From the NCBI RefSeq assembly GCF_014196765.1, contig NZ_JACIEE010000005.1, positions 186,001-250,000 on the forward strand: DNA of 64,000 nucleotides, given 5' to 3'. The notes beneath the pieces were generated by a model. It saw only the letters and a program-made list of their open reading frames with translations. It was not told where the DNA came from and made no database searches. Positions 1-64,000 of this stretch are shown here, piece by piece. Numbering within the stretch: the first letter of the stretch is position 1; every line of letters starts with the position of its first letter. A program made the position numbers and the translations under genes. This stretch comes from Mycoplana azooxidifex. GTDB taxonomy: Bacteria; Pseudomonadota; Alphaproteobacteria; Rhizobiales; Rhizobiaceae.

Positions 1-141
1 CTCAGGCTACCGCCGCACAGTGGGCGCGCCCACCGCTACGGCTCTTGCGCCACGAGGAAGGCAAGCTATCTCACATAAACGAGGGTTTAAGTGGAATTAG
101 CGAACTACACGAGGGAAGTCGTGTGGTTTTGTGGTGCGCCG

Positions 142-1419
142 CTACCGCACCGGTTGCGGGGCCGGTTTCGGGGCCGGTTGAGTGGCCAGTTGCGGGGATT
201 CCTGCGCCTCATCGTCGAACATCAGCGCCGGATCGACCTTGCCGCTAAGCCTTTCTTCCGACGGCGACATGGTCAGAAGATCGATCGGCGTCGCGACCGT
301 GGTGGCCGCAACGCGACCGATGCCACCCGCCGTGCCGGCGACGATGGCGGTGATGCCTTCGCCGAGCGAGACATCCGAATCCGTCAGCGTCTGGCCGTTG
401 ACGAGCCTTTCGCCGATCAACTGGACGATCTGCGGGCTCTCTGCGAACTTGCCGTGGGCCAACCGGTCGCCCGTCTTCACCTTGGTCAGGTCGACCACCG
501 TGATCCCGGCTTTCTCGAACTGGCTGCGATAGGGTTCGTCGGCGGGGTTGATCTGCCCGAGACGCTGCACGTCGCCCGAAATGAAGCGCGAAAGCGCCAA
601 CGCCTTGTCGTCCTGCGAGACGAAGATGGTGAAGGTCGGCCTGTGGGCGCCGAGTTCCGACCATTGGCGGGCGAACACGTCGACATCGAGGTCCGGCGAG
701 GCGAGGACCACATTTTCGATCTTCGACGCAACCCGGCCGTCGCGAATCGCCATCTGGCGCAACGCCTCCATCGCCAGCCACGTTCCCATCGAATGGGCCA
801 GGATGGTGATGTCGGTGACGCCCTTTTCCTTCTGCAGCGCCTGCAGCAGCCGCTCCAGCCCGCTGCGGGAGTAGTTGGTGCTTTCCTTGTCGTAATTGTA
901 GTCGAACAGCTTGGCACGGGACGGCCAGGTAAACAGCACCGGCGTCACCTGCGCACCAGAATCGTGGACGATCTGCGCGAAGCGGAACACCGCATCCTCG
1001 TAGCGGTTGTTGAACCCGTGCACGAAGACCATCACATGGCCGTTCCGATTGTGCACGCGGAACCATTCCTCGCCGCTTTCGAGCGAGGACAGCTGCTGGA
1101 TGCGCAGGACCGAGAAATCCTTCTCCGGATTGGGCGGGAGCTTCTTCGGCCACTGCACGCTGCCCGGCTTGCGGTTCTTTTCCGGCGGGATCGAGACAGC
1201 GATGTCGGTCAGGTAGGGGCGAGCGCTGCGTTCGCCGGAGAAGAGCGTGTTAGGATCGCCTGACGGCGTACGCGTCGTGGCCACCAGCATGTTGACGGTC
1301 GAGGTACCCGGGACTGCCGCCGTTTCCGGGATCGGCGCCATGTAGCCCTTCTTGCCGCCGCAGGCCGCAAGCGCCACAGAAAGCGACAGGACAATCGCGA
1401 TACGCCACACACTTCGCAT
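142..1419 (-). CDS. Alpha/beta hydrolase lipoprotein (DUF900 type)
   Basis: Predicted outer- or inner-membrane lipoprotein carrying a DUF900-type alpha/beta hydrolase domain; substrate unknown. I chose the ATG that gives MRSVWRIAIVL because it starts a clean lipoprotein signal peptide with the lipobox LAAC (Cys at about residue 20); an upstream in-frame ATG would add 19 charged residues in front of it. The core has FVHGFNN near residue 132 and the nucleophile elbow AHSMG with Ser near residue 210, as in serine esterases and lipases. The C-terminus is Pro/Gln/Ala-rich low complexity. The length of 425 residues fits the family. It stands alone, with no obvious operon partner in the window. Hydrolase fold is clear; the physiological role is not. 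Confidence 0.85.
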   Translation of the reverse strand: MRSVWRIAIVLSLSVALAACGGKKGYMAPIPETAAVPGTSTVNMLVATTRTPSGDPNTLFSGERSARPYLTDIAVSIPPEKNRKPGSVQWPKKLPPNPEKDFSVLRIQQLSSLESGEEWFRVHNRNGHVMVFVHGFNNRYEDAVFRFAQIVHDSGAQVTPVLFTWPSRAKLFDYNYDKESTNYSRSGLERLLQALQKEKGVTDITILAHSMGTWLAMEALRQMAIRDGRVASKIENVVLASPDLDVDVFARQWSELGAHRPTFTIFVSQDDKALALSRFISGDVQRLGQINPADEPYRSQFEKAGITVVDLTKVKTGDRLAHGKFAESPQIVQLIGERLVNGQTLTDSDVSLGEGITAIVAGTAGGIGRVAATTVATPIDLLTMSPSEERLSGKVDPALMFDDEAQESPQLATQPAPKPAPQPVR

Positions 1420-1681
1420 CCCGTCACACCCTATATGACCATGCCGCGCGACGCGGCTCCCCCAATTCTTAAGCATTGTTTAATGGGCAAAGGGGAGCCA
1501 GGCAATCGGTTATCGCCCGCGCGCCGGGCCGGAAGAGAGAAACGCCCCGGGCCTGCGGCGCTTCGGACACAATGGAGCCGTGGGGGAACCCCGTAGGCGC
1601 GCGCCCACGCTGCCGTCGGCGTGACGCCGGACGGGATTGCGCCGGCGGGAAGACGTGTGATGTGAGCCGAATCGGGCCCGC

Positions 1682-2485
1682 TCAGGACCCGTCGGCATCC
1701 TGCCGGCCGCCGCGCAGGGCGGGCGCCAGATCCCGCACGGCGGTGTCCAGCATCCGGTGCGAGGCGGCGCGCGCCGCCGCCCCGTCGCGCAGCCGCAAGG
1801 CCTCGACGAGATCCCTGTGGATATCGAGCGCCTCGTCGCGATGATCGATCACCTCGTTGGAGCGGTGCAGCGAATACATCAGCGCGGCATGGATGATGGA
1901 AGAGAGCTGGCGGAAGACCTGGTTGTGGCTCGCCTTCAGCAGGATCTCGTGGAACTGCACGTCGGCGCGGGTGAAGGCTTCCGTGTCGGGGCCAGCGTCG
2001 TGCATCCTCTTCCACGCGGCCTCGAGATCGGCGATCTCCTGCACACTCGCCCGTTCCGCGGCGAACTCGGCCGCAACGGGCTCGACGGTGCGGCGCGTCT
2101 CGAGGATGCAGCCGAGCAGGTCGAGATCCTGGATGCGCGGCCCCATCCATTCGAGGATCTGCGCATCCAGCAGGTTCCATTCCGCCTTGTCGCAAACCAC
2201 GGTGCCGACGCGCGGGCGGCTGTTCACCAGCCCCTTGGTGGCGAGGATCTTCAGCGATTCCCGCACCACGGTCCGGCTCACGCCGTACAATTCGCAAAGA
2301 TCGCTTTCCTTGGGAAGTGCTGTGCCGACCGGGTAGCGCTCGGAGCAGATGTCGAGACCGAGAGCGGTCGTCACGTTCTTCTGCACCCGTGGCCTGCGGG
2401 CCGGGGGTGCAATCTCACCGCCGGCATCCGGTCCACCCGCCTGCCCGGTCACGGGCCCCGTCTCCATCCCAGTATCCACGTCCAC
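1682..2485 (-). CDS. GntR-family (FadR subfamily) transcriptional regulator
   Basis: A 267-residue DNA-binding regulator. The winged helix-turn-helix lies around residues 36-100 (VSRTVVRESLKILATKGLV is the recognition part) and is followed by an FCD effector domain with the helical pattern and His residues of that family (FHEILL, HRDLVEAL). It starts at a GTG with a GGGGGAG ribosome site 5 bases upstream; an ATG six codons further in is an alternative. The N-terminal 30 residues are a Gly/Pro-rich tail. It is transcribed divergently from a sugar-acid dehydratase, so it probably represses that gene until a hexuronate/hexarate-derived ligand is present. The two GT-N3-AC sites in the shared intergenic space match the FadR-subfamily operator pattern. 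Confidence 0.88.
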   Translation of the reverse strand: MDVDTGMETGPVTGQAGGPDAGGEIAPPARRPRVQKNVTTALGLDICSERYPVGTALPKESDLCELYGVSRTVVRESLKILATKGLVNSRPRVGTVVCDKAEWNLLDAQILEWMGPRIQDLDLLGCILETRRTVEPVAAEFAAERASVQEIADLEAAWKRMHDAGPDTEAFTRADVQFHEILLKASHNQVFRQLSSIIHAALMYSLHRSNEVIDHRDEALDIHRDLVEALRLRDGAAARAASHRMLDTAVRDLAPALRGGRQDADGS

Positions 2486-2557
2486 CCCATCTCCCCCGAC
2501 GCACCTTGGCGCATCGCTCCACCATCGATCCCGCGTGCCTTCGGTGTCAATAGGTCT

Positions 2558-2589
2558 TTGTCTGACTTAATCCATAAATAGTATGACTA
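2558..2589. promoter_or_regulatory. Two candidate GntR/FadR operator sites
   Basis: Two GT-N3-AC elements, ttGTctgACtt (2558-2568) and taGTatgACta (2579-2589), sit between the divergent regulator and dehydratase genes. The FadR-subfamily consensus is t.GTnnnAC.a; the second site fits fully and lies within a 5-bp inverted repeat (atagt/actat), the first misses only the final a. Their centres are 21 bp apart, two helical turns. The match to the consensus is seen in the sequence; binding is inferred. Confidence 0.6.
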
Positions 2590-2722
2590 TACGGGAAGAG
2601 AGCTTTCATGCGCCGTCCTTTGCCGACGACACGGCGAACCGTATCACACGGCCGCTCCGCATCAATTGACTTTTGCAGACATTGTGCATAACTGCGCAGA
2701 TCAATTGCCGCAGGAGCCTGTC

Positions 2723-4252
2723 ATGCTTGCCGAGATCCCCGCAGTCCTCGTCCTCAACCCCAAGGACAATGTCGGCGTCGTTCCGGCAAACCTCGACGCC
2801 GGGCGCTCGCTGCCGAACGGCGTCGTCACCACTGAGCGCATCCCGCGCGGCCACAAGGTGGCGATCGCCCCGATTACCGAGGGCACGCCGGTGCTGAAGT
2901 ACGGCCAGATCATCGGCTACGCGACCCGGGCGATCCGGCCGGGCGAACATGTCCACCTGCAGAACCTCGCGATCCTCGAGGTCGCCCTGAAGCACGAGTT
3001 CTGCGTCGACAACGCCCCGCCGGTGATGGTGCCGGAAGCCGAAAGGCGCACCTTCGACGGCTACGACCGCGGCAACGGCCGCATCGGCACCCGCAACTAC
3101 ATCGGCATCCTCTCGACCGTGAACTGTTCCGCCACGGTCTCGCGCTATGTCGCCGAGCACTATGCCAGGCGGTTCCGCGAGGCCGGCCACGACAACATCG
3201 ACGGCGTCGTGGCGCTCACCTATGGCGGCGGCTGTGCGCTGAACCTGAAGTCAGAGGGCGGGCGCATCCTCACCCGCACCTTCAAGGGCTATGCGAGAAA
3301 TCCCAACTTCGGCGGCATCCTGATGATCGGGCTCGGCTGCGAAACCTTCCAGTATGGCCCGCTGGTCGAGGAGGCGGGCCTGGAGGAAGGCAAGACCTTC
3401 CGCACCATGATGATCCAGAACCAGGGCGGCACCCGCAAGACGATCGAGGCGGCTTGCGAGATGATCGACGACATGCTGCCCGACGTGGGCGCGATCCGCC
3501 GCACGCCGCAGCCGCTCTCCGGTATCCGACTGGCGCTCGAATGCGGCGGCTCGGACGGCTATTCCGGTATTTCCGCCAATCCCGCGCTCGGTGTCGCCTC
3601 GGACATGCTGGTGAAGGAGGGAGCGACGACCGTTCTCTCCGAGACGCCCGAGATCTACGGTGCCGAGCACCTGCTCACCCGCCGCGCCGCCCGGCCGGAG
3701 GTGGCCGAGAAGCTCCTGTCGCGCATCGACTGGTGGCGCGATTACACGGCCAAGAACGACGCCGAGCTCAACAACAACCCCTCGCACGGCAACAAGGCCG
3801 GCGGGCTGACGACGATCCTGGAAAAGTCCCTCGGCGCTGTCGCCAAGGGCGGCTCGATGCCGCTGAACGCCGTCTACGAATATGCCGAAGAGGTCAAGGA
3901 AAGCGGCTTCGTCTTCATGGACACGCCCGGCTACGACCCGGCCGCCGTCACCGGCCAGATCGCCGGCGGCTGCAACCTCGTCGCGTTCACCACCGGCCGC
4001 GGCTCCGTCTCCGGCTACAAGCCCGCCCCCTGCATCAAGATCGCCACCAACACGCCCATGTACGAACACATCAAGGACGACATGGACATCAACTGCGGCA
4101 CGATCGTCGACGGCACCGAAACCATCGAACAAGCCGGCCGCCGCATCTTCGACTTCGTCGTCGAGACGGCGTCAGGGAAGAAGACGGCAAGCGAAGGCTT
4201 CGACTACGGTGACAACGAATTCGTGCCGTGGCAGGTTGGGGCTATTACGTAA
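2723..4252 (+). CDS. Altronate/galactarate dehydratase family protein (UxaA/GarD)
   Basis: A 509-residue sugar-acid dehydratase of the UxaA/GarD family, which removes water from altronate or galactarate to give a keto-deoxy acid. An N-terminal SAF domain (about residues 5-85, VLNPKDNVGV to HLQNL) is followed by the large catalytic domain, with conserved GTRNY near residue 120, GGGCALN, GLGCE and ECGGSDG stretches. The start is the ATG preceded by caggag 7 bases upstream, which restores the usual N-terminus; a longer reading from 2666 has no ribosome site. It diverges from a FadR-type regulator that probably controls it. Which sugar acid is used cannot be told from sequence: galactarate and altronate enzymes share this architecture. 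No uronate isomerase or transporter is next to it. Confidence 0.86.
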   Translation: MLAEIPAVLVLNPKDNVGVVPANLDAGRSLPNGVVTTERIPRGHKVAIAPITEGTPVLKYGQIIGYATRAIRPGEHVHLQNLAILEVALKHEFCVDNAPPVMVPEAERRTFDGYDRGNGRIGTRNYIGILSTVNCSATVSRYVAEHYARRFREAGHDNIDGVVALTYGGGCALNLKSEGGRILTRTFKGYARNPNFGGILMIGLGCETFQYGPLVEEAGLEEGKTFRTMMIQNQGGTRKTIEAACEMIDDMLPDVGAIRRTPQPLSGIRLALECGGSDGYSGISANPALGVASDMLVKEGATTVLSETPEIYGAEHLLTRRAARPEVAEKLLSRIDWWRDYTAKNDAELNNNPSHGNKAGGLTTILEKSLGAVAKGGSMPLNAVYEYAEEVKESGFVFMDTPGYDPAAVTGQIAGGCNLVAFTTGRGSVSGYKPAPCIKIATNTPMYEHIKDDMDINCGTIVDGTETIEQAGRRIFDFVVETASGKKTASEGFDYGDNEFVPWQVGAIT

Positions 4253-4377
4253 GCTTCGGCTCGGCAGCACCGGCTTCGGTAAAATTCGTTGAATGAAAAA
4301 CGAATCCCGTGTCGGATCGGCATAGCCCCGTTCGTCCTTAGGGCCGTCTATTCCGACGTATCAAGAGGATCACGACC

Positions 4378-4821
4378 ATGCCGAACACCGTAAATCTGCA
4401 CCGCGTTCTCGCCACCACCCCGGAAAAGGTCTATCGCGCATTCATCGAGGCGGACGCGCTTGCCAAGTGGCTTCCGCCGAACGGCTTCATGTGCACCGTA
4501 CACCACCTGGAGCCAAAGACCGGTGGCACGTTCCGGATGTCGTTCCGGAACTTTACGACAGGCAAGAGCCACGCCTTTGGCGGCGAATACCGCGAGCTCG
4601 TCCCCGGCGAACGCCTGCGCTACACGGACAAGTTCGACGATCCGAACCTGCCCGGCGAGATGGAAGTCACGGTGACGCTGAAGAAAGTGTCGGTCGGAAC
4701 CGAGCTGGAGATTACGCAGGCCGGCGTGCCGGACGTCATCCCGCTTGAGGCTTGCTATCTCGGCTGGCAGGACTCGCTGCGGAATCTGGCGAAGCTCGTT
4801 GAGCCGGAGATCAACGAATAG
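4378..4821 (+). CDS. SRPBCC (AHSA1-like) family protein
   Basis: A 147-residue START/SRPBCC-fold protein of the AHSA1-like group (similar to the C-terminal domain of the Hsp90 co-chaperone Aha1). The N-terminal VNLHRVLATTPEKVYRAF and the ALAKWLPP segment are the usual signature, and the C-terminal YLGWQDSLRNLAKLVE helix closes the hydrophobic cavity. The ribosome site agagga lies about 8 bases before the ATG. Proteins of this group bind small hydrophobic ligands or act as stress-related accessory factors; no specific role can be assigned. It is convergent with the GntR gene downstream, with only 27 bases between the stops, and is probably monocistronic. Confidence 0.85.
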   Translation: MPNTVNLHRVLATTPEKVYRAFIEADALAKWLPPNGFMCTVHHLEPKTGGTFRMSFRNFTTGKSHAFGGEYRELVPGERLRYTDKFDDPNLPGEMEVTVTLKKVSVGTELEITQAGVPDVIPLEACYLGWQDSLRNLAKLVEPEINE

Positions 4822-4848
4822 CGCATTGCAATCGACTGTGTCGGCGTC

Positions 4849-5877
4849 TCAATGCCCGATGTCGCCGACATAGGCCGATACATCCGGCCGGTGCGTCTCA
4901 CGAAACTCGGTGACGCGCCCGATCACCTTCGGCAGCGAGATCGCGATGTGGTGGCGGAGCGCCTCGGCCGCCGCGTCGACATCCCCCGCCTCCAGCGCCG
5001 AAAACACTACAAGGTGTTCGGAGATGAACGGCTCGTCCTTTGGCATCACGTGCGAGACACCCATGATGTGCTTGCTGACGTTGAGCATGAAGCGGGCGCG
5101 GCGCAGCGCGATCAGGATCTCGCGGTTCGGGCAGTGGCCGAGGCAGGTGATGTGGAGATCGGTCTCCATCCCGTCCATCTCCGCAAGCGAGAGGTCGGGA
5201 TAGCCGGCGAGCGCGCGCTCCAGCCGCGCCGTCATCGCCGCGCGCTCCTCTTCCGGCATGAAGGGAAACGCCTGCTTCAGTGCTACCGGCTCCAGCGCCA
5301 CGCGGATGTCGTGCAGGTCGCGCATGCGCTTTTCGTCGAGCGGCACGACGGTCCAGCGCATCCGCTCGTCTTTCTCGACGATGCCGACCGCCTCGAGCCG
5401 TGTCAGCGCATCGCGCGCCACCTGGCGGCCCACCCCCTTGGCACGCGCCAGTTCCACCTCGTTGATGCGGTGGCGCCCGAAGACGGAGAGATGCACCATC
5501 TCGCGCTCCAGCGCCTCGTAGATCGCCTCCCAGGCCGGCGCCTTGCGCAACGCCTGCGCCTCGCAGCCGTCGCCGAACATCGCCGCTGTCAGGGCGAGCC
5601 GGCGCGGCGCTTCCCGGCCCGGGCCGACGATGAAGCCGCGGCCTTCGAAACGGCGGATCGCGCCGGCGGCTTCCAGCAGCGCAAACGCCTGGCGCACCGG
5701 CGTCCGCGTCGAGGAGAAGATGCCGGCCACGTGGCCTTCGAGCAGAAGCGCGCCCTTCGGCAGCCGTCCGGCGGCAATGGCATCGGCGAGCGCGTCGCGG
5801 ATGCGCAGGTAGAGCGGGCCCGTCTCCGTTGGCTCCGCCCTGTCGGCCTGTCTGCTGCCGGCCTGTTCCTTCGCCAT
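4849..5877 (-). CDS. GntR-family regulator with two winged-helix segments and FCD domain
   Basis: A 342-residue regulator, about 100 residues longer than a usual FadR-type protein. The first winged helix (about residues 20-85, STRTPVRQAFALLEAAGAI) is followed near residues 130-190 by a second GntR-like helix-turn-helix (GVGRQVARDALTRLEAVGIV) and then an FCD-type helical ligand domain with DIRVALEP and HHIAISLPKVI. Start choice is uncertain: three in-frame ATGs (5898, 5889, 5877) lie close together, and the last follows ggaaggg. It faces away from ilvD and is convergent with the SRPBCC gene. Target genes are unknown; the divergent ilvD promoter region is the nearest candidate. The tandem HTH arrangement is known in a minority of GntR regulators. 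Confidence 0.85.
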   Translation of the reverse strand: MAKEQAGSRQADRAEPTETGPLYLRIRDALADAIAAGRLPKGALLLEGHVAGIFSSTRTPVRQAFALLEAAGAIRRFEGRGFIVGPGREAPRRLALTAAMFGDGCEAQALRKAPAWEAIYEALEREMVHLSVFGRHRINEVELARAKGVGRQVARDALTRLEAVGIVEKDERMRWTVVPLDEKRMRDLHDIRVALEPVALKQAFPFMPEEERAAMTARLERALAGYPDLSLAEMDGMETDLHITCLGHCPNREILIALRRARFMLNVSKHIMGVSHVMPKDEPFISEHLVVFSALEAGDVDAAAEALRHHIAISLPKVIGRVTEFRETHRPDVSAYVGDIGH

Positions 5878-6114
5878 CACCCTTCCCATGCCTTTCAAAG
5901 GCGGACAGTCTCACAAATGCCTCGTGCCGACAACGGTCATTGCTGCAGGGCAACGCGACAAAAAATTCCAAGTTTCGGCATGAAAAATGACATTCCTTTC
6001 GTGACGCCGCGGGGGATTTGCGCTAGGGAACCCAGGACAACGGCTGGCGGAAGGGGCCTTTCGACCCTACTTTCCCCGAGATGCCGTGCCTGATCGGATC
6101 TGAGGAACACGTCG

Positions 6115-7950
6115 ATGCCAGCCTATCGCTCCCGAACCACCACCCACGGCCGCAACATGGCCGGTGCCCGCGGCCTGTGGCGCGCGACCGGCATGAAGGA
6201 TGCTGACTTCGGCAAGCCGATCATCGCGGTGGTGAATTCGTTCACGCAGTTCGTGCCCGGCCACGTGCACCTGAAGGACCTCGGCCAGCTGGTCGCCCGC
6301 GAGATCGAGGCCGCCGGCGGCGTCGCCAAGGAATTCAACACGATCGCCGTCGACGACGGCATCGCCATGGGCCATGACGGCATGCTCTATTCGCTGCCGA
6401 GCCGCGAGATCATTGCCGACTCGGTCGAATACATGGTCAACGCCCATTGCGCCGACGCCATGGTCTGCATCTCGAATTGCGACAAGATCACCCCCGGCAT
6501 GCTGAATGCCGCCATGCGCCTGAATATCCCCGCCGTCTTCGTCTCCGGCGGGCCGATGGAGGCCGGCAAGGTCGTGCTCCACGGCAAGACGCACGCACTG
6601 GATCTCGTGGACGCCATGGTCGCCGCCGCCGACGACAGCGTCTCCGACGAGGACGTCAAGGTCATCGAGCGCTCCGCCTGCCCCACCTGCGGCTCCTGCT
6701 CGGGCATGTTCACCGCCAACTCGATGAACTGTCTGACGGAAGCGCTCGGCCTGTCGCTGCCCGGCAACGGCTCGACGCTCGCGACCCACGCCGATCGCAA
6801 GCGGCTGTTCGTCGAGGCCGGACACCTGATCGTCGACATCGCCCGCCGCTACTACGAGCAGGAAGACGAGAGCGTGCTGCCGCGCAACGTCGCCAACAAG
6901 AAGGCGTTCGAGAACGCCATGTCGCTCGACATCGCCATGGGCGGCTCGACCAATACGGTCCTGCACATCCTCGCCGCCGCCTACGAAGGCGGGATCGACT
7001 TCACGCTGGAAGACATCGACAAGTTGTCGCGCAAGGTGCCGTGCCTCTCCAAGGTCGCGCCGGCGAAGGCCGATGTGCATATGGAAGACGTCCACCGTGC
7101 CGGCGGCATCATGCGCATCCTCGGCGAACTGGACCGCGGTGGCCTGATCCATCGCAACAGCCCGACCGTGCATGCCGAGACGCTCGGCGACGCGATCGAC
7201 CGCTGGGACATCACCCGCACGAGCAGCGAGACCGTGCGCACCTTCTTCCGCGCCGCCCCCGGCGGCATCCCGACCCAGGTGGCGTTTTCGCAGGAAGCCC
7301 GCTGGGACGATCTGGATACCGACGGCGAAAAGGGCGTCATCCGCTCCGTCGAGCATCCGTTCTCCAAGGACGGCGGCCTCGCGGTCCTGAAGGGCAACAT
7401 CGCGCTCGACGGCTGCATTGTGAAGACCGCCGGCGTCGATGAATCGATCCTGAAGTTCACCGGCCCCGCCATCGTCTTCGAAAGCCAGGACGCGGCCGTG
7501 AAGGGCATTCTCAGTGGCGACGTGAAGGCCGGCGACGTCGTCGTCATCCGCTACGAGGGCCCGAAGGGCGGCCCCGGCATGCAGGAAATGCTCTATCCGA
7601 CGAGCTACCTGAAGTCGAAGGGGCTCGGCAAGGCCTGCGCGCTGATCACCGACGGCCGCTTCTCCGGCGGCACCTCGGGACTTTCGATCGGCCATGCCTC
7701 GCCAGAGGCAGCACAGGGCGGCACGATCGGCCTCGTCCGCCAGGGCGACACCATCGAGATCGACATTCCGAACCGCACGATCAACCTGGTGATCAGCGAC
7801 GCCGAGCTTGCCACCCGCCGTGCCGAACAGGACAAGCTCGGCTGGAAGCCGGCCCAGCCGCGCAAGCGCAACGTCACCACCGCGCTGAAGGCCTATGCCG
7901 CCTTTGCAAGCTCCGCCGACCTCGGCGCCGTGCGCATCCTGCCGGAATGA
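6115..7950 (+). CDS. ilvD: Dihydroxy-acid dehydratase
   Basis: Dihydroxy-acid dehydratase, converting 2,3-dihydroxy-isovalerate or -methylvalerate to the keto acid in valine, isoleucine and leucine biosynthesis. At 611 residues it matches the family length. The family's iron-sulfur cysteines are seen in [10 protein letters not shown] and [18 protein letters not shown], and the C-terminal [19 protein letters not shown] is diagnostic. It starts at ATG with gagga about 9 bases upstream. No other ilv genes are adjacent, as is common in rhizobia. A hairpin terminator follows directly. The IlvD/Edd family also includes sugar-acid dehydratases, but the close fit to IlvD along the whole length makes that unlikely. 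Confidence 0.96.
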
Positions 7951-8002
7951 CATCCATCCGGCCCAGCTACGCCTGAGCCGCATGCCATCGCGAAGAACCT
8001 GG

Positions 8003-8035
8003 AACGATCGGTCCGACCTCGCGACCGGTCGTTTT
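8003..8035. terminator. Intrinsic terminator between ilvD and LprI-like gene
   Basis: An 11-bp stem (aacgatcggtc / gaccggtcgtt, one G-U pair) with a 9-base loop runs straight into TTTT on the plus strand. It ends ilvD; because the stem is symmetric and adjacent to the opposing stop codon it may also serve the minus-strand gene. Confidence 0.75.
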
Positions 8036-8037
8036 CG

Positions 8038-8445
8038 TCAGAACGGCCGGCTGATGTTCTTGTAGGCCTCGTCGAGTTGCTGCATGCGCCTGTCATAGGC
8101 GCCCTGGATGCAGGCGACGTCGGCGGCACAAGCCTGCCGCTCCTTCAGCCACAGCGTCTGCTGGTCCTGCATCTCGCCGCGCGCGCCCATGGCCACGAGG
8201 CCCGACAGAATGTCGAAGGTGGTAACCATCCGCACGTCCGCATCGTTCAGCACCCGGTTGTCGCAGATCGCCTTCTCGTCCTGGGCGAGGTCGCCCCGTT
8301 CGCAGTCGAAGCTGGCCGCGACGGCCGGCTCGGCCAGGGTCAGAGACAGGATGGAACAGGCGACCGCGAATACGGGTGCGAGAATGCGGCCGGCGGGGCG
8401 GTAAACAGGCTCATGGATAGGGCGGTGAACTGGCAGTCTTTCCAT
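8038..8445 (-). CDS. LprI-like (DUF1311) periplasmic protein
   Basis: A 135-residue exported protein. The N-terminus carries a hydrophobic signal (about residues 20-43, ending AVAASF), preceded by an unusual 18-residue polar stretch containing alternating His/Arg/Pro. The mature part has the DUF1311/LprI lysozyme-inhibitor-like pattern: four cysteines (FDCE, ICDN, ACAADVACIQ) and the WLKER...YDRRMQQL helix. The ribosome site gaggag sits 7 bases before the ATG. Mycobacterial LprI inhibits lysozyme, but most members have no tested function. It is convergent with ilvD and shares its terminator. Confidence 0.75.
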   Translation of the reverse strand: MERLPVHRPIHEPVYRPAGRILAPVFAVACSILSLTLAEPAVAASFDCERGDLAQDEKAICDNRVLNDADVRMVTTFDILSGLVAMGARGEMQDQQTLWLKERQACAADVACIQGAYDRRMQQLDEAYKNISRPF

Positions 8446-8562
8446 AATCGAACTCCTCGTGAGCGGCGTTAGATATGGCCTGCGCGTTTTTTGACAAGGG
8501 AATGTCGGATTGCCCGGTTATGCTTCGTCCTTGAGACAACCGGCCCTCGAGCGCCGGCAACT

Positions 8563-8593
8563 TTGACAGGCACGGTAAACGTTGATATCAACG
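8563..8593 (+). promoter_or_regulatory. Candidate sigma-70 promoter with palindromic -10 region
   Basis: TTGACA (8563-8568) and TATCAA (8586-8591) are separated by 17 bp, 43 bp before the next ATG. The -10 hexamer lies inside a perfect 14-bp palindrome, cgttgatatcaacg (8580-8593), a likely repressor or activator site that would block the -10. Sequence features are direct; function is inferred. Confidence 0.55.
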
Positions 8594-8633
8594 CAACCAG
8601 TCGAAATGTCCCGTGAAAAGAGGAGTTACGAGC

Positions 8634-9368
8634 ATGAGACAGCATCATGAGGTCGTGTCCCGCGAGGAATGGCTGAAGGCGCGCCAGGCGCTTCTCGCCA
8701 TGGAGAAGGAGGAGACGCGCCTGCGCGACAAGGTGCGCACGGAGCGGCAGGCGCTACCATGGGTCAGGGTGGAGAAGACCTACACGTTCGACACGCCGGC
8801 CGGAAAGAAGACGCTGGCCGATCTCTTCGACGGCCGCAGCCAGCTGATGGTCTATCACTTCATGTTCGGCCCCGACTGGGAGGCAGGCTGCCCCGGCTGC
8901 TCTTTCGTGGCCGACCATGTCGACGGCATGCTGCCGCATCTGAACCACCACGACGTCACCTTCGTCTGCGTCTCCCGTGCACCGCTCGACAAGATCGAGG
9001 CCTACAAGAAGCGGATGGGCTGGAAATTCCCGTGGTTCTCGTCCTTCGGCAGCGACTTCAATTTCGACTACCACGTCTCCTTCACCAAGGAGGAACTGGC
9101 GCGCGGCAAGGTCTACTACAACTACCGTGAGACGGCCTCGGAAGACGCCCATGACGAACTGCCCGGGATGAGCGCCTTCTTCCGTGACGACGACGGCACC
9201 GTCTACCACACCTATTCGGAATATTCCCGTGGCGGCGAGGAACTGCTCGGCACGCTGATGACGCTCGACCGCGCGCCGAAGGGCCGCAACGAGACGGGCA
9301 CGCTGAGCTTCGTCAAGCGCAAGGACGAATACGAGGATGCGCCGAAGGTGCAGTCCTGCTGCAGCTGA
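8634..9368 (+). CDS. DUF899 thioredoxin-like family protein
   Basis: A 244-residue cytosolic protein of the DUF899 family, which has a thioredoxin-like fold. Family hallmarks are present: the N-terminal SREEWLKARQALLAMEKE helix, PWVRVEKTYTFDTPAG, the MVYHFMFGPDWEAGCPGCSFVAD segment (CPGC near residues 91-94 in place of the thioredoxin active site) and GWKFPWFSS. The C-terminal tail ends in CCS. The ATG chosen has gaggag about 9 bases upstream; a GTG seven codons earlier is less likely. These proteins are often annotated as dithiol-disulfide isomerases, without proof. The upstream palindrome-bearing promoter suggests it is under specific control. Confidence 0.85.
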   Translation: MRQHHEVVSREEWLKARQALLAMEKEETRLRDKVRTERQALPWVRVEKTYTFDTPAGKKTLADLFDGRSQLMVYHFMFGPDWEAGCPGCSFVADHVDGMLPHLNHHDVTFVCVSRAPLDKIEAYKKRMGWKFPWFSSFGSDFNFDYHVSFTKEELARGKVYYNYRETASEDAHDELPGMSAFFRDDDGTVYHTYSEYSRGGEELLGTLMTLDRAPKGRNETGTLSFVKRKDEYEDAPKVQSCCS

Positions 9369-9471
9369 CGTAAAATGTGCACATGTCGACTGCAGACTGC
9401 CGATGGCGGAATGCGGTCGACGGCACCGACCTCATCCACTTTGCAAAGTTTGAACCACACTGGAGGAACCC

Positions 9472-10236
9472 ATGTCCAGCAACCAAGGAAAGTTCGTCTG
9501 GTACGAACTGATGACAGGCGATACCGACGCGGCCGAGGCCTTCTACAAATCCGTTGTCGGCTGGACGGCCAAGGACACCAGCATCCCCGGCATGAAGTAC
9601 ACGACCTTCTCCGCCGGGGAGCAGATGATCGCCGGCCTGATGGCCATACCGCAGGAAGGCGAGGGCATGCCGCCGGCCTGGTTCGGCTATATCTGCGCCG
9701 ACGACGTCGATGCGACCGCCAAGGAGATCACCGCGAAGGGCGGGCAGGTGCATCGCGAGCCGGACGACATTCCCGGCATCGGCCGCTTTGCTGTGGTCGC
9801 CGACCCGCATGGCGCCGTCTTCTGCCTATTCAGCGCCAATGACGACGGCCCGCCGGCCGGCGACCAGATGGCGCCCGGGCATATCGGCTGGCACGAGTTG
9901 ATGGCGGGCGACCTCGACGGCGCCTGGAACTTCTACTCGTCCATGTTCGGCTGGGAGAAGGACGAGGCCCTCGACATGGGCGAGATGGGAACCTACCAGC
10001 TCTTCAAGATCCACGGCCAGACGGCGGGCGGCATGATGACGAAGCCGAAGGACCTGCCGGCCCCGCCGCACTGGGGCTTCTACTTCGTCGTCGGCAACAT
10101 CGATGAGGCCATCGAGCGCGTCAATGCCGCCGGCGGCAAGGTGGTGATGGGACCAATGGAGGTGCCCGGCGGCGCCTGGATCATCCAGGGCGTCGACCCG
10201 CAGGGCGCCCATTTCGCCCTCGTCGGATCGAGGTGA
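9472..10236 (+). CDS. VOC family protein with two glyoxalase-type domains
   Basis: A 254-residue protein made of two vicinal-oxygen-chelate domains, about residues 6-120 and 130-250, each beginning with a F/H-x-W-x-E-L-M-x-G-D motif (GKFVWYELMTGD and GHIGWHELMAGD). This duplicated layout resembles actinobacterial hydroxylase-like and rhizobial 'glyoxalase/bleomycin resistance' proteins. Metal-binding His/Glu positions are only partly kept, so a catalytic role is uncertain. It starts at ATG with ggagg 5-6 bases upstream. It follows the DUF899 gene by 103 bp, so the two may be co-transcribed. Confidence 0.85.
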   Translation: MSSNQGKFVWYELMTGDTDAAEAFYKSVVGWTAKDTSIPGMKYTTFSAGEQMIAGLMAIPQEGEGMPPAWFGYICADDVDATAKEITAKGGQVHREPDDIPGIGRFAVVADPHGAVFCLFSANDDGPPAGDQMAPGHIGWHELMAGDLDGAWNFYSSMFGWEKDEALDMGEMGTYQLFKIHGQTAGGMMTKPKDLPAPPHWGFYFVVGNIDEAIERVNAAGGKVVMGPMEVPGGAWIIQGVDPQGAHFALVGSR

Positions 10237-10262
10237 TCGACCGATCCCGGTCCAACCAGACG

Positions 10263-10290
10263 ACCCCCGGCGCGTCCGCGCGTCGGGGGT
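10263..10290. terminator. Strong hairpin after the VOC gene
   Basis: A 12-bp GC-rich stem (acccccggcgcg / cgcgtcgggggt, one G-U pair) with a 4-base loop, 26 bp after the stop codon. There is no U-tract, so it may be an RNA-stabilising hairpin rather than a classic terminator. Confidence 0.5.
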
Positions 10291-10450
10291 ACACCGGACG
10301 CGTCGACAACCGGGCGGCGACGGCCGCCAGCGGCCGATACGTGAATTCAAATCACAGATACTGTTCCCGCCTGCCGTCTAGTGGCGGGATATATCCGCGT
10401 CCATCTTGATGGCGGACGGTGGCTTTGCGCCGTAACGACAGGAGACGGAC

Positions 10451-11485
10451 ATGGAATACAGACGATTGGGGGCATCCGGCCTGATGGTGCCGGCCTTGAG
10501 CTTCGGAACCGGTACCTTCGGCGGCGAAGGACCGCTGTTCGGCGCCTGGGGCAACACGAACGAAGCGGAGGCGCGTCGACTGGTGGACATCTGCCTGGAA
10601 GCGGGCGTCAACCTGTTCGACACCGCCGACGTCTATTCGAACGGCGCTTCGGAAGCCGTGCTCGGGGCGGCGCTGAAGGGACGCCGCCATGAGGCACTGA
10701 TCTCCACCAAGATGGCGCTGCCCACGGGCGACGGCCCCAACGACGCCGGCACCTCGCGCGCCCGCATCCTCACTGCGGTCGATGCGGCGCTCAGGCGGCT
10801 CAGCACCGACTACATCGACCTCCTGCAACTGCATGCCTTCGATGCCGGCACGCCCGTCGAGGAGGTCCTGGCAACCCTTTCCAGCCTCGTCGATGCCGGC
10901 AAGCTGCGCTATGTCGGCGTCTCCAATTTCGCCGGCTGGCAATTGATGAAATCGCTGGCGGCCGCGGAAAAGCACGGCTATCCGCGCTACGTCGCCCACC
11001 AGGTCTACTATTCGCTGGTCGGCCGCGACTACGAATGGGAACTGATGCCGCTGGCCCGCGACCAGGGCATCGGCGCGCTCGTCTGGAGCCCGCTCGGATG
11101 GGGACGGCTGACCGGCAAGATCCGGCGCGGCGCCCCGCTGCCCGCCGGAAGCCGGCTACATGCGACGGCCGACTTCGGCCCCCCGGTCGACGAGGCCCGT
11201 CTCTACGACATCGTGGATGCGCTGGAGGCCGTCGCCGAGGAGACCGGAAAGACGGTGCCGCAGGTGGCGATCGCCTGGCTGCTCGCCCGCCCGACCGTCG
11301 CCAGCGTCATCATCGGCGCGCGCAACGAGGAACAGCTTCGCCAGAACCTCGGCGCCGTCGGCTGGCAGCTTTCGGACGATCAGATCGAACGGCTTTCCAC
11401 AGCCAGCAGCACGACCGCCCCCTACCCATACTTCCCCTACTATCGCCAGGAAGGGTTTGCCCGGCTCAACCCGCCGATCCGCTGA
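10451..11485 (+). CDS. Aldo/keto reductase
   Basis: A 344-residue NADPH-dependent oxidoreductase of the aldo/keto reductase superfamily with a TIM barrel. The catalytic tetrad is visible: Asp and Tyr in NLFDTADVYSNG (about residues 54-65), Lys in ISTKMALP and His in LLQLHAFD. The cofactor region near the C-terminus is VASVIIGARNEEQLRQNL. It most resembles the family of YajO/Tas-like or voltage-gated potassium channel beta-like reductases; the substrate is unknown. The start ATG has aggaga just upstream. It stands alone between a hairpin and the transglutaminase operon. Confidence 0.92.
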   Translation: MEYRRLGASGLMVPALSFGTGTFGGEGPLFGAWGNTNEAEARRLVDICLEAGVNLFDTADVYSNGASEAVLGAALKGRRHEALISTKMALPTGDGPNDAGTSRARILTAVDAALRRLSTDYIDLLQLHAFDAGTPVEEVLATLSSLVDAGKLRYVGVSNFAGWQLMKSLAAAEKHGYPRYVAHQVYYSLVGRDYEWELMPLARDQGIGALVWSPLGWGRLTGKIRRGAPLPAGSRLHATADFGPPVDEARLYDIVDALEAVAEETGKTVPQVAIAWLLARPTVASVIIGARNEEQLRQNLGAVGWQLSDDQIERLSTASSTTAPYPYFPYYRQEGFARLNPPIR

Positions 11486-11607
11486 ACCCGAACCATGCGT
11501 AGAAAGACGTAGGTGCTGCGGCCATTGCCGCTTGCAATCCGTCTTCGCATTGCACAAACTTCCCCTCGATGGCGGCGAAGACCCGTCACGAGGGGAAAAA
11601 TGAGCCT

Positions 11608-14600
11608 ATGTCGATCAAGGCCAGCATCTACCATCTGACCCACTACAAATACGACAATCCGGTCCGCCTCGGGCCGCAGATCATTCGCCTGAAGCCTGCG
11701 GCACATTCCAAGACGAAGGTGATCAGCCATTCGCTGCGCGTCTCGCCGTCGGCCCACTTCGTCAATCTGCAGCAGGACCCCTACGGCAACTATCTCGCCC
11801 GCTACGTCTTCCCCGACCCGGTGACCGAGTTCAAGATCGAGGTCGACCTCGTCGCCGACATGACGGTCTACAATCCGTTCGATTTCTTCATCGAGGAAGA
11901 ATCGGAGCACTGGCCCTTCGCCTATCCGGAAGACCTGCGCGAGGACCTGCATATCTACATGGAACCGGAACCGCTGACGCCGGCCCTTGCTGCCCTCCTC
12001 GATACGGTGGATCGCTCGCGCCAGCGCACTGTCGACATGGTTGTCGGCCTCAACGCACGGCTGCAGCAGCAGGTCGGCTATGTCATCCGCATGGAGCCCG
12101 GCGTGCAGACGCCGGAGGAAACGCTGATCGCCGCCCGCGGCTCCTGCCGCGATTCCAGCTGGCTGCTGGTACAGATTCTGCGCAACCTCGGTTATGCCGC
12201 GCGCTTCGTCTCCGGCTACCTGATCCAGTTGGCGCCCGACTTGAAGGCACTGGACGGCCCCTCCGGCACCGACCACGACTTCACCGACCTCCATGCCTGG
12301 TGCGAGGTCTATCTGCCCGGCGCCGGCTGGGTCGGCCTCGACCCGACCTCGGGCCTTTTGACCGGCGAAAGCCACATCCCGCTGGCCGCGACGCCGCATT
12401 TCCGCAATGCCGCGCCGATCACGGGCGGCTATTTTGGCGAGGCGAATACCAGCTTCGACTTCGACATGAGGATCACCCGCGTCGCCGAGCACCCGCGGAT
12501 CACCAAACCCTTCTCCGACGATTCCTGGGAGGCGCTGAACGCGCTCGGGCAGGACGTCGACCGGGTGCTGTCGCAGAACGACGTGCGGCTCACCATGGGC
12601 GGCGAACCGACCTTCGTCTCGATCGACGACTTCGAATCCGACGAGTGGAACACCGACGCCGTCGGGCCGACCAAGCGCGAAAAGGCCGACGCGCTGATCC
12701 GCCGCCTGCGCGAGCGCTTCGCCCCCGGCGGCTTCCTGCACTACGGCCAGGGCAAGTGGTACCCCGGCGAAAGCCTGCCGCGCTGGACGTTCTCGCTCTA
12801 CTGGCGCCGCGACGACAAGCCGATCTGGTCCGATCCCGGCCTGATCGCCGAGGAAAACGCCGACCACCCGGTCTCCAACGGCGACGCCGAGCGCCTGCTG
12901 ACGACGATCGCGGCAGAACTCGGCCTCGAGACGGACATGGTGTTGCCGGCCTACGAGGACCCGGGAGAATGGCTGCTGAAGGAAGCGAACCTCCCCGACA
13001 ACGTCGATCCGTCGAATTCGAAGCTGGAGGATCCCGAAGCCCGCAGCCGCCTCGCCCGGGTCTTCGAGCGCGGCCTGACAAAGCCGAGCGGCTACGTGCT
13101 GCCGGTGCAGGCGTGGAACGCGCGGGCGGCCGGCCACCGGTGGATCAGCGAGAAATGGCAGACCCGGCGCGGCCGCCTGTTCCTCGTCCCCGGCGACAGC
13201 CCGGTCGGCTACCGCCTGCCGCTCGGCTCGCTGCCTTGGCTGCCGCCCTCGTCCTATCCCTACATCAACCCGGTCGATCCCACGGTCGAGCGCGGCGAAT
13301 TGCCGAATTTCGCCGAGCCCCATCGTCAGATCAAGGTGGACTTTCACGCAGCCGAGGGCCAGCAGGAGCAGGTCGAACAGGTCGTCTCCGACATCGCCGG
13401 CAAGGTCCGCACGGCCATCAGCGTGGAGGCACGCGACGGCCGCCTGTGCGTCTTCATGCCGCCGACCGAGGGCGTCGAGGAATATCTCGAACTCATCGCC
13501 ACCGCCGAGCGCGCGGCGAGCACGCTGGGCCTTCCCTTGCATATCGAGGGTTACGCGCCGCCGCATGACGAGCGCCTGAACGTGATCCGCGTCGCACCCG
13601 ATCCGGGCGTCATCGAGGTCAACATCCATCCCGCCTACAGCTGGGGAGACTGCGTCGACATCACCACCGCGGTCTACGAGGAGGCGCGACAGAGCCGGCT
13701 CGGCGCCGACAAGTTCATGATCGACGGCCGCCACACCGGCACCGGCGGCGGCAACCACGTCGTCGTCGGCGGCAAGAACCCGAACGACAGCCCCTTCCTG
13801 CGCCGGCCGGACCTGCTGAAGAGCCTGGTGCTGCACTGGCAGCGCCATCCCTCGCTCTCTTATCTCTTCTCCGGTCTCTTCATCGGCCCGACGAGCCAGG
13901 CCCCGCGCATCGACGAGGCCCGCCACGACGGTCTCTACGAACTGGAGATCGCGATGGCGCAGGTGCCAGCGCCCGGCGAAGGTGCGCCGCCCCTTCCCTG
14001 GCTGGTCGACCGGTTGTTCCGCAACCTGCTCGTCGACGTCACCGGCAACACCCATCGCTCCGAGATCTGCATCGACAAGCTGTTCTCGCCCGACGGCCCG
14101 ACCGGCCGGCTCGGCCTTGTCGAGTTCCGCGGCTTCGAGATGCCGCCGAATGCGCGCATGAGCCTGGCCCAGCAGCTTCTGATCCGCGCCCTGATCGCGC
14201 GCTTCTGGCTCAGGCCCGTCGCCGGTTCCTTCGTGCGCTGGGGCACGACGCTGCACGACCGCTTCATGCTGCCGCACCATGTCTGGCAGGATTTCCTCGA
14301 GGTGTTGGCCGACCTGCGCGAAAACGGCTTCGACGTGCGCCCAGAGTGGTTCGAGGCCCAACTGGAATTCCGCTTCCCCTTCTGCGGCGAGGTCGAATAC
14401 GATGGCGCGAAGCTCGAGCTCCGCCAGGCGCTGGAGCCGTGGCACGTGATGGGCGAACAGGGCGCGATCGGCGGTACGGTGCGCCATGTCGATTCGTCCA
14501 TGGAGCGCCTCCAGGTGAAGCTTCAGACGGCAAATTCCGAACGCTACATCGTCACCTGTAACGGGCGGCGCGTGCCGCTCGCGGCCACCGGGGCCAGCGG

Positions 14601-14922
14601 CGTCGCCGTCGCGGGCGTCCGCTACAAGGCGTGGCAGCCCTCGTCCGGCCTGCACCCGGCCCTGCCCGTCAACACACCGCTTACCTTCGATGTATATGAT
14701 ACATGGTCGCGCAGGGCAGTGGGTGGCTGCATTTACCACGTTGCCCATCCGGGCGGACGACACTATGACACCTTCCCTGTGAACGGAAACGAGGCGGAAG
14801 CCAGAAGGCTGGCCCGCTTCGAGCCCTGGGGGCACAACCCGGGCAGCTACGGGGTGTACGAGGAGACGATCTCGCGGGAATTTCCGCTGACGCTCGATCT
14901 TCGACGCCCGCCAGGAGTGTAG
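11608..14922 (+). CDS. Transglutaminase-like / DUF2126 fusion protein
   Basis: A large 1104-residue cytosolic protein. The N-terminal 290 residues are a bacterial transglutaminase-like region with its own beta-sandwich N-domain ([19 protein letters not shown]) and a full papain-type triad: Cys in GSCRDS (about residue 180), His in DLHAWCE (about 229) and Asp in LDPTSG (about 245). The remaining 800 residues are DUF2126, with [30 protein letters not shown] and [13 protein letters not shown] motifs. It heads an operon with an ATP-grasp/alpha-E fusion and a second transglutaminase. Comparative genomics has linked this trio to synthesis or cleavage of peptide/isopeptide bonds on an unknown peptide; no product is known. 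The ATG at 11608 was chosen because the protein then begins [13 protein letters not shown] as expected. Confidence 0.9.
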
Positions 14923-14925
14923 GAC

Positions 14926-17337
14926 TTGACATCGAAGGCGGCAGAGGCGGAGCGTATCGCGGGGAACCCGCTGCTGGAGGGGCTCATGACCTATGCGCCC
15001 TTGCCGGGCATCGCCGACGAGATGGTCTCGCCCGACGGTTCGATCCGTCCGGCATGGCAGAAGCTGCTTTCCGCGCTCGGCCGGATGGACGAGACGGAGC
15101 TCGCCAACCGCTTCGCCCGCGCCGACCGCTACCTGCGCGACGCCGGCGTGTTCTACCGCGCCTATGGCAAGGACGCCGGCGGCGAGCGCGCCTGGCCGCT
15201 GTCCCACATCCCCGTCGTGATCGACCAGGCCGAATGGGAGAACCTGTCGCGCGGGCTGATCCAGCGCGTCGAACTGCTGGAGATGATCGCGGCCGACATC
15301 TATGGCCCTGCCCGGCTGGTATCGGAAGGTCTCCTGCCCGCGCAGCTGATCGGCACCAATCCGGAATATCTTCGCCCCGTCGTGGGCGTGGCCCCGGCAG
15401 GCGGCCATTTCCTGCATTTCTGTTCCTTCGAGGTCGGCCGCGGCCCCGACGGAAACTGGTGGGTCCTCTCTGACCGAACCGAGGCTCCCTCCGGCGCAGG
15501 CTTCGCACTGGAAAACCGCGTCGCCACCGCCCGCGCCTTCTCCGACGTCTACGCCGAGACCCATGTGCACCGGCTCGCCGGCTTCTTCGGCGCCTTCCGC
15601 GATGCGCTGCTGGCCGGGCGCCAGTTCGAGGACGATCGCATCGCCGTGCTCTCGCCAGGCCCCGCGAACGAGACCTATTTCGAGCACGCCTACATCGCCC
15701 GCTATCTCGGATTCATGCTCCTGGAGGGCGAGGACCTCACCGTCGTCAACGGCCGCGTCATGGTGCGCACCGTCGCAGGCCTGAAGCACGTCAGCGTGCT
15801 CTGGCGGCGGCTCGACGCGAGCTTCGCCGATCCGTTGGAGCTGAACCACCAGTCGCAGCTCGGCACGCCCGGCATCGTCGAGGCGCTGCGGGCCGGGTCC
15901 GTGCGGATCGTCAACGCGCTCGGTTCCGGCATCCTCGAGACGCGCGCGTTGCTCGCCTTCACGCCGACGATCAGCCGGCACCTGACCGGCGAGGACCTGC
16001 AATTGCCGAGCATCGCCACCTGGTGGTGCGGCCAGCAGGCCGAGCGCGACCATGTCGCCGCCAACATCGAGAACATGGTGATCGGCCCGGCCTATTCGAC
16101 GCGCCCCTTCTTCGACGACAACGGCCGCTCCGTGCTCGGCTCGACCCTGCGCGAGAACGCAAAACTCCCGATCGCCGACTGGCTTTCGAACGATGGCGCC
16201 CGCCTCGTCGGCCAGGAGGCGGTAACGCTGTCGACGACGCCGGCCTATGTCGACGGCAGGCTCGTGCCACGGCCGATGAGCCTGCGGGTCTTTGCCGCCC
16301 GCACCCGCGACGGCTGGCAGATCATGCCCGGCGGCTTCGCCCGCATCAGCTCCGGCAGCGACGTCTCGGCGATCACCATGCAGGAGGGCGGCTCCGCCGC
16401 CGACGTCTGGATCGTCAGCGACCGGCCGGTCGACCGCACCTCGCTTCTGCCCGCCGACGAGGCCTTCACCCGCAACCTGCCCGGCAGCCTGCCGAGCCGC
16501 GCGGCCGACAATCTCTTCTGGCTCGGCCGCTACATCGAGCGCGCCGAAGGGGCGCTGCGCATCCTGCGCGCCTGGCACGGCCGCTTCGCCGAATATGCCG
16601 ACCCGGACCAGCCGCTCCTGAAGGACGTCTCCGATTATCTGAAGCAGCTCGACGTCGATACCGCCGAGCCGGTGCCCTCCACCCTGCTCGCCAGCATCGA
16701 CAGCGCCGTCTTTTCCGCCAGCAACATCCGCGACCGCTTCTCCCCGGACGGTTGGCTGGCGCTGGCCGATCTCGCCAAGACCGCGCGCCGCTTCCACGAC
16801 TCGATCCAGCCCGGTGACGACGCCACCCGCGCCATGACCGTGCTCCTGCGCAAGCTCGCAGGCTTCGCCGGCCTCGTGCACGAGAACATGTACCGCTTCA
16901 CCGGCTGGCGCTTCCTGTCGGTCGGCCGCTACCTGGAGCGCGGTCTGCACATGACGCGGCTGCTGCGCCATCTTTCCGGCGAGGATGCGCCCGATGGCGC
17001 GCTCGACATGCTGCTGGAGATCGGCGACAGCGTGATGACCCATCGCCGCCGCTACAATGTCGCGACCGCCAGGCTGACCGTCACCGACCTTCTGGCACTC
17101 GACCCGCTCAATCCGCGCTCGGTGCTCTACCAGCTGAACGAGATCAAGACCGAGATCGAGCAACTGCCGAATGCCTATTCGAACGGCCAGATGTCGCCCT
17201 TCTACCGCGAGGCGATGCGGCTGCATGCCGGCCTTGCGGTGATGACGCCGGAGGGAATGACGCCCGAGGCCTACCGGCACTTCGAGACCGAACTGGAAAA
17301 GCTCTCCGACATTCTCGGCGAAACCTATCTGAGCTGA
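14926..17337 (+). CDS. Circularly permuted ATP-grasp type 2 / alpha-E fusion protein
   Basis: An 803-residue fusion. The first 480 residues are a circularly permuted ATP-grasp ligase (formerly DUF404/DUF407), with YRAYGKD, GTNPEYLRPVVGVAP, VLSDRTEAPSGAGFALENR and LSPGPANETYFEHAYIARYLG. From about residue 510 comes the all-helical alpha-E domain (formerly DUF403), beginning SRAADNLFWLGRYIERAEGALRI. In many bacteria these are two genes; here they are fused. The start is a TTG 3 bases after the previous stop, with aggag 8 bases upstream; the next ATG is 20 codons in. Predicted to form an amide bond between an amino group and a carboxylate using ATP; substrate unknown. Tight spacing to both neighbours supports one operon. 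Confidence 0.9.
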   Translation: MTSKAAEAERIAGNPLLEGLMTYAPLPGIADEMVSPDGSIRPAWQKLLSALGRMDETELANRFARADRYLRDAGVFYRAYGKDAGGERAWPLSHIPVVIDQAEWENLSRGLIQRVELLEMIAADIYGPARLVSEGLLPAQLIGTNPEYLRPVVGVAPAGGHFLHFCSFEVGRGPDGNWWVLSDRTEAPSGAGFALENRVATARAFSDVYAETHVHRLAGFFGAFRDALLAGRQFEDDRIAVLSPGPANETYFEHAYIARYLGFMLLEGEDLTVVNGRVMVRTVAGLKHVSVLWRRLDASFADPLELNHQSQLGTPGIVEALRAGSVRIVNALGSGILETRALLAFTPTISRHLTGEDLQLPSIATWWCGQQAERDHVAANIENMVIGPAYSTRPFFDDNGRSVLGSTLRENAKLPIADWLSNDGARLVGQEAVTLSTTPAYVDGRLVPRPMSLRVFAARTRDGWQIMPGGFARISSGSDVSAITMQEGGSAADVWIVSDRPVDRTSLLPADEAFTRNLPGSLPSRAADNLFWLGRYIERAEGALRILRAWHGRFAEYADPDQPLLKDVSDYLKQLDVDTAEPVPSTLLASIDSAVFSASNIRDRFSPDGWLALADLAKTARRFHDSIQPGDDATRAMTVLLRKLAGFAGLVHENMYRFTGWRFLSVGRYLERGLHMTRLLRHLSGEDAPDGALDMLLEIGDSVMTHRRRYNVATARLTVTDLLALDPLNPRSVLYQLNEIKTEIEQLPNAYSNGQMSPFYREAMRLHAGLAVMTPEGMTPEAYRHFETELEKLSDILGETYLS

Positions 17338-17349
17338 GACGGGTCCCCC

Positions 17350-18237
17350 ATGCTCTATGACATCAACCTGCGCATCGAGTACGACTACGACTTCCCCGTC
17401 TCGGGCGGCCGCCATATGGTGCGCGTCCTGCCGCGCTCGATTGCGGGCCGGCAGCGCCTGATCGCCGGATCGGTCGGCATCAGGCCCCAGCCGGTCGAGC
17501 GCACGGGCGTGATCGATTTCTTCGAGAACCAGGCGACGCTGATCCTCTTCCGCAACGCCCACGACCGGCTCGAGATCGACATGCAGGCGCGGGTGCAGGT
17601 CGACGCGACAAACGACCAGCCCGATTTCTCGCCGCAGATCGGCGAGCTTTCCCGCGAGATCGCCGCCTGCTGGTCGCTCGCCCCCGCCTCGCCGCACCAT
17701 TTCACCGGCCACAGCCCGCGTCTCCCCGATTGTTCGGAAATCTCGGACTATGCCCTGTCGGTCGCGGCACCGGGCATGACCGTCCGTGAAATCGCCTCCG
17801 CCCTGTGCACACGCATCCACAGCGATTTCACCTACGACGTGGACGCCACGACCGTGGACACCACACCCCAGGAGGCCTTCCGGCTGAAGCGCGGGGTCTG
17901 CCAGGACTTCGTCCACGTCATGATCGTGGCACTGCGCAGCCTCGGCATTCCCGCCGGCTATGTCAGCGGCTTCCTGCGCACCATCCCCCCTGCCGGCAAG
18001 GAGCGCCTGGAAGGTGCGGACGCCATGCACGCCTGGGTGCGGCTGTGGTGCGGCCCGACCAACGGCTGGGTGGAGCTGGATCCGACCAACGACATGCCGG
18101 CCGGAACCGACCACATCGTCGTCGGCTACGGCCGCGACTACGCCGACGTGGCGCCGGTGATCGGCATCGTCAAGAGCTACGGCCAGCAGCAGACGAAACA
18201 GGCGGTGGACGTCGTGCCGGTGCGCCAGCCCGCGTAA
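17350..18237 (+). CDS. Transglutaminase family protein
   Basis: A 295-residue protein, 12 bases after the ATP-grasp gene and the last of the operon. It has a bacterial transglutaminase N-terminal domain (LRIEYDYDFPVSGGRHMVRVLPR) and a transglutaminase/protease core with Cys in RGVCQDF (about residue 184), His in MHAWVRLW (about 227) and Asp in ELDPTNDM (about 244), so it should be an active thiol enzyme. It lacks the long DUF2126 extension of the first operon gene. No signal peptide is seen, so it works in the cytoplasm. It may be a peptidase or transamidase acting on the product of the ATP-grasp protein. Confidence 0.92.
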   Translation: MLYDINLRIEYDYDFPVSGGRHMVRVLPRSIAGRQRLIAGSVGIRPQPVERTGVIDFFENQATLILFRNAHDRLEIDMQARVQVDATNDQPDFSPQIGELSREIAACWSLAPASPHHFTGHSPRLPDCSEISDYALSVAAPGMTVREIASALCTRIHSDFTYDVDATTVDTTPQEAFRLKRGVCQDFVHVMIVALRSLGIPAGYVSGFLRTIPPAGKERLEGADAMHAWVRLWCGPTNGWVELDPTNDMPAGTDHIVVGYGRDYADVAPVIGIVKSYGQQQTKQAVDVVPVRQPA

Positions 18238-18415
18238 GGGGCGGCGAACGGAGAACGGCTGCCGGTGTCGCAAGCCGGTGCAGCGAGTCCCGATTGGAGA
18301 CAGCCCGTCCCGGCCTTAAACAGCTGCTTTCAGGGGCTTTCTGCCGGTTCGATCGTATTTTAGCAATCCCGGAAACCGGCTGATCATTTATCCAAGCTAA
18401 TGTCCGCCCAACATT

Positions 18416-19708
18416 ATGATGATGGGGTGGCGCAAAATGAAATCGGCAACGGAAAAGCAGGGTGTCCTTTCCCGCCTTCTAAAGGACCGTCTTGGAAATT
18501 TCGGCATGATGACCGCATTGCTGCTGCCGGTGCTGCTGGGCGCCGGCGGCATTTCCATCGACCTGACCAAGATGATGATGACCAAGAACCGGCTGCAGGA
18601 CGCCTCCGATTCGGCGGCGCTCGCAGCCGCGTCCGCACTCGCAAACGACAACATGAGCATCGAGGATGCGAAGCTCCTCGCCCTGGAGTTCCTCAAGACC
18701 CAGATGCAGAGCGGCGGCGCCTCGCCCGGCGACCCGGACAGCGCAGACACCGGCGGCCAGCCGGAGGAGACCAACGCCTATGCCTCCAGTCTGGTCCAGA
18801 TCGACGAAACGTCCACAGTTGGAACCGGGAAATCCTGGGTCATCAACGTCAGCGCAAACTACGACATGCCGCTCAATCCCCTGACCCGCCTTCTCGTCAA
18901 GGACAAGACGACCATCAGCGCCAGCACCACGGCGGAAAGCGCCACGGAATCGAAGAGCGCGCTCTCCATGTTCCTCGTGCTCGACCGGTCCGGCTCGATG
19001 TCGTTCAAGACGGGCGACATCGCCAGCAGGACCGTGCCCTGCAAGAACTGGATAGAGAGCAACTGGCTGAAACCCGAAGTCACGGCAACGACGCCTTGCT
19101 ACATCAGGAAGATCGGCGCCCTGAAGTCGGCCGTCGCCAACCTGACGACGCAGTTGAACACGGCCGATCCCGAGATGGAACTCGTCCGCACCGCTGCGGT
19201 GTCCTACAATGACCAGATGCAGACGGAGACCCAATTGGCGTGGGGGACGGCAGGCGCTTCGACCTACGTCAACGCGCTGCCGACCGAGCCCACGGGCGGC
19301 ACGGATTCGCACGCCGCATTCGCGAAGGCGCTGGATAAGCTGGTTCCGTCGGACGCCTCCGACGAAACCGAAATTCCGGCGCACAAGGACAAGAACGGCC
19401 AGGTTCCGACCAAGTACATCATCTTCATGACGGATGGCGAGAACACGGCCTACAACGGCAAGTCGAACGACGCGAATGGCAAGAGATCCGACACCGAGAC
19501 GAAGGCCTCCTGCGACAAGGCCCGTGCCGCCAAGGTCGAGGTCTTCACCGTGGCCTTCATGGCGCCGACCCGCGGCCAGACGCTTCTGAAGTATTGCGCC
19601 ACCACGCAGTCCAACTACTTCGAGGCATCGAACATGACCCAGCTGGTAGCCGCGTTCAAGGCGATCGGCGAGAAGGCCGTCGCTGCGGTCGCCCGCCTGA
19701 CCCACTGA
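18416..19708 (+). CDS. TadG-like pilus assembly protein with von Willebrand A domain
   Basis: A 430-residue protein with a TadE/TadG-type N-terminus: a short cytoplasmic lead, then one membrane segment with the GNFGMMTALLLPVLLGAGGISID motif, followed by NRLQDASDSAALAAASAL. From about residue 185 there is a von Willebrand A domain with an intact metal site (LDRSGSM, Asp about 190) and FMTDGENT further on. Several in-frame ATGs at the start (18416-18437) leave the exact beginning open. Tad pilus clusters normally encode TadG beside tadE and the secretion ATPase; none is here, so this is an orphan copy, possibly a surface or periplasmic adhesin. A hairpin terminator follows. Confidence 0.85.
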   Translation: MMMGWRKMKSATEKQGVLSRLLKDRLGNFGMMTALLLPVLLGAGGISIDLTKMMMTKNRLQDASDSAALAAASALANDNMSIEDAKLLALEFLKTQMQSGGASPGDPDSADTGGQPEETNAYASSLVQIDETSTVGTGKSWVINVSANYDMPLNPLTRLLVKDKTTISASTTAESATESKSALSMFLVLDRSGSMSFKTGDIASRTVPCKNWIESNWLKPEVTATTPCYIRKIGALKSAVANLTTQLNTADPEMELVRTAAVSYNDQMQTETQLAWGTAGASTYVNALPTEPTGGTDSHAAFAKALDKLVPSDASDETEIPAHKDKNGQVPTKYIIFMTDGENTAYNGKSNDANGKRSDTETKASCDKARAAKVEVFTVAFMAPTRGQTLLKYCATTQSNYFEASNMTQLVAAFKAIGEKAVAAVARLTH

Positions 19709-19733
19709 ACCGCGGCAGATCCCGACAAAACTG

Positions 19734-19767
19734 AAAGCCCGCTGACGCCCTGCGCGCAGCGGGCTTT
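19734..19767. terminator. Hairpin terminator after TadG-like gene
   Basis: An 11-bp perfect stem (aaagcccgctg / cagcgggcttt) with a 12-base loop, 25 bp after the stop codon. The 3' arm ends in TTT, a short U-tract. Confidence 0.7.
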
Positions 19768-19926
19768 GCCTGTCCGGCGTCTATTCCGCAGGCATCCGCT
19801 CTGCGCCAGCCGCATGGCTCCTTTCTCGCCGGGCCGTATTGCAAGCGCTTCGGATAGATGCAAAATGGCCTCGAGAGGTCACGCTTCGATGGCTTCGGAA
19901 TACAGCGAAGGGGTTCGTGGTCGCTC

Positions 19927-22389
19927 ATGATGAACAGGGTCTCCTCCAGCGAAATTCCAGCCCCCGCATTACGTTCGACCGAGCCGTCGCAACTGGCGAC
20001 CGAGCTGGTCGAACGCCTCAAATACCGCATCGGCAAGGATCCCAAGGTCGCAAAGCCGCATGACTGGCTGACCGCCGCGATCCTGGTGGCGCGCGACCGC
20101 ATCACCGACAAGTGGATGGATTCGACGCGGCGCACCTACGCCACCGGTTCCAAGCGCGTCTACTATCTGTCGCTGGAATTCCTGATCGGCCGCATGATGC
20201 GCGACGCCATGACCAATATCGGCATCATGGACGAGATGCGCGAGGCGCTCATGTCGCTGGGCGTCGACCCCGACATCATCGCCGAACTCGAACCGGATGC
20301 AGCGCTCGGCAATGGCGGCCTCGGCCGGCTTGCAGCCTGTTTCATCGAATCCATGGCGACGACCGACGTGCCGGCCTACGGCTACGGCATCCGCTACGTG
20401 CACGGCCTGTTCCGCCAGGAGATCGCCGACGGCTGGCAGGTCGAGCTGCCGGAGACCTGGCTGGCACACGGAAACCCCTGGGAGTTCGAGCGCCGGGAAA
20501 GCTCCTACGAGATCGGCTTCGGCGGCGGCGTGGAGACGCTCGATCTCGGCGACGGCAGGCAGCGCTCCGTCTGGAAGCCCGCGGAAAGGGTGATCGCCAC
20601 CGCTTACGATACCCCGGCCGTCGGCTGGCGGGCGAAGCGGGTCAATACGCTGCGCCTGTGGTCAGCCTACCCGATCGATCCGATCCTGCTCGACGCCTTC
20701 AACGCCGGCGACCACATCGGCGCGCTGCGCGAAAGCAACAAGGCCGAGAGCCTCACGCGCGTCCTCTATCCGGCCGATGCCACGCCGGCCGGCCAGGAAC
20801 TGCGGCTGCGCCAGGAGTTCTTCTTCTCCTCCGCCTCGCTGCAGGACATTCTGCGCCGCCACCTGCAGCAGTATCCGGATTTCACCTCGCTGCCCGATGC
20901 CGTGGCGATCCAGCTGAACGACACGCATCCGGCTGTCTCCGTCGCCGAACTCGTCCGCCTGCTCACCGATGTCCACGGCATGGATTTCGACACCGCCTGG
21001 GGCATCGCCCGCGAGACGTTCGCCTATACGAACCATACGCTGCTGCCCGAGGCGCTGGAAAGCTGGCCGGTGCCGCTGTTCGAGCGCCTGCTGCCGCGGC
21101 ACATGCAGATCGTCTATGCGGTCAACGCCAAGATCCTCTTGGAGGCGCGCAAGGAGCACGGCTACGACGACCAGCAGATCCGCAACATCTCGCTGATCGA
21201 GGAAGGCGGCGAGCGGCGCGTGCGCATGGGCAACCTCGCCTTCGTCGGCTCGCACTCGGTCAACGGCGTCTCCGCGCTCCATACCGAACTGATGAAGGAG
21301 ACGGTCTTCGCCGATCTCCATCGCCTGTACCCGGCCCGCATCAACAACAAGACCAACGGCATCACCCCGCGCCGCTGGCTGATGCAGTGCAATCCCGGCC
21401 TGTTCAACCTGATCCGCGAGGCGATCGGCCCGGAATTCGAGGACGATGCCGAAAAGCTGAAGGCACTCGACGCCTTTGCCGGCGACAGCGCCTTCCAGAA
21501 GCGCTTTGCCGCGATCAAGCGCGAGAACAAGATCAGGCTCGCAAACCTGGTGCAGGCCCGCGTCGGCGTGCGCATCGACCCCGACGCGATGTTCGACATC
21601 CAGATCAAGCGCATCCACGAATACAAGCGCCAGCTTCTCAACATCGTCGAGGCGGTAGCGCTCTACGATCAGATTCGCTCGCGGCCGGAACTCGACTGGG
21701 TTCCGCGCGTTAAGCTGTTCGCCGGCAAGGCGGCGCCGAGCTATCACAACGCCAAGCTGATCATAAAGCTCGCAAACGACGTTGCGCGCGTCATCAACAA
21801 CGACCCGGCCGTCCGCGGCCTGCTGAAGGTGGTCTTCGTGCCGAACTACAACGTCTCGCTCGCCGAGATCATGGTTCCCGCCGCCGACCTTTCGGAGCAG
21901 ATCTCGACCGCCGGCATGGAAGCGTCGGGCACCGGCAACATGAAGTTCGCCCTGAACGGCGCGCTCACGATCGGCACGCTGGACGGCGCCAATGTCGAGA
22001 TGCGCGACCATGTCGGCGAGGACAACATCATCATCTTCGGCATGACGGCGGACGAAGTGGCGCGCGTGCGCACCGAGGGACACGATCCCCGCGCGATCAT
22101 CGAAGGCTCGCCCGAACTCTCGCAGGCGCTGGCTGCCATTTCCTCCGGTGTCTTCTCGCCTGATGACCGCAGCCGCTTCACCGGGCTGATCGACGGCCTC
22201 TACAACCACGACTGGTTCATGGTCGCAGCCGATTTCGATTCCTATGCGAAGGCCCAGCGCGACGTCGATGCGCTCTGGAACGACAAGACCGGGTGGAGCA
22301 CCAAGGCGATCCACAACACCGCCCGCATGGGCTGGTTCTCGTCCGACCGCACCATCCGCCAGTACGCAACCGAGATCTGGGGCGTCTGA
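19927..22389 (+). CDS. glgP: Glycogen/starch/alpha-glucan phosphorylase
   Basis: An 820-residue glycogen phosphorylase, releasing glucose 1-phosphate from glycogen chains with pyridoxal phosphate. The cofactor lysine is in GNMKFALNG (about residue 673), inside the family signature EASGTGNMKF; other hallmarks are YYLSLEFLIGR and NDTHPAVSVAEL. I chose the ATG giving MMNRVSSSEIPAP, which yields the normal length; an upstream ATG at 19858 would add 23 unrelated residues. No strong ribosome site is visible. It is the first gene of glgP-glgB-glgC-glgA-pgm, and its TGA overlaps the glgB ATG by one base, so the two are translationally coupled. Confidence 0.96.
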   Translation: MMNRVSSSEIPAPALRSTEPSQLATELVERLKYRIGKDPKVAKPHDWLTAAILVARDRITDKWMDSTRRTYATGSKRVYYLSLEFLIGRMMRDAMTNIGIMDEMREALMSLGVDPDIIAELEPDAALGNGGLGRLAACFIESMATTDVPAYGYGIRYVHGLFRQEIADGWQVELPETWLAHGNPWEFERRESSYEIGFGGGVETLDLGDGRQRSVWKPAERVIATAYDTPAVGWRAKRVNTLRLWSAYPIDPILLDAFNAGDHIGALRESNKAESLTRVLYPADATPAGQELRLRQEFFFSSASLQDILRRHLQQYPDFTSLPDAVAIQLNDTHPAVSVAELVRLLTDVHGMDFDTAWGIARETFAYTNHTLLPEALESWPVPLFERLLPRHMQIVYAVNAKILLEARKEHGYDDQQIRNISLIEEGGERRVRMGNLAFVGSHSVNGVSALHTELMKETVFADLHRLYPARINNKTNGITPRRWLMQCNPGLFNLIREAIGPEFEDDAEKLKALDAFAGDSAFQKRFAAIKRENKIRLANLVQARVGVRIDPDAMFDIQIKRIHEYKRQLLNIVEAVALYDQIRSRPELDWVPRVKLFAGKAAPSYHNAKLIIKLANDVARVINNDPAVRGLLKVVFVPNYNVSLAEIMVPAADLSEQISTAGMEASGTGNMKFALNGALTIGTLDGANVEMRDHVGEDNIIIFGMTADEVARVRTEGHDPRAIIEGSPELSQALAAISSGVFSPDDRSRFTGLIDGLYNHDWFMVAADFDSYAKAQRDVDALWNDKTGWSTKAIHNTARMGWFSSDRTIRQYATEIWGV

Positions 22390-24590
22390 TGGCAAGCAAA
22401 GACCCGCTGGAGAAACCATCGACGGGTCTGGCGGATGCCGACATCGAGGCCATTCTGGGAAGCCGCCATCCGGATCCCTTCGCCGTCCTCGGCATCCATC
22501 AGGCCGGCGACAAGTTCGTGGCGCGCTGCTTTATCCCGCACGCTGCGGCCGTCACCGCGGAAACCATCGCCGGAAAGGCGATCGGCGAACTTGACTGCCT
22601 CGATCCCGCCGGCATTTTTGCGGGTGCGATCTCCGTCCGCAAGCTCCAGCCGATCCGCTACCGCGCCCGCAACGAGGGCGGCGAGTGGATCGTCGTCGAC
22701 CCCTACTCCTTCGGCCCGGTTCTCGGTCCAATGGACGACTACTATATCCGCGAGGGCTCCCACCTCAGGCTGTTCGAGCGCATGGGTTCGCACCCGCTGA
22801 CGCTCGAGGGCGTCGATGGCTTTCATTTCGCCGTCTGGGCGCCGAACGCGCAGCGTGTTTCCGTCGTCGGCGACTTCAACGAATGGGACGGCCGCCGCCA
22901 TGTGATGCGGCTGCGCGGCGACACCGGCATCTGGGAGATCTTCCTGCCGGGCGTCGTGGCCGGCCACGCTTATAAATACGAGATCGTCGGCAAGAACGGC
23001 GAGGTGCTGCCGCTGAAGGCCGACCCGTTCGCCCGCCGCTCCGAACTGCGCCCGCGGACCGCCTCGATGACGACGGGCGAGATCGAGCAGGTCTGGGAGG
23101 ACGAGGCCCACCGCGACCACTGGGCGACGATCGATCCGCGCCGGCAGCCGATCTCCATCTACGAGGTGCATGCCGCCTCCTGGCAGCGGCGCGACAACGG
23201 CGACATGCTCTCCTGGGACGAACTCGCCGAACGGCTGATCCCCTACTGCGACGAGATGGGCTTCACCCATATCGAATTCCTGCCGATCTCCGAATACCCC
23301 TTCGATCCCTCCTGGGGCTACCAGACGACCGGGCTCTACGCGCCGACGGCGCGCTTCGGCGATCCGGAAGGCTTTGCCCGTTTCGTCAACGGCGCCCACA
23401 AGGTCGGCCTCGGCGTCATCCTCGACTGGGTGCCCGCCCATTTCCCGACCGACGAGCACGGCCTGCGCTGGTTCGACGGCACTGCCCTCTACGAGCATGA
23501 GGACCCGCGCAAGGGCTTCCATCCCGACTGGCACACGGCGATCTACAATTTCGGCCGCCAGGAGGTGTTGGCCTTCCTCATCAACAACGCGCTCTACTGG
23601 GCCGAGAAGTTCCATGTCGACGGCCTGCGCGTCGACGCGGTCGCCTCGATGCTCTACCTCGACTATTCGCGCAAGCACGGGGAATGGGTGCCGAACGAAT
23701 ATGGCGGCAACGAGAACCTGGAAGCCGTCCGGTTCCTGCAGACGATGAATGCACGCGTCTACGGCACCCGGCCGGGCGTGATCACCATCGCCGAGGAATC
23801 CACCTCCTGGCCGAAGGTCTCCCACCCCGTCCACGAGGGCGGGCTCGGCTTCGGCTTCAAGTGGAACATGGGCTTCATGCACGACACGCTGCAATACATG
23901 TCGCGCGAGGCCGTGCACCGGAAGTTCCACCACAACGACATGACCTTCGGCCTGCTCTACGCCTTCACCGAGAATTTCGTGCTGCCGCTCTCCCACGACG
24001 AAGTGGTGCACGGCAAGGGCTCGCTGATCGCCAAGATGGCGGGCGACGACTGGCAGAAATTTGCCAACCTGCGCGCCTACTACGGCTTCATGTGGGGCTA
24101 TCCGGGCAAGAAGCTCCTGTTCATGGGCCAGGAGTTCGCCCAGTGGCGCGAATGGAGCGAGGACCGCGCGCTCGACTGGAACCTGCTCGAATATCCGATG
24201 CACGAGGGCATGCGCCGGCTGGTGCGCGACCTGAACGGCACCTACAGGCGCAAGGTCGCCCTGCATGGCCGCGACTGCGAGGGCGAAGGCTTCGAATGGC
24301 TGCTCGCCGACGACCGAGACAATTCCGTCTTCGCCTGGCTGCGCAAGGCGCCGGGCGAAAAGACGATCGCCGTCGTCACCAACTTCACGCCGGTCTACCG
24401 CGAGCGCTACCGCGTTCCGCTGCCCGTCGAAGGGCGCTGGAAGGAGATCCTGAACACCGACGCCGAAATCTACGGCGGCTCGGGCAAGGGCAATGGCGGC
24501 GCCGTGCAGGCGGAGAGGGACGCCAACGGGAACGTTTCAGCCGTGATAACATTGCCGCCGCTGGCGACACTGCTGCTGGAACAGGAATGA
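22389..24590 (+). CDS. glgB: 1,4-alpha-glucan branching enzyme
   Basis: A 733-residue glycogen branching enzyme (GH13) that makes alpha-1,6 branches. An N-terminal CBM48-like pair of beta modules (GMGSHP-type and [21 protein letters not shown]) precedes the TIM barrel. Catalytic residues are seen: Asp in LRVDAVAS (about 416), Glu in IAEEST (about 469) and the HDEVVHG histidine/aspartate. Length equals that of rhizobial GlgB. The start ATG overlaps the glgP stop (TGATG), which rules out the longer open frame from 22293. It belongs to the glycogen operon. Confidence 0.97.
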
Positions 24591-24612
24591 GTTAGTGGTC
24601 GGGGAGGACACG

Positions 24613-25875
24613 ATGGAGCAGAAGCGCAATCAGCCACTCGCGCGTGACGCGATGGCCTATGTTCTGGCAGGCGGAAGGGGGAGCCGCCTGAAGGAATTGA
24701 CCGACAGACGCGCGAAACCCGCGGTCTATTTCGGCGGCAAGGCCCGTATCATCGATTTCGCCCTCTCGAATGCGCTCAATTCCGGCATCCGCCGCATCGG
24801 CGTCGCCACCCAGTACAAGGCGCATTCGCTGATCCGCCACCTGCAGCGCGGCTGGAACTTCTTCCGGCCGGAGCGCAACGAGAGCTTCGACATCCTGCCG
24901 GCCAGCCAGCGCGTTTCCGAGACGCAATGGTACGAGGGCACGGCGGACGCGGTCTACCAGAACATCGACATCATCGAGGATTACGGCGTCGAATACATGG
25001 TCATCCTCGCCGGCGACCATGTCTACAAGATGGACTACGAGCTGATGCTGCAGCAGCACGTCGATTCCGGCGCCCAGGTGACGATCGGCTGCCTCGAGGT
25101 GCCGCGCATGGAGGCCACCGGCTTCGGCGTGATGGCGGTGAACGAGAGGGACGAAATCAGCGCCTTTGTCGAGAAGCCGGCGGATCCGCCGGGCATTCCG
25201 GGCAATCCGGAGATGGCGCTTGCTTCCATGGGCATCTACGTGTTTCACACGAAGTTCCTGATGGACCTCCTGCGACGCGACGCGGCCGACCCTAATTCGA
25301 CCCGCGACTTCGGCAAGGACATCATCCCCTATATCGTCGAGCACGGGAAGGCCGTCGCCCATCGCTTCGCCTCGTCCTGCATCCGCTCCGATTTCGAGCG
25401 CGAGGCCTACTGGCGCGACGTCGGCACCATCGACGCCTACTGGCAGGCCAACATCGACCTGACCGACATCACCCCCGAACTCGACATCTACGACAGCACG
25501 TGGCCGATCTGGACCTTCGCGGAGATCAAGCCTCCGGCCAAGTTCGTCCACGACGACGAGGACCGCCGCGGATCGGCGATCTCCTCGCTGGTGTCCGGCG
25601 ACTGCATCATCTCCGGCTCCGCCCTGCATCGCAGCCTGCTCTTCACCGGCGTCCGCGCGAACTCCTATTCGCGCCTCGAGGGCGCGGTCGTCCTGCCGGA
25701 CGTCACGATCGGCCGCCATGCGCAACTGCGCAACGTCGTCATCGACCGCGGCGTCGTGATCCCGGAAGGGCTGATCGTCGGCGAGGACCCGGGTCTCGAC
25801 GCGAAGCTGTTCCGCCGGTCCGAAAACGGCATCTGCCTGATCACCCAGGCGATGATCGACAAGCTGGACCTCTAG
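24613..25875 (+). CDS. glgC: Glucose-1-phosphate adenylyltransferase
   Basis: ADP-glucose pyrophosphorylase, 420 residues, the committed step of glycogen synthesis (glucose 1-phosphate plus ATP to ADP-glucose). The nucleotide-binding motif [20 protein letters not shown] begins near residue 18, and [10 protein letters not shown] and the left-handed helix C-domain follow. The ATG chosen has ggggagg about 5 bases upstream and gives the 420-residue length usual in Agrobacterium and Rhizobium; a GTG 18 bases earlier is the alternative. It lies 22 bases after glgB and 3 bases before glgA. Enzymes of this group are activated by fructose 6-phosphate and pyruvate. Confidence 0.96.
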
Positions 25876-25878
25876 GCC

Positions 25879-27318
25879 ATGAATGTTCTGTCCGTCGCAT
25901 CGGAAGTGTTCCCGCTGATCAAGACCGGGGGGCTTGCCGACGTGGCGGGCGCGCTCCCGATTGCGCTCGACGGCCAGGGGGTGCGGATGCGCACCCTTTT
26001 GCCCGGCTACCCGGCGGTGATGCAGCAGCTGACGCGGCCCCACAAGATCGCCTCGCTGACAAGCACCTTCGGCGACGAGATGCGCATCCTCGCCGCGCAG
26101 CAGGCCGGGCTGGACATCCTGATCCTCGACGCACCCGCCTATTTCGACCGCAGCGGCGGACCCTACCTGGACGTGACGGGCCTGGACTATCCCGACAACT
26201 GGAAGCGCTTCGCCGCCCTTTCGTACGCGGCCTGCGAGATCGCCCGCGGCCTTCTGCCGGACTGGCGGCCAGACATCGTCCATGCCCATGACTGGCAGGC
26301 GGCGATGACGCCGGTCTACATGCGCTATACCGGCCTGGAGCGCGTGCCGAACATCATCACCGTCCATAACCTCGCCTTCCAGGGCCAGTTCGGCCCGGAG
26401 ATCTTCCCCGGGCTCGGCCTGCCGCAGGAAGCCTTCGGCGTCGAGGGGCTGGAATTCTACGGCCACGTCAGCTTCCTCAAGGGCGGCCTGCGCACGGCCT
26501 GGGAAGTGACCACCGTCAGCCCGACCTATGCGCAGGAGATCACCACGCCGGACTTCGGCATGGGGCTCGACGGGCTGGTCAACGCCCGCGCGCACCAATT
26601 GATGGGCATCGTCAACGGGATCGACACGACGGTCTGGGACCCGGCCACCGACCCGCACATCGCCGCCCGCTACGGTGCCGCCTCGCTGCGCCAGCGCGGC
26701 GAGAACAGGAAGGCGCTGATGGAACGCTTCGACCTCGACGACGGGGCCGGCCCGCTCTTCTGCGTCGTATCGCGGCTGACCTGGCAAAAAGGCATCGACC
26801 TGATCGCCGAGGCGGCCGACTGGATCGTGGCGGAAGGCGGCAGACTTGCCGTCCTGGGTGCGGGCGATGCGGCCCTCGAGGGCGCGCTGCTTTCTGCGGC
26901 CGCGCGCCATCCCGGCCGCATCGGCGTCGTCATCGGATACAACGAGCCGCTGTCCCACCTGATGCAGGCCGGCGCCGACGCGATCCTGATCCCGTCCCGT
27001 TTCGAGCCCTGCGGACTGACCCAGCTCTACGGCCTTCGCTACGGCTGCGTGCCGATCGTCGCCCGCACCGGCGGCCTTGCCGACACCGTGATCGACGCCA
27101 ACGAGGCGGCGCTCACCGCCCGCGTCGCCACCGGCTTCCAGTTCGCGCCCGTCACCGCGGACGGGTTTCGACAGGCGCTCCGCCGTGCTTTCACCGCATT
27201 TGCAGAACCTAAGGTCTGGGCCCGGTTGCAGAACCAGGGCATGAAGTGCGACGTTTCCTGGGAACGAAGCGCAGAGCGCTACAGCAAATTCTATTCCAGC
27301 CTCCTTGCGAGAGTCTAA
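25879..27318 (+). CDS. glgA: Glycogen synthase (ADP-glucose)
   Basis: A 479-residue GT5 glycogen synthase that transfers glucose from ADP-glucose to the chain end. The KTGGLADV motif (Lys about residue 15) binds ADP-glucose; HDWQAA and the C-terminal [18 protein letters not shown] with its catalytic Glu are intact. It starts 3 bases after the glgC stop and ends 3 bases before pgm. Length matches the Agrobacterium enzyme. Part of the glycogen operon. Confidence 0.97.
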
Positions 27319-28950
<1,632 letters not shown>

Positions 28951-29050
28951 TCGCCCATTGACGTCCGCTCCCGCTTCTCCCCTCGAGAAAAGCGCGGAGC
29001 AGGCGGCTGCAGGCGACCTTGCCGCAAGTGCTGAGGCCGCACGGTCACAG

Positions 29051-29100
29051 CCCTCTTCCGGTCCTTCGGACCACCTTCTCCCCGGATGGGGAGAAGGAAC
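29051..29100. repeat. Rhizobial intergenic mosaic (RIME-like) palindromic repeat, copy 1
   Basis: Two adjacent hairpins, ggtcc-ttc-ggacc (29060-29072) and ccttctcccc-ggat-ggggagaagg (29074-29097), in the gap between pgm and glgX. The same 'ccaccttctcccc' core recurs at 36235-36390 in this window. Such units are widespread in Rhizobiaceae as RIME-type intergenic elements. The assignment to that family is from memory of its consensus. Confidence 0.75.
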
Positions 29101-29129
29101 CCCCTTTCCGCCGGAGGCTCGTCCAAGCG

Positions 29130-31091
29130 ATGCCAGAACCGCTCGATGCGACATTGGGGGCAAGGGTCCGGGATGGCGGCGTCGCCTTTGCCGTCCGATC
29201 GCAAGATGCCGCCCGGATCGACCTTTGTCTCTTCGACGACGAGGGCCGGCAGGAAGTCCGCCGGATTCCGATGCAGCGCGACGGCGATCTCCACTATGTC
29301 TTCGTTTCGGGTCTGGGCGCCGGCAGCCGCTACGGCCTGCGCGCAGACGGCGTCTATTCGCCCGACGACGGCCTCTGGTTCGATCCGGCGAAACTTCTGG
29401 TCGACCCCTACGCCAAGGAACTCGACCGCCGCTTCACCCACGACGTCCGCCTCACGCAACATGGCGAGGACACCGCTGATCTCGTGCCGAAGGCGATCGT
29501 CACGGTAGACCGGCCGGTGGAGCTCGCTCCCCCGCGCTTTCGCCGCGGCGGCGTCATCTACGAGGTCGCCGTCCGCGGCTTCACCATGCTTCATCCCGAT
29601 ATCCCGGACCACCTCCGCGGCACGATCGCAGCGCTCGCCCATCCCGCGGTGATCGCGCATCTGAAGCGCATCGGCGTCGATGCCGTCGAGCTGATGCCGG
29701 TCGTCGCCTGGATCGACGAACGCCACCTCCCCCCGCTCGGACTGCACAACAGCTGGGGCTACAACCCGATCGCCCTGATGGCGCTGGATCCGCGGCTTGC
29801 GCCGGGCGGCATGGCCGAACTCGCCTCGACGGTGGCGAAGCTGCACGCCGAAGGCATCGGCGTCATCCTCGACCTCGTCTTCAACCATTCCGGCGAGAGC
29901 GACCGCTTCGGCGCGACGCTGTCCATGCGCGGCCTCGACAACCGGACCTACTATCGCCACGACGCCGGCAACCCGGGCACCCTCGTCAACGACACCGGCT
30001 GCGGCAACACGATCGCCTGCGACCATCCCATCGTCCGCCGCCTGATCCTCGACAGCATGCGCCATTTCGTCGTCAATACCGGCATCGACGGTTTCCGCTT
30101 CGACCTCGCCTCGATCCTCGGCCGAACGGCCGACGGCTTCGATCCGAAGGCGGCGCTCTTCGGGGAGATGCGGGCCGACCCGGTCCTGGCCGACCGGATC
30201 CTGGTCGCTGAACCGTGGGATATCGGTCCCGGCGGCTACCAACTCGGCAATTTCCCCGAACATTTCCTCGAATGGAACGACCGGTTCCGCGACGATACCC
30301 GTCTGTTCTGGCGCGGCGATCCTTGGCGGCTCGGCGCCTTTGCCACTGCGCTCTGCGGCTCGTCCGACGTCTTCGGGCGCAACGGCGCAACGCGCACCCG
30401 CAGCGTCAATTTCGTCGCCGCCCATGACGGCTTCACCCTGACGGATCTCGTCTCCTACCGCGAGAAGCACAACGAGGCGAACGGCGAGGACAATCGCGAC
30501 GGCCACAACGACAACCACGCCTGGAACAACGGCATCGAAGGCGAGACGGACGACCCGGACATCTGTGCCGCCCGCCGCCGCGACGCGAAGGCGCTGCTGA
30601 CAAGCCTCTTCGTCTCGAAGGGAACGGTGCTTCTGACCGCCGGCGACGAGGGCGGACGCAGCCAGAAGGGCAACAACAACGCCTATTGCCAGGACAATGC
30701 CATCACCTGGCTCGACTGGACGACGCTCGACGAGGGGCTGATCGCCCATACGACCGCCCTTGCCGCGATCCGCCGGCGCTTCGCCGTGTTCACTGATCCG
30801 GAGTTCTTCGGGGACGATGGCGAGATCGTCTGGCTTCGCCCCGACGGTGCGCCGATGCAGGTTTCAGACTGGGAGGCACCATCTGCCGGCGCCCTGGTGA
30901 TGCTGCTCGAGAGCGACGACGAAGCGGGGCGCATGGCCCGGCTGGCCGTCTGCATCAACCGGGGCGCTGAGCCTGTGGCGCTTGCGCTTCCGGCTGCAGG
31001 CGGTTCATGGCGCAGCCTCCTCGCAGAGAGCAGCGGGCCGCCGGAAGAGATCGCACCGCGCAGCATCGACGTCCTTCTCGCTTCATCCTGA
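29130..31091 (+). CDS. glgX: Glycogen debranching enzyme
   Basis: A 653-residue GH13 isoamylase-type debranching enzyme that hydrolyses alpha-1,6 branches of phosphorylase-limit glycogen. The N-terminal CBM48-like module (GARVRDGGVAFAVRSQDAARIDL) precedes the barrel, with VILDLVFNHS, GFRFDLAS (nucleophile Asp), VAEPWD (acid Glu) and AAHDGFTL. I began it at the ATG following cggagg, because the longer open frame from 29019 runs through the mosaic repeat and adds no family sequence. It completes the glycogen set, but probably has its own start of transcription or is read through the repeat from pgm. Confidence 0.93.
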   Translation: MPEPLDATLGARVRDGGVAFAVRSQDAARIDLCLFDDEGRQEVRRIPMQRDGDLHYVFVSGLGAGSRYGLRADGVYSPDDGLWFDPAKLLVDPYAKELDRRFTHDVRLTQHGEDTADLVPKAIVTVDRPVELAPPRFRRGGVIYEVAVRGFTMLHPDIPDHLRGTIAALAHPAVIAHLKRIGVDAVELMPVVAWIDERHLPPLGLHNSWGYNPIALMALDPRLAPGGMAELASTVAKLHAEGIGVILDLVFNHSGESDRFGATLSMRGLDNRTYYRHDAGNPGTLVNDTGCGNTIACDHPIVRRLILDSMRHFVVNTGIDGFRFDLASILGRTADGFDPKAALFGEMRADPVLADRILVAEPWDIGPGGYQLGNFPEHFLEWNDRFRDDTRLFWRGDPWRLGAFATALCGSSDVFGRNGATRTRSVNFVAAHDGFTLTDLVSYREKHNEANGEDNRDGHNDNHAWNNGIEGETDDPDICAARRRDAKALLTSLFVSKGTVLLTAGDEGGRSQKGNNNAYCQDNAITWLDWTTLDEGLIAHTTALAAIRRRFAVFTDPEFFGDDGEIVWLRPDGAPMQVSDWEAPSAGALVMLLESDDEAGRMARLAVCINRGAEPVALALPAAGGSWRSLLAESSGPPEEIAPRSIDVLLASS

Positions 31092-31204
31092 TCCCGCGCG
31101 CTCTCCGGGCGGAAATCGCAGCGAAACCAGTTATCAATCGGCTCGGCTTAGGCTAAAGATCGCGTGAGGACATGCGCGCGTTTTACCGGACGAAAGGATC
31201 CAGA

Positions 31205-31693
31205 ATGCCTCGCGAAGTTCATCTTGCCGACGTCAATGGCCTGGTCGGGCAGGAGATCGGCGTGTCCCGCTGGTTCACGGTCGACCAGACCATGATCGAC
31301 CGCTTCGCCGAGGCGACCGAGGACCACCAGTTCATCCACACCGATCCGGTCCGCGCCGCCGCCGAAACCCCGTTCGGCGGTACCATCGCCCACGGCTTCC
31401 TGTCACTGTCGCTCCTGTCGGCGATGAACTACGATTGCCTGCCGCACGTGATCGAGCAGACGATGGGGATCAACTACGGCTTCGACAAGGTGCGCTTCAT
31501 GACGCCGGTGAAGTCCGGCGCACGCGTCCGCGGCCGCTTCACCATGGCCGACGCCCGCTTCCGCGGCGCCGGCATGCTGATGATCACCTACGACGTCACC
31601 GTCGAGATCGAGAACGAACGAAAGCCCGCGCTCACCGCCAACTGGCTGACCATCATCCAGTTCGATCCGAAGGATCGACCGGAAGATGCTTGA
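31205..31693 (+). CDS. MaoC family dehydratase
   Basis: A 162-residue single hot-dog-fold hydratase of the MaoC/R-specific enoyl-CoA hydratase group. The catalytic Asp-His dyad is in ATEDHQFIHTD, and TIAHGFLSLSLLS is the second family motif. It starts at ATG with aaagga 6-7 bases upstream; the frame upstream is open but lacks a ribosome site. It would hydrate short enoyl-CoA esters, in fatty-acid or polyhydroxyalkanoate metabolism. It is convergent with the toxin-antitoxin pair and is 113 bp after glgX. Confidence 0.92.
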   Translation: MPREVHLADVNGLVGQEIGVSRWFTVDQTMIDRFAEATEDHQFIHTDPVRAAAETPFGGTIAHGFLSLSLLSAMNYDCLPHVIEQTMGINYGFDKVRFMTPVKSGARVRGRFTMADARFRGAGMLMITYDVTVEIENERKPALTANWLTIIQFDPKDRPEDA

Positions 31694-31698
31694 TCCCA

Positions 31699-31986
31699 TC
31701 AGACGCTGAACCTCCCAGGATCGCCGCGCTGATCCCACACGCGCAGGATTTCCACGCGTTCCGATCTTATGCGATAGATGAACGTGAACGGCGTTCGGCG
31801 GATGGGAAACTCGCGAACGTCCGCAATTCCCAGCATCTCGCCAACATGCGGATTTCCGGATAACAGTCGTTCTGTCGCAACGACCTGTTCGCGCGCACGT
31901 TTGGCGCCCTGAGGAAAGATGGAAACATAGTAGCGGCGCATCCATCGGAGATCGGCCACAGCCTGCGGAAGATAGACGACCTCCAC
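31699..31986 (-). CDS. ParE/RelE-family toxin
   Basis: A 95-residue protein of the RelE/ParE superfamily with the YLPQAVADLRWMRRYY start, a central RLLSGNPHVGEML, REFPIRRTPFTFIYRI strand and a C-terminal VEILRVWDQR. That is the ParE pattern; ParE toxins poison DNA gyrase, RelE toxins cleave mRNA at the ribosome. It starts at GTG, 3 bases after the antitoxin stop, so the pair is translationally coupled. The order antitoxin-toxin is standard. Which of the two activities it has cannot be read from sequence, but the PIRRTPFTFIYRI/ILRVWDQR combination is more typical of ParE. Confidence 0.88.
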   Translation of the reverse strand: MEVVYLPQAVADLRWMRRYYVSIFPQGAKRAREQVVATERLLSGNPHVGEMLGIADVREFPIRRTPFTFIYRIRSERVEILRVWDQRGDPGRFSV

Positions 31987-31989
31987 CAG

Positions 31990-32271
31990 TCAGCGTCCGG
32001 CGGGCTTGACATCCGCTTCGGGGTCTGGCGCAGGCTCACCCCCATCCCATCCGTCCATCCATCGATGCACTGCGGAAGCTGACACAAACACGCCGGCGTC
32101 TGCATCGCTGATTGCCTGTTCGATGGCCTCGCGTTTGGCATCCTGCGCATCGAGAAACTGCGCTATCGCCTTTGTCGCGACGTAGGACGCGGAGCGGTCC
32201 TGATGACGCGCCTCCTCTTCGAGCCGCGATTTCAGGGCTGGATCGAGGCGAAGTGAAAACGGAGCAGTCAT
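31990..32271 (-). CDS. Ribbon-helix-helix antitoxin (CopG/ParD-like)
   Basis: A 93-residue antitoxin. The N-terminal ribbon-helix-helix is clear: MTAPFSLRLDPALKSRLEEEARHQDRSASYVATKAI, where the strand FSLRL would lie in the DNA major groove. The C-terminal part (AISDADAGVFVSASAVHRWMDGW) should wrap the toxin and end in an acidic/Pro-rich tail. The start ATG was picked because it opens the family sequence; the frame stays open further upstream only as shadow of soxG. A perfect inverted repeat lies 8-42 bases upstream and is the likely autoregulatory operator. Confidence 0.88.
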   Translation of the reverse strand: MTAPFSLRLDPALKSRLEEEARHQDRSASYVATKAIAQFLDAQDAKREAIEQAISDADAGVFVSASAVHRWMDGWDGGEPAPDPEADVKPAGR

Positions 32272-32278
32272 GGCACAC

Positions 32279-32313
32279 CGATACAATGTAGCGCAGATCG
32301 CTACATTGTATCG
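32279..32313. promoter_or_regulatory. 15-bp perfect inverted repeat, candidate toxin-antitoxin operator
   Basis: cgatacaatgtagcg (32279-32293) and cgctacattgtatcg (32299-32313) are exact inverted repeats with a 5-base spacer cagat. It lies just upstream of the antitoxin ATG. Ribbon-helix-helix antitoxins bind such palindromes as dimers and repress their own operon. The repeat is seen directly; its role is inferred. Confidence 0.75.
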
Positions 32314-32339
32314 CAATGCCTGCATCGATGAAATGGAAA

Positions 32340-32888
32340 TTACAGCCCCGCGTCTTCCGCTCCTTCCGCCAGCAGCGCGAACGCGTAGGGTGCGAACGAG
32401 CGCCAGCATTCCACGCGGTACTCCTGCTCGCCGGTGCGGAAGATCACCACTTCGATCTTGCCGAACACCGTGCGCGCGCAGGCCCCCACCGGGAATACCT
32501 TGGGCGAAAGGTCGTGCGGGCTGGCGCTGGCGATCGCCTCGGCCGCCCTTGCGCCGGCGACGAGCACCGCGGTGTTGCGGTGGGAGACGTCGACCGCCGA
32601 ATGCAGCGCATCCGCCTTCGCGGCAAGGGCTGCGAGATCGGCTTCGTTCTCGTCGATCAGCAGCCACTCGTCGGGCCCGAGCCACAGCGCATGGCGGCCG
32701 TTCGCCGACGCCGATGTCTTCGGCTTTTGCGGCAGGTCGAGGCCGAGCGCCTTCGACAGCGCGGAAACGGCGTCGGCACCGGCCCTCAGCGACAGCCGCG
32801 TGGCCGGGCCGGCGGCGGTGACATGGGCTGCGGCGGAGCCGCCATGGAAGCCGCCCAGCGGGGCTTTGCGGAGTGCTTGTTCAGCCAT
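32340..32888 (-). CDS. soxG: Sarcosine oxidase subunit gamma
   Basis: A 182-residue gamma subunit of heterotetrameric sarcosine oxidase, which oxidises N-methylglycine to glycine, hydrogen peroxide and formaldehyde (or methylene-tetrahydrofolate). It has the YgfZ/GCV_T-like fold with LWLGPDEWLLI, AVDVSHRNTAVLV and the C-terminal CWRSFAPYAFALL. It overlaps the end of soxA by 8 bases, so is coupled to it. It is the last gene of soxBDAG and is followed by the operator of the toxin-antitoxin pair. Confidence 0.93.
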   Translation of the reverse strand: MAEQALRKAPLGGFHGGSAAAHVTAAGPATRLSLRAGADAVSALSKALGLDLPQKPKTSASANGRHALWLGPDEWLLIDENEADLAALAAKADALHSAVDVSHRNTAVLVAGARAAEAIASASPHDLSPKVFPVGACARTVFGKIEVVIFRTGEQEYRVECWRSFAPYAFALLAEGAEDAGL

Positions 32889-35874
32889 TGAGGCGAACTC
32901 CTTCCTTGTCGATGAACACCATGTCCGTCACCTCGACCGCGATCGTACGGTCCGGCATCGGCACGTAGAGCGTCTGCCCCATGCGCGACTGCCCGCCCTC
33001 GACGAGGGCGAAGGCGATCGACTGGCCGCAGTTTTCCGACCAGTAGGCCGAGGTGACATGGCCGATCATCTTCATCGGCACCGGCTGGTTCGGATCGGCG
33101 ACGATCTGCGCGCCCTCCTCCAGCACCACCTTCGGGTCCTTTGTCTTCAGGCCGACGAGCTGCTTGCGCCCTTCCTTGACCAGGTCCGGGCGCTTCAGGC
33201 CGCGGATGCCGACGAAGTCCGTCTTCTTCTTCGAGACCGCCCAGGCAAGACCGGCATCGAAAGGCGTCACCGTACCGTCCGTATCCTGACCGACGATGAT
33301 GTAGCCCTTCTCGGCGCGCAGCACGTGCATGGCCTCGGTGCCGTAGGCGCAGGCGCCGAGCGCTTCCGCCCGGGCCCAGATGGCTTCCCATACGGCCTGG
33401 CCATAGTCGGCCGGCACGTTGACCTCGTAGCCAGCCTCGCCGGTGAACGACATGCGGAACAGCCGGGTCGGCACACCGCAGATGCTGCCCTCGCGCACGC
33501 TCATGTGCGGGAAGGCCTCGTTGGAGATGTCGATGCCCTCCACGAGCGGCGCGATGATCTCGCGCGCCTTCGGTCCCTGGACGGCGATCACTGCCCATTG
33601 CTCGGTCGTGGACGTCAGCCACACCTTCAGGTGCGGGAACTCGGTCTGGAGATAGTCCTCCATGTGGTTCATCACCCGCGGCGCGCCGCCGGTGGTCGTG
33701 GTGACGTGGAAGCGGTCCTCGGCGATGCGGCCGACGACGCCGTCGTCATAGACGAAACCGTCCTCGCGCAGCATGATGCCGTAGCGGCAGCGGCCGGGCT
33801 TCAGCGTATCCCAGGCGTTGGTGTACATCAGGTTGAGGAATTCAGCCGCGTCCGGACCGACCACCTCGATCTTGCCGAGCGTCGAGGCATCGAACACGCC
33901 CGCGGCCTCGCGCACCGTCTTGCACTCGCGGTCGACCGCCTCGTGCATGGTCTCGCCCGCCCGAGGATAGTACCAGGCACGCTTCCAGTTGCCGACGTCC
34001 TCGAAGATGGCGCCATGCGCCTCCTCCCAGGCATGCATCGGCGTCTTGCGGGCCGGATCGAACAGGTCGCCGCGCGAATGGTTGATGATCGTGCCGAAGG
34101 TCACCGGCGTATAGGGGGCGCGGAAGGTGGTGAGCCCCACCTTCGGGATTTCGCGACCCAGCGTCTCGGCTGCGATCGCAAGCCCGTGCAGGTTGGAAAG
34201 CTTGCCCTGGTCGGTCGCCATGCCGTTGGTGGTGAAGCGCTTGATGTGCTCGATCGAGTGCATGCCCTCGCGCACGGCAAGGCGGATGTCCTTGGCGCAG
34301 ACGTCGTTCTGGAAGTCGATAAACGCCTTGACGTTGGTATCGGCACCCGCGCCCTCGGCCGCACCGGCCATGCCGCCAGTCCATTCGAAGGCGTTCTCCG
34401 CACGCACCTCGACCTTCGCGCCGCCCTCGTTGCCGGTGGCGCGCGCCATCAGTTCACCCGCCGCGAGCGCCTCCTCGATGGTTGCCTGCAGGCTGCCCGT
34501 GCCGTTGCAGGCGCCGACGGACAGGCAGTCCTGGGCGTAGGTGCCGGGAAGGAACTGGCCGGTCTCGGTATTGTAGGCGACCTTGCCGCGCGACTGCGAG
34601 AACAGGTGCACCGACGGCGTCCAGCCGGCCGAGGTCAGGAGCGCATCGACGGCGATCGTGCGTTTGCCGCCACCGCCATTGCGGCAGACGATGATGGAGG
34701 ACACGCGGCGGTGGCCCTTGGTGTCGATCACCGAATGACCGGTCAGGACCTCGATGCCGTGGCTGCGAGCCTCGTTGACGACTGCATCGCCCGGCTTGGC
34801 GCGGCTGTCGATGATCGCGGCGATCTGCACGCCCGCCCGCTTCAGGTCGAAGGCCGCCTCATAGGCCGAATCGTTCGCCGTGTAGACGGCCACCTTCTTG
34901 CCGACGGCGACGCCGAAATGGTTGAGGTAGGTGCGTGCGGCAGACGCCAGCATGATGCCCGGCCGGTCGTTGTTGCCGAAGACCATGTGGCGTTCGATCG
35001 CGCCGGTGGCGAGGATGACGCGCTTGGCGCGCACCTGCCACAGCCGCTCGCGCGGGGACTTCTTGTCCGGGCGGGCGACGTGGTCGGTGACCCGCTCGAC
35101 GAGGCCGACGAAGTTGTGGTTATAGTAGCCGAACGCGGTCGTGCGCGTCAGGACGGTGACGTTCTCCATCGCTGCAAGCCCTGCTGCGGCGGCCTGCGCC
35201 CAGGCGAAGCCGTCCTTGCCGTCGACGGTGACGGAGCGGTCGTAGTGCAACGCGCCGCCCACTTCCGGCTGCTCGTCGCAGAGGATGACACGCGCGCCGG
35301 TGGCAGCGGCCGAGAGCGCTGCGGAAAGGCCCGCGACGCCGGCGCCGACGACGAGCACGTCGCAGGTAGCATAGCGGTTGGCATAGTGGTCCGGATCCTC
35401 TTCCGTCGGCGCAGTGCCGAGACCTGCCGCGCGGCGGATGACGGGTTCGTAGACCTTCTCCCAGGCGGCCTTCGGCCACATGAAGGTCTTGTAGTAGAAG
35501 CCGGCGGCGAAGAAGGGCGACAGCAGGTTGTTGAACCCGCCGACGTCGAAGGAAAGCGACGGCCAGCGGTTCTGCGAGGTGGCCTTCAGGCCGTCGAACA
35601 CCTCCTGCACCGGGGCGCGGACATTCGGCTGGCGGCGGGCGGCGTCGCGGGCGACGTCGATCAGCGCGTTCGGCTCTTCCGGTCCCGCCGAGACGATGCC
35701 GCGCGGGCGGTGGTACTTGAACGACCGGCCGACGAGATGAACCCCGTTGGCGAGCAGCGCCGAGGCGACCGTATCGCCCTCCAGCGCCTCGTAGTTCTTT
35801 CCGTCGAAGGAAAAACGCGCAGTTCTGGCAGGCGTCAGGCGGCCCTGGCCGGCAATGCGATTGGCGCCGCTCAT
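32881..35874 (-). CDS. soxA: Sarcosine oxidase subunit alpha
   Basis: A 997-residue alpha subunit, matching the family length. An N-terminal Fer2_4-like domain (FSFDGKNYEALEGDTVASALLANG) is followed by an NAD-binding Rossmann region (VLVVGAGVAGLSAAL, about residue 171), a central linker domain and a C-terminal aminomethyltransferase-like (GCV_T) domain from about residue 610 that binds tetrahydrofolate. The start ATG overlaps the soxD TGA by four bases (ATGA), which rejects the longer open frame that reaches 36318. The alpha subunit binds NAD and folate while the beta subunit holds the flavin active site. Confidence 0.95.
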   Translation of the reverse strand: MSGANRIAGQGRLTPARTARFSFDGKNYEALEGDTVASALLANGVHLVGRSFKYHRPRGIVSAGPEEPNALIDVARDAARRQPNVRAPVQEVFDGLKATSQNRWPSLSFDVGGFNNLLSPFFAAGFYYKTFMWPKAAWEKVYEPVIRRAAGLGTAPTEEDPDHYANRYATCDVLVVGAGVAGLSAALSAAATGARVILCDEQPEVGGALHYDRSVTVDGKDGFAWAQAAAAGLAAMENVTVLTRTTAFGYYNHNFVGLVERVTDHVARPDKKSPRERLWQVRAKRVILATGAIERHMVFGNNDRPGIMLASAARTYLNHFGVAVGKKVAVYTANDSAYEAAFDLKRAGVQIAAIIDSRAKPGDAVVNEARSHGIEVLTGHSVIDTKGHRRVSSIIVCRNGGGGKRTIAVDALLTSAGWTPSVHLFSQSRGKVAYNTETGQFLPGTYAQDCLSVGACNGTGSLQATIEEALAAGELMARATGNEGGAKVEVRAENAFEWTGGMAGAAEGAGADTNVKAFIDFQNDVCAKDIRLAVREGMHSIEHIKRFTTNGMATDQGKLSNLHGLAIAAETLGREIPKVGLTTFRAPYTPVTFGTIINHSRGDLFDPARKTPMHAWEEAHGAIFEDVGNWKRAWYYPRAGETMHEAVDRECKTVREAAGVFDASTLGKIEVVGPDAAEFLNLMYTNAWDTLKPGRCRYGIMLREDGFVYDDGVVGRIAEDRFHVTTTTGGAPRVMNHMEDYLQTEFPHLKVWLTSTTEQWAVIAVQGPKAREIIAPLVEGIDISNEAFPHMSVREGSICGVPTRLFRMSFTGEAGYEVNVPADYGQAVWEAIWARAEALGACAYGTEAMHVLRAEKGYIIVGQDTDGTVTPFDAGLAWAVSKKKTDFVGIRGLKRPDLVKEGRKQLVGLKTKDPKVVLEEGAQIVADPNQPVPMKMIGHVTSAYWSENCGQSIAFALVEGGQSRMGQTLYVPMPDRTIAVEVTDMVFIDKEGVRLNG

Positions 35875-36215
35875 TTCGCAGTCCCTTCCGTGGCTTCGTA
35901 GGTTTCGACCGTCTTCTCCGTGGCGGGTGAGATGCCGGGAAGGTCGGGCTTCGGTTCGCCGGCCTTGTAGCTGGCGAAGAACTTGTCGCTCACCGTGTCG
36001 CGCGCGGCGTTGAAGAAGCGGCCGCAGCCGTGCACATGGCGCCAGCGCTCGAAAATGAGGCCCTTCGGGTTGTCGCGCAGGAAGAAGAACGCCTCGAACT
36101 CCTCGTCCGTGATGTCGGCAATGTTGGTCGGCCGCGCGATATGCGCATCGCCGCCGTGGCGGAATTCGAGCTCGGAGCGCTCTTCCTCGCAATAGGGGCA
36201 ATAGATCAGTAGCAT
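35871..36215 (-). CDS. soxD: Sarcosine oxidase subunit delta
   Basis: A 114-residue delta subunit, the small zinc-binding part of heterotetrameric sarcosine oxidase. It opens with MLLIYCPYCEEERSELEF; two cysteines here plus His/Cys in HVHGCGRFFNAARDT make the zinc site. The core ending HGCGRFFNAARDTVSDKFFASYK is diagnostic. The ATG chosen restores this start; 40 more codons are open upstream, through the mosaic repeat. It follows soxB by 227 bp, more than is usual inside the operon, because of that repeat. Confidence 0.93.
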   Translation of the reverse strand: MLLIYCPYCEEERSELEFRHGGDAHIARPTNIADITDEEFEAFFFLRDNPKGLIFERWRHVHGCGRFFNAARDTVSDKFFASYKAGEPKPDLPGISPATEKTVETYEATEGTAK

Positions 36216-36230
36216 GCGGGATTTCCTTGT

Positions 36231-36395
36231 ACCCTCTTCTCCCCAGCGGGGAGAAGATGCCCGACAGGGCAGATGAGGGGGATGAGCGACGCAGGGAGCG
36301 AACGGCAGGAGCGGACAAGAGCGAGGGCGAAACATGCCGCCCCCCTCATCCGGCCTTTTGGGCCACCTTCTCCCCGCCGAGAAGAGGGAGCCTGC
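36231..36395. repeat. Rhizobial intergenic mosaic (RIME-like) palindromic repeat, copy 2
   Basis: A composite repeat between soxB and soxD. It has a 10-bp hairpin tcttctcccc-agc-ggggagaaga (36235-36257), gccc-gaca-gggc (36259-36270), long-range arms gatgaggggg (36272-36281) and ccccctcatc (36341-36350), a ggcc-ttttg-ggcc hairpin (36352-36364) and a second cttctcccc (36368-36376). Its right half matches copy 1 near 29.06 kb. It sits inside an operon, so it will be in the sox mRNA. Confidence 0.78.
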
Positions 36396-36442
36396 CGCTG
36401 CTGCACGTCATGGAAAGAAGACTTGGCCATCGGCGCCCTCGT

Positions 36443-37696
36443 TCAGTGCGCCACCGCGGCGGCCGCGGCCTCGTCGATCAGGCGTCCGGAGCGGAAGCGG
36501 TCCAGCGTCAGGCCGGAAGCCAGCTTGTGCGGCTCGCCCTTGGCGATGAGGTGAGCGAATAGGTTTGCCGAGCCCGGCGTCGCCTTGAAGCCCCCCGTTC
36601 CCCAGCCGCAGTTGACGAACAGGTTCGGCACCGGCGTGACGCCCTGGATCGCCGAGCGGTCGGGGGTGTTGTCGGTGATGCCGCCCCACTGGCGCATCAT
36701 CTTGACGCGGCGGAACATCGGGAAGAGCTCGCAGATGGCGTCGAGCGTATGGGTGATGATCTGCAGGCCGCCGGTCTGGGAGTAGGAATTGTACTGGTCG
36801 GTGCCGGCGCCGATGACGAGTTCGCCCTTGTCCGACTGCGAGATATAGGCATGCACCGTGTTCGACATGACGACGCACGGGAAGATCGGCTTCATCGGCT
36901 CGGAGACGAGCGCCTGCAGCGGCACCGAATGCAGCGGCACGCGCACGTCCGCCATCGACATGATCACCGAGTTGTGGCCGGAGGCCGATACGGCGATCTT
37001 CTTGGCGCCGATGAACCCGCGCGACGTCTCCACACCCGTCACCTCGCCGCCCGGTCCGCGGCGGATGGCCTTGACCTCGCAGTTCTGGATGATGTGGACA
37101 CCCCGGTCGGACGCTGCGCGCGCATAGCCCCAGGCCACAGCGTCGTGGCGGGCCGTGCCGCCGCGGCGCTGGAGGGCGGCGCCGTTGATCGGGTAGCGGG
37201 CAGTGGCGGCGATGTCGAGCGGCGGGCAGAAGTCCTTCGCCTGCTCGGGCGTCAGCCATTCGTTGTCGATGCCGTGCAGGCGGTTGGCATGGATGTGGCG
37301 CTTGAACGACTGGCGGTCGTGGACGTTGTGCGACAGCATCATCACGCCGCGCGGCGAGTACATGACGTTGTAGTTGAGCTCCTGGCTCAACCCTTCCCAG
37401 AGCTTCAGCGAGTGCTCGTAGATGTCCATGCTCTCGTCGTAGAGATAGTTGGAGCGGATGATGGTGGTGTTGCGGCCGGTATTGCCGCCGCCGAGCCAGC
37501 CCTTCTCGATCACCGCGACATTGGTGATGCCGTGCTGCTTGGCGAGATAGTAGGCAGCACCCAGTCCGTGGCCGCCGCCGCCGACGATGATGACGTCGTA
37601 TTCCTGGCGCGGTTCGGGCGAAACCCACTGGGGCTCCCATCCCTTGTGGCCGCGCAGCGCCTCGCGTGCGACGGCGAAGACCGAATATTTGCGCAT
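36443..37696 (-). CDS. soxB: Sarcosine oxidase subunit beta
   Basis: A 417-residue beta subunit, exactly the usual size, carrying the covalent flavin. A DAO-type FAD-binding fold starts [17 protein letters not shown] near residue 33, and [33 protein letters not shown] and [10 protein letters not shown] near the C-terminus are family motifs. The start [17 protein letters not shown] was taken because it matches family members; 36 upstream codons are open but unrelated. It is the first gene of soxBDAG. Sarcosine arises from choline and glycine betaine, osmolytes that rhizobia catabolise. Confidence 0.95.
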
Positions 37697-38021
37697 CCGC
37701 CTTACTCCGTATGTCGGGATCGTTTCCGTATCGCCGATAGAAAGCAAATCTGGCCGAGTTACAACGTTTTCTTTGCGACGCATTCCGGCGTGCCTTGTAC
37801 GCATGCGACATCCCGCGAGGGGACTCGTCGTCGCATCTGCGCGGCCCTGGGCAACCCGGTTAATTTTGCACCGGTTTCGGCTGAACCGTCTGGACTTGGG
37901 GGCTGCGATCTGGTATCCGAGCAGTCAATCGCACGCCTTCCGGGCTGCGAAACGATATATGCATTGCCTCGTTGACCTGATGCTCCGAGGCGTTCAACAC
38001 AAACAAAGGAACGGGATACTC
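37697..38021. other. Divergent intergenic region soxB / rpsU
   Basis: 325 bp between the sarcosine oxidase operon and rpsU. It must hold both promoters. I see a TTGACC (37971-37976) upstream of rpsU but no convincing -10 at normal spacing, and no clear operator for soxB. A long plus-strand open frame here is antisense shadow of soxB and has no family sequence. Confidence 0.5.
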
Positions 38022-38252
38022 GTGCAGGTACTAGTCCGCGATAACAACGTCGATCAGGCGCTCCGCGCTCTCAAAAAGAAGATGCAGCGCGAAGGTATCT
38101 TCCGCGAAATGAAGATGCGGGACTACTACGAGAAGCCGTCGCAGAAGCGCGCCCGCGAGAAGGCTGAAGCCGTTCGCCGCGTTCGCAAGCTGGCCCGCAA
38201 GCGCGCTCAGCGCGAGGGTCTGGTCAGCGTCGGCCGTCCTGCGGCTCGCTGA
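38022..38252 (+). CDS. rpsU: 30S ribosomal protein S21
   Basis: Small basic protein of 76 residues that binds the 30S subunit near the anti-Shine-Dalgarno region. The start is GTG, giving [21 protein letters not shown] after initiation, the expected rhizobial N-terminus; aaagga lies about 12 bases upstream. The C-terminal half is Lys/Arg-rich ([24 protein letters not shown]). Any ATG in this frame lies upstream and would add unrelated residues. A strong terminator follows. Rhizobia often have more than one rpsU; only this copy is in the window. Confidence 0.95.
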
Positions 38253-38288
38253 TCCGTCGTTTTTTCGACGTTTTCGGATGCAAGGTCT

Positions 38289-38321
38289 GGCGGTGGCGAA
38301 GCGATTGCCACCGCCTTTTTT
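38289..38321 (+). terminator. rpsU intrinsic terminator
   Basis: A 9-bp perfect stem (ggcggtggc / gccaccgcc) with a 9-base loop and six Ts, 37 bp after the rpsU stop. A weaker cgtcg-cgacg hairpin with Ts lies just after the stop codon. Confidence 0.9.
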
Positions 38322-38546
38322 GATGCGCTCGGGACAGCAAGCAGGCACATCATCCGGGGCGGCTGGAGAAGCCCGCCCTGGACGTCGGGGAGGCTGGTGG
38401 AACCGGGGATGTTGGCCGATGGCCGCGACCCCGGGCGAAGGGCCCGGGCATTGCCCGATGGACACGCCACGACGTGGCGAGAAGCATCCCGACGCAAGCG
38501 GGTGTTAGGATCGGCGCATGAAGCGCCTTGTTGAGGGACATCTATC

Positions 38547-39440
38547 TTGAAAATGGCAGCAAATACGGGGCAATCGCCTTTCTCCCTGAAATGCCTTGTT
38601 CCCGTCTCGGATCTTCACAGGTCCACGGTAGTGGCGCTCTTCTCCATCATCGCCGCCGCATCGCTCAGCGCCTGCCAGAGCGCCAGCACGAGCACCGACG
38701 TCATCCGCGTCGAGCGTGCCCAGGGTTCCACGGAGAACATCTCCTCGCTTTCGAGCGTGATCGCGGCGAACCCGCAGGATCCGGAAGGCTACAACGTCCG
38801 GGGATCGGCCTATGGCCGGGCCGGCGAATATCGCAAGGCGGTCGACGACTTCAACCGCGCGATCGAACTCAATCCGCGCTTCTACCAGGCCTATGCCAAT
38901 CGCGCGCTGGTCCAGCGCAGCCTCGGCAGGCAGGGGGAAGCCGCCTCCGACTACAACATGGCGCTGCAGATCAACCCGAGCTATGACGTCGCCTATATCG
39001 GCCGCGGCAATCTTTACCGCCAGGCGGGCCGGGTCGACGAAGCCTTCAACGATTTCAACAAGGCGATAGAGCTCGACACCACCGATCCGCGCGCCTATCA
39101 CAACCGCGGCCTGATCTACCAGCGCCGCGGCCAGCACGGCCCGGCGATCGAGGACTTCTCCAAGGCGATCTCGCTGTCGCCGAGCTCGGCCGAGCCCTAC
39201 AACGGACGCGGCCTCTCCTACGCCGCCCAAGGCGACGACGACAACGCATTCGCCGACTTCAACACCGCGATCGGCCTCGACGGCAACAACGCCGAATCCT
39301 GGACGAACCAGGCGCTGATCTACGAGCGCCGCGGCGACATGCCGAAAGCTGCGAAGTCCTATTCACATGCCCTGCGCCTCAACCCGAAGTACCAGCCGGC
39401 CAAGGACGGCGTCGCCCGCACCCGCGGCGGCGCGGCATAG
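38547..39440 (+). CDS. TPR-repeat lipoprotein
   Basis: A 297-residue (or 295-residue) secreted lipoprotein. The N-terminal hydrophobic stretch VVALFSIIAAASLSAC ends in a lipobox LSAC near residue 43. From about residue 75 there are six tetratricopeptide repeats of the type AYxNRGLIYxxxGxxxxAIxDFxKAIxLxP, a protein-protein scaffold. The start is uncertain: TTG at 38547 has gaggga 8 bases upstream, ATG at 38553 is 14 bases away. Similar to NlpI-like TPR lipoproteins that organise cell-envelope enzymes, but this is inference. A 20-bp inverted-repeat terminator separates it from pntB. Confidence 0.88.
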   Translation: MKMAANTGQSPFSLKCLVPVSDLHRSTVVALFSIIAAASLSACQSASTSTDVIRVERAQGSTENISSLSSVIAANPQDPEGYNVRGSAYGRAGEYRKAVDDFNRAIELNPRFYQAYANRALVQRSLGRQGEAASDYNMALQINPSYDVAYIGRGNLYRQAGRVDEAFNDFNKAIELDTTDPRAYHNRGLIYQRRGQHGPAIEDFSKAISLSPSSAEPYNGRGLSYAAQGDDDNAFADFNTAIGLDGNNAESWTNQALIYERRGDMPKAAKSYSHALRLNPKYQPAKDGVARTRGGAA

Positions 39441-39462
39441 GCGTCCCTCTTCGACAACTGGT

Positions 39463-39507
39463 TCAAACGACAAAGCCCGCGGCATCGCCGCGGGCTTTGT
39501 CGTTTGA
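39463..39507. terminator. 20-bp perfect bidirectional terminator
   Basis: tcaaacgacaaagcccgcgg and ccgcgggctttgtcgtttga form a 20-bp perfect stem with a 5-base loop, midway between the convergent TPR-lipoprotein and pntB genes. A GC-rich core flanked by A/T-rich ends makes it work on both strands. Confidence 0.9.
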
Positions 39508-39557
39508 TCAGCAGCCCTCATCTGCTTGGGACGGCCCAGGGGCGTCCCGGGGGCGCC

Positions 39558-40955
<1,398 letters not shown>

Positions 40956-40965
40956 CAGCGCGACC

Positions 40966-41379
40966 TCACTTCTCTTTTTTCTTGTACATCGCCAGCATGC
41001 GCTGGGTGACAAGGAAGCCGCCGAAGATGTTCACGGAGGCGAGGACGAGGGCGATGAATCCGAAGCCGGTGGCGACACCGGAAAGCGAAATGCCGACGGC
41101 CAGCAGCGCGCCGACGACGATGACCGACGAAATCGCGTTCGTCACCGCCATCAGCGGCGTGTGCAGCGCCGGCGTCACCGACCAGACCACGTAATAGCCG
41201 ACGAAGATCGACAGCACGAATATCGCAAGGCGGAACACGAAGGGATCGATCGCCCCGCCGGAAACGCCGTGGGCGGCAGCACCCGCAGCGTCGGGCACGT
41301 ATTCCGCCGCGGTGCGAACCGCTTCGACCGCGCGCTCGAGATCGGCGATCGCCTTGTCCAGAAGTTCGTTTGCCATCAT
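40966..41379 (-). CDS. pntAb: NAD(P) transhydrogenase subunit alpha part 2
   Basis: A 137-residue membrane protein, the second part of the split alpha subunit. After a soluble head of about 50 residues come three hydrophobic helices with [31 protein letters not shown], the family hallmark, and a Lys-rich C-terminus. Its ATG overlaps the pntAa stop (ATGA). In Escherichia coli this segment is fused with the soluble domain; the three-gene arrangement seen here is typical of alphaproteobacteria such as Rhodospirillum and rhizobia. Confidence 0.94.
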
Positions 41380-42527
41380 GCGCCTCCCTTGCTGTCGGCC
41401 GCCGCGAAGTTCGGATGGACCACAGCACCCCCGCGCGTCAGCATGGTCGCCTTGACCAGTTCGTCCTCCGGGTTGACGGAGAGCGCCCCGGTGTCCTTGC
41501 CGACCAGTGTCTCCAGGAAGGTGACGAGGTTCTTGGCATAGAGCAGCGAGGCGGAGGCGGCGATGCGGCCGGGCACGTTGAGATAGCCGATGACCCTCAC
41601 GCCCTCGACGTCGACGACCTTGCCGGGCGCGGATCCCTCGATGTTCCCGCCCCGCTCGACGGCGAGGTCCACGGCAATCGAGCCGGACTTCATGCTCCGC
41701 AGCATGTCGCGCGAGACGAGCTTCGGCGCCGGGCGGCCGGGGATCAGCGCCGTGGTGATGACGATATCCTGCTTGGCGATGTGATCGGCGACCAGTGCTG
41801 CTTGCTTGGCCTGGTATTCCTTCGACATTTCCTTGGCATAGCCGCCGGCGGTCTCGGCCGCCTTGAATTCCTCGTCCTCGACCGCGATGAACTTGGCCCC
41901 GAGCGAGGCGACCTGCTCCTTGGCGGCCGGCCGCACGTCGGTTGCGGTCACGGCAGCGCCGAGCCGCCTTGCGGTGGCGATCGCCTGCAGGCCGGCAACG
42001 CCCGCCCCCATGACGAACACCTTGGCGGCGGGAACGGTGCCCGCAGCCGTCATCATCATCGGCATGGCGCGGTCGAATTCGGCCGCCGCATCGATCACCG
42101 CCTGGTAGCCTGCGAGGTTTGCCTGCGACGACAGGACGTCCATCGACTGGGCGCGGGTGATGCGCGGCATCAGTTCCATGGCAAACGTCGTCAGGCCGGC
42201 CTTGGCGATCGCCGCCAGCGCCTTTTCGTTGCCGTACGGATCCATGATCGCAATCACGGCTGTACCGGGCTTGTAGGATTTGATTTCCGCCGTGCTCGGC
42301 CGGCGCACCTTCAGCACCACGTCGGCGCCCTTGGCCTCCGCCGCCGTGCCGACCGTGGCACCTGCGGCGGTGAAATCGGCATCGGAAATGCGCGACGCCG
42401 CCCCGGCGCCGGCCTCGACGATGACGTCGAAGCCCAGGGCCCTCATCTTCTTGACCGTTTCAACCGATGCCGCGACGCGGCTTTCCGCGGGATCTGTTTC
42501 CCGCGACACGAACACTACCTCACCCAC
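41376..42527 (-). CDS. pntAa: NAD(P) transhydrogenase subunit alpha part 1
   Basis: A 383-residue soluble NAD(H)-binding subunit (domain I), similar in fold to alanine dehydrogenase. It has the N-terminal [26 protein letters not shown], the Rossmann motif [22 protein letters not shown] and [13 protein letters not shown]. The start is GTG with ggggagg 7 bases upstream; a TTG ten codons further up has no ribosome site. First gene of pntAa-pntAb-pntB. The complex supplies NADPH for biosynthesis and redox defence. Confidence 0.95.
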
Positions 42528-42611
42528 GCCAATCCTCCCCCGAGTTGGCCGCGCCAAGTCCTCCCGGCGCCCGGCAAGGGACGCCGCATGAGCAGATCCG
42601 AACGGGAACCG

Positions 42612-42836
42612 CTAGCGGAGGAGGACGAAGCCGAGAACGTTAAGGACGATCAACAGGATCAGGGCGGAAAAGAAACCGGCGCCGGTAAAGAACCCGGCGG
42701 CCATGGCGATCAGGAGCGTGACGCAGAACATCGTGCCGTATTTTGTCGCGCCGATGAAGAAATCGTAGGTCTTCTCGTGCTCGGAATAGTCCATCGGAGC
42801 ACCCGTCTCGACCGGCCCGGAGTGATGTTCTGCCAT
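42612..42836 (-). CDS. aa3-type cytochrome c oxidase subunit IV
   Basis: A 74-residue inner-membrane protein with one long hydrophobic C-terminal region (MFCVTLLIAMAAGFF and FFSALILLIVLNVLGF) after a polar lead containing PMDYSEHEKTYDFF, the signature of bacterial aa3 oxidase subunit IV. The ATG has aggaga about 7 bases upstream. It lies 84 bp upstream of pntAa on the same strand, an arrangement I recall from other rhizobia; the core oxidase genes are not in this window. Confidence 0.88.
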   Translation of the reverse strand: MAEHHSGPVETGAPMDYSEHEKTYDFFIGATKYGTMFCVTLLIAMAAGFFTGAGFFSALILLIVLNVLGFVLLR

Positions 42837-43036
42837 GCTATCGTCTCCTGTCTGCGTGCGTCCGACGCTGAACCGCCGGTCCGCCTCCTCGTTGCCAAAG
42901 TACCGGCCGCCGCGCCGCCGTCCCTTGCACAAACTCCACCTTCTCTGGCCTTACACAAAGGCCGGCAAAAGCGCAACGCGCAACCGCGCAATATCCGACG
43001 GAGCGGCCCCGGACGGCTCCCCGGAAATTTCAGGGG

Positions 43037-43801
43037 TCAGCCGATGATGCTCGCCGGGTTGATCTGGATGCGGCTGGAGCCGAAATGGGCGAGCCGCGCC
43101 GTCGGCCGGACAGTCAGCGGGTCGCCGCTGCGGTCGAACATCATCCGACGCTCGAAGGGCTCCGACTTGAAGAAGGGGAAGCGCTCGTAGAGCTTCGGCA
43201 GGACCTCCTTCACCCGCGTGGCCATCAGCATCAGGTCGATGATGAACTTGCCCTGGTTACTCTTCGGCGAGGCCACGAAATCCGCGTCGAACACGCGCTT
43301 GTAGAAGGCCGAATGCGCCGGCTTGACCATCTGCAGGCAGCGATCGGTCTGGAAATAGTCGGTCGCCATGGTGGCGAGCCTGAGCGTGAGATAGGGAATG
43401 GCCGGCATTTCGCTCCATATCTCCGGATCTGCGGCCAGGCGAACAGGATCGATCAGCGACATGCCCGCATCGAGGAAGGCGGTGATCTCGTCGGGAAACA
43501 CCTTGCCGGACGAGGTGACGCGATGCTCCGGCGTCACGTGGTGCAGGCGGACGGTGGAGATTAGCCGCTCCTCGTAGTAGATGCCGAAGACATAGGCGTG
43601 GCTGTCGAAATCGACCTCGTCGATCAAAAGCGGCGAGTCGTCCCCGAGATGCATCACGGCGCCGGCCTTGTAGGCCTTGTAGCGGATGCGGGCGACCTCC
43701 TCCATATCCTCCCCGGTCTCGACGCGGCGGTATTCTACCTGATCCAGAAGTTGCATGAGCTTGTCTGAAAATCGATTGGTCGCCGATTGCACGCTGGCCA
43801 T
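43037..43801 (-). CDS. FeeM-like N-acyl amino acid synthase-fold protein
   Basis: A 254-residue protein with the GNAT-related FeeM catalytic-core fold, the fold of long-chain N-acyl amino acid and acyl-homoserine lactone synthases. Family features: VEYRRVETGEDMEEVARIRYKAYKAG, then DEVDFDSHAYVFGIYYEERLISTVRLHHVTPE, MSLIDPVRLAADPEIW, and LATMATDYFQTDRCLQMVKPAHSAFYKRVF. I used the internal ATG (MASVQSATNRF), because the first 19 codons of the longer frame have no family sequence. If active it would acylate an amino group using acyl-ACP to make a lipid or signal molecule. The upstream region is unusually AT-rich and palindromic. Direct function unproved. Confidence 0.8.
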   Translation of the reverse strand: MASVQSATNRFSDKLMQLLDQVEYRRVETGEDMEEVARIRYKAYKAGAVMHLGDDSPLLIDEVDFDSHAYVFGIYYEERLISTVRLHHVTPEHRVTSSGKVFPDEITAFLDAGMSLIDPVRLAADPEIWSEMPAIPYLTLRLATMATDYFQTDRCLQMVKPAHSAFYKRVFDADFVASPKSNQGKFIIDLMLMATRVKEVLPKLYERFPFFKSEPFERRMMFDRSGDPLTVRPTARLAHFGSSRIQINPASIIG

Positions 43802-43858
43802 GAAACACAAATCCCCGATTGAATGCCCGCGGTTGCCGCACCGCCCCGCTACACTCAA

Positions 43859-43964
43859 TCATTTCGGTCAATTTGTGTAAATTACCAATTATTAACGTTA
43901 ACAGTAATTAACCATGTTGTTGAGAATCAACGTTTTAGCAACTTCTGGATTACAGGGGGAGGTA
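43859..43964. promoter_or_regulatory. AT-rich palindromic region upstream of FeeM-like gene
   Basis: In otherwise GC-rich DNA this stretch is A/T-rich. It contains a perfect 10-bp palindrome ttaacgttaa (43892-43901) set between inverted arms aattac (43880-43885) and gtaatt (43904-43909). It precedes the FeeM-like gene on the minus strand and follows the GGDEF-EAL stop. Probable promoter/operator zone; no regulator can be named. Confidence 0.45.
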
Positions 43965-46277
43965 TCAGGCGACGTGCCGGCCGCTCTTTGCGCGGTTGTC
44001 GGCTGCCTTGCGGGCGAGCGCCTGGGTCAGGTCGATGATCGCGCTGTTCGACATCGGCGCAGCGAAGACGTAGCCCTGTATCAGATCGGCGCAGTTGTAC
44101 TTGTTGATGAGCGCGAGCTGCTCGCGGGTTTCCACGCCTTCCACGACGATCCGCAGGCCGAGTTCCCGCGAAAGATTGACGGTGCCGCGCAGGAGCTTGA
44201 AGCGGCGCGCATCCTCGCTGATGTTGCGGACGAAGGAGCGGTCGATCTTGATCAGGTCGAGCGGCAGGGCATCGAGATAGCTGAGGCTGGAATAGCCGGT
44301 GCCGAAGTCGTCGATGGCGATCGTAATGCCGCGCGCGCGCAGTTCCTGCAGCACCGCCTGGACCTTGACCGGTTCTTCCATCAGGCAGCTTTCGGTGACT
44401 TCCAGATGAAGCCGGGACGGTTTCAGCCCCGCCTTCAGGAGCGCATCCGTCACGACGCCGACGATCTCGGAATTGCGCAGGTCCTGGACCGACAGGTTGA
44501 TCGAGACGCCCATGTGCTCGGGCCAGCCGACGCAGTCCGTGCAGGCCCGTTCGATGATCCGGCGCGTGATGTCGGAAACGATCCCCATTTCCTCGGCGAT
44601 CTGGATGAAGACGGTGGGCGGTATAGGCCCGCGTTCGGGATGGGTCCAGCGCGCCAGCGCCTCGCAGCACGCGATGCGCGAGCCGTCCGGCAGGAACATC
44701 GGCTGGTAGGCGATCGAAAGCTCGTTGTTGGCAACCGCCTCGCGCAGGTCCAGCTTGAGTTTCTGCCGTTCCAGGTAGCGCGCGTCCATCTCCTCCTCGA
44801 ACACGGTAAAGCCGCCCTTGACCCGCGATTTGGTCTCGAACAAGGCGAGGTCGGCCTTGATCTGCATGTCCTCCATGCGGAACTCGTCGCTCTCGCAAAG
44901 GACGGCGCCGGCGCTGAGCGAGACGCGGAACGTGGTGCCGGAAAGCTCGTAGCTTCCCTGCACCTGCTGGTGCAGCCGGCGCATGCGTTCCTCGAGGTCC
45001 TTGCGGTTGTTCTCGTTGGGGAAGAACAGGATGAATTCGTCGCCCATCAGATTGCCCGCCACCGCGCGGTCGCCCGCGACCTTGCGGATGCGCTCGGCGA
45101 TCATGCAAAGCAGCCGGTCGCCGGTCACGTGTCCCTTGACGTCGTTGACGTGCTTGAACTCGTCCACGTCGAGCACCAGGAAGCCGACCGTCCCCGACCG
45201 CTTGCGCTCCGAAAGCGCCTGCTGGACCAGATCGCCGAAGTAGGCCCGGTTCGGCAGCCCCGTCAGGCTGTTGTAGCGGATCATGTGCAGAATCTTGTTT
45301 TCAGCGCGCATGCGTGCCGTCACGTCCTCGAAGATCAGGACCGCCCCGCCGTTCTCGCGCTGGCTGGCGGTGAACTCCAGGTAGAAATCGTCCGTCACCT
45401 GCACGAGCGCGCGCGATCGCTGCCCCCGAAGCAGCTCGTCCAGCTTCTGCAGCATGGCCTTGCTCTGCTCGGCATTGAGGAAGGTGCTGCGCACGCCGTA
45501 GCGCAGCACCACGTCGAGGTGGCAGTCCTTCAGTCGCTCCTTGTCTCCGAGCTGGAGAAGCTCGCAGGCGCGCCGGTTGGCGACCAGGATGCGGTGATCC
45601 GCGTCCAGCATCAGCAGGCCGTGCGGCATGTTGTTGAGCGCCGCATCGAACCGGTCGGCGATCGTCTTCATCTCGCGGGTAGCGAGTGCCGCTTTCTCGA
45701 GAAAGCTGCGCACGCCGTTGGCCATCATCCGCGTCGTCAGGCTGAAGGGCAGGATGAGCAGCGCCAGCACGGCGTGATAGAAATCCTGCAGCCCGAGGAA
45801 GCCCACCACCATCGGGAAACAGGCGCAGAAGGTCATGTAGTCGACGGCCCGGCGGGAGCCGCAGTTGCGGCCGACGACCGAGACCATGGTGGCAAGCGTC
45901 ACCGAGATCGTCGCAAGCTCGGCAAAGCTGTCTCGGCTGATCAGCAGGCTGTAGCCGCTCGCCGTGCCCAGCACCAGCGTGGTTCCCACCGCACCCGTGT
46001 TGTACCAGTTCTCCCAGTACCGGATGCCGTCATTGTCGAGCTTGGACTGGTCGACGAGGTCGAAGCGGCGCATGCCGGAGGCGCGCAGCGACCAGATCAG
46101 GATGATGGCGCCGGCACAGGCAAGGAAGAAGGAATCGGCCGTCTTCGCGTAGACGAACGCGAACGTCACCACATGGGAGATCATGCCGACGAACAGCGTT
46201 TGACGGTTTCCGTAAAGCGAGCTGACGAACGACAAATACACATCCGTCGGCAGCGTGCTTTGACCTCGATCCTTCAT
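43965..46277 (-). CDS. Membrane PAS-GGDEF-EAL protein
   Basis: A 770-residue cyclic-di-GMP turnover protein. About five or six hydrophobic helices fill residues 30-190, then a PAS domain (about 205-320, NNMPHGLLMLDADHRILVANRRA), a GGDEF domain (about 330-490) and an EAL domain (about 505-760). The GGDEF signature is altered to MGDEF near residue 410 and no RxxD inhibitory site precedes it, so cyclase activity is doubtful. The EAL domain looks active: EALARW (about 537), NLSVQDL, EVTES, IDDFGTGYSSLSYL, KIDRSF and EGVET are all kept. It is therefore most likely a phosphodiesterase with a regulatory, possibly GTP-sensing, GGDEF domain. Confidence 0.93.
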   Translation of the reverse strand: MKDRGQSTLPTDVYLSFVSSLYGNRQTLFVGMISHVVTFAFVYAKTADSFFLACAGAIILIWSLRASGMRRFDLVDQSKLDNDGIRYWENWYNTGAVGTTLVLGTASGYSLLISRDSFAELATISVTLATMVSVVGRNCGSRRAVDYMTFCACFPMVVGFLGLQDFYHAVLALLILPFSLTTRMMANGVRSFLEKAALATREMKTIADRFDAALNNMPHGLLMLDADHRILVANRRACELLQLGDKERLKDCHLDVVLRYGVRSTFLNAEQSKAMLQKLDELLRGQRSRALVQVTDDFYLEFTASQRENGGAVLIFEDVTARMRAENKILHMIRYNSLTGLPNRAYFGDLVQQALSERKRSGTVGFLVLDVDEFKHVNDVKGHVTGDRLLCMIAERIRKVAGDRAVAGNLMGDEFILFFPNENNRKDLEERMRRLHQQVQGSYELSGTTFRVSLSAGAVLCESDEFRMEDMQIKADLALFETKSRVKGGFTVFEEEMDARYLERQKLKLDLREAVANNELSIAYQPMFLPDGSRIACCEALARWTHPERGPIPPTVFIQIAEEMGIVSDITRRIIERACTDCVGWPEHMGVSINLSVQDLRNSEIVGVVTDALLKAGLKPSRLHLEVTESCLMEEPVKVQAVLQELRARGITIAIDDFGTGYSSLSYLDALPLDLIKIDRSFVRNISEDARRFKLLRGTVNLSRELGLRIVVEGVETREQLALINKYNCADLIQGYVFAAPMSNSAIIDLTQALARKAADNRAKSGRHVA

Positions 46278-46754
46278 GGACTCGGCGCTCCCATTGACGG
46301 GCGAGGGTTACCGGCGAAATTTTAATGAATGATTTCGCGAGATTATTCTATTGTGCGGGGGAATGCACAGGAATTCCGCTACCTTGCCGTTGAATCGCAC
46401 GAAGCACTCAACCTGGTATTGCAGATCGCTTTCTGAAGTTGTGCCGACGCAACCCTGCATAGACAAGCGATGCAAAATGGCATCGATGCCCGGCGACGGT
46501 GCGCGCCGATTGCATCACGCTCTTTTCAACGCGGCCCGCCGATTTCGCGAATCAGGGTTAGCCGGATCCTAACGAGGGACGGCAAGATTTCGCCCCAGCG
46601 CAGTCAGGTGAGATCCGCCGGGCCACCGTGGGGGAATTGACTGGACAGCATTTTCCCGGCAAGCCTTGGAAGCGAAGAGCAGCGGCGCATGTGAAATGAC
46701 GGCCGGCTCTTCCGCCGGCGCCTGCCGCGCCCCAAACTTCGGAGTTCCTTCATC
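46278..46754. other. Divergent intergenic region GGDEF-EAL / glutamine amidotransferase
   Basis: 477 bp with no gene I can support. Base composition is lower in GC near 46.3-46.5 kb, as expected for promoters. There is a gccggc-rich hairpin (ggccggc...gccggc) around 46.70 kb, shortly before the amidotransferase start. Short open frames here have no family sequence or ribosome sites. Confidence 0.5.
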
Positions 46755-47534
46755 ATGCCGAAACCTGTCGTCGCCATCCCTGCGGACATCCGCGAAATTG
46801 AAGGCAACGTCTGGCAGGCCACGCCCAATCAGTACGTGCGCGCCGCCGTCAAGGGCGCAGGGGTCATCCCCCTGCTGGTCCCTGCGCTGGAAGCAGGGCA
46901 CGATTTCGACGAGATCCTCGATCGCGTCGACGGGGTGCTGGTCAGCGGCTCGCGCACCAACGTCCATCCCTCGAACTACGGTCTCGAGGCGACGGAAGCC
47001 GACGGCCCCTTCGATCCCGCGCGGGATGCGACCTCGCTGCCGCTCATCACGCGCGCGCTGGAGCGCGGGATCCCGCTGCTCGCCATCTGCCGCGGCCTGC
47101 AGGAACTCAACGTCGCCCTCGGGGGGACGCTCGCCAACGAGATACAGGAGATCCCCGGCAACTGGGACCATCGCAAGCCCGATACTGCCGATCTCGACGT
47201 CGCCTACGGCATTCGCCAGGACGTCATCGTCAAGGAGGGGACCTGTCTCGCCTCGGTGGTCGGAGCCGGAACCGTGCGCGTGAACTCGCTGCATCGCCAG
47301 GCGATCTCGGCGACGGCGCCGCGGCTCGCCGTCGAGGCGGTCGCCGAGGATGGAACGGTCGAAGCGGTCTCGGTGATCGGCTCGAAGGCCTTCGCCGTCG
47401 GCGTGCAGTGGCATCCGGAATACTGGGTGGGGTCGGACGAGCCGTCCAACAATCTCTTCAAGGCATTCGGCGAGGCCGTGCGCGACTACGCCGCCTCGAA
47501 GCAGCCTTCCACCAAGCGCCAGGCTTCCGGCTGA
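46755..47534 (+). CDS. Gamma-glutamyl-gamma-aminobutyrate hydrolase family protein (class I amidotransferase)
   Basis: A 259-residue class I glutamine amidotransferase-like hydrolase of the PuuD group. The nucleophile Cys is in LAICRGLQELN (about residue 112), and the His/Glu of the triad are in VGVQWHPEYW (about residue 223). VDGVLVSGSRTNVHPSNYG is the typical substrate-loop region. PuuD cleaves gamma-glutamyl-GABA in putrescine degradation; the exact substrate here cannot be told. The start has aaacttcggag about 10 bases upstream. It is convergent with the small secreted inhibitor gene, with 10 bases between stops. Confidence 0.9.
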   Translation: MPKPVVAIPADIREIEGNVWQATPNQYVRAAVKGAGVIPLLVPALEAGHDFDEILDRVDGVLVSGSRTNVHPSNYGLEATEADGPFDPARDATSLPLITRALERGIPLLAICRGLQELNVALGGTLANEIQEIPGNWDHRKPDTADLDVAYGIRQDVIVKEGTCLASVVGAGTVRVNSLHRQAISATAPRLAVEAVAEDGTVEAVSVIGSKAFAVGVQWHPEYWVGSDEPSNNLFKAFGEAVRDYAASKQPSTKRQASG

Positions 47535-47544
47535 ACCGGCCGCG

Positions 47545-47958
47545 CTACTCCGCTGCGCGCAGGGTGATGATCGCGCCGGACGGATCGATCACCTCATAAA
47601 GGCCGTCGGTTTCGGCAAGCGTGAGGATCGCATCCCCCGCGGCGTCCGTGACGATCACGGTGCCGTCTCCCGCCTCCGTCCAGGTCGAGGCATGCGACAG
47701 TCCCGACCAGACCTCCTCGCATGCGTCGGACGCGGCCATGCGCATACTGTGATGGGTCATCCGCTCGCCGCGTGTGAGCACGCAATCCGCCTTGGTCTCG
47801 ATGTTTGCAACGGCGAATGCCTTTCCGGCGGCAGGTCCCGTATCGCGGGGGATCGACCCGGAAATCACGGGATCCACATCCGGCGTTGTTCCGTCAAGCG
47901 ACCAGACACCGGCAAGGAGGACGATAGCCCCTAGGGCCGGCATGATCAGCTTTCGCAT
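47545..47958 (-). CDS. Secreted AprI/Inh-family protease inhibitor-like protein
   Basis: A 137-residue exported protein. The N-terminal hydrophobic stretch MRKLIMPALGAIVLLAGVW is a signal or anchor. The rest matches the Inh/omptin-like beta-barrel pattern of metalloprotease inhibitors: ADCVLTRGERMTHHSMRMAASDACEEVWSGL (two Cys that may pair), followed by WTEAGDGTVIVTDAAGDAILTLAET. Inh proteins protect the cell from its own serralysin-type proteases; none is in this window. The family match is moderate. Confidence 0.65.
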   Translation of the reverse strand: MRKLIMPALGAIVLLAGVWSLDGTTPDVDPVISGSIPRDTGPAAGKAFAVANIETKADCVLTRGERMTHHSMRMAASDACEEVWSGLSHASTWTEAGDGTVIVTDAAGDAILTLAETDGLYEVIDPSGAIITLRAAE

Positions 47959-48058
47959 GGCTTTCTCCGAATTCGTGCGATTCGCAAGAAAGCATGCGCC
48001 AGCAAACTTGCCGCTAGGTTAACGACCGGTTACCGCCTTGGGCGAGGGCTGCATGCCG

Positions 48059-49021
48059 TCACCCTCCGACCGGCGTCTCCGGCACGGGCGTCAGCGGCCT
48101 GCCGGTCCTGAACCAGGTCAAAAGGTTGTCGGCGACGAGGTCGGCCATCGCGTCGCGCGTGGCGACCGAGGCAGACGCCACGTGCGGCAGGAGGCAGGTG
48201 TTGGGAGCCGCCAGCAGGGCGCCGGGAACATGCGGCTCGTCCTGGAAGACGTCGAGGCCGGCGGCAGCAATCGTGCCAGCTTCAAGCGCTGCGGCAAGCG
48301 CTTCCTCGTCCACGGTCCAGCCGCGCCCGACATTGATCAGAACACCGTTCGGCCCGAGTGCTACGAGCACGCCGGCGTCGATCGTCTTGTAGGTCTCGGG
48401 CGTCTTCGGAACGATCGCGATCAGCGTATCCACCGCCTCGGCCATGCCGATGAGCGTCGGATGGTACACATAGGGAGCCTCCTCGCGCCGGCTGCGGGTG
48501 TGATAGGAGATGGAGACGCCGAAACCCTCGAGCCGCCTGGCGATCTCGAGGCCGATCCGGCCGAGGCCGTAGATGCCGACCGAACGCCCGCGCAGGGAAA
48601 GCTTCGAAAGCGGAAAGGCGCCAGTGCGCTCCCACCGCCCTTCCCTCAGCCAGGTCTCGGCTTCCGGGAAACGGCGAACGGTATTTAGGAGCAGCGCGAT
48701 CGCCGTATCGGCCACCTCGTCGTTGAGCACATCGGGCGTATTGGTCACGACGATCCCGCGGGCGGCAGCCGCACCGACGTCGACGCCATCATATCCCACC
48801 CCGAAATTGGCGATAATCTGGAGATTGGGCAGGCAGCCGATGGCGGCTGCGTCGAAACTGCCCGACACCGCGACGCCGCGGATGCCTTCGGCAATCCCGG
48901 GCGCAAGCTTGCCGGGCTCAAGGGCTGCGCTGCAGCGCACCAGCTCGACCTCTCCCTCCAGCCGCTCGGCGACGCGTTCGCGCACCTTCCCGACGATGAG
49001 AACCTTCGGCTTTTCCTGCAT
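48059..49021 (-). CDS. 2-hydroxyacid dehydrogenase (glyoxylate/hydroxypyruvate reductase type)
   Basis: A 320-residue NAD(P)-dependent D-2-hydroxyacid dehydrogenase. The Rossmann motif VGIYGLGRIGLEIARRL lies near residue 148, the catalytic Arg in NVGRGWTVDE (about 234), Glu in DVFQDEPHVP (about 263) and His in LLPHVASAS (about 283). The second residue set resembles rhizobial GhrB/glyoxylate-hydroxypyruvate reductases. It follows a LacI regulator by 29 bases on the same strand and is probably its co-transcribed target. Confidence 0.92.
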   Translation of the reverse strand: MQEKPKVLIVGKVRERVAERLEGEVELVRCSAALEPGKLAPGIAEGIRGVAVSGSFDAAAIGCLPNLQIIANFGVGYDGVDVGAAAARGIVVTNTPDVLNDEVADTAIALLLNTVRRFPEAETWLREGRWERTGAFPLSKLSLRGRSVGIYGLGRIGLEIARRLEGFGVSISYHTRSRREEAPYVYHPTLIGMAEAVDTLIAIVPKTPETYKTIDAGVLVALGPNGVLINVGRGWTVDEEALAAALEAGTIAAAGLDVFQDEPHVPGALLAAPNTCLLPHVASASVATRDAMADLVADNLLTWFRTGRPLTPVPETPVGG

Positions 49022-49050
49022 GGTCTTCCTGCCTTAACGATCGTTCGAAT

Positions 49051-50082
49051 TCAGTGGTCGTGCCCGCTGTGACGGAGCGGCCCCGTCGACTGGCGGATGC
49101 GCATTTCCGGCTTGATCAGGTGGATGCCGTCGGGCTCGTGGCTGCCCGACAACTTGTCGAGCAGCGCCCGGGCGGCGCTGCGACCGACCTCGGACTGGCC
49201 GTTCCAGACGGTCGTGAGCGAGGGCGTTGCGATCGACGCCTCCTCCAGGTCGTCGTAGCCCGTGACCGAGACGTCGCGGCCCGGCACCAGGCCGGCGCGG
49301 GCGATGCCGTTCATCAGCCCGATGGCGACGAGATCGTTCCAGCAGACCGCCGCCGTCGGCTTCTGCGGCAGGGACAGGAAATTGACGGCAGCCTCGAAGC
49401 CGCCCTGCTTGGACCGAGGCCCGGGAATGCGAAGCGCCGGGTCGACCTCAATGTTGGCCTTGCGCAGCGCGTTGACATAGCCCTGGTAGCGGTCGCGCCC
49501 CGTCGACGTCTGGTCGGTGCCCCCGACCATGGCGATGACGCGATGGCCGAGCCCGATCAGGTGGTTGGTCGCAAGCGAGATGCCGTAGGTATCGTCGCCG
49601 CGGAAGATCGGCACGTCCAGGCCGTCGATCGAGCGGGCGATCAGGATGGCCGGCATGCCGTTGTCCTCGGCAAGGAGGATATCCTCCGGCGGTGTGCCGA
49701 TCGCCGGCGACATGATGACCCCGTCGCCGCCCAGCTGCAGCAGCGTCTCTATGAAGTTGCGCTGCTTCTCCACCGAATCGTAGTGGTTGGAAAGGATGAA
49801 CGTCTGGCGGTCGCGGTCGAGTTCGCTCTCGATCGACTTCAGGATCTCGCCGTAGAACGGGTTCATGATGTCGTGCACGACGACGCCGATGATGCCGGAT
49901 CTGGAGGTGCGAAGGCTGGCGGCGCGGCGATTGTAGATATAGCCGAGCGCACGCGCCTGTTCCTTGATCCGATCCCGCGTCGAAAGCGCCACCAGCGGGC
50001 TGTCCCTCAGGGCCAGCGAAACCGTAGCGGTGGACACCCCGAGCGTTTCCGCGATCGTGGACAATTTGACCTTTTGCGCCAT
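49051..50082 (-). CDS. LacI-family transcriptional regulator
   Basis: A 343-residue repressor. The N-terminal helix-turn-helix (KLSTIAETLGVSTATVSLALRDSPLVALSTRDRI, residues about 4-50) with the hinge-helix RRAASLRTSRSG is followed by a periplasmic-binding-protein-like effector domain (IIGVVVHDIMNPFYGEIL). The start ATG is within ggggaggggaATG; an ATG four codons earlier is possible. It lies 29 bp before a 2-hydroxyacid dehydrogenase and 52 bp after a marR-like gene. The effector is probably a sugar or sugar acid. An AT-rich 8-bp inverted repeat just upstream may be its own operator. Confidence 0.93.
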   Translation of the reverse strand: MAQKVKLSTIAETLGVSTATVSLALRDSPLVALSTRDRIKEQARALGYIYNRRAASLRTSRSGIIGVVVHDIMNPFYGEILKSIESELDRDRQTFILSNHYDSVEKQRNFIETLLQLGGDGVIMSPAIGTPPEDILLAEDNGMPAILIARSIDGLDVPIFRGDDTYGISLATNHLIGLGHRVIAMVGGTDQTSTGRDRYQGYVNALRKANIEVDPALRIPGPRSKQGGFEAAVNFLSLPQKPTAAVCWNDLVAIGLMNGIARAGLVPGRDVSVTGYDDLEEASIATPSLTTVWNGQSEVGRSAARALLDKLSGSHEPDGIHLIKPEMRIRQSTGPLRHSGHDH

Positions 50083-50110
50083 TCCCCTCCCCATGTTCTT
50101 GTCGCAGGCC

Positions 50111-50131
50111 GTTTAAATCGTTTATTTAAAC
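50111..50131. promoter_or_regulatory. Candidate LacI-type operator
   Basis: gtttaaat (50111-50118) and atttaaac (50124-50131) are perfect inverted repeats with a 5-base spacer cgttt, 29 bases upstream of the LacI gene start. LacI-family operators are AT-rich palindromes, often with a central CG, as in the embedded taaatCGttta. Direct repeat observed; binding inferred. Confidence 0.55.
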
Positions 50132-50134
50132 TAT

Positions 50135-50656
50135 TTAAAATTCCTCCGCAACCGCCTTGTCACCGTCCTGCACGACGACACCCCTCAGGTTGCCGTCCAC
50201 GGTGCGCAGGAGCTTCAGCAGGGTGCGAACCTCCTTCTCGCTCAGGCCTTCGAGAGCCTGCCGCTCGCTGAGATCGCAGGCCTGGGCGATCTTCTCGAGC
50301 GAGTCGCTGCCGGCCCTGGTCAGGTCGACGACCGTCAGGCGACCGTCCGTCGTATCCGGCCGGCGCTCGACAAAGCCCTGCGCCTCCAGCCTGCCGATGG
50401 TCCGGGTCATGGTCGGCGCCTTCACGCCGAGGCGGGCGGCCAGTGCGCCGGCGGTCATTCCGCCGCCCTCGGCCAGGGCGAGCATGACGCCGTCCTGCCC
50501 CGCATAGAGCCCGCTTGACAGAAGATTACGGGAAAGCACCGTGCGGATGGAGCGCGCCGCCTGGACGATGGCGCCGGAGACGTCGGCCGGTCCGATCGCG
50601 GCATGCTCCTTCTTCCGGGCCTTTTCCTTCTTCTCTTCCTTCTTTTTCTTGCCCAT
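50135..50656 (-). CDS. MarR-family transcriptional regulator
   Basis: A 173-residue regulator with a winged helix-turn-helix: MTAGALAARLGVKAPTMTRTIGRLEAQGFVERRPDTTDGRLTVVDLT (about residues 67-113). The first 18 residues are an extreme Lys/Glu run (MGKKKKEEKKEKARKKEHAA), unusual for the family and perhaps DNA- or RNA-contacting. It was started at the ATG that opens this run; the much longer open frame above it is shadow of the creatininase gene. It diverges from that gene, which may be its target. Downstream lies the LacI gene. Confidence 0.88.
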   Translation of the reverse strand: MGKKKKEEKKEKARKKEHAAIGPADVSGAIVQAARSIRTVLSRNLLSSGLYAGQDGVMLALAEGGGMTAGALAARLGVKAPTMTRTIGRLEAQGFVERRPDTTDGRLTVVDLTRAGSDSLEKIAQACDLSERQALEGLSEKEVRTLLKLLRTVDGNLRGVVVQDGDKAVAEEF

Positions 50657-50740
50657 CGGGCCTCCCGATCTTGTTTCGCCGCCGCCACCTTGTATGACAG
50701 AGGCGACCCGTTGACGACAAGACCATGCGCAAGACATGAA

Positions 50741-51547
50741 ATGGCGGTTCCCATGACGCTCCGACCCGCGCGACGCTGGCAGGACAACGATCCGGCCCTT
50801 CCGGCCTCTGCGCGCGCGCACTGGATCGCCGTGCTTCCCCTGGGCGCCCACGAGGGGCATGGCCCGCACCTGCCTTTCGAGACGGACTGGCTGATCGCCG
50901 ACGCGATCGTCGAACGCCTTGTCGCTGCTCTTCCCACGGATTTGCCTGTCACCTTCCTTCCGACCGAGAAGATCGGCTATTCCCCCGAACATCTCGACGT
51001 GCCGGGCACGAAGTCGCTCGACTGGAACGAAGCGGTGTGGCGCTGGCTCGGCATCGCGGGCAGCCTGTCCGAACTGGGCATCCGCAAGTTCGTCATGCTG
51101 AACGCGCATGGCGGCAATTCGCCGCTGATGACGATCGTTGTGACCGAGGCGCGGGTGCGCCACGACATGCTGGCGGTGGCGACGAGTTGGACCCGCTTCG
51201 GCCAGCCGGACGGCTGGATCGCGCCGGAGGAGAAGGCGATCGACATTCATGGCGGCGACATCGAGACGTCGGTGATGCTGGCGATCCACCCGGAACTGGT
51301 CCACCTCGACAAGGCCGAGCGGTTTTCCTCCCGCCAGTCCGATCTCGCCCGCAGGCACCGGCACCTGCGCGCCTACGGCCCGCACGCCTTCGGCTGGAAG
51401 ATGTCCGACCTCAACGAGAAGGGTGCGGCCGGCGACGCGACGAGGGCCACGGCTGAACGGGGCGAGCAGCTTCTCGCCCACGCCACCACCGGCCTCGTCG
51501 AACTGCTGGAAGACGTGCACGCCTTCGATGTCTCAGCCCTGCGCTGA
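50741..51547 (+). CDS. Creatininase family protein
   Basis: A 268-residue metal-dependent amidohydrolase of the creatininase family (also including mycofactocin MftE and riboflavin-pathway ArfB). Ligands are visible: AHEGHGPHLPFETDW (Glu/His/Asp, about residues 34-48), NAHGGNSP (about 122) and IHGGDIETS (about 170). The ATG at 50741 was preferred; another is four codons later, and neither has a strong ribosome site. Substrate could be a creatinine-like lactam or another cyclic amide. It diverges from marR. No mycofactocin genes are nearby. Confidence 0.9.
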   Translation: MAVPMTLRPARRWQDNDPALPASARAHWIAVLPLGAHEGHGPHLPFETDWLIADAIVERLVAALPTDLPVTFLPTEKIGYSPEHLDVPGTKSLDWNEAVWRWLGIAGSLSELGIRKFVMLNAHGGNSPLMTIVVTEARVRHDMLAVATSWTRFGQPDGWIAPEEKAIDIHGGDIETSVMLAIHPELVHLDKAERFSSRQSDLARRHRHLRAYGPHAFGWKMSDLNEKGAAGDATRATAERGEQLLAHATTGLVELLEDVHAFDVSALR

Positions 51548-51652
51548 CTCGCCGGCGCTCTCCAATACAATCGCGTCGGGGGAACGCGCCATGTATTGCG
51601 GCGACCACACCCTGCGCCCTATATGAGGGCTGAAACTTTCAGGGATCCTGAC

Positions 51653-52762
51653 ATGACCGACACCGCCACGCAAAAGCCCGTCCCCGTCACCGTCCTTACC
51701 GGCTACCTCGGCGCCGGCAAGACGACGCTGCTGAACCGCATCCTCACGGAGAACCACGGCCGGAAGTATGCCGTCATCGTCAACGAGTTCGGCGAGATCG
51801 GCATCGACAACGACCTCATCGTCGAATCCGACGAGGAGATCTACGAGATGAACAACGGTTGCATCTGCTGCACCGTCCGCGGTGACCTGATCCGCGTCGT
51901 CGAGGGCCTGATGCGCCGGCCCGGCCGCTTCGACGCCATCATCGTCGAGACCACCGGCCTGGCCGACCCCGTGCCGGTCGCGCAGACCTTCTTCATGGAC
52001 GACGACGTGCGCTCCAAGACCGAACTCGACGCCGTCGTGGCCCTGGTCGACGCCAAGCACCTGCCGCTGCGGCTGAAGGACAGCCGCGAGGCCGAGGACC
52101 AGATCGCCTTTGCCGACGTCGTGCTCGTCAACAAGACCGACCTCGTGACCCCGGAAGAACTGGCCGTCGTCGAGGCGACCGTGCGCGCCATCAACCCGTC
52201 GGCGCGCATCTACCGCACCAACCGCTCTGACATCGACCTGACCAAAGTGCTCGATCAGGGCGCATTCAATCTCGAGCGCGCGCTCGAGAACGATCCGCAC
52301 TTCCTCGACCACGACGCGCCCGACCATGTCTGCGGCCCCGATTGCGGCCACGATCACAGCCACGATCACGACCATGACCACCACGGCCATCATCACGATC
52401 ACGACCATCACCACCATGACCACGGACATCACGACCACGGCCCCTCGCCCATCCACGACGTGACGGTGCAGTCGATCTCGCTGCGCGGCAGCGAGATGAA
52501 CCCCGATCGCTTCTTTCCCTGGATCCAGAAGATCACCCAGACGGACGGCCCGAACATCCTGCGCCTGAAAGGCATCATCGCCTTTGCCGGCGACGAGGAA
52601 CGCTATGTCGTCCAGGGCGTGCACATGATCGTCGAGGGCGATCACCAGCGCGCCTGGAAGGATGGCGAGAAGCGAGAGAGCCGCCTCGTCTTCATCGGCC
52701 GCGACCTCGACCGCGAGAAGATCGAGCGCACCTTCAAGGCCTGCGAGGCGCAGGCGGACTGA
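51653..52762 (+). CDS. CobW/COG0523 GTPase with His-rich insert
   Basis: A 369-residue G3E GTPase of the CobW/COG0523 metallochaperone family. The P-loop TGYLGAGKTTLL is at about residues 16-27, the metal-binding GCICC at about 69-72, VETTGLADP at about 102 and NKTD at about 163. Between about residues 222 and 266 sits a low-complexity insert of nearly alternating His and Asp with HH runs (about 24 His), a zinc or nickel/cobalt buffer typical of zinc-related members. The CobW C-terminal domain follows (VTVQSISLRG...). No cobalamin genes are adjacent. No zinc-uptake-regulator box was recognised upstream. Start ATG chosen because it opens the family N-terminus. Confidence 0.92.
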   Translation: MTDTATQKPVPVTVLTGYLGAGKTTLLNRILTENHGRKYAVIVNEFGEIGIDNDLIVESDEEIYEMNNGCICCTVRGDLIRVVEGLMRRPGRFDAIIVETTGLADPVPVAQTFFMDDDVRSKTELDAVVALVDAKHLPLRLKDSREAEDQIAFADVVLVNKTDLVTPEELAVVEATVRAINPSARIYRTNRSDIDLTKVLDQGAFNLERALENDPHFLDHDAPDHVCGPDCGHDHSHDHDHDHHGHHHDHDHHHHDHGHHDHGPSPIHDVTVQSISLRGSEMNPDRFFPWIQKITQTDGPNILRLKGIIAFAGDEERYVVQGVHMIVEGDHQRAWKDGEKRESRLVFIGRDLDREKIERTFKACEAQAD

Positions 52763-52820
52763 TGCCGAAAACGACCAACCTGTTTTCGGACAATGGTATG
52801 CTGAAGAAAGTTGCCCGCTG

Positions 52821-53810
52821 ATGCCGACTGTCGCTCCTCTCGATCTCGACGGCCATGTTGTCGCCGCGGCGTTCCTCGGCGATGTGCCGTTCTTCGCCAG
52901 CGCGACCGGCGAAATCCACCGGCTCGACCATGGCCACAAGGTGAGCCAGGCCAATGACGGGCTGCTGGCCTGCGTCCGCGACGAGGCGAGCGACACGCTC
53001 GTCACCGGCGGCGAGGACGGCAAGGTCTTCCGCATCGCCGCCGATGGCACCGCCACGCTTCTCTCCGAGGTGCCGCGCAAGTGGATCTCGGTCGTCGCGG
53101 CCGGTCCGCAGGGCGCGGTCGCCTTTGCCGAAGGCCGCACCACCCGCGTCCGCCTTGCCGACGGCACGCTGAAGGAGTTTGCCGAAAGCCGCACCGTCGA
53201 GGGCGTCGTCTTCGCGCCGAAGGGGCTGCGCATCGCCGTTGCCCGCTACAACGGCGCCTCGCTGCACTGGGTCGCCATGGCCGGCCAGCCCGTCGATCTC
53301 GAATGGAAAGGCGCCCACAACGGCGTCACCTTCTCCCCCGACGGACGCTTCCTCGTCACCAGCATGCAGGAAAACGCCCTGCACGGCTGGAAGCTCGACA
53401 CTAAGCCCGGCGCCGAGACGCGCCACATGCGCATGACCGGCTATCCGGCTAAGGTGAAATCCATCTCCTGGTCGGCCAAGGGCAAGTGGCTCGCCTCCTC
53501 CGGTGCGCCGGCTGCTATCGTCTGGCCCTTCGCCTCGAAGGACGGCCCGATGGGCAAGGCGCCGCTGGAACTCGGCACCCGCGGCGACGTGATGGTGACC
53601 GCGGTCGCCTGCCATCCGGCCGAAGACGTCGTCGCGATCGGCTATTCGGACGGCATGGTGCTCGCGGCCCGCTTCTCGGACAACCGCGAGGTCTTGCTGC
53701 GCCGGCCCGGCAAGGGCGCGATCTCCTCGCTCGCCTGGAGCGGCAGCGGCAAGCTGCTTGCCTTCGCCAGCGAAGCGGGAGACTGTGGCGTGGTCGACAT
53801 CGCCGGCTGA
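52821..53810 (+). CDS. WD40-repeat-like protein
   Basis: A 329-residue protein of beta-propeller type: repeated strand-turn motifs of the form VVAAGPQGAVAFAEGRTTRVRLADG, VTFSPDGRFLVTSMQENALHGWKL and SISWSAKGKWLASSGAPAAIVWPF give about six to seven WD-like blades. There is no signal peptide. It follows the CobW GTPase by 58 bp on the same strand; the same CobW-WD40 pairing is common in rhizobia, so a shared metal-homeostasis role is plausible but unproved. Start ATG is 58 bases after the cobW stop. Confidence 0.88.
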   Translation: MPTVAPLDLDGHVVAAAFLGDVPFFASATGEIHRLDHGHKVSQANDGLLACVRDEASDTLVTGGEDGKVFRIAADGTATLLSEVPRKWISVVAAGPQGAVAFAEGRTTRVRLADGTLKEFAESRTVEGVVFAPKGLRIAVARYNGASLHWVAMAGQPVDLEWKGAHNGVTFSPDGRFLVTSMQENALHGWKLDTKPGAETRHMRMTGYPAKVKSISWSAKGKWLASSGAPAAIVWPFASKDGPMGKAPLELGTRGDVMVTAVACHPAEDVVAIGYSDGMVLAARFSDNREVLLRRPGKGAISSLAWSGSGKLLAFASEAGDCGVVDIAG

Positions 53811-53905
53811 CGGCGGCGGAGACAATTCCGACACGAATTTCCGATAGGAAGCAGGACAGAAGCGGCCCTTCGGGCGAAGGGCGGAAGGTGCACCGAGGGA
53901 TTTCC

Positions 53906-54739
53906 ATGCAAGGCAAGCTGCAAGGCGTCGCACAGGACGCCCGGGCGGACCAGTCCCGGGGTCTTCCCGGCACGGGCGACGGCGTATGGAGCACGATCCG
54001 CACGGAAGCCATAGCTTTGGCAGAACGCGAGCCGATGCTGCGCTCGCTCGTCCAGCCGATCCTGATATCCTCCTCCGGCACGCAGATGCTCGTCCGGGTG
54101 CTGGCCGCCCGCCTGTCCGCAGGCGGCGTTGACCGCGGCACGCTCGAGCAGGTGATGACGGCTGCGGCCGACGGCGACCTGCTGCGCGCCGCCGAGGCCG
54201 ACATCGCAGCCGTCACCACCCGCGATCCCGCCTGCCCCGGCCCCTGCCATGTCCTCATCAATCTGAAGGGCTTCCAGGCGCTGCAGGCCTATCGCTTCAC
54301 CCACCGGCTCTGGCGCGCCGGAAAGCGCGAAAGCGCGCGCTTCCTCGCCACCCAGGCCGCGCTCGCCTTCGACGTCGACATCCACCCGGCTGCCCGCATC
54401 GGCTCCGGCGTCATGCTCGACCACGGCTCCGGGATCGTCATCGGCGAGACTGCCGTCGTCGAGGATGATGTCTCGATCCTGCAGGACGTCACCCTGGGCG
54501 GCACCGGACGGGAGACGGGCGACCGCCATCCGAAGGTCCGCCGCGGCGTGATGATCGGCGCCGGCGCCAAGATCCTCGGCAGCTTCGAGGTCGGCGAATG
54601 CAGCAGGGTCGCCGCCGGCAGCGTGGTCCTCAAGCAGGTAACGGCCAGGACGACGGTCGCCGGCGTGCCGGCAGCGCTCGTGCGCGTTCACGAGCGGGCC
54701 GAGGTTCCCGCGGAAGAGATGTCGCAAGACATCCTGTAA
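53906..54739 (+). CDS. cysE: Serine O-acetyltransferase
   Basis: A 277-residue serine acetyltransferase, first step of cysteine synthesis (serine plus acetyl-CoA to O-acetylserine). The N-terminal helical domain (VWSTIRTEAIALAEREPML...) is followed by a left-handed beta-helix with DVDIHPAARIGSGVMLDHGSGIVIGETAVVEDDVSILQDVTLGG (catalytic His at about residue 172) and MIGAGAKILGSFEVG. The C-terminus ends ...MSQDIL, the final Ile being the residue that docks into cysteine synthase. Start ATG has gaggga 6 bases upstream. Confidence 0.96.
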   Translation: MQGKLQGVAQDARADQSRGLPGTGDGVWSTIRTEAIALAEREPMLRSLVQPILISSSGTQMLVRVLAARLSAGGVDRGTLEQVMTAAADGDLLRAAEADIAAVTTRDPACPGPCHVLINLKGFQALQAYRFTHRLWRAGKRESARFLATQAALAFDVDIHPAARIGSGVMLDHGSGIVIGETAVVEDDVSILQDVTLGGTGRETGDRHPKVRRGVMIGAGAKILGSFEVGECSRVAAGSVVLKQVTARTTVAGVPAALVRVHERAEVPAEEMSQDIL

Positions 54740-54796
54740 CCGCGGTTGCGACTGCGCGACAAAAACGGACCGGAGTTCCAGGGCAAGGAGGGTACG

Positions 54797-55195
54797 ATGG
54801 TCGCCTCGGTCAAACCGTTCCTGATGTTCCAGGGGAGGAAGGCGGAGGAGGCGATGGATTTCTATGCCTCGCTCTTCCCCAACTGCGCCATCGACGAGAT
54901 CGTCCGCTACGGCCCCGGCGAGGCGGGACCGGAGGGAACGGTCATGGTCGCCCGCTTCCATATCGGCGACCAGTCGATCCTGTGCATCGACAGCCCCGTT
55001 ACCCACGCCTTCACCTTCACGCCCTCCTTCTCGCTCTTCGTCGAGTGCGAATCCGAGGCGCAGATCCGCGAGATCTACGCAACCCTTTCTGAGGGCGGCG
55101 AGGAATTGATGGCGCTCGGCGACCATGGCTTCAGCCGCGAATTCGCCTGGGTCACCGATCGCTTCGGCGTCTCCTGGCAACTGAACCTGAAGTGA
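54797..55195 (+). CDS. VOC family protein (PhnB/3-demethylubiquinone-like)
   Basis: A 132-residue single vicinal-oxygen-chelate domain protein of the PhnB-like group: VKPFLMFQGRKAEEAMDFYASLFP, MVARFHIGDQSILCIDSP, and the C-terminal DRFGVSWQLNL. The metal site is not fully kept in this group, which has no proved reaction. It lies 57 bases after cysE on the same strand with an aaggaggg ribosome site, so may be co-transcribed. No catalytic role can be assigned. Confidence 0.88.
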   Translation: MVASVKPFLMFQGRKAEEAMDFYASLFPNCAIDEIVRYGPGEAGPEGTVMVARFHIGDQSILCIDSPVTHAFTFTPSFSLFVECESEAQIREIYATLSEGGEELMALGDHGFSREFAWVTDRFGVSWQLNLK

Positions 55196-55238
55196 GACGG
55201 CGGCGGCCCGTGCCAGTACCAGTGCCCGGGCCCCACCA

Positions 55239-55682
55239 TTACCATTCCAACTCCAGGTGCGGCCGGCCGTCGGAGGTTCTCGCAGCCGTCCTGCCCGTCT
55301 CGTCGACCGTGCAGTTCACGCGCTGCCGAAAGGCGGAAAAGCTCTCGAAGGTGACCACGTCGACCGGCTCGTCGAAATGCAACGTCAGCCGGTAGTGTCC
55401 CGGTTGCGCCGTCAGCGCCTGCACGCCCAGCACCTTCGCATCGAAGGGCTGGCCGAGATAGTGGCCGCGCACGCGTGAGCCGAGCCGCCAGGGATCGAAA
55501 GGCGGCCGGTTGCCGACGGCGGCATGCAGGGTGTTCCAGTCGCGATAGCCGTATTGCGCGGCGATGAGCTCTAGCGCGCGGGAATGGCCGATCGGCTGGC
55601 CATCGGCTTCGAAGCGTGCCCGAAGGCGTCTGGCCTGATCCTTCAGGCCGTCGAGGGAAGGGAGTGGCGTCGACAGACGCAT
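55239..55682 (-). CDS. Glyoxalase-superfamily protein
   Basis: A 147-residue protein of the type annotated 'glyoxalase superfamily' in rhizobia. The N-terminal SLDGLKDQARRLRARFEADGQPIGHSRALELIAAQYGYRDWNTLHAA segment is a small helical domain shared with some toxin-linked and glyoxalase proteins; a beta-rich part follows, with GSRVRGHYLGQPFDAKVLGVQAL and YRLTLHFDEPVDVVTFESFSAFRQRVNCTVD. The ATG chosen has ctggag 6-7 bases upstream. It is convergent with the VOC gene. Function unknown. Confidence 0.75.
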   Translation of the reverse strand: MRLSTPLPSLDGLKDQARRLRARFEADGQPIGHSRALELIAAQYGYRDWNTLHAAVGNRPPFDPWRLGSRVRGHYLGQPFDAKVLGVQALTAQPGHYRLTLHFDEPVDVVTFESFSAFRQRVNCTVDETGRTAARTSDGRPHLELEW

Positions 55683-55876
55683 GGGTTTCTCCAGTGTCTG
55701 CATGCGTCATTTCGGAGGGGTCCGCATTGCCGCCGGTTCGCATGCCTAGCAAGCTGGAAAACCGTGTGCTTGTACGAGAGACTTCACCAAAGCTTGCGCT
55801 TGCGGACGGCAGGGGCTCTCACCCTGCGCGATTGGGTACACGTCCGGGCAGCCCCTGTCAATTTGTGCAGCGCGCG

Positions 55877-56911
55877 TCAGCTCTCCGCCGTGCCGATGAT
55901 CTTCGCCAGCAGCGCATGCAGGTCGTCGCGGTATCCGTTGCGCGCGGAAGGCCCGCTTTCGTCCGAGGTCATCGTCACCGTCAGCCCGAGATCCGGCACG
56001 ATGTAGAGCATCTGCCCGCCATAGCCCCAGGCGAAGTGAACGGTCCTGCCGCCGATCACGCGCTCGAACCAGCCATAGCCGTAGCCGTCGTTGGAGAAGC
56101 GCGAACGGGTGCGCGACTGCCAGGATTGGCGGATCCAGTCCTCCGGGATCAGTTGCTCGCCCTCCGGTGTCCGCCCGCCATTGCGGTAGAGTTCGCCGAA
56201 GGCAAGCAGCGACCGCGCGCTCATCGCCATCTGGTTGCCGCCGAGGTAGACGCCCTGCGGATCGCGTTCCCACGCCCCGATGCGAAAGCCGTCGAGCGGT
56301 CCCAGCCAGTCGCGCGCCAGCGCCAGCGTCGGCTTGCCGCCGACCTTGGTCAGGATCGCCGAGAGCAGATGCGTCGATGCGGTGGAGTAGAGCATCGCAC
56401 CGCCGGGTTCGTCGACGAACGGTGCCGCCAGCGCCGTCCGCACCCAGTTCCGGCTCGACACCCAGCGACCGTAGTTGCCCCCCGACATCCGCTCCAGCCC
56501 GGCCTGCATGGAAAGGAGATGGCCGATCGTGACCCGCGCCAGCCGCGGATCCGGCCCCGCCGGCAGGTCGGCCCTGAGGATCGGCGCGATCGGCTGGTCG
56601 ACGCCCTCGAGCAGCCCCTTGCCGATGGCGATACCCACAAGGGCCGAAACGATGCTCTTCGACGCCGACTTGATGTTGGTGCTCTCATCGGTCCTGTGGC
56701 CGCGATAGCCCCTCTCCGCTGCGATCGCGCCGTTGCGGGAAACGATGACCGTCCTAAGCGCCGGCAGCGATTGCGCTTCGTCGAGGACGCGCGACAGTGC
56801 CGCCGCATCGACCGCCGGCTGTTGCGTGGACGGTTGCACCTGCGCAAAGGCGGCGGACGGGGCCACGGTGGCGGTGAGCGCGAGGGCGGCAAGGAGGGTT
56901 CGTCTGTTCAT
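55877..56911 (-). CDS. Serine hydrolase (beta-lactamase family, class C-like)
   Basis: A 344-residue exported serine hydrolase of the penicillin-binding/beta-lactamase fold (AmpC-like esterase/peptidase group). Signal peptide to about residue 23 (AFA-QV). Active-site motif SASK (Ser82-Lys85) and YST around residue 177 replace the S-x-x-K and Y-x-N pair. The C-terminal region has GYGYGWF and WGYGGQMLYIVPDLGLTVTMTSD. The start ATG is chosen over a GTG three codons earlier. Such proteins are mostly esterases or D-aminopeptidases; antibiotic resistance is not implied. Confidence 0.88.
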   Translation of the reverse strand: MNRRTLLAALALTATVAPSAAFAQVQPSTQQPAVDAAALSRVLDEAQSLPALRTVIVSRNGAIAAERGYRGHRTDESTNIKSASKSIVSALVGIAIGKGLLEGVDQPIAPILRADLPAGPDPRLARVTIGHLLSMQAGLERMSGGNYGRWVSSRNWVRTALAAPFVDEPGGAMLYSTASTHLLSAILTKVGGKPTLALARDWLGPLDGFRIGAWERDPQGVYLGGNQMAMSARSLLAFGELYRNGGRTPEGEQLIPEDWIRQSWQSRTRSRFSNDGYGYGWFERVIGGRTVHFAWGYGGQMLYIVPDLGLTVTMTSDESGPSARNGYRDDLHALLAKIIGTAES

Positions 56912-57039
56912 GACGGACACCTAGGACACGGCTTCGCCGAAATCGTGGCCCGTGGGTCGGCATCACGCGCTTTTGAAATGCGGTGATGGCCGGCGCGACC
57001 TCGTCTGCGCGCCGGCCCCGCGGCCGCTTGGCGACCGCG

Positions 57040-57066
57040 GCTCTTCCGCGTCCCTCCCGGAAGAGC
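57040..57066 (-). terminator. Hairpin terminator after ompW-like gene
   Basis: A 9-bp perfect stem (gctcttccg / cggaagagc) with a 9-base loop, directly after the stop codon on the minus strand. It has no T-tract. A second, GC-rich stem (ccgcgg/ccgcgg) lies just beyond it. Confidence 0.5.
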
Positions 57067-57070
57067 GTCT

Positions 57071-57769
57071 TCAGAAGCGGTAGGTGATACCCGTGCCGAT
57101 CAGCCAGGGGTCGAGCTTGGCCTTGCCCGACAACGGCGCGCCGTCGAGCTTGACCTTCCATTCCGGCTCGAGGAACAGCTTCTTGACGTCGAAGTTCACG
57201 CCCCAGTGCTCGTCGAGCATGTAGTCGAAGCCGACCTGCAGGGCCGCGCCGAACTCGTTCTTGACGTCGAGGTCCGAAAACGCGCCCTTGCCGGACTGGT
57301 TGTAGAACAGCGTGTAGTTCACGCCCGCGCCCACATAGGGCTTGAACGCGCCGAAATCGGTGAAGTGGTACTGCAGCGTCAGCGTCGGCGGCAGCAGCCA
57401 CGTCTTGCCGACCTTGCCGAGTGCATCGATCGAGCCGGCAGCGTCGATATTGGCATAGGTTGTGCCCAGGATCAGTTCGGCCGCGATGTTGTCGGTGAAG
57501 TAGTAGGAGATGTCCAGTTCCGGAACGATCGTGTCGCTGTAGGAGAGATCCGATCCGTCGATGCCGTTCACGCGGCCGGAATTGTTGGTAATCACGCCCA
57601 ACGCACGCAGACGGATCTGCCAGGGACCGAGGGCCTGGATATCCGCCGCCTCCGCCTCCGCCGCCGCGGCCGCCGGTGGCGTCAGGTCCGCCGCCGCAGC
57701 AGCCTGCCCGATCGCCACGAGTGCTATGGCCGCAACAAGGCTCAAGGGGCGGGTCAGGGTGTTCGACAT
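57071..57769 (-). CDS. OmpW family outer membrane protein
   Basis: A 232-residue outer-membrane beta-barrel protein. Signal peptide of about 26 residues (LVAIGQAAAAADL). The barrel carries the eight-strand OmpW pattern with WQIRLRALGVI at the start, TWLLPPTLTLQYHF, FKPYVGAGVNYTLFYNQ and a terminal aromatic YRF, the membrane-assembly signal. OmpW porins pass small hydrophobic compounds and are often oxygen- or iron-regulated. It is monocistronic, followed by a hairpin. An upstream gap of 289 bp holds no clear operator. Confidence 0.93.
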   Translation of the reverse strand: MSNTLTRPLSLVAAIALVAIGQAAAAADLTPPAAAAAEAEAADIQALGPWQIRLRALGVITNNSGRVNGIDGSDLSYSDTIVPELDISYYFTDNIAAELILGTTYANIDAAGSIDALGKVGKTWLLPPTLTLQYHFTDFGAFKPYVGAGVNYTLFYNQSGKGAFSDLDVKNEFGAALQVGFDYMLDEHWGVNFDVKKLFLEPEWKVKLDGAPLSGKAKLDPWLIGTGITYRF

Positions 57770-58058
57770 CTCTTCTCTCCTTCGTCGATCAACGACAGCG
57801 ACTCGAAGCGCTGCACCGTGGCCACTATCGTCGGCGGCAACGAGACGGAGTTGAGATGGATCAATACTTTAGCACTGTCTGCCCGCGACATTGCCGCACG
57901 CATAGCGACCGTGGCCGATGTGTCACGCTCCCCTCGGCCTGCCGGCCGACCGGGGGGACGGGCCGTGCACCGCAACCGAAAGAGGTACTTCGCAGGTATA
58001 AGTTGACTTTGTTTTATAAGCGACGGATCATATTCCCTTGTTTTGCGTGGAGGCTGCC

Positions 58059-58190
58059 ATGGCAATATTTGCGGTGCCTTTCAAAGTCTCACTTCTGGTA
58101 TTCGGTCTGATCCTTGTCGGCGCCCTGGTTGCAAGCGGAAGCGTGCAGGCCCAAAGCCCGTGCAATCCCAGCATCAGCCAGTGCACATAA
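58059..58190 (+). CDS. 43-residue secreted small protein, two cysteines
   Basis: A short gene: MAIFAVPFKVSLLVFGLILV begins a signal peptide or membrane anchor, followed by GALVASGSVQAQ, with a plausible cleavage site after VQA, leaving a 13-residue tail QSPCNPSISQCT with two cysteines. The ribosome site ggagg lies 5 bases before the ATG. It ends TAA only 6 bases before the ATG of a 642-residue membrane protein on the same strand, so the two are likely translationally coupled. No known family is recognised. Signal, spacing and ribosome site are good evidence that it is real. Confidence 0.75.
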   Translation: MAIFAVPFKVSLLVFGLILVGALVASGSVQAQSPCNPSISQCT

Positions 58191-58196
58191 GCGACA

Positions 58197-60125
58197 ATGG
58201 CAACCGCTCCGGCACAGGATCAGGTCGCTGGCTTTCTCAGCGAGCAGAGTTCCTTTGCGTTGTCGCTTGCGGTGGGCGCGATCGTGATCGCGCTCTATGC
58301 GAGGAAACGCATAGAGGAATTCACGCGGCCGCCGAAAGGCGAGGAGTTTGACTTCACCAAGATGCTGACGATGGGCGACATCGTCGGGCGGTCGATCTTC
58401 AACCGGTCCTTCGTGCTCTACCTGATCTTCCTGGAGTTCCTGTATCTCTTCATGTGCACGGCCAAGCCCGTCGTGCTGCTGATCGCCAACGATCCGACCG
58501 GTGCGCAGGCCCCCTTCCAGGGCATGGCTTGGCCCTTCGGCGCGGCCCTGATTGTGGTCGGCATTCTGCCTTCAGTGCCGATGGTCGCCCAGATCGAGGC
58601 GATGCTGCGCGGACTTGCCCAACGCGTCGCCAGCATTCCCGGCGAATTCTATGCCCGCGTGCAGCGCCTGTCGCGCAACGACATAGAGACGCTGGTGGCG
58701 GACTCGCCGGACTACAGGCGGGACATGCGCAAGTTCTGGCGCATCCGCAACCTCCTGCTCAGCCTCGGCTTCAACGAGGACCAGGCGACGCTGATGGGGC
58801 GCAACTGCATCGCCTTGCGGCTGTTCGCCGGGCTGACGATCCGCGGCGAACGAATCTGGTCGAAGGAGGAATACGAGAAGTACCGGGAGATCATCCAGGT
58901 CCTGCGGCCAAAATCCGACATGCTGGAAAACGAGATCGAGACGCTCGTCTCGACGACGCTCAAATCGCCGCAGGTCAGGGAGATCCTGGCGAACTCGAAC
59001 ATCGAGGATCCGGCGCAGGATCTTTCAAGAGAAACCGGCGAGAAGCTGAACCGCGATGCGGAGGCACTGGTCCGCGCTCTGAATGATTCCGTCGACGAGA
59101 AGGATCTTAAAGCCGCAAGGAACTACGAGGAACTGGTGAAGCGCTGGTCGCTGCTGGCGAGCGAATGCGAAACCGGCGCAAAGCGCCTCTCCGCCCTCTT
59201 TGCGATCCTCGCCCGCAACGATCGCGAAACAGCACTGACGATCAAGAGGGGCGCTGCCCCAGGCATGCTTCCGGCGGCGAAGAAGCCCGACGCCGTTCTG
59301 GCAACCCTGTTCAGGCTGGTCAACGACAGCGTCCCCACCTATCCCTGGAGCAATGCGGCGCTGCTTGCGATCGGCATCGGCTTCGTCGGCTGCGTCGTTC
59401 CGCTCTGCATCTACCTCTACATCACGGAAGTCCTGACACAGGCCGCAAAGCCTGCAGTCGACTGGGGACAGGCGATCGCCCGGACCGACGCGACGACGAT
59501 CATCAAGAGCGGGCTGATCACTGCGCTCACGGTGGGCGCCATGTTTGCCCTCACGAGCCTGATCGCCCTGTTTTTGCGTTCGCTGCGGATCGAGGAGGAG
59601 AACTGGGAGAGGTTTACCAGCATCTGGAATTTCCCGTTCGCGAACTACCTGGCCATCGTCTGGTGGGGCAGCCTCGCGGCCTTCATGCCGCTCTTGGTAT
59701 CGTTCATCATCTACTACTACCTTGGTCCAGGCGTGAACGACCTCGACAAGATGACGCCGGAGATCATCGCCAGCGACATGTTCTTCCGCTACATCCTCGG
59801 TTTCGTTGCGGTTGCCTACGGCATCAGCACATGCATCATCGCCGATTTCATCGATGAAGGCCGAACGGAAAGCGCTAGGTACATCGTCTATCCGCTGATC
59901 TTCATTCTCACGGTCGAGGTCCTGTGCCTGCTCGTCAACCCGAGCTATGCCGAGCAGCCCCGCGCCTTCTGGCACAATTTCGTGGCCGTCGCCTGCTACA
60001 GCCTCGTGGCGCTGAAGGTGTTCCAGCGAAGCTTCAGCGAGATCGTCGCGCGGTCCGGCAACAGCGAACCGCGCGAGGTGGCGTCACGGGAGGCATCGCT
60101 CGTCTATGGCGGGCCGATGATCTGA
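58197..60125 (+). CDS. Multi-span membrane protein, family not recognised
   Basis: A 642-residue inner-membrane protein. About eight to nine hydrophobic helices: one near residues 20-36, one or two at 70-97, one at 107-127, then a 250-residue soluble region (about 130-380), and five more in the C-terminal part (about 388-410, 440-465, 485-510, 530-550, 575-620). The soluble region is charged and helical (RKFWRIRNLLLSLGFNEDQATLMGRN, EDPAQDLSRETGEKLNRDAEALVRAL). No catalytic motif, P-loop or transporter signature was found. It follows a 43-residue secreted peptide by 6 bases, and nothing else nearby gives a role. It may be a sensor or anchor partner of that peptide. Confidence 0.8.
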   Translation: MATAPAQDQVAGFLSEQSSFALSLAVGAIVIALYARKRIEEFTRPPKGEEFDFTKMLTMGDIVGRSIFNRSFVLYLIFLEFLYLFMCTAKPVVLLIANDPTGAQAPFQGMAWPFGAALIVVGILPSVPMVAQIEAMLRGLAQRVASIPGEFYARVQRLSRNDIETLVADSPDYRRDMRKFWRIRNLLLSLGFNEDQATLMGRNCIALRLFAGLTIRGERIWSKEEYEKYREIIQVLRPKSDMLENEIETLVSTTLKSPQVREILANSNIEDPAQDLSRETGEKLNRDAEALVRALNDSVDEKDLKAARNYEELVKRWSLLASECETGAKRLSALFAILARNDRETALTIKRGAAPGMLPAAKKPDAVLATLFRLVNDSVPTYPWSNAALLAIGIGFVGCVVPLCIYLYITEVLTQAAKPAVDWGQAIARTDATTIIKSGLITALTVGAMFALTSLIALFLRSLRIEEENWERFTSIWNFPFANYLAIVWWGSLAAFMPLLVSFIIYYYLGPGVNDLDKMTPEIIASDMFFRYILGFVAVAYGISTCIIADFIDEGRTESARYIVYPLIFILTVEVLCLLVNPSYAEQPRAFWHNFVAVACYSLVALKVFQRSFSEIVARSGNSEPREVASREASLVYGGPMI

Positions 60126-60167
60126 CCCGCCCCGGCCAAAGGCGAACAGTCGAAGGGCAATAGCCAG

Positions 60168-60758
60168 TCAGGCAGCCTTCGGAAGCTCGCCCCGCCCGAG
60201 CCGGCGCCCGGCGGCGACGAGCAGGCCGGCAGCGCCGTCCAGCCAGCCGTCCTTGAGTTCCAGCGCCAGGAAACGATGGCGCTCGAACGGACCGGGCATG
60301 ACGAGATGGGCGGCCTTGGCCGCAAAGAAGCCGAAACGCTCGTAATAGGCCGCGTCACCGACGAGCAGCACCGCGCCGTGGCCGCGCTGTGCGGCCTCGG
60401 TGATCGCCGCGCGCATCAGTGCCGAGCCGATGCCCGTGCCCTCGTAGGCCGGATCGACGGCGAGCGGGCCGAGCAGCAGCGCCGGCACCGGATTGCCCGA
60501 CGCGTCGACCCCGGCCTCGACGTTCCAGAGCCGCACCGTGCCGATCACGTGGCCGTCACCATCGCGGGCGACGAGCGCCAGACCTTCCGCCGGCACGCGG
60601 CCGCGGCGCAGCTTCTCCGACGACTTGCGGAAACGCCCCTCGCCCATGGCATGGTCGAGCAGGCGCTCACGCGCCAGCACGTCGCCGGCATTCTCCCGGT
60701 CGATTGCGAATGCGGATTGCGCGAAAAACGCGCGGACAGAACCAAGAACAGTGGCCAT
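60168..60758 (-). CDS. GNAT family N-acetyltransferase
   Basis: A 196-residue acetyltransferase-fold protein. The acetyl-CoA site reads LGPLAVDPAYEGTGIGSALMRAAI (about residues 100-123) with the R/Q-x-x-G-x-G/A-like GTGIG, preceded by GLALVARDGDGHVIGTVRLWNV. The C-terminal part (AKAAHLVMPGPFERHRFLALELKDGWL) is typical of the rhizobial YhbS-type group. The ATG chosen follows gggagg; a GTG ten codons up is also possible. Convergent with the membrane-protein gene. Substrate unknown. Confidence 0.9.
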   Translation of the reverse strand: MATVLGSVRAFFAQSAFAIDRENAGDVLARERLLDHAMGEGRFRKSSEKLRRGRVPAEGLALVARDGDGHVIGTVRLWNVEAGVDASGNPVPALLLGPLAVDPAYEGTGIGSALMRAAITEAAQRGHGAVLLVGDAAYYERFGFFAAKAAHLVMPGPFERHRFLALELKDGWLDGAAGLLVAAGRRLGRGELPKAA

Positions 60759-60818
60759 CCCGGCCTCCCGAACTTCAATTGCCGCCACTAGCGGTCATCG
60801 GATTTCATTGTGAGTGGC

Positions 60819-60839
60819 GCTCCCGCCTGCCGCGGGAGC
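60819..60839 (-). terminator. Hairpin after ornithine/lysine decarboxylase
   Basis: An 8-bp perfect stem gctcccgc-ctgcc-gcgggagc, 14 bases after the stop of the decarboxylase on the minus strand. No U-tract. It probably ends or stabilises that mRNA before the GNAT gene. Confidence 0.55.
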
Positions 60840-60852
60840 TGCCTCGACCGGT

Positions 60853-61986
60853 TCAGATCACGTAGGACTTCAGCGGCTCGAAGCCGTTGAAGGCGACGGC
60901 CGAGTAGGTCGTCGTGTAGGCGCCGGTGCCCTCGATCAGCACCTCGTCGCCGATCGAAAGGGTGATCGGCAGCGGGTACATGTTCTTCTCGTAGAGCACG
61001 TCGGCGGAATCGCAGGTCGGGCCGGCGATCACGCAGGGCTCCATCTCGTCCTGGTCGCGCGCCGTGCGGATCGGGTAGCGGATCGCCTCGTCCATCGTCT
61101 CGGCCAGGCCGCCGAACTTGCCGATGTCGAGGAACACCCAGCGATGCGCGTCGTTGTCGGACTTCTTCGAGACGAGCACGACCTCGGCCTTGATCACACC
61201 GGCATTGCCGACCATGCCGCGGCCCGGCTCGATGATCGTCTCCGGGATGTGGTTGCCGAAGTGCTTCTTCAGCGCACCGAAGATCGCCTGGCCATATTCT
61301 TCGGCCGCCGGCACGTCGCGCAGGTACTTCGTCGGGAAGCCGCCGCCCATGTTGACCATCTTCAGTTCGATGCCCTGCTTGGCAAGCTGGACGAAGACGC
61401 GCTTGGCATCGGCGAGCGCCGAATCCCAGGCATCGACCTTCGTCATCTGCGAGCCGACATGGAACGAGACGCCGTAGGAGACGAGACCGAGCTGGTGGGC
61501 GTAGACGAGCACGTCGACGGCCATCTGCGGCACGCAGCCGAACTTGCGCGACAGCGGCCATTCGGCACCTTCGCCGTCCGTCAGCACGCGGCAGAACACG
61601 CGCGCACCCGGAGCGGCACGGGAAATCTTCTCGACCTCCTCGTGGCTGTCGACGGCAAAGAGGCTGATCCCGAGCCCGTGGGCGCGGGCAATGTCGCGCT
61701 CCTTCTTGATCGTGTTGCCGAACGAGATGCGGGCAGGCGTCGCGCCGGCATCGAGCGCCATTTCGATTTCGGCGACGGACGCGCAATCGAAGTTGGAGCC
61801 CATGCTGGCGAGAAGGCGCAGGACTTCCGGCGCCGGGTTGGCCTTGACGGCATAGTAGATCGCGCTGTCGGGCAGCGCGTGGCGGAACGCCTTGAAGTTG
61901 TCGCGCACGACATCGAGGTCGACCACGAGGCACGGGCCGTCGGGACGTCGGGTGTTCAGGAAGTCGATAATGCGTGCAGTCGCCAT
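60853..61986 (-). CDS. Ornithine/lysine decarboxylase (type III, PLP)
   Basis: A 377-residue decarboxylase of the alanine-racemase fold (group IV), making putrescine or cadaverine. Pyridoxal-phosphate Lys48 is in YYAVKANP; HVGSQ, MGGGFPT and EPGRG are conserved, and the catalytic Cys is in GPTCDSADV (about residue 323). The start MATARIIDFLNTRR gives the length common in rhizobia, where the gene is called odc or lldc; the upstream ATG at 62001 would add 5 residues, and a long open frame to 62190 is not family sequence. A 548-bp upstream stretch precedes it and probably carries an RNA control element. LysR gene is divergent. Confidence 0.94.
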   Translation of the reverse strand: MATARIIDFLNTRRPDGPCLVVDLDVVRDNFKAFRHALPDSAIYYAVKANPAPEVLRLLASMGSNFDCASVAEIEMALDAGATPARISFGNTIKKERDIARAHGLGISLFAVDSHEEVEKISRAAPGARVFCRVLTDGEGAEWPLSRKFGCVPQMAVDVLVYAHQLGLVSYGVSFHVGSQMTKVDAWDSALADAKRVFVQLAKQGIELKMVNMGGGFPTKYLRDVPAAEEYGQAIFGALKKHFGNHIPETIIEPGRGMVGNAGVIKAEVVLVSKKSDNDAHRWVFLDIGKFGGLAETMDEAIRYPIRTARDQDEMEPCVIAGPTCDSADVLYEKNMYPLPITLSIGDEVLIEGTGAYTTTYSAVAFNGFEPLKSYVI

Positions 61987-62534
61987 TTCAGTAGTCCCCA
62001 TGATCCAAGGCTCCGGCCAGAAAACCGGAGGACAAAGGGCATACGCGATCATGCGATGGAACCAGCCGGTGGAGACCCCGGAACCAAGCATGCGCGTAGT
62101 GCGCGAACGGTGAACCTGAGCCTGCCTAGGCTCGGATTCGGCTTTGTCTGCCATGGATTGGTGGGGGTATCCCAACCGCACTTCCGGCAATGAAGGTGTG
62201 CCTCTTCAGTAACCCCGGCTGATGGAAAGCCGGCAGACACCAGAAAGGCCCGCACCGTCGTTGCTTCAAGATGTCCTCGCATTTCCCGGTTGGCCGGAAT
62301 AGCGACTGGAGCGGTTAGTTCCAGGTACCTTACCGATGACCTCACCTTAGGGACTGATCCCAGTTCGAGGGTCGGCGGACACCCACAGGCACGTGCGACT
62401 TTGGGCAAGGGCGGAGATAAGAAGATTCCCTGTCGCAATCAAGAGTTTTTTGGCCCCGCTATTGAAAAAATTCGTACAGCCCACGACATTTCGGTTCCCG
62501 CATCCGATACGGCATCGCAGCAAGGACTCATTGC
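61987..62534 (-). promoter_or_regulatory. Long structured leader of the decarboxylase gene (speF-type RNA likely)
   Basis: 548 bp without a gene between the decarboxylase and a divergent LysR gene. In the decarboxylase mRNA several stems form: ctccgg/ccggag (62011-62016 with 62025-62030) next to the start, gagcct/aggctc (62118-62123 with 62128-62133), and ccggct/agccgg (62215-62220 with 62228-62233). Alphaproteobacterial ornithine decarboxylase genes are known to carry a conserved speF leader RNA of about this size. I could not align it to that model here. The far end also holds the LysR promoter. Confidence 0.45.
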
Positions 62535-63437
62535 ATGGATACGCTGACCCGCATTCGCGCCTACATAGACGTCGTGGATGCAGAGGGGTTTTCCGCAGCG
62601 TCCCGCAAGGTCGGCAAGTCCAAGGCGCTCCTGTCCAAGTATGTCCGCGAACTGGAAGACGAGCTCGGCGCGCTTCTCCTGAACCGCACCACCCGCCAGT
62701 TCTCGATGACGGAAGCGGGCCACACCTACTACCGCACGGCCTCCGAGATCCTCAAGGAGATCGACAACCTCGCCGATCTCGTCCGCGAGAACAACACCGA
62801 CCTGAAGGGCAAGCTGAAGATCTCCGCGCCGCGCACCTTCGTGGATGCCGAGATCGGCCAGTCCCTCATCGACTTCGGCCGCGAGCATCCCGAGTTGTCG
62901 CTCGAGATCGTTTCCGACGACCGCTTCGTCGACCTGGTCGAGGAAGGCTTCGACGTTGCGATCCGCATCACGCGGCTGGAGGATTCCACCCTGATCGCGC
63001 GCAAGCTCGGCGATTTCTACCTGAAGATCTGCGTGGCACCCGAATTCCTGGAAAAGACCGGCCCGATCACCCACCCCTCCGAGCTCTCCCGCCTTCCCTG
63101 CGTGATCGACACGAACGGCAAGTCGCACAGCAACTGGCGCTTCATCGACGCCAAGGGAACGAACTTCAGCGTGCCCGTCAGCGGGCACATCGAGGTCAAC
63201 AGCCCGACCTCCGCCGTGCGCGCCGCCCAGAGCGGCCTCGGCATTGCGCAGGTACCCGAGTTCATCGCGCGCAGCCGCCTCGAATCGGGCGCCGTCGTCT
63301 CCATCCTCGACGACTACCTGCCCGCCGACCGCGGCATCTACGCGATCTATCCGCACCGCCGCTACCTGCCGGCGAAGGTGCGCACCTTCGTGGATTTCCT
63401 GCATAACTGGTTCAGGAAGAACGGCGACGGCGCCTGA
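62535..63437 (+). CDS. LysR-family transcriptional regulator
   Basis: A 300-residue regulator. The N-terminal winged helix-turn-helix (MDTLTRIRAYIDVVDAEGFSAASRKVGKSKALLSKYVRELEDELG, about residues 1-60) is followed by a periplasmic-binding-like effector domain with LKGKLKISAPRTFVDAEI, DVAIRITRLEDSTLIARKLGD and a C-terminal VPEFIARSRLESGAVVSIL. It starts at ATG with aaggac 7-8 bases upstream. It lies divergently from the decarboxylase, but at 548 bp distance, so direct control is only possible. Of the CrgA/DsdC-like LysR subgroup. Confidence 0.93.
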   Translation: MDTLTRIRAYIDVVDAEGFSAASRKVGKSKALLSKYVRELEDELGALLLNRTTRQFSMTEAGHTYYRTASEILKEIDNLADLVRENNTDLKGKLKISAPRTFVDAEIGQSLIDFGREHPELSLEIVSDDRFVDLVEEGFDVAIRITRLEDSTLIARKLGDFYLKICVAPEFLEKTGPITHPSELSRLPCVIDTNGKSHSNWRFIDAKGTNFSVPVSGHIEVNSPTSAVRAAQSGLGIAQVPEFIARSRLESGAVVSILDDYLPADRGIYAIYPHRRYLPAKVRTFVDFLHNWFRKNGDGA

Positions 63438-63544
63438 ATGCGCGGGGCGCGACAATTCGCGCCCGGCCGAAGTCCCAATTCCGGCCCAATTGCGGTACAT
63501 TCGGTAACGAATCCTCAAGGCCGGACGAGAGGTTACCCTCGCGC

Positions 63545-64000
63545 ATGAAGCACGCTCCCCTCCTCATCGCAGGTGCCGTCTGGCTGTCGCCGGCAGCCGC
63601 CATGGCGCATCCGCACATCTTCGCCGAGGCGCGGCTCGAGGTCGTCGCCGGCGACGACGGCACGGTGTCGGAACTGCGCAATGTCTGGCGGTTCGACGAG
63701 ATGTTCTCCTCGAGCGTCGTTCTCGACTTCGACAAGAACTCCAACCTCAAGCTCGACCCGGACGAACTGGCCGAGGTGGGCCAGACCGTTCTCGAATCGC
63801 TGGAGGAGTTCAGCTACTACACGACGATCACCGAAGACGGGAAGGACGTGAAAGTCGGCAAGCCGGACGCAATCAACGTCGATTTCCAGGACGGCCAGCT
63901 TCTGATGTTCTTTACGCTCAAGCCCGGCCAGGCCATGCCTCTGAAGGGCAAGCTGACATTCGGCGTCTATGATCCGACGATGTATGCCTCGATGGATTTT
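63545..64000 (+). CDS. DUF1007 family protein, 3' end cut by window
   Basis: The first 152 codons of a gene that runs past the window end; no stop is reached. A signal peptide of about 20 residues (MKHAPLLIAGAVWLSPAAAMA) is followed at once by HPHIFAEARLEV, the mark of DUF1007 periplasmic proteins. Then DEMFSSSVVLDFDKNSNLKLDPDELAE resembles an EF-hand-like acidic loop. Full DUF1007 proteins are about 200-220 residues and often stand next to nickel/cobalt export genes; the neighbour is outside this window. Confidence 0.88.
   Translation, partial: MKHAPLLIAGAVWLSPAAAMAHPHIFAEARLEVVAGDDGTVSELRNVWRFDEMFSSSVVLDFDKNSNLKLDPDELAEVGQTVLESLEEFSYYTTITEDGKDVKVGKPDAINVDFQDGQLLMFFTLKPGQAMPLKGKLTFGVYDPTMYASMDF

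Follow-up and report, generated by a model that had tools for sequence, protein, structure and literature searches.

A predicted exported two-cysteine micropeptide encoded beside an unnamed membrane-protein family in Alphaproteobacteria

Overview

We found that a short gene for a predicted exported peptide with two cysteines accompanies the gene of an unnamed membrane-protein family in Alphaproteobacteria. The pairing is well supported, as the micropeptide ORF lies just upstream of the large gene in 33 of 34 relatives, down to 14% identity (27 of 28 clusters at 80% identity). The pair was characterized in the window, the whole 64,000-nucleotide stretch of Mycoplana azooxidifex DNA that was analysed (Table 1). 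From its conservation, its fused domains and its neighbours we infer a mechanism that we judge evenly balanced between right and wrong: the exported disulfide-ring peptide would regulate the membrane protein, and the two would form the part that stays constant within a modular lysis/conflict system.

The gene pair in the window

The small ORF translates as MAIFAVPFKVSLLVFGLILVGALVASGSVQAQSPCNPSISQCT (43 aa) and its C-terminal end reads SVQAQSPCNPSISQCT. The original prediction had described an ORF with a ggagg ribosome site 5 bases before its start and a TAA 6 bases before the next ATG, and both coordinates and sequence agree; the two window ORFs lie in one frame. The product had also been called a secreted two-cysteine peptide. 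By a mechanical test it carries the hydrophobic stretch and small-x-small motif of a Sec signal peptide cut by signal peptidase I, and both cysteines are present, so that export and cleavage are predicted as claimed. Its mature tail had been put at about 13 residues with two cysteines; the cysteines hold, while the conventional cleavage site between VQA and Q is predicted to leave 12 residues. A lipoprotein was rejected, as inspection by eye of 27 tails revealed no lipobox (L/V/I at -3 before the first cysteine).

For the 642-residue partner, eight to nine helices and a 250-residue soluble region had been proposed. Hydropathy with overlapping windows merged gives nine helices (residues 17-35, 71-89, 115-133, 387-405, 443-461, 487-505, 533-551, 562-580 and 591-609) and a soluble stretch of 253 residues (134-386). 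The protein had been termed unrecognised, and curated profiles indeed place it near no family cut-off: Pfam returned three matches, all far below cut-off (best E 0.13), NCBIfam returned none, and neither library assigned it to a known transporter or sensor family. The same two libraries gave nothing near cut-off for the micropeptide. PADLOC-DB yielded 0 families for five core membrane proteins (the window protein P0002, L024, L028, L035 and L023), PHROG gave no match for P0002 or L024, the two membrane proteins scanned, and none of the viral contigs and phage records searched matched P0002. Among relatives, curated profiles did not match the cores of L023, L040, L043 and L067, and those of L007, L024, L028 and L041 gave weak matches below cut-off. 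A profile search of PDB chains returned four matches up to E 1, of which the best three (E 8e-5 to 0.02) were receptors fused to a helical partner; these matches are helical and were taken as chance-like. The AlphaFold2 model, built from three near-identical sequences (window, L010, L011), reached a pLDDT of 34 and thus gives no structural support.

Table 1. Features of the window and lytic-type neighbours of related loci
Locus	Feature	Position	Strand	Basis or remark
Window	Left flank ORF, outer-membrane-protein-like	57071-57769	-	reading of translation
Window	Two-gene cassette	57928..60167		missing as a unit in two same-genus relatives
Window	Shine-Dalgarno-like GGAGG	58049..58053	+	sequence; 5 bases 5' of the micropeptide ATG
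Window	Micropeptide gene	58059..58190	+	43 codons and TAA; counterparts in 33/34 loci
Window	Predicted Sec signal peptide, residues 1-31, ending VQA	58059..58151	+	sequence; family small-x-small motif shortly before first Cys
Window	Predicted mature peptide QSPCNPSISQCT	58152..58187	+	pS 0.41, pN 0 against L011 over last 13 codons (few sites)
Window	642-aa membrane protein (P0002), about nine helices, outside known families	58197..60125	+	translation, profiles, hydropathy
Window	Predicted cytoplasmic helical region, codons 134-386	58596..59354	+	hydropathy and positive-inside reading; inferred topology
Window	Right flank ORF, GNAT-like	60168-60788	-	reading of translation
L006	Caspase
L007	GDSL-caspase, papain, GH19-like
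L020	Glucosaminidase, PGAP1-like hydrolase			same cluster as L007
L024	GDSL-amidase-M15
L026	Trypsin-like protease fused to Endonuclease_NS	4319-6490		plasmid
L044	Same fusion as L026	8467-10515		second plasmid
L027	Papain, amidase
L028	CHAT with LCAT-like domain
L029	Phage-type lysozymes
L032	SLT
L033	Patatin, M15
L034	GH25, subtilase
L035	Amidase-M15, trypsin
L042	PG-binding with weak CHAP match
L043	PG-binding with weak CHAP match, patatin
L045	Tle1-like phospholipase, phage lysozyme
L070	Tle1-like phospholipase, SLT-M15

Distribution of the pair across relatives

The large gene was present in three of seven same-genus genomes, the window's own included. A narrow profile (A1) detected it in 7 of 394 genomes of its own family, Rhizobiaceae, and only in the own genome within the order (1/397) and phylum (1/398) samples; broader profiles, again counting the own genome, gave 3/357 in the class, 3/279 in the phylum and 4/101 in the family sample. 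One relative, L010 (97% identity), comes from a Rhizobium sp. Four plasmid-borne homologues of about 34% identity were recovered by tblastn, each with a signal-peptide-bearing small ORF directly upstream whose tail reads C[ND]PxI[SN]xC. Three weak matches also carry a micropeptide: G188 (L023; tail ...ALAQNCVNGECK), G036 (L025; tail ...AVAQSCVNGVCK) and L024, a 1071-aa paralogue from the same genome as the window (contig C10, 186000-199000; tail ...VHAGNPCNPNIQNC). Searches from this paralogue reached Rhizobium and Paracoccus plasmids, where all ten loci retrieved (L026-L035) possessed the micropeptide, and so did every locus from later searches (L040, L041, L042-L046). Of four loci found after the tail motif had been defined, L067, L069 and L070 carry the micropeptide and L068 does not.

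Start, stop and both cysteines were found in 33/33 alphaproteobacterial loci. The sole exception, L068, belongs to another class and retains the membrane domain; its only BLAST match in the locus set is L040, and its C-terminal domain is TerB-like at 8e-5, below the curated cut-off. The membrane domain may therefore work alone, or L068 may be a different branch. The small ORF is thus conserved where the large gene is kept, with the micropeptide accompanying it in 33 of 34 loci, and the coupling put forward in the original prediction stands.

The family spans Rhizobiaceae to Paracoccaceae, is sporadic in Alphaproteobacteria and often lies on plasmids, with partner proteins of 541-1094 residues. 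The locus set leaves aside H6, H10, H12, H13, H59, H60, H62 and H63, from species the same as or close to included ones, and H20, an S. meliloti SBP-only match annotated as an amino acid transporter protein. Two loci have a large gene broken into several ORFs beside the micropeptide ORF (L025, 4618-6353; L047, 4001-7283), and these are either degraded copies or sequencing errors. The micropeptide was annotated in one of 13 plasmid gene tables examined, namely that of L043, which lists it as a hypothetical protein, and it was absent from all nine tables accompanying L026-L035; little can be concluded from a missing entry, as the gene tables of PLSDB do not list every gene.

The flanks in related genomes indicate how the pair is inherited. 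Among four same-genus genomes without the pair, the flanks are nearly contiguous in G004 (76 bases between positions 57871 and 60168, L055) and G005 (20 bases between 57927 and 60168, L056). In G003 the flanks are 263 bases apart, and G001 has a different left flank as well. The near-contiguous flanks in two of the four genomes argue that both genes were gained or lost together. In another genus the pair adjoins the same right-hand genes (L021). A further flanking ORF was read as ODC from its translation.

Coding evidence and selection on the micropeptide

We examined the peptide tail across the 27 micropeptide-bearing clusters, of which 20 share the tail C[ND]PxxxxC. The remaining tails are CVNGEC, CVNGVC, CPNGVC, CFNGRC, CSGSQRC, CQVRQNC and CATNARVC. 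The predicted mature peptide has about 9-13 residues in most members, and that of L043, where the cleavage site is ambiguous, may be longer. Over the last 13 codons, the window and L011 differ by 3 synonymous and 0 other changes (pS 0.41, pN 0; few sites), and L009 and L020 by 7 synonymous changes and 1 other (pS 0.95, pN 0.03; few sites). By these substitution counts, purifying selection acts on the tail in both groups of close relatives compared.

A mechanical rule was written that asks for a stop at most 200 nt upstream, C-x4-6-C at the C-terminal end, a hydrophobic stretch and an SPase I-type motif. It was satisfied by 29 of 30 family loci compared to 0 of 314 control ORFs of at least 200 aa, and the remaining locus (L041) was recovered by the rule in a both-strand scan. 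Over 769,757 bases on both strands, the rule returned 32 matches, comprising 28 family sites and four elsewhere; none of those four carries C[ND]P, and one is an off-frame ORF inside the L068 large gene. Near-duplicate loci were excluded from both control scans. Because the rule was written after most loci had been seen, the loci found later are the fairer test. Peptide and protein distances were correlated (rho 0.39; 1 of 2000 permutations as high), which speaks for co-inheritance only and not for contact.

The conserved tail bears on two explanations in which no free peptide acts. In the first, the ORF is a leader whose product is inert and whose translation serves only to couple or attenuate the large gene. 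The 6-nt spacing and common frame in the window suit such a leader, which is nevertheless scarcely credible given that the peptide end stays conserved although the gap to the large gene is anywhere between -1 and 122 nt, that the frames differ in L006, and that the C-terminal amino acids are kept through synonymous changes. A pure leader ORF was rejected on the conserved peptide and variable gap, and a read-through fusion was rejected because the ORFs share a frame in the window and occupy different frames in L006. In the second, the product is an uncleaved small subunit, with its hydrophobic part as a transmembrane helix of a complex and its cysteine loop as a periplasmic plug or clamp. Many known bacterial micropeptides are uncleaved subunits, and the hydrophobic stretch here is strong. 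This explanation is unlikely in view of the small-x-small motif before the first cysteine at 28/28 rule-passing family sites (a motif that the rule requires) and of the weaker conservation of the whole ORF relative to its tail (pN 0.21 against 0.03 for L009 and L020).

Periplasmic binding domains and other fusions

SBP_bac_3 (PF00497) was matched by Pfam only in the C-terminal domains of paralogues or in the next ORF, and not in P0002. The domain is fused in L028 (1.4e-6, above cut-off) and L024 (1.5e-5, just below cut-off) and forms the next ORF in L035, L045 and L067. An alignment across 18 loci contains near-invariant loops, CDPTT and FSPIVF, which we take to recall SBP/iGluR ligand loops. 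The paralogues thus resemble the SBP_bac_3 family in this domain and its loops; they differ from it in that the domain is joined or adjacent to the membrane core and not to an ABC permease/ATPase pair. As a separate observation, the CDPTT-type loop resembles the CDP/CNP core of the micropeptide, by mimicry or coincidence. The large protein of L041 has an Xre/ParS antitoxin-like C-terminal domain (residues 553-608; E 4e-7, below the curated cut-off), and this and the TerB fusion of L068, both below their cut-offs, fit a conflict setting. The end of L024 is overlapped by a 354-aa ORF without assigned function.

A periplasmic binding domain beside the partner in many loci, together with a short, stable-looking peptide that is predicted to be exported and varies together with its partner, would also suit a Gram-negative pheromone or kin-recognition pair, in which the ring peptide would be released and detected by the membrane protein (and SBP domain) of neighbouring cells. 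Pheromones diverge for specificity, and a peptide of about 1.0-1.3 kDa is large for porins. The C[ND]PxxxxC core is conserved across genera (20/27), the peptide falls in that size range, and no dedicated exporter gene was noticed on reading the neighbourhood gene lists, all of which make release as a signal rather unlikely.

Lytic enzymes near the pair

Lytic enzymes were found within the fetched stretch in 17 of 27 micropeptide-bearing clusters (Table 1). Some are adjacent and co-directional, and others are kilobases away or on the opposite strand (L006, L026, L033, L044 and L045). Profiles of phage endolysins match the GDSL-amidase-M15 protein of L024 (phrog_435, 1e-35), the PADLOC model BovA matches the CHAT neighbour of L028, to which L030 is 51% identical (3e-6 for L028), and the Endonuclease_NS of the L026/L044 fusion is presumably EndoG-like. 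An N-terminal signal or TM-like stretch was absent in 23 of 26 lytic neighbours tested, a set that leaves aside the L044 and L045 enzymes; the L006 caspase scores 1.96, just below the signal-peptide threshold of 2.0, and the S1/P1 nuclease of L044, outside the 26, has a signal-like N-terminus. The wall hydrolases of L032 and L070 share phrog_1544 (phage, function unassigned) ahead of their SLT domains, possibly a membrane-active part. It was also noted that L020 (7782-8537) and L045 (10975-11730) each encode, near the pair, a 251-aa protein that is hydrophobic at its N-terminus and unmatched in Pfam, and that the two look similar.

Judged solely by product names, a lytic enzyme is present in 10 of 12 annotated family loci, the others being L026 and L046; L047, a near copy of L026 outside the 12, lists a trypsin-like protein in its table. 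As a control, 250 kb from five of the same plasmids (219 features) contained one patatin, no wall hydrolase and no such protease by product name, with two Xaa-Pro, two M20-type and two U32 peptidases and one alpha/beta hydrolase not counted as lytic. This control relies on annotation names, whereas family loci were also Pfam-scanned. Ten of the 27 clusters, the window's included, have no lytic gene among the neighbours scanned, so the lysis link may not be general, and the window copy is a solitary core.

A further reading is a bacteriocin-like toxin, with the membrane protein as its immunity or export protein. A disulfide peptide predicted to be exported, with a sporadic distribution and frequent plasmid carriage, has the look of one. 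Purifying selection, a motif common to several genera, a partner of 541-1094 residues that is oversized for an immunity protein, and nearby lytic enzymes that vary while the peptide hardly does make a toxin very improbable.

Proposed mechanism

Regulation of the membrane protein by the peptide, the simplest reading, would work as follows. The small gene would yield a Sec-exported micropeptide, from which signal peptidase I would remove the first 31 residues to leave a 12-residue peptide. In the periplasm, a disulfide between its two cysteines could form a ring of eight residues. This ring may bind the periplasmic face of the neighbouring gene's membrane protein, for instance around the conserved W112-P113, and set the state of that protein. 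The large cytoplasmic helical region would relay the signal, and in many relatives the periplasmic SBP_bac_3 domain would act as co-receptor.

The nearby enzymes attack wall, lipid and protein yet mostly have no export signals, so some factor must set when, and perhaps by what route, they get to the envelope. A peptide that is near-constant amid varying neighbouring enzymes would belong to the controlling side of a modular system. Peptide and membrane protein, with or without SBP, would be the constant core, and wall hydrolases, phospholipases and proteases the variable parts; most likely the core would decide the timing of enzyme action, in self-lysis or in conflict. A peptide-sensor or peptide-export pair, as suggested in the original prediction, may apply, yet the SBP_bac_3 domain and the recurrent lytic neighbours speak for control of lysis or conflict over plain peptide export. 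The solitary core of the window may act with the enzyme of its own-genome paralogue L024.

A more specific form of this control is a native lysis switch and programmed-death or conflict receptor, in which the ring micropeptide would gate the membrane protein in the manner of an antiholin acting on a holin. Its opening or signalling would free signal-less endolysins, phospholipases, the EndoG-like nuclease and the caspase, CHAT and trypsin proteases. We put this form forward tentatively, as a rather unlikely possibility.

Comparison with known systems

Gram-positive signalling of the Phr/Rap and Agr types employs a short exported peptide whose gene lies beside that of its receptor. The present pair resembles these in encoding a short, predicted exported peptide beside a partner; it differs in that the peptide gene comes first, a disulfide ring is predicted in place of a linear or thiolactone peptide, the host is Gram-negative and receptors of those families were not found here.

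Phage T4 antiholin RI is described as a small exported, cleaved protein that binds the holin T periplasmically and controls endolysin release (PMC8385771, PMC11413866). The likeness is that endolysin-like enzymes, mostly without signal peptides, lie near the micropeptide pair. However, PHROG showed no relation for P0002 or L024, no phage record or viral contig matched P0002, and here about nine helices, a 250-residue predicted cytoplasmic region and a predicted mature peptide of about 9-13 residues are seen. By analogy, RI/T would be the nearest functional parallel, and family membership is not claimed. NTP-dependent conflict systems with caspase-type and other effectors (PMC7159879) join an invariant controlling component to changeable lytic or proteolytic effectors, as is proposed here, but no STAND or MoxR NTPase was found among the neighbours scanned here.

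PMC7159879 and PMC12419801 were searched by term, and none of 'signal peptide', 'secreted', 'solute-binding' and 'small peptide' occurs in the former. No description of the pair appeared in the titles and opening parts of abstracts of the open-licence literature searched. The core of this pair family is covered by none of the profile libraries, phage records and papers searched here.

These results tie a conserved, rarely annotated peptide of about 12 residues, predicted to be exported, to an unnamed membrane-protein family. At a minimum, they provide a sequence rule to detect unannotated peptides along with a defined partner. If the peptide controls the nearby lytic enzymes, Gram-negatives would have a way of setting off lysis or conflict that is new in principle. 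Mitochondria arose from the Alphaproteobacteria, and, if this control is true, caspase, trypsin and EndoG-like partners in this class would allow old ideas about a bacterial origin of apoptosis to be tested.
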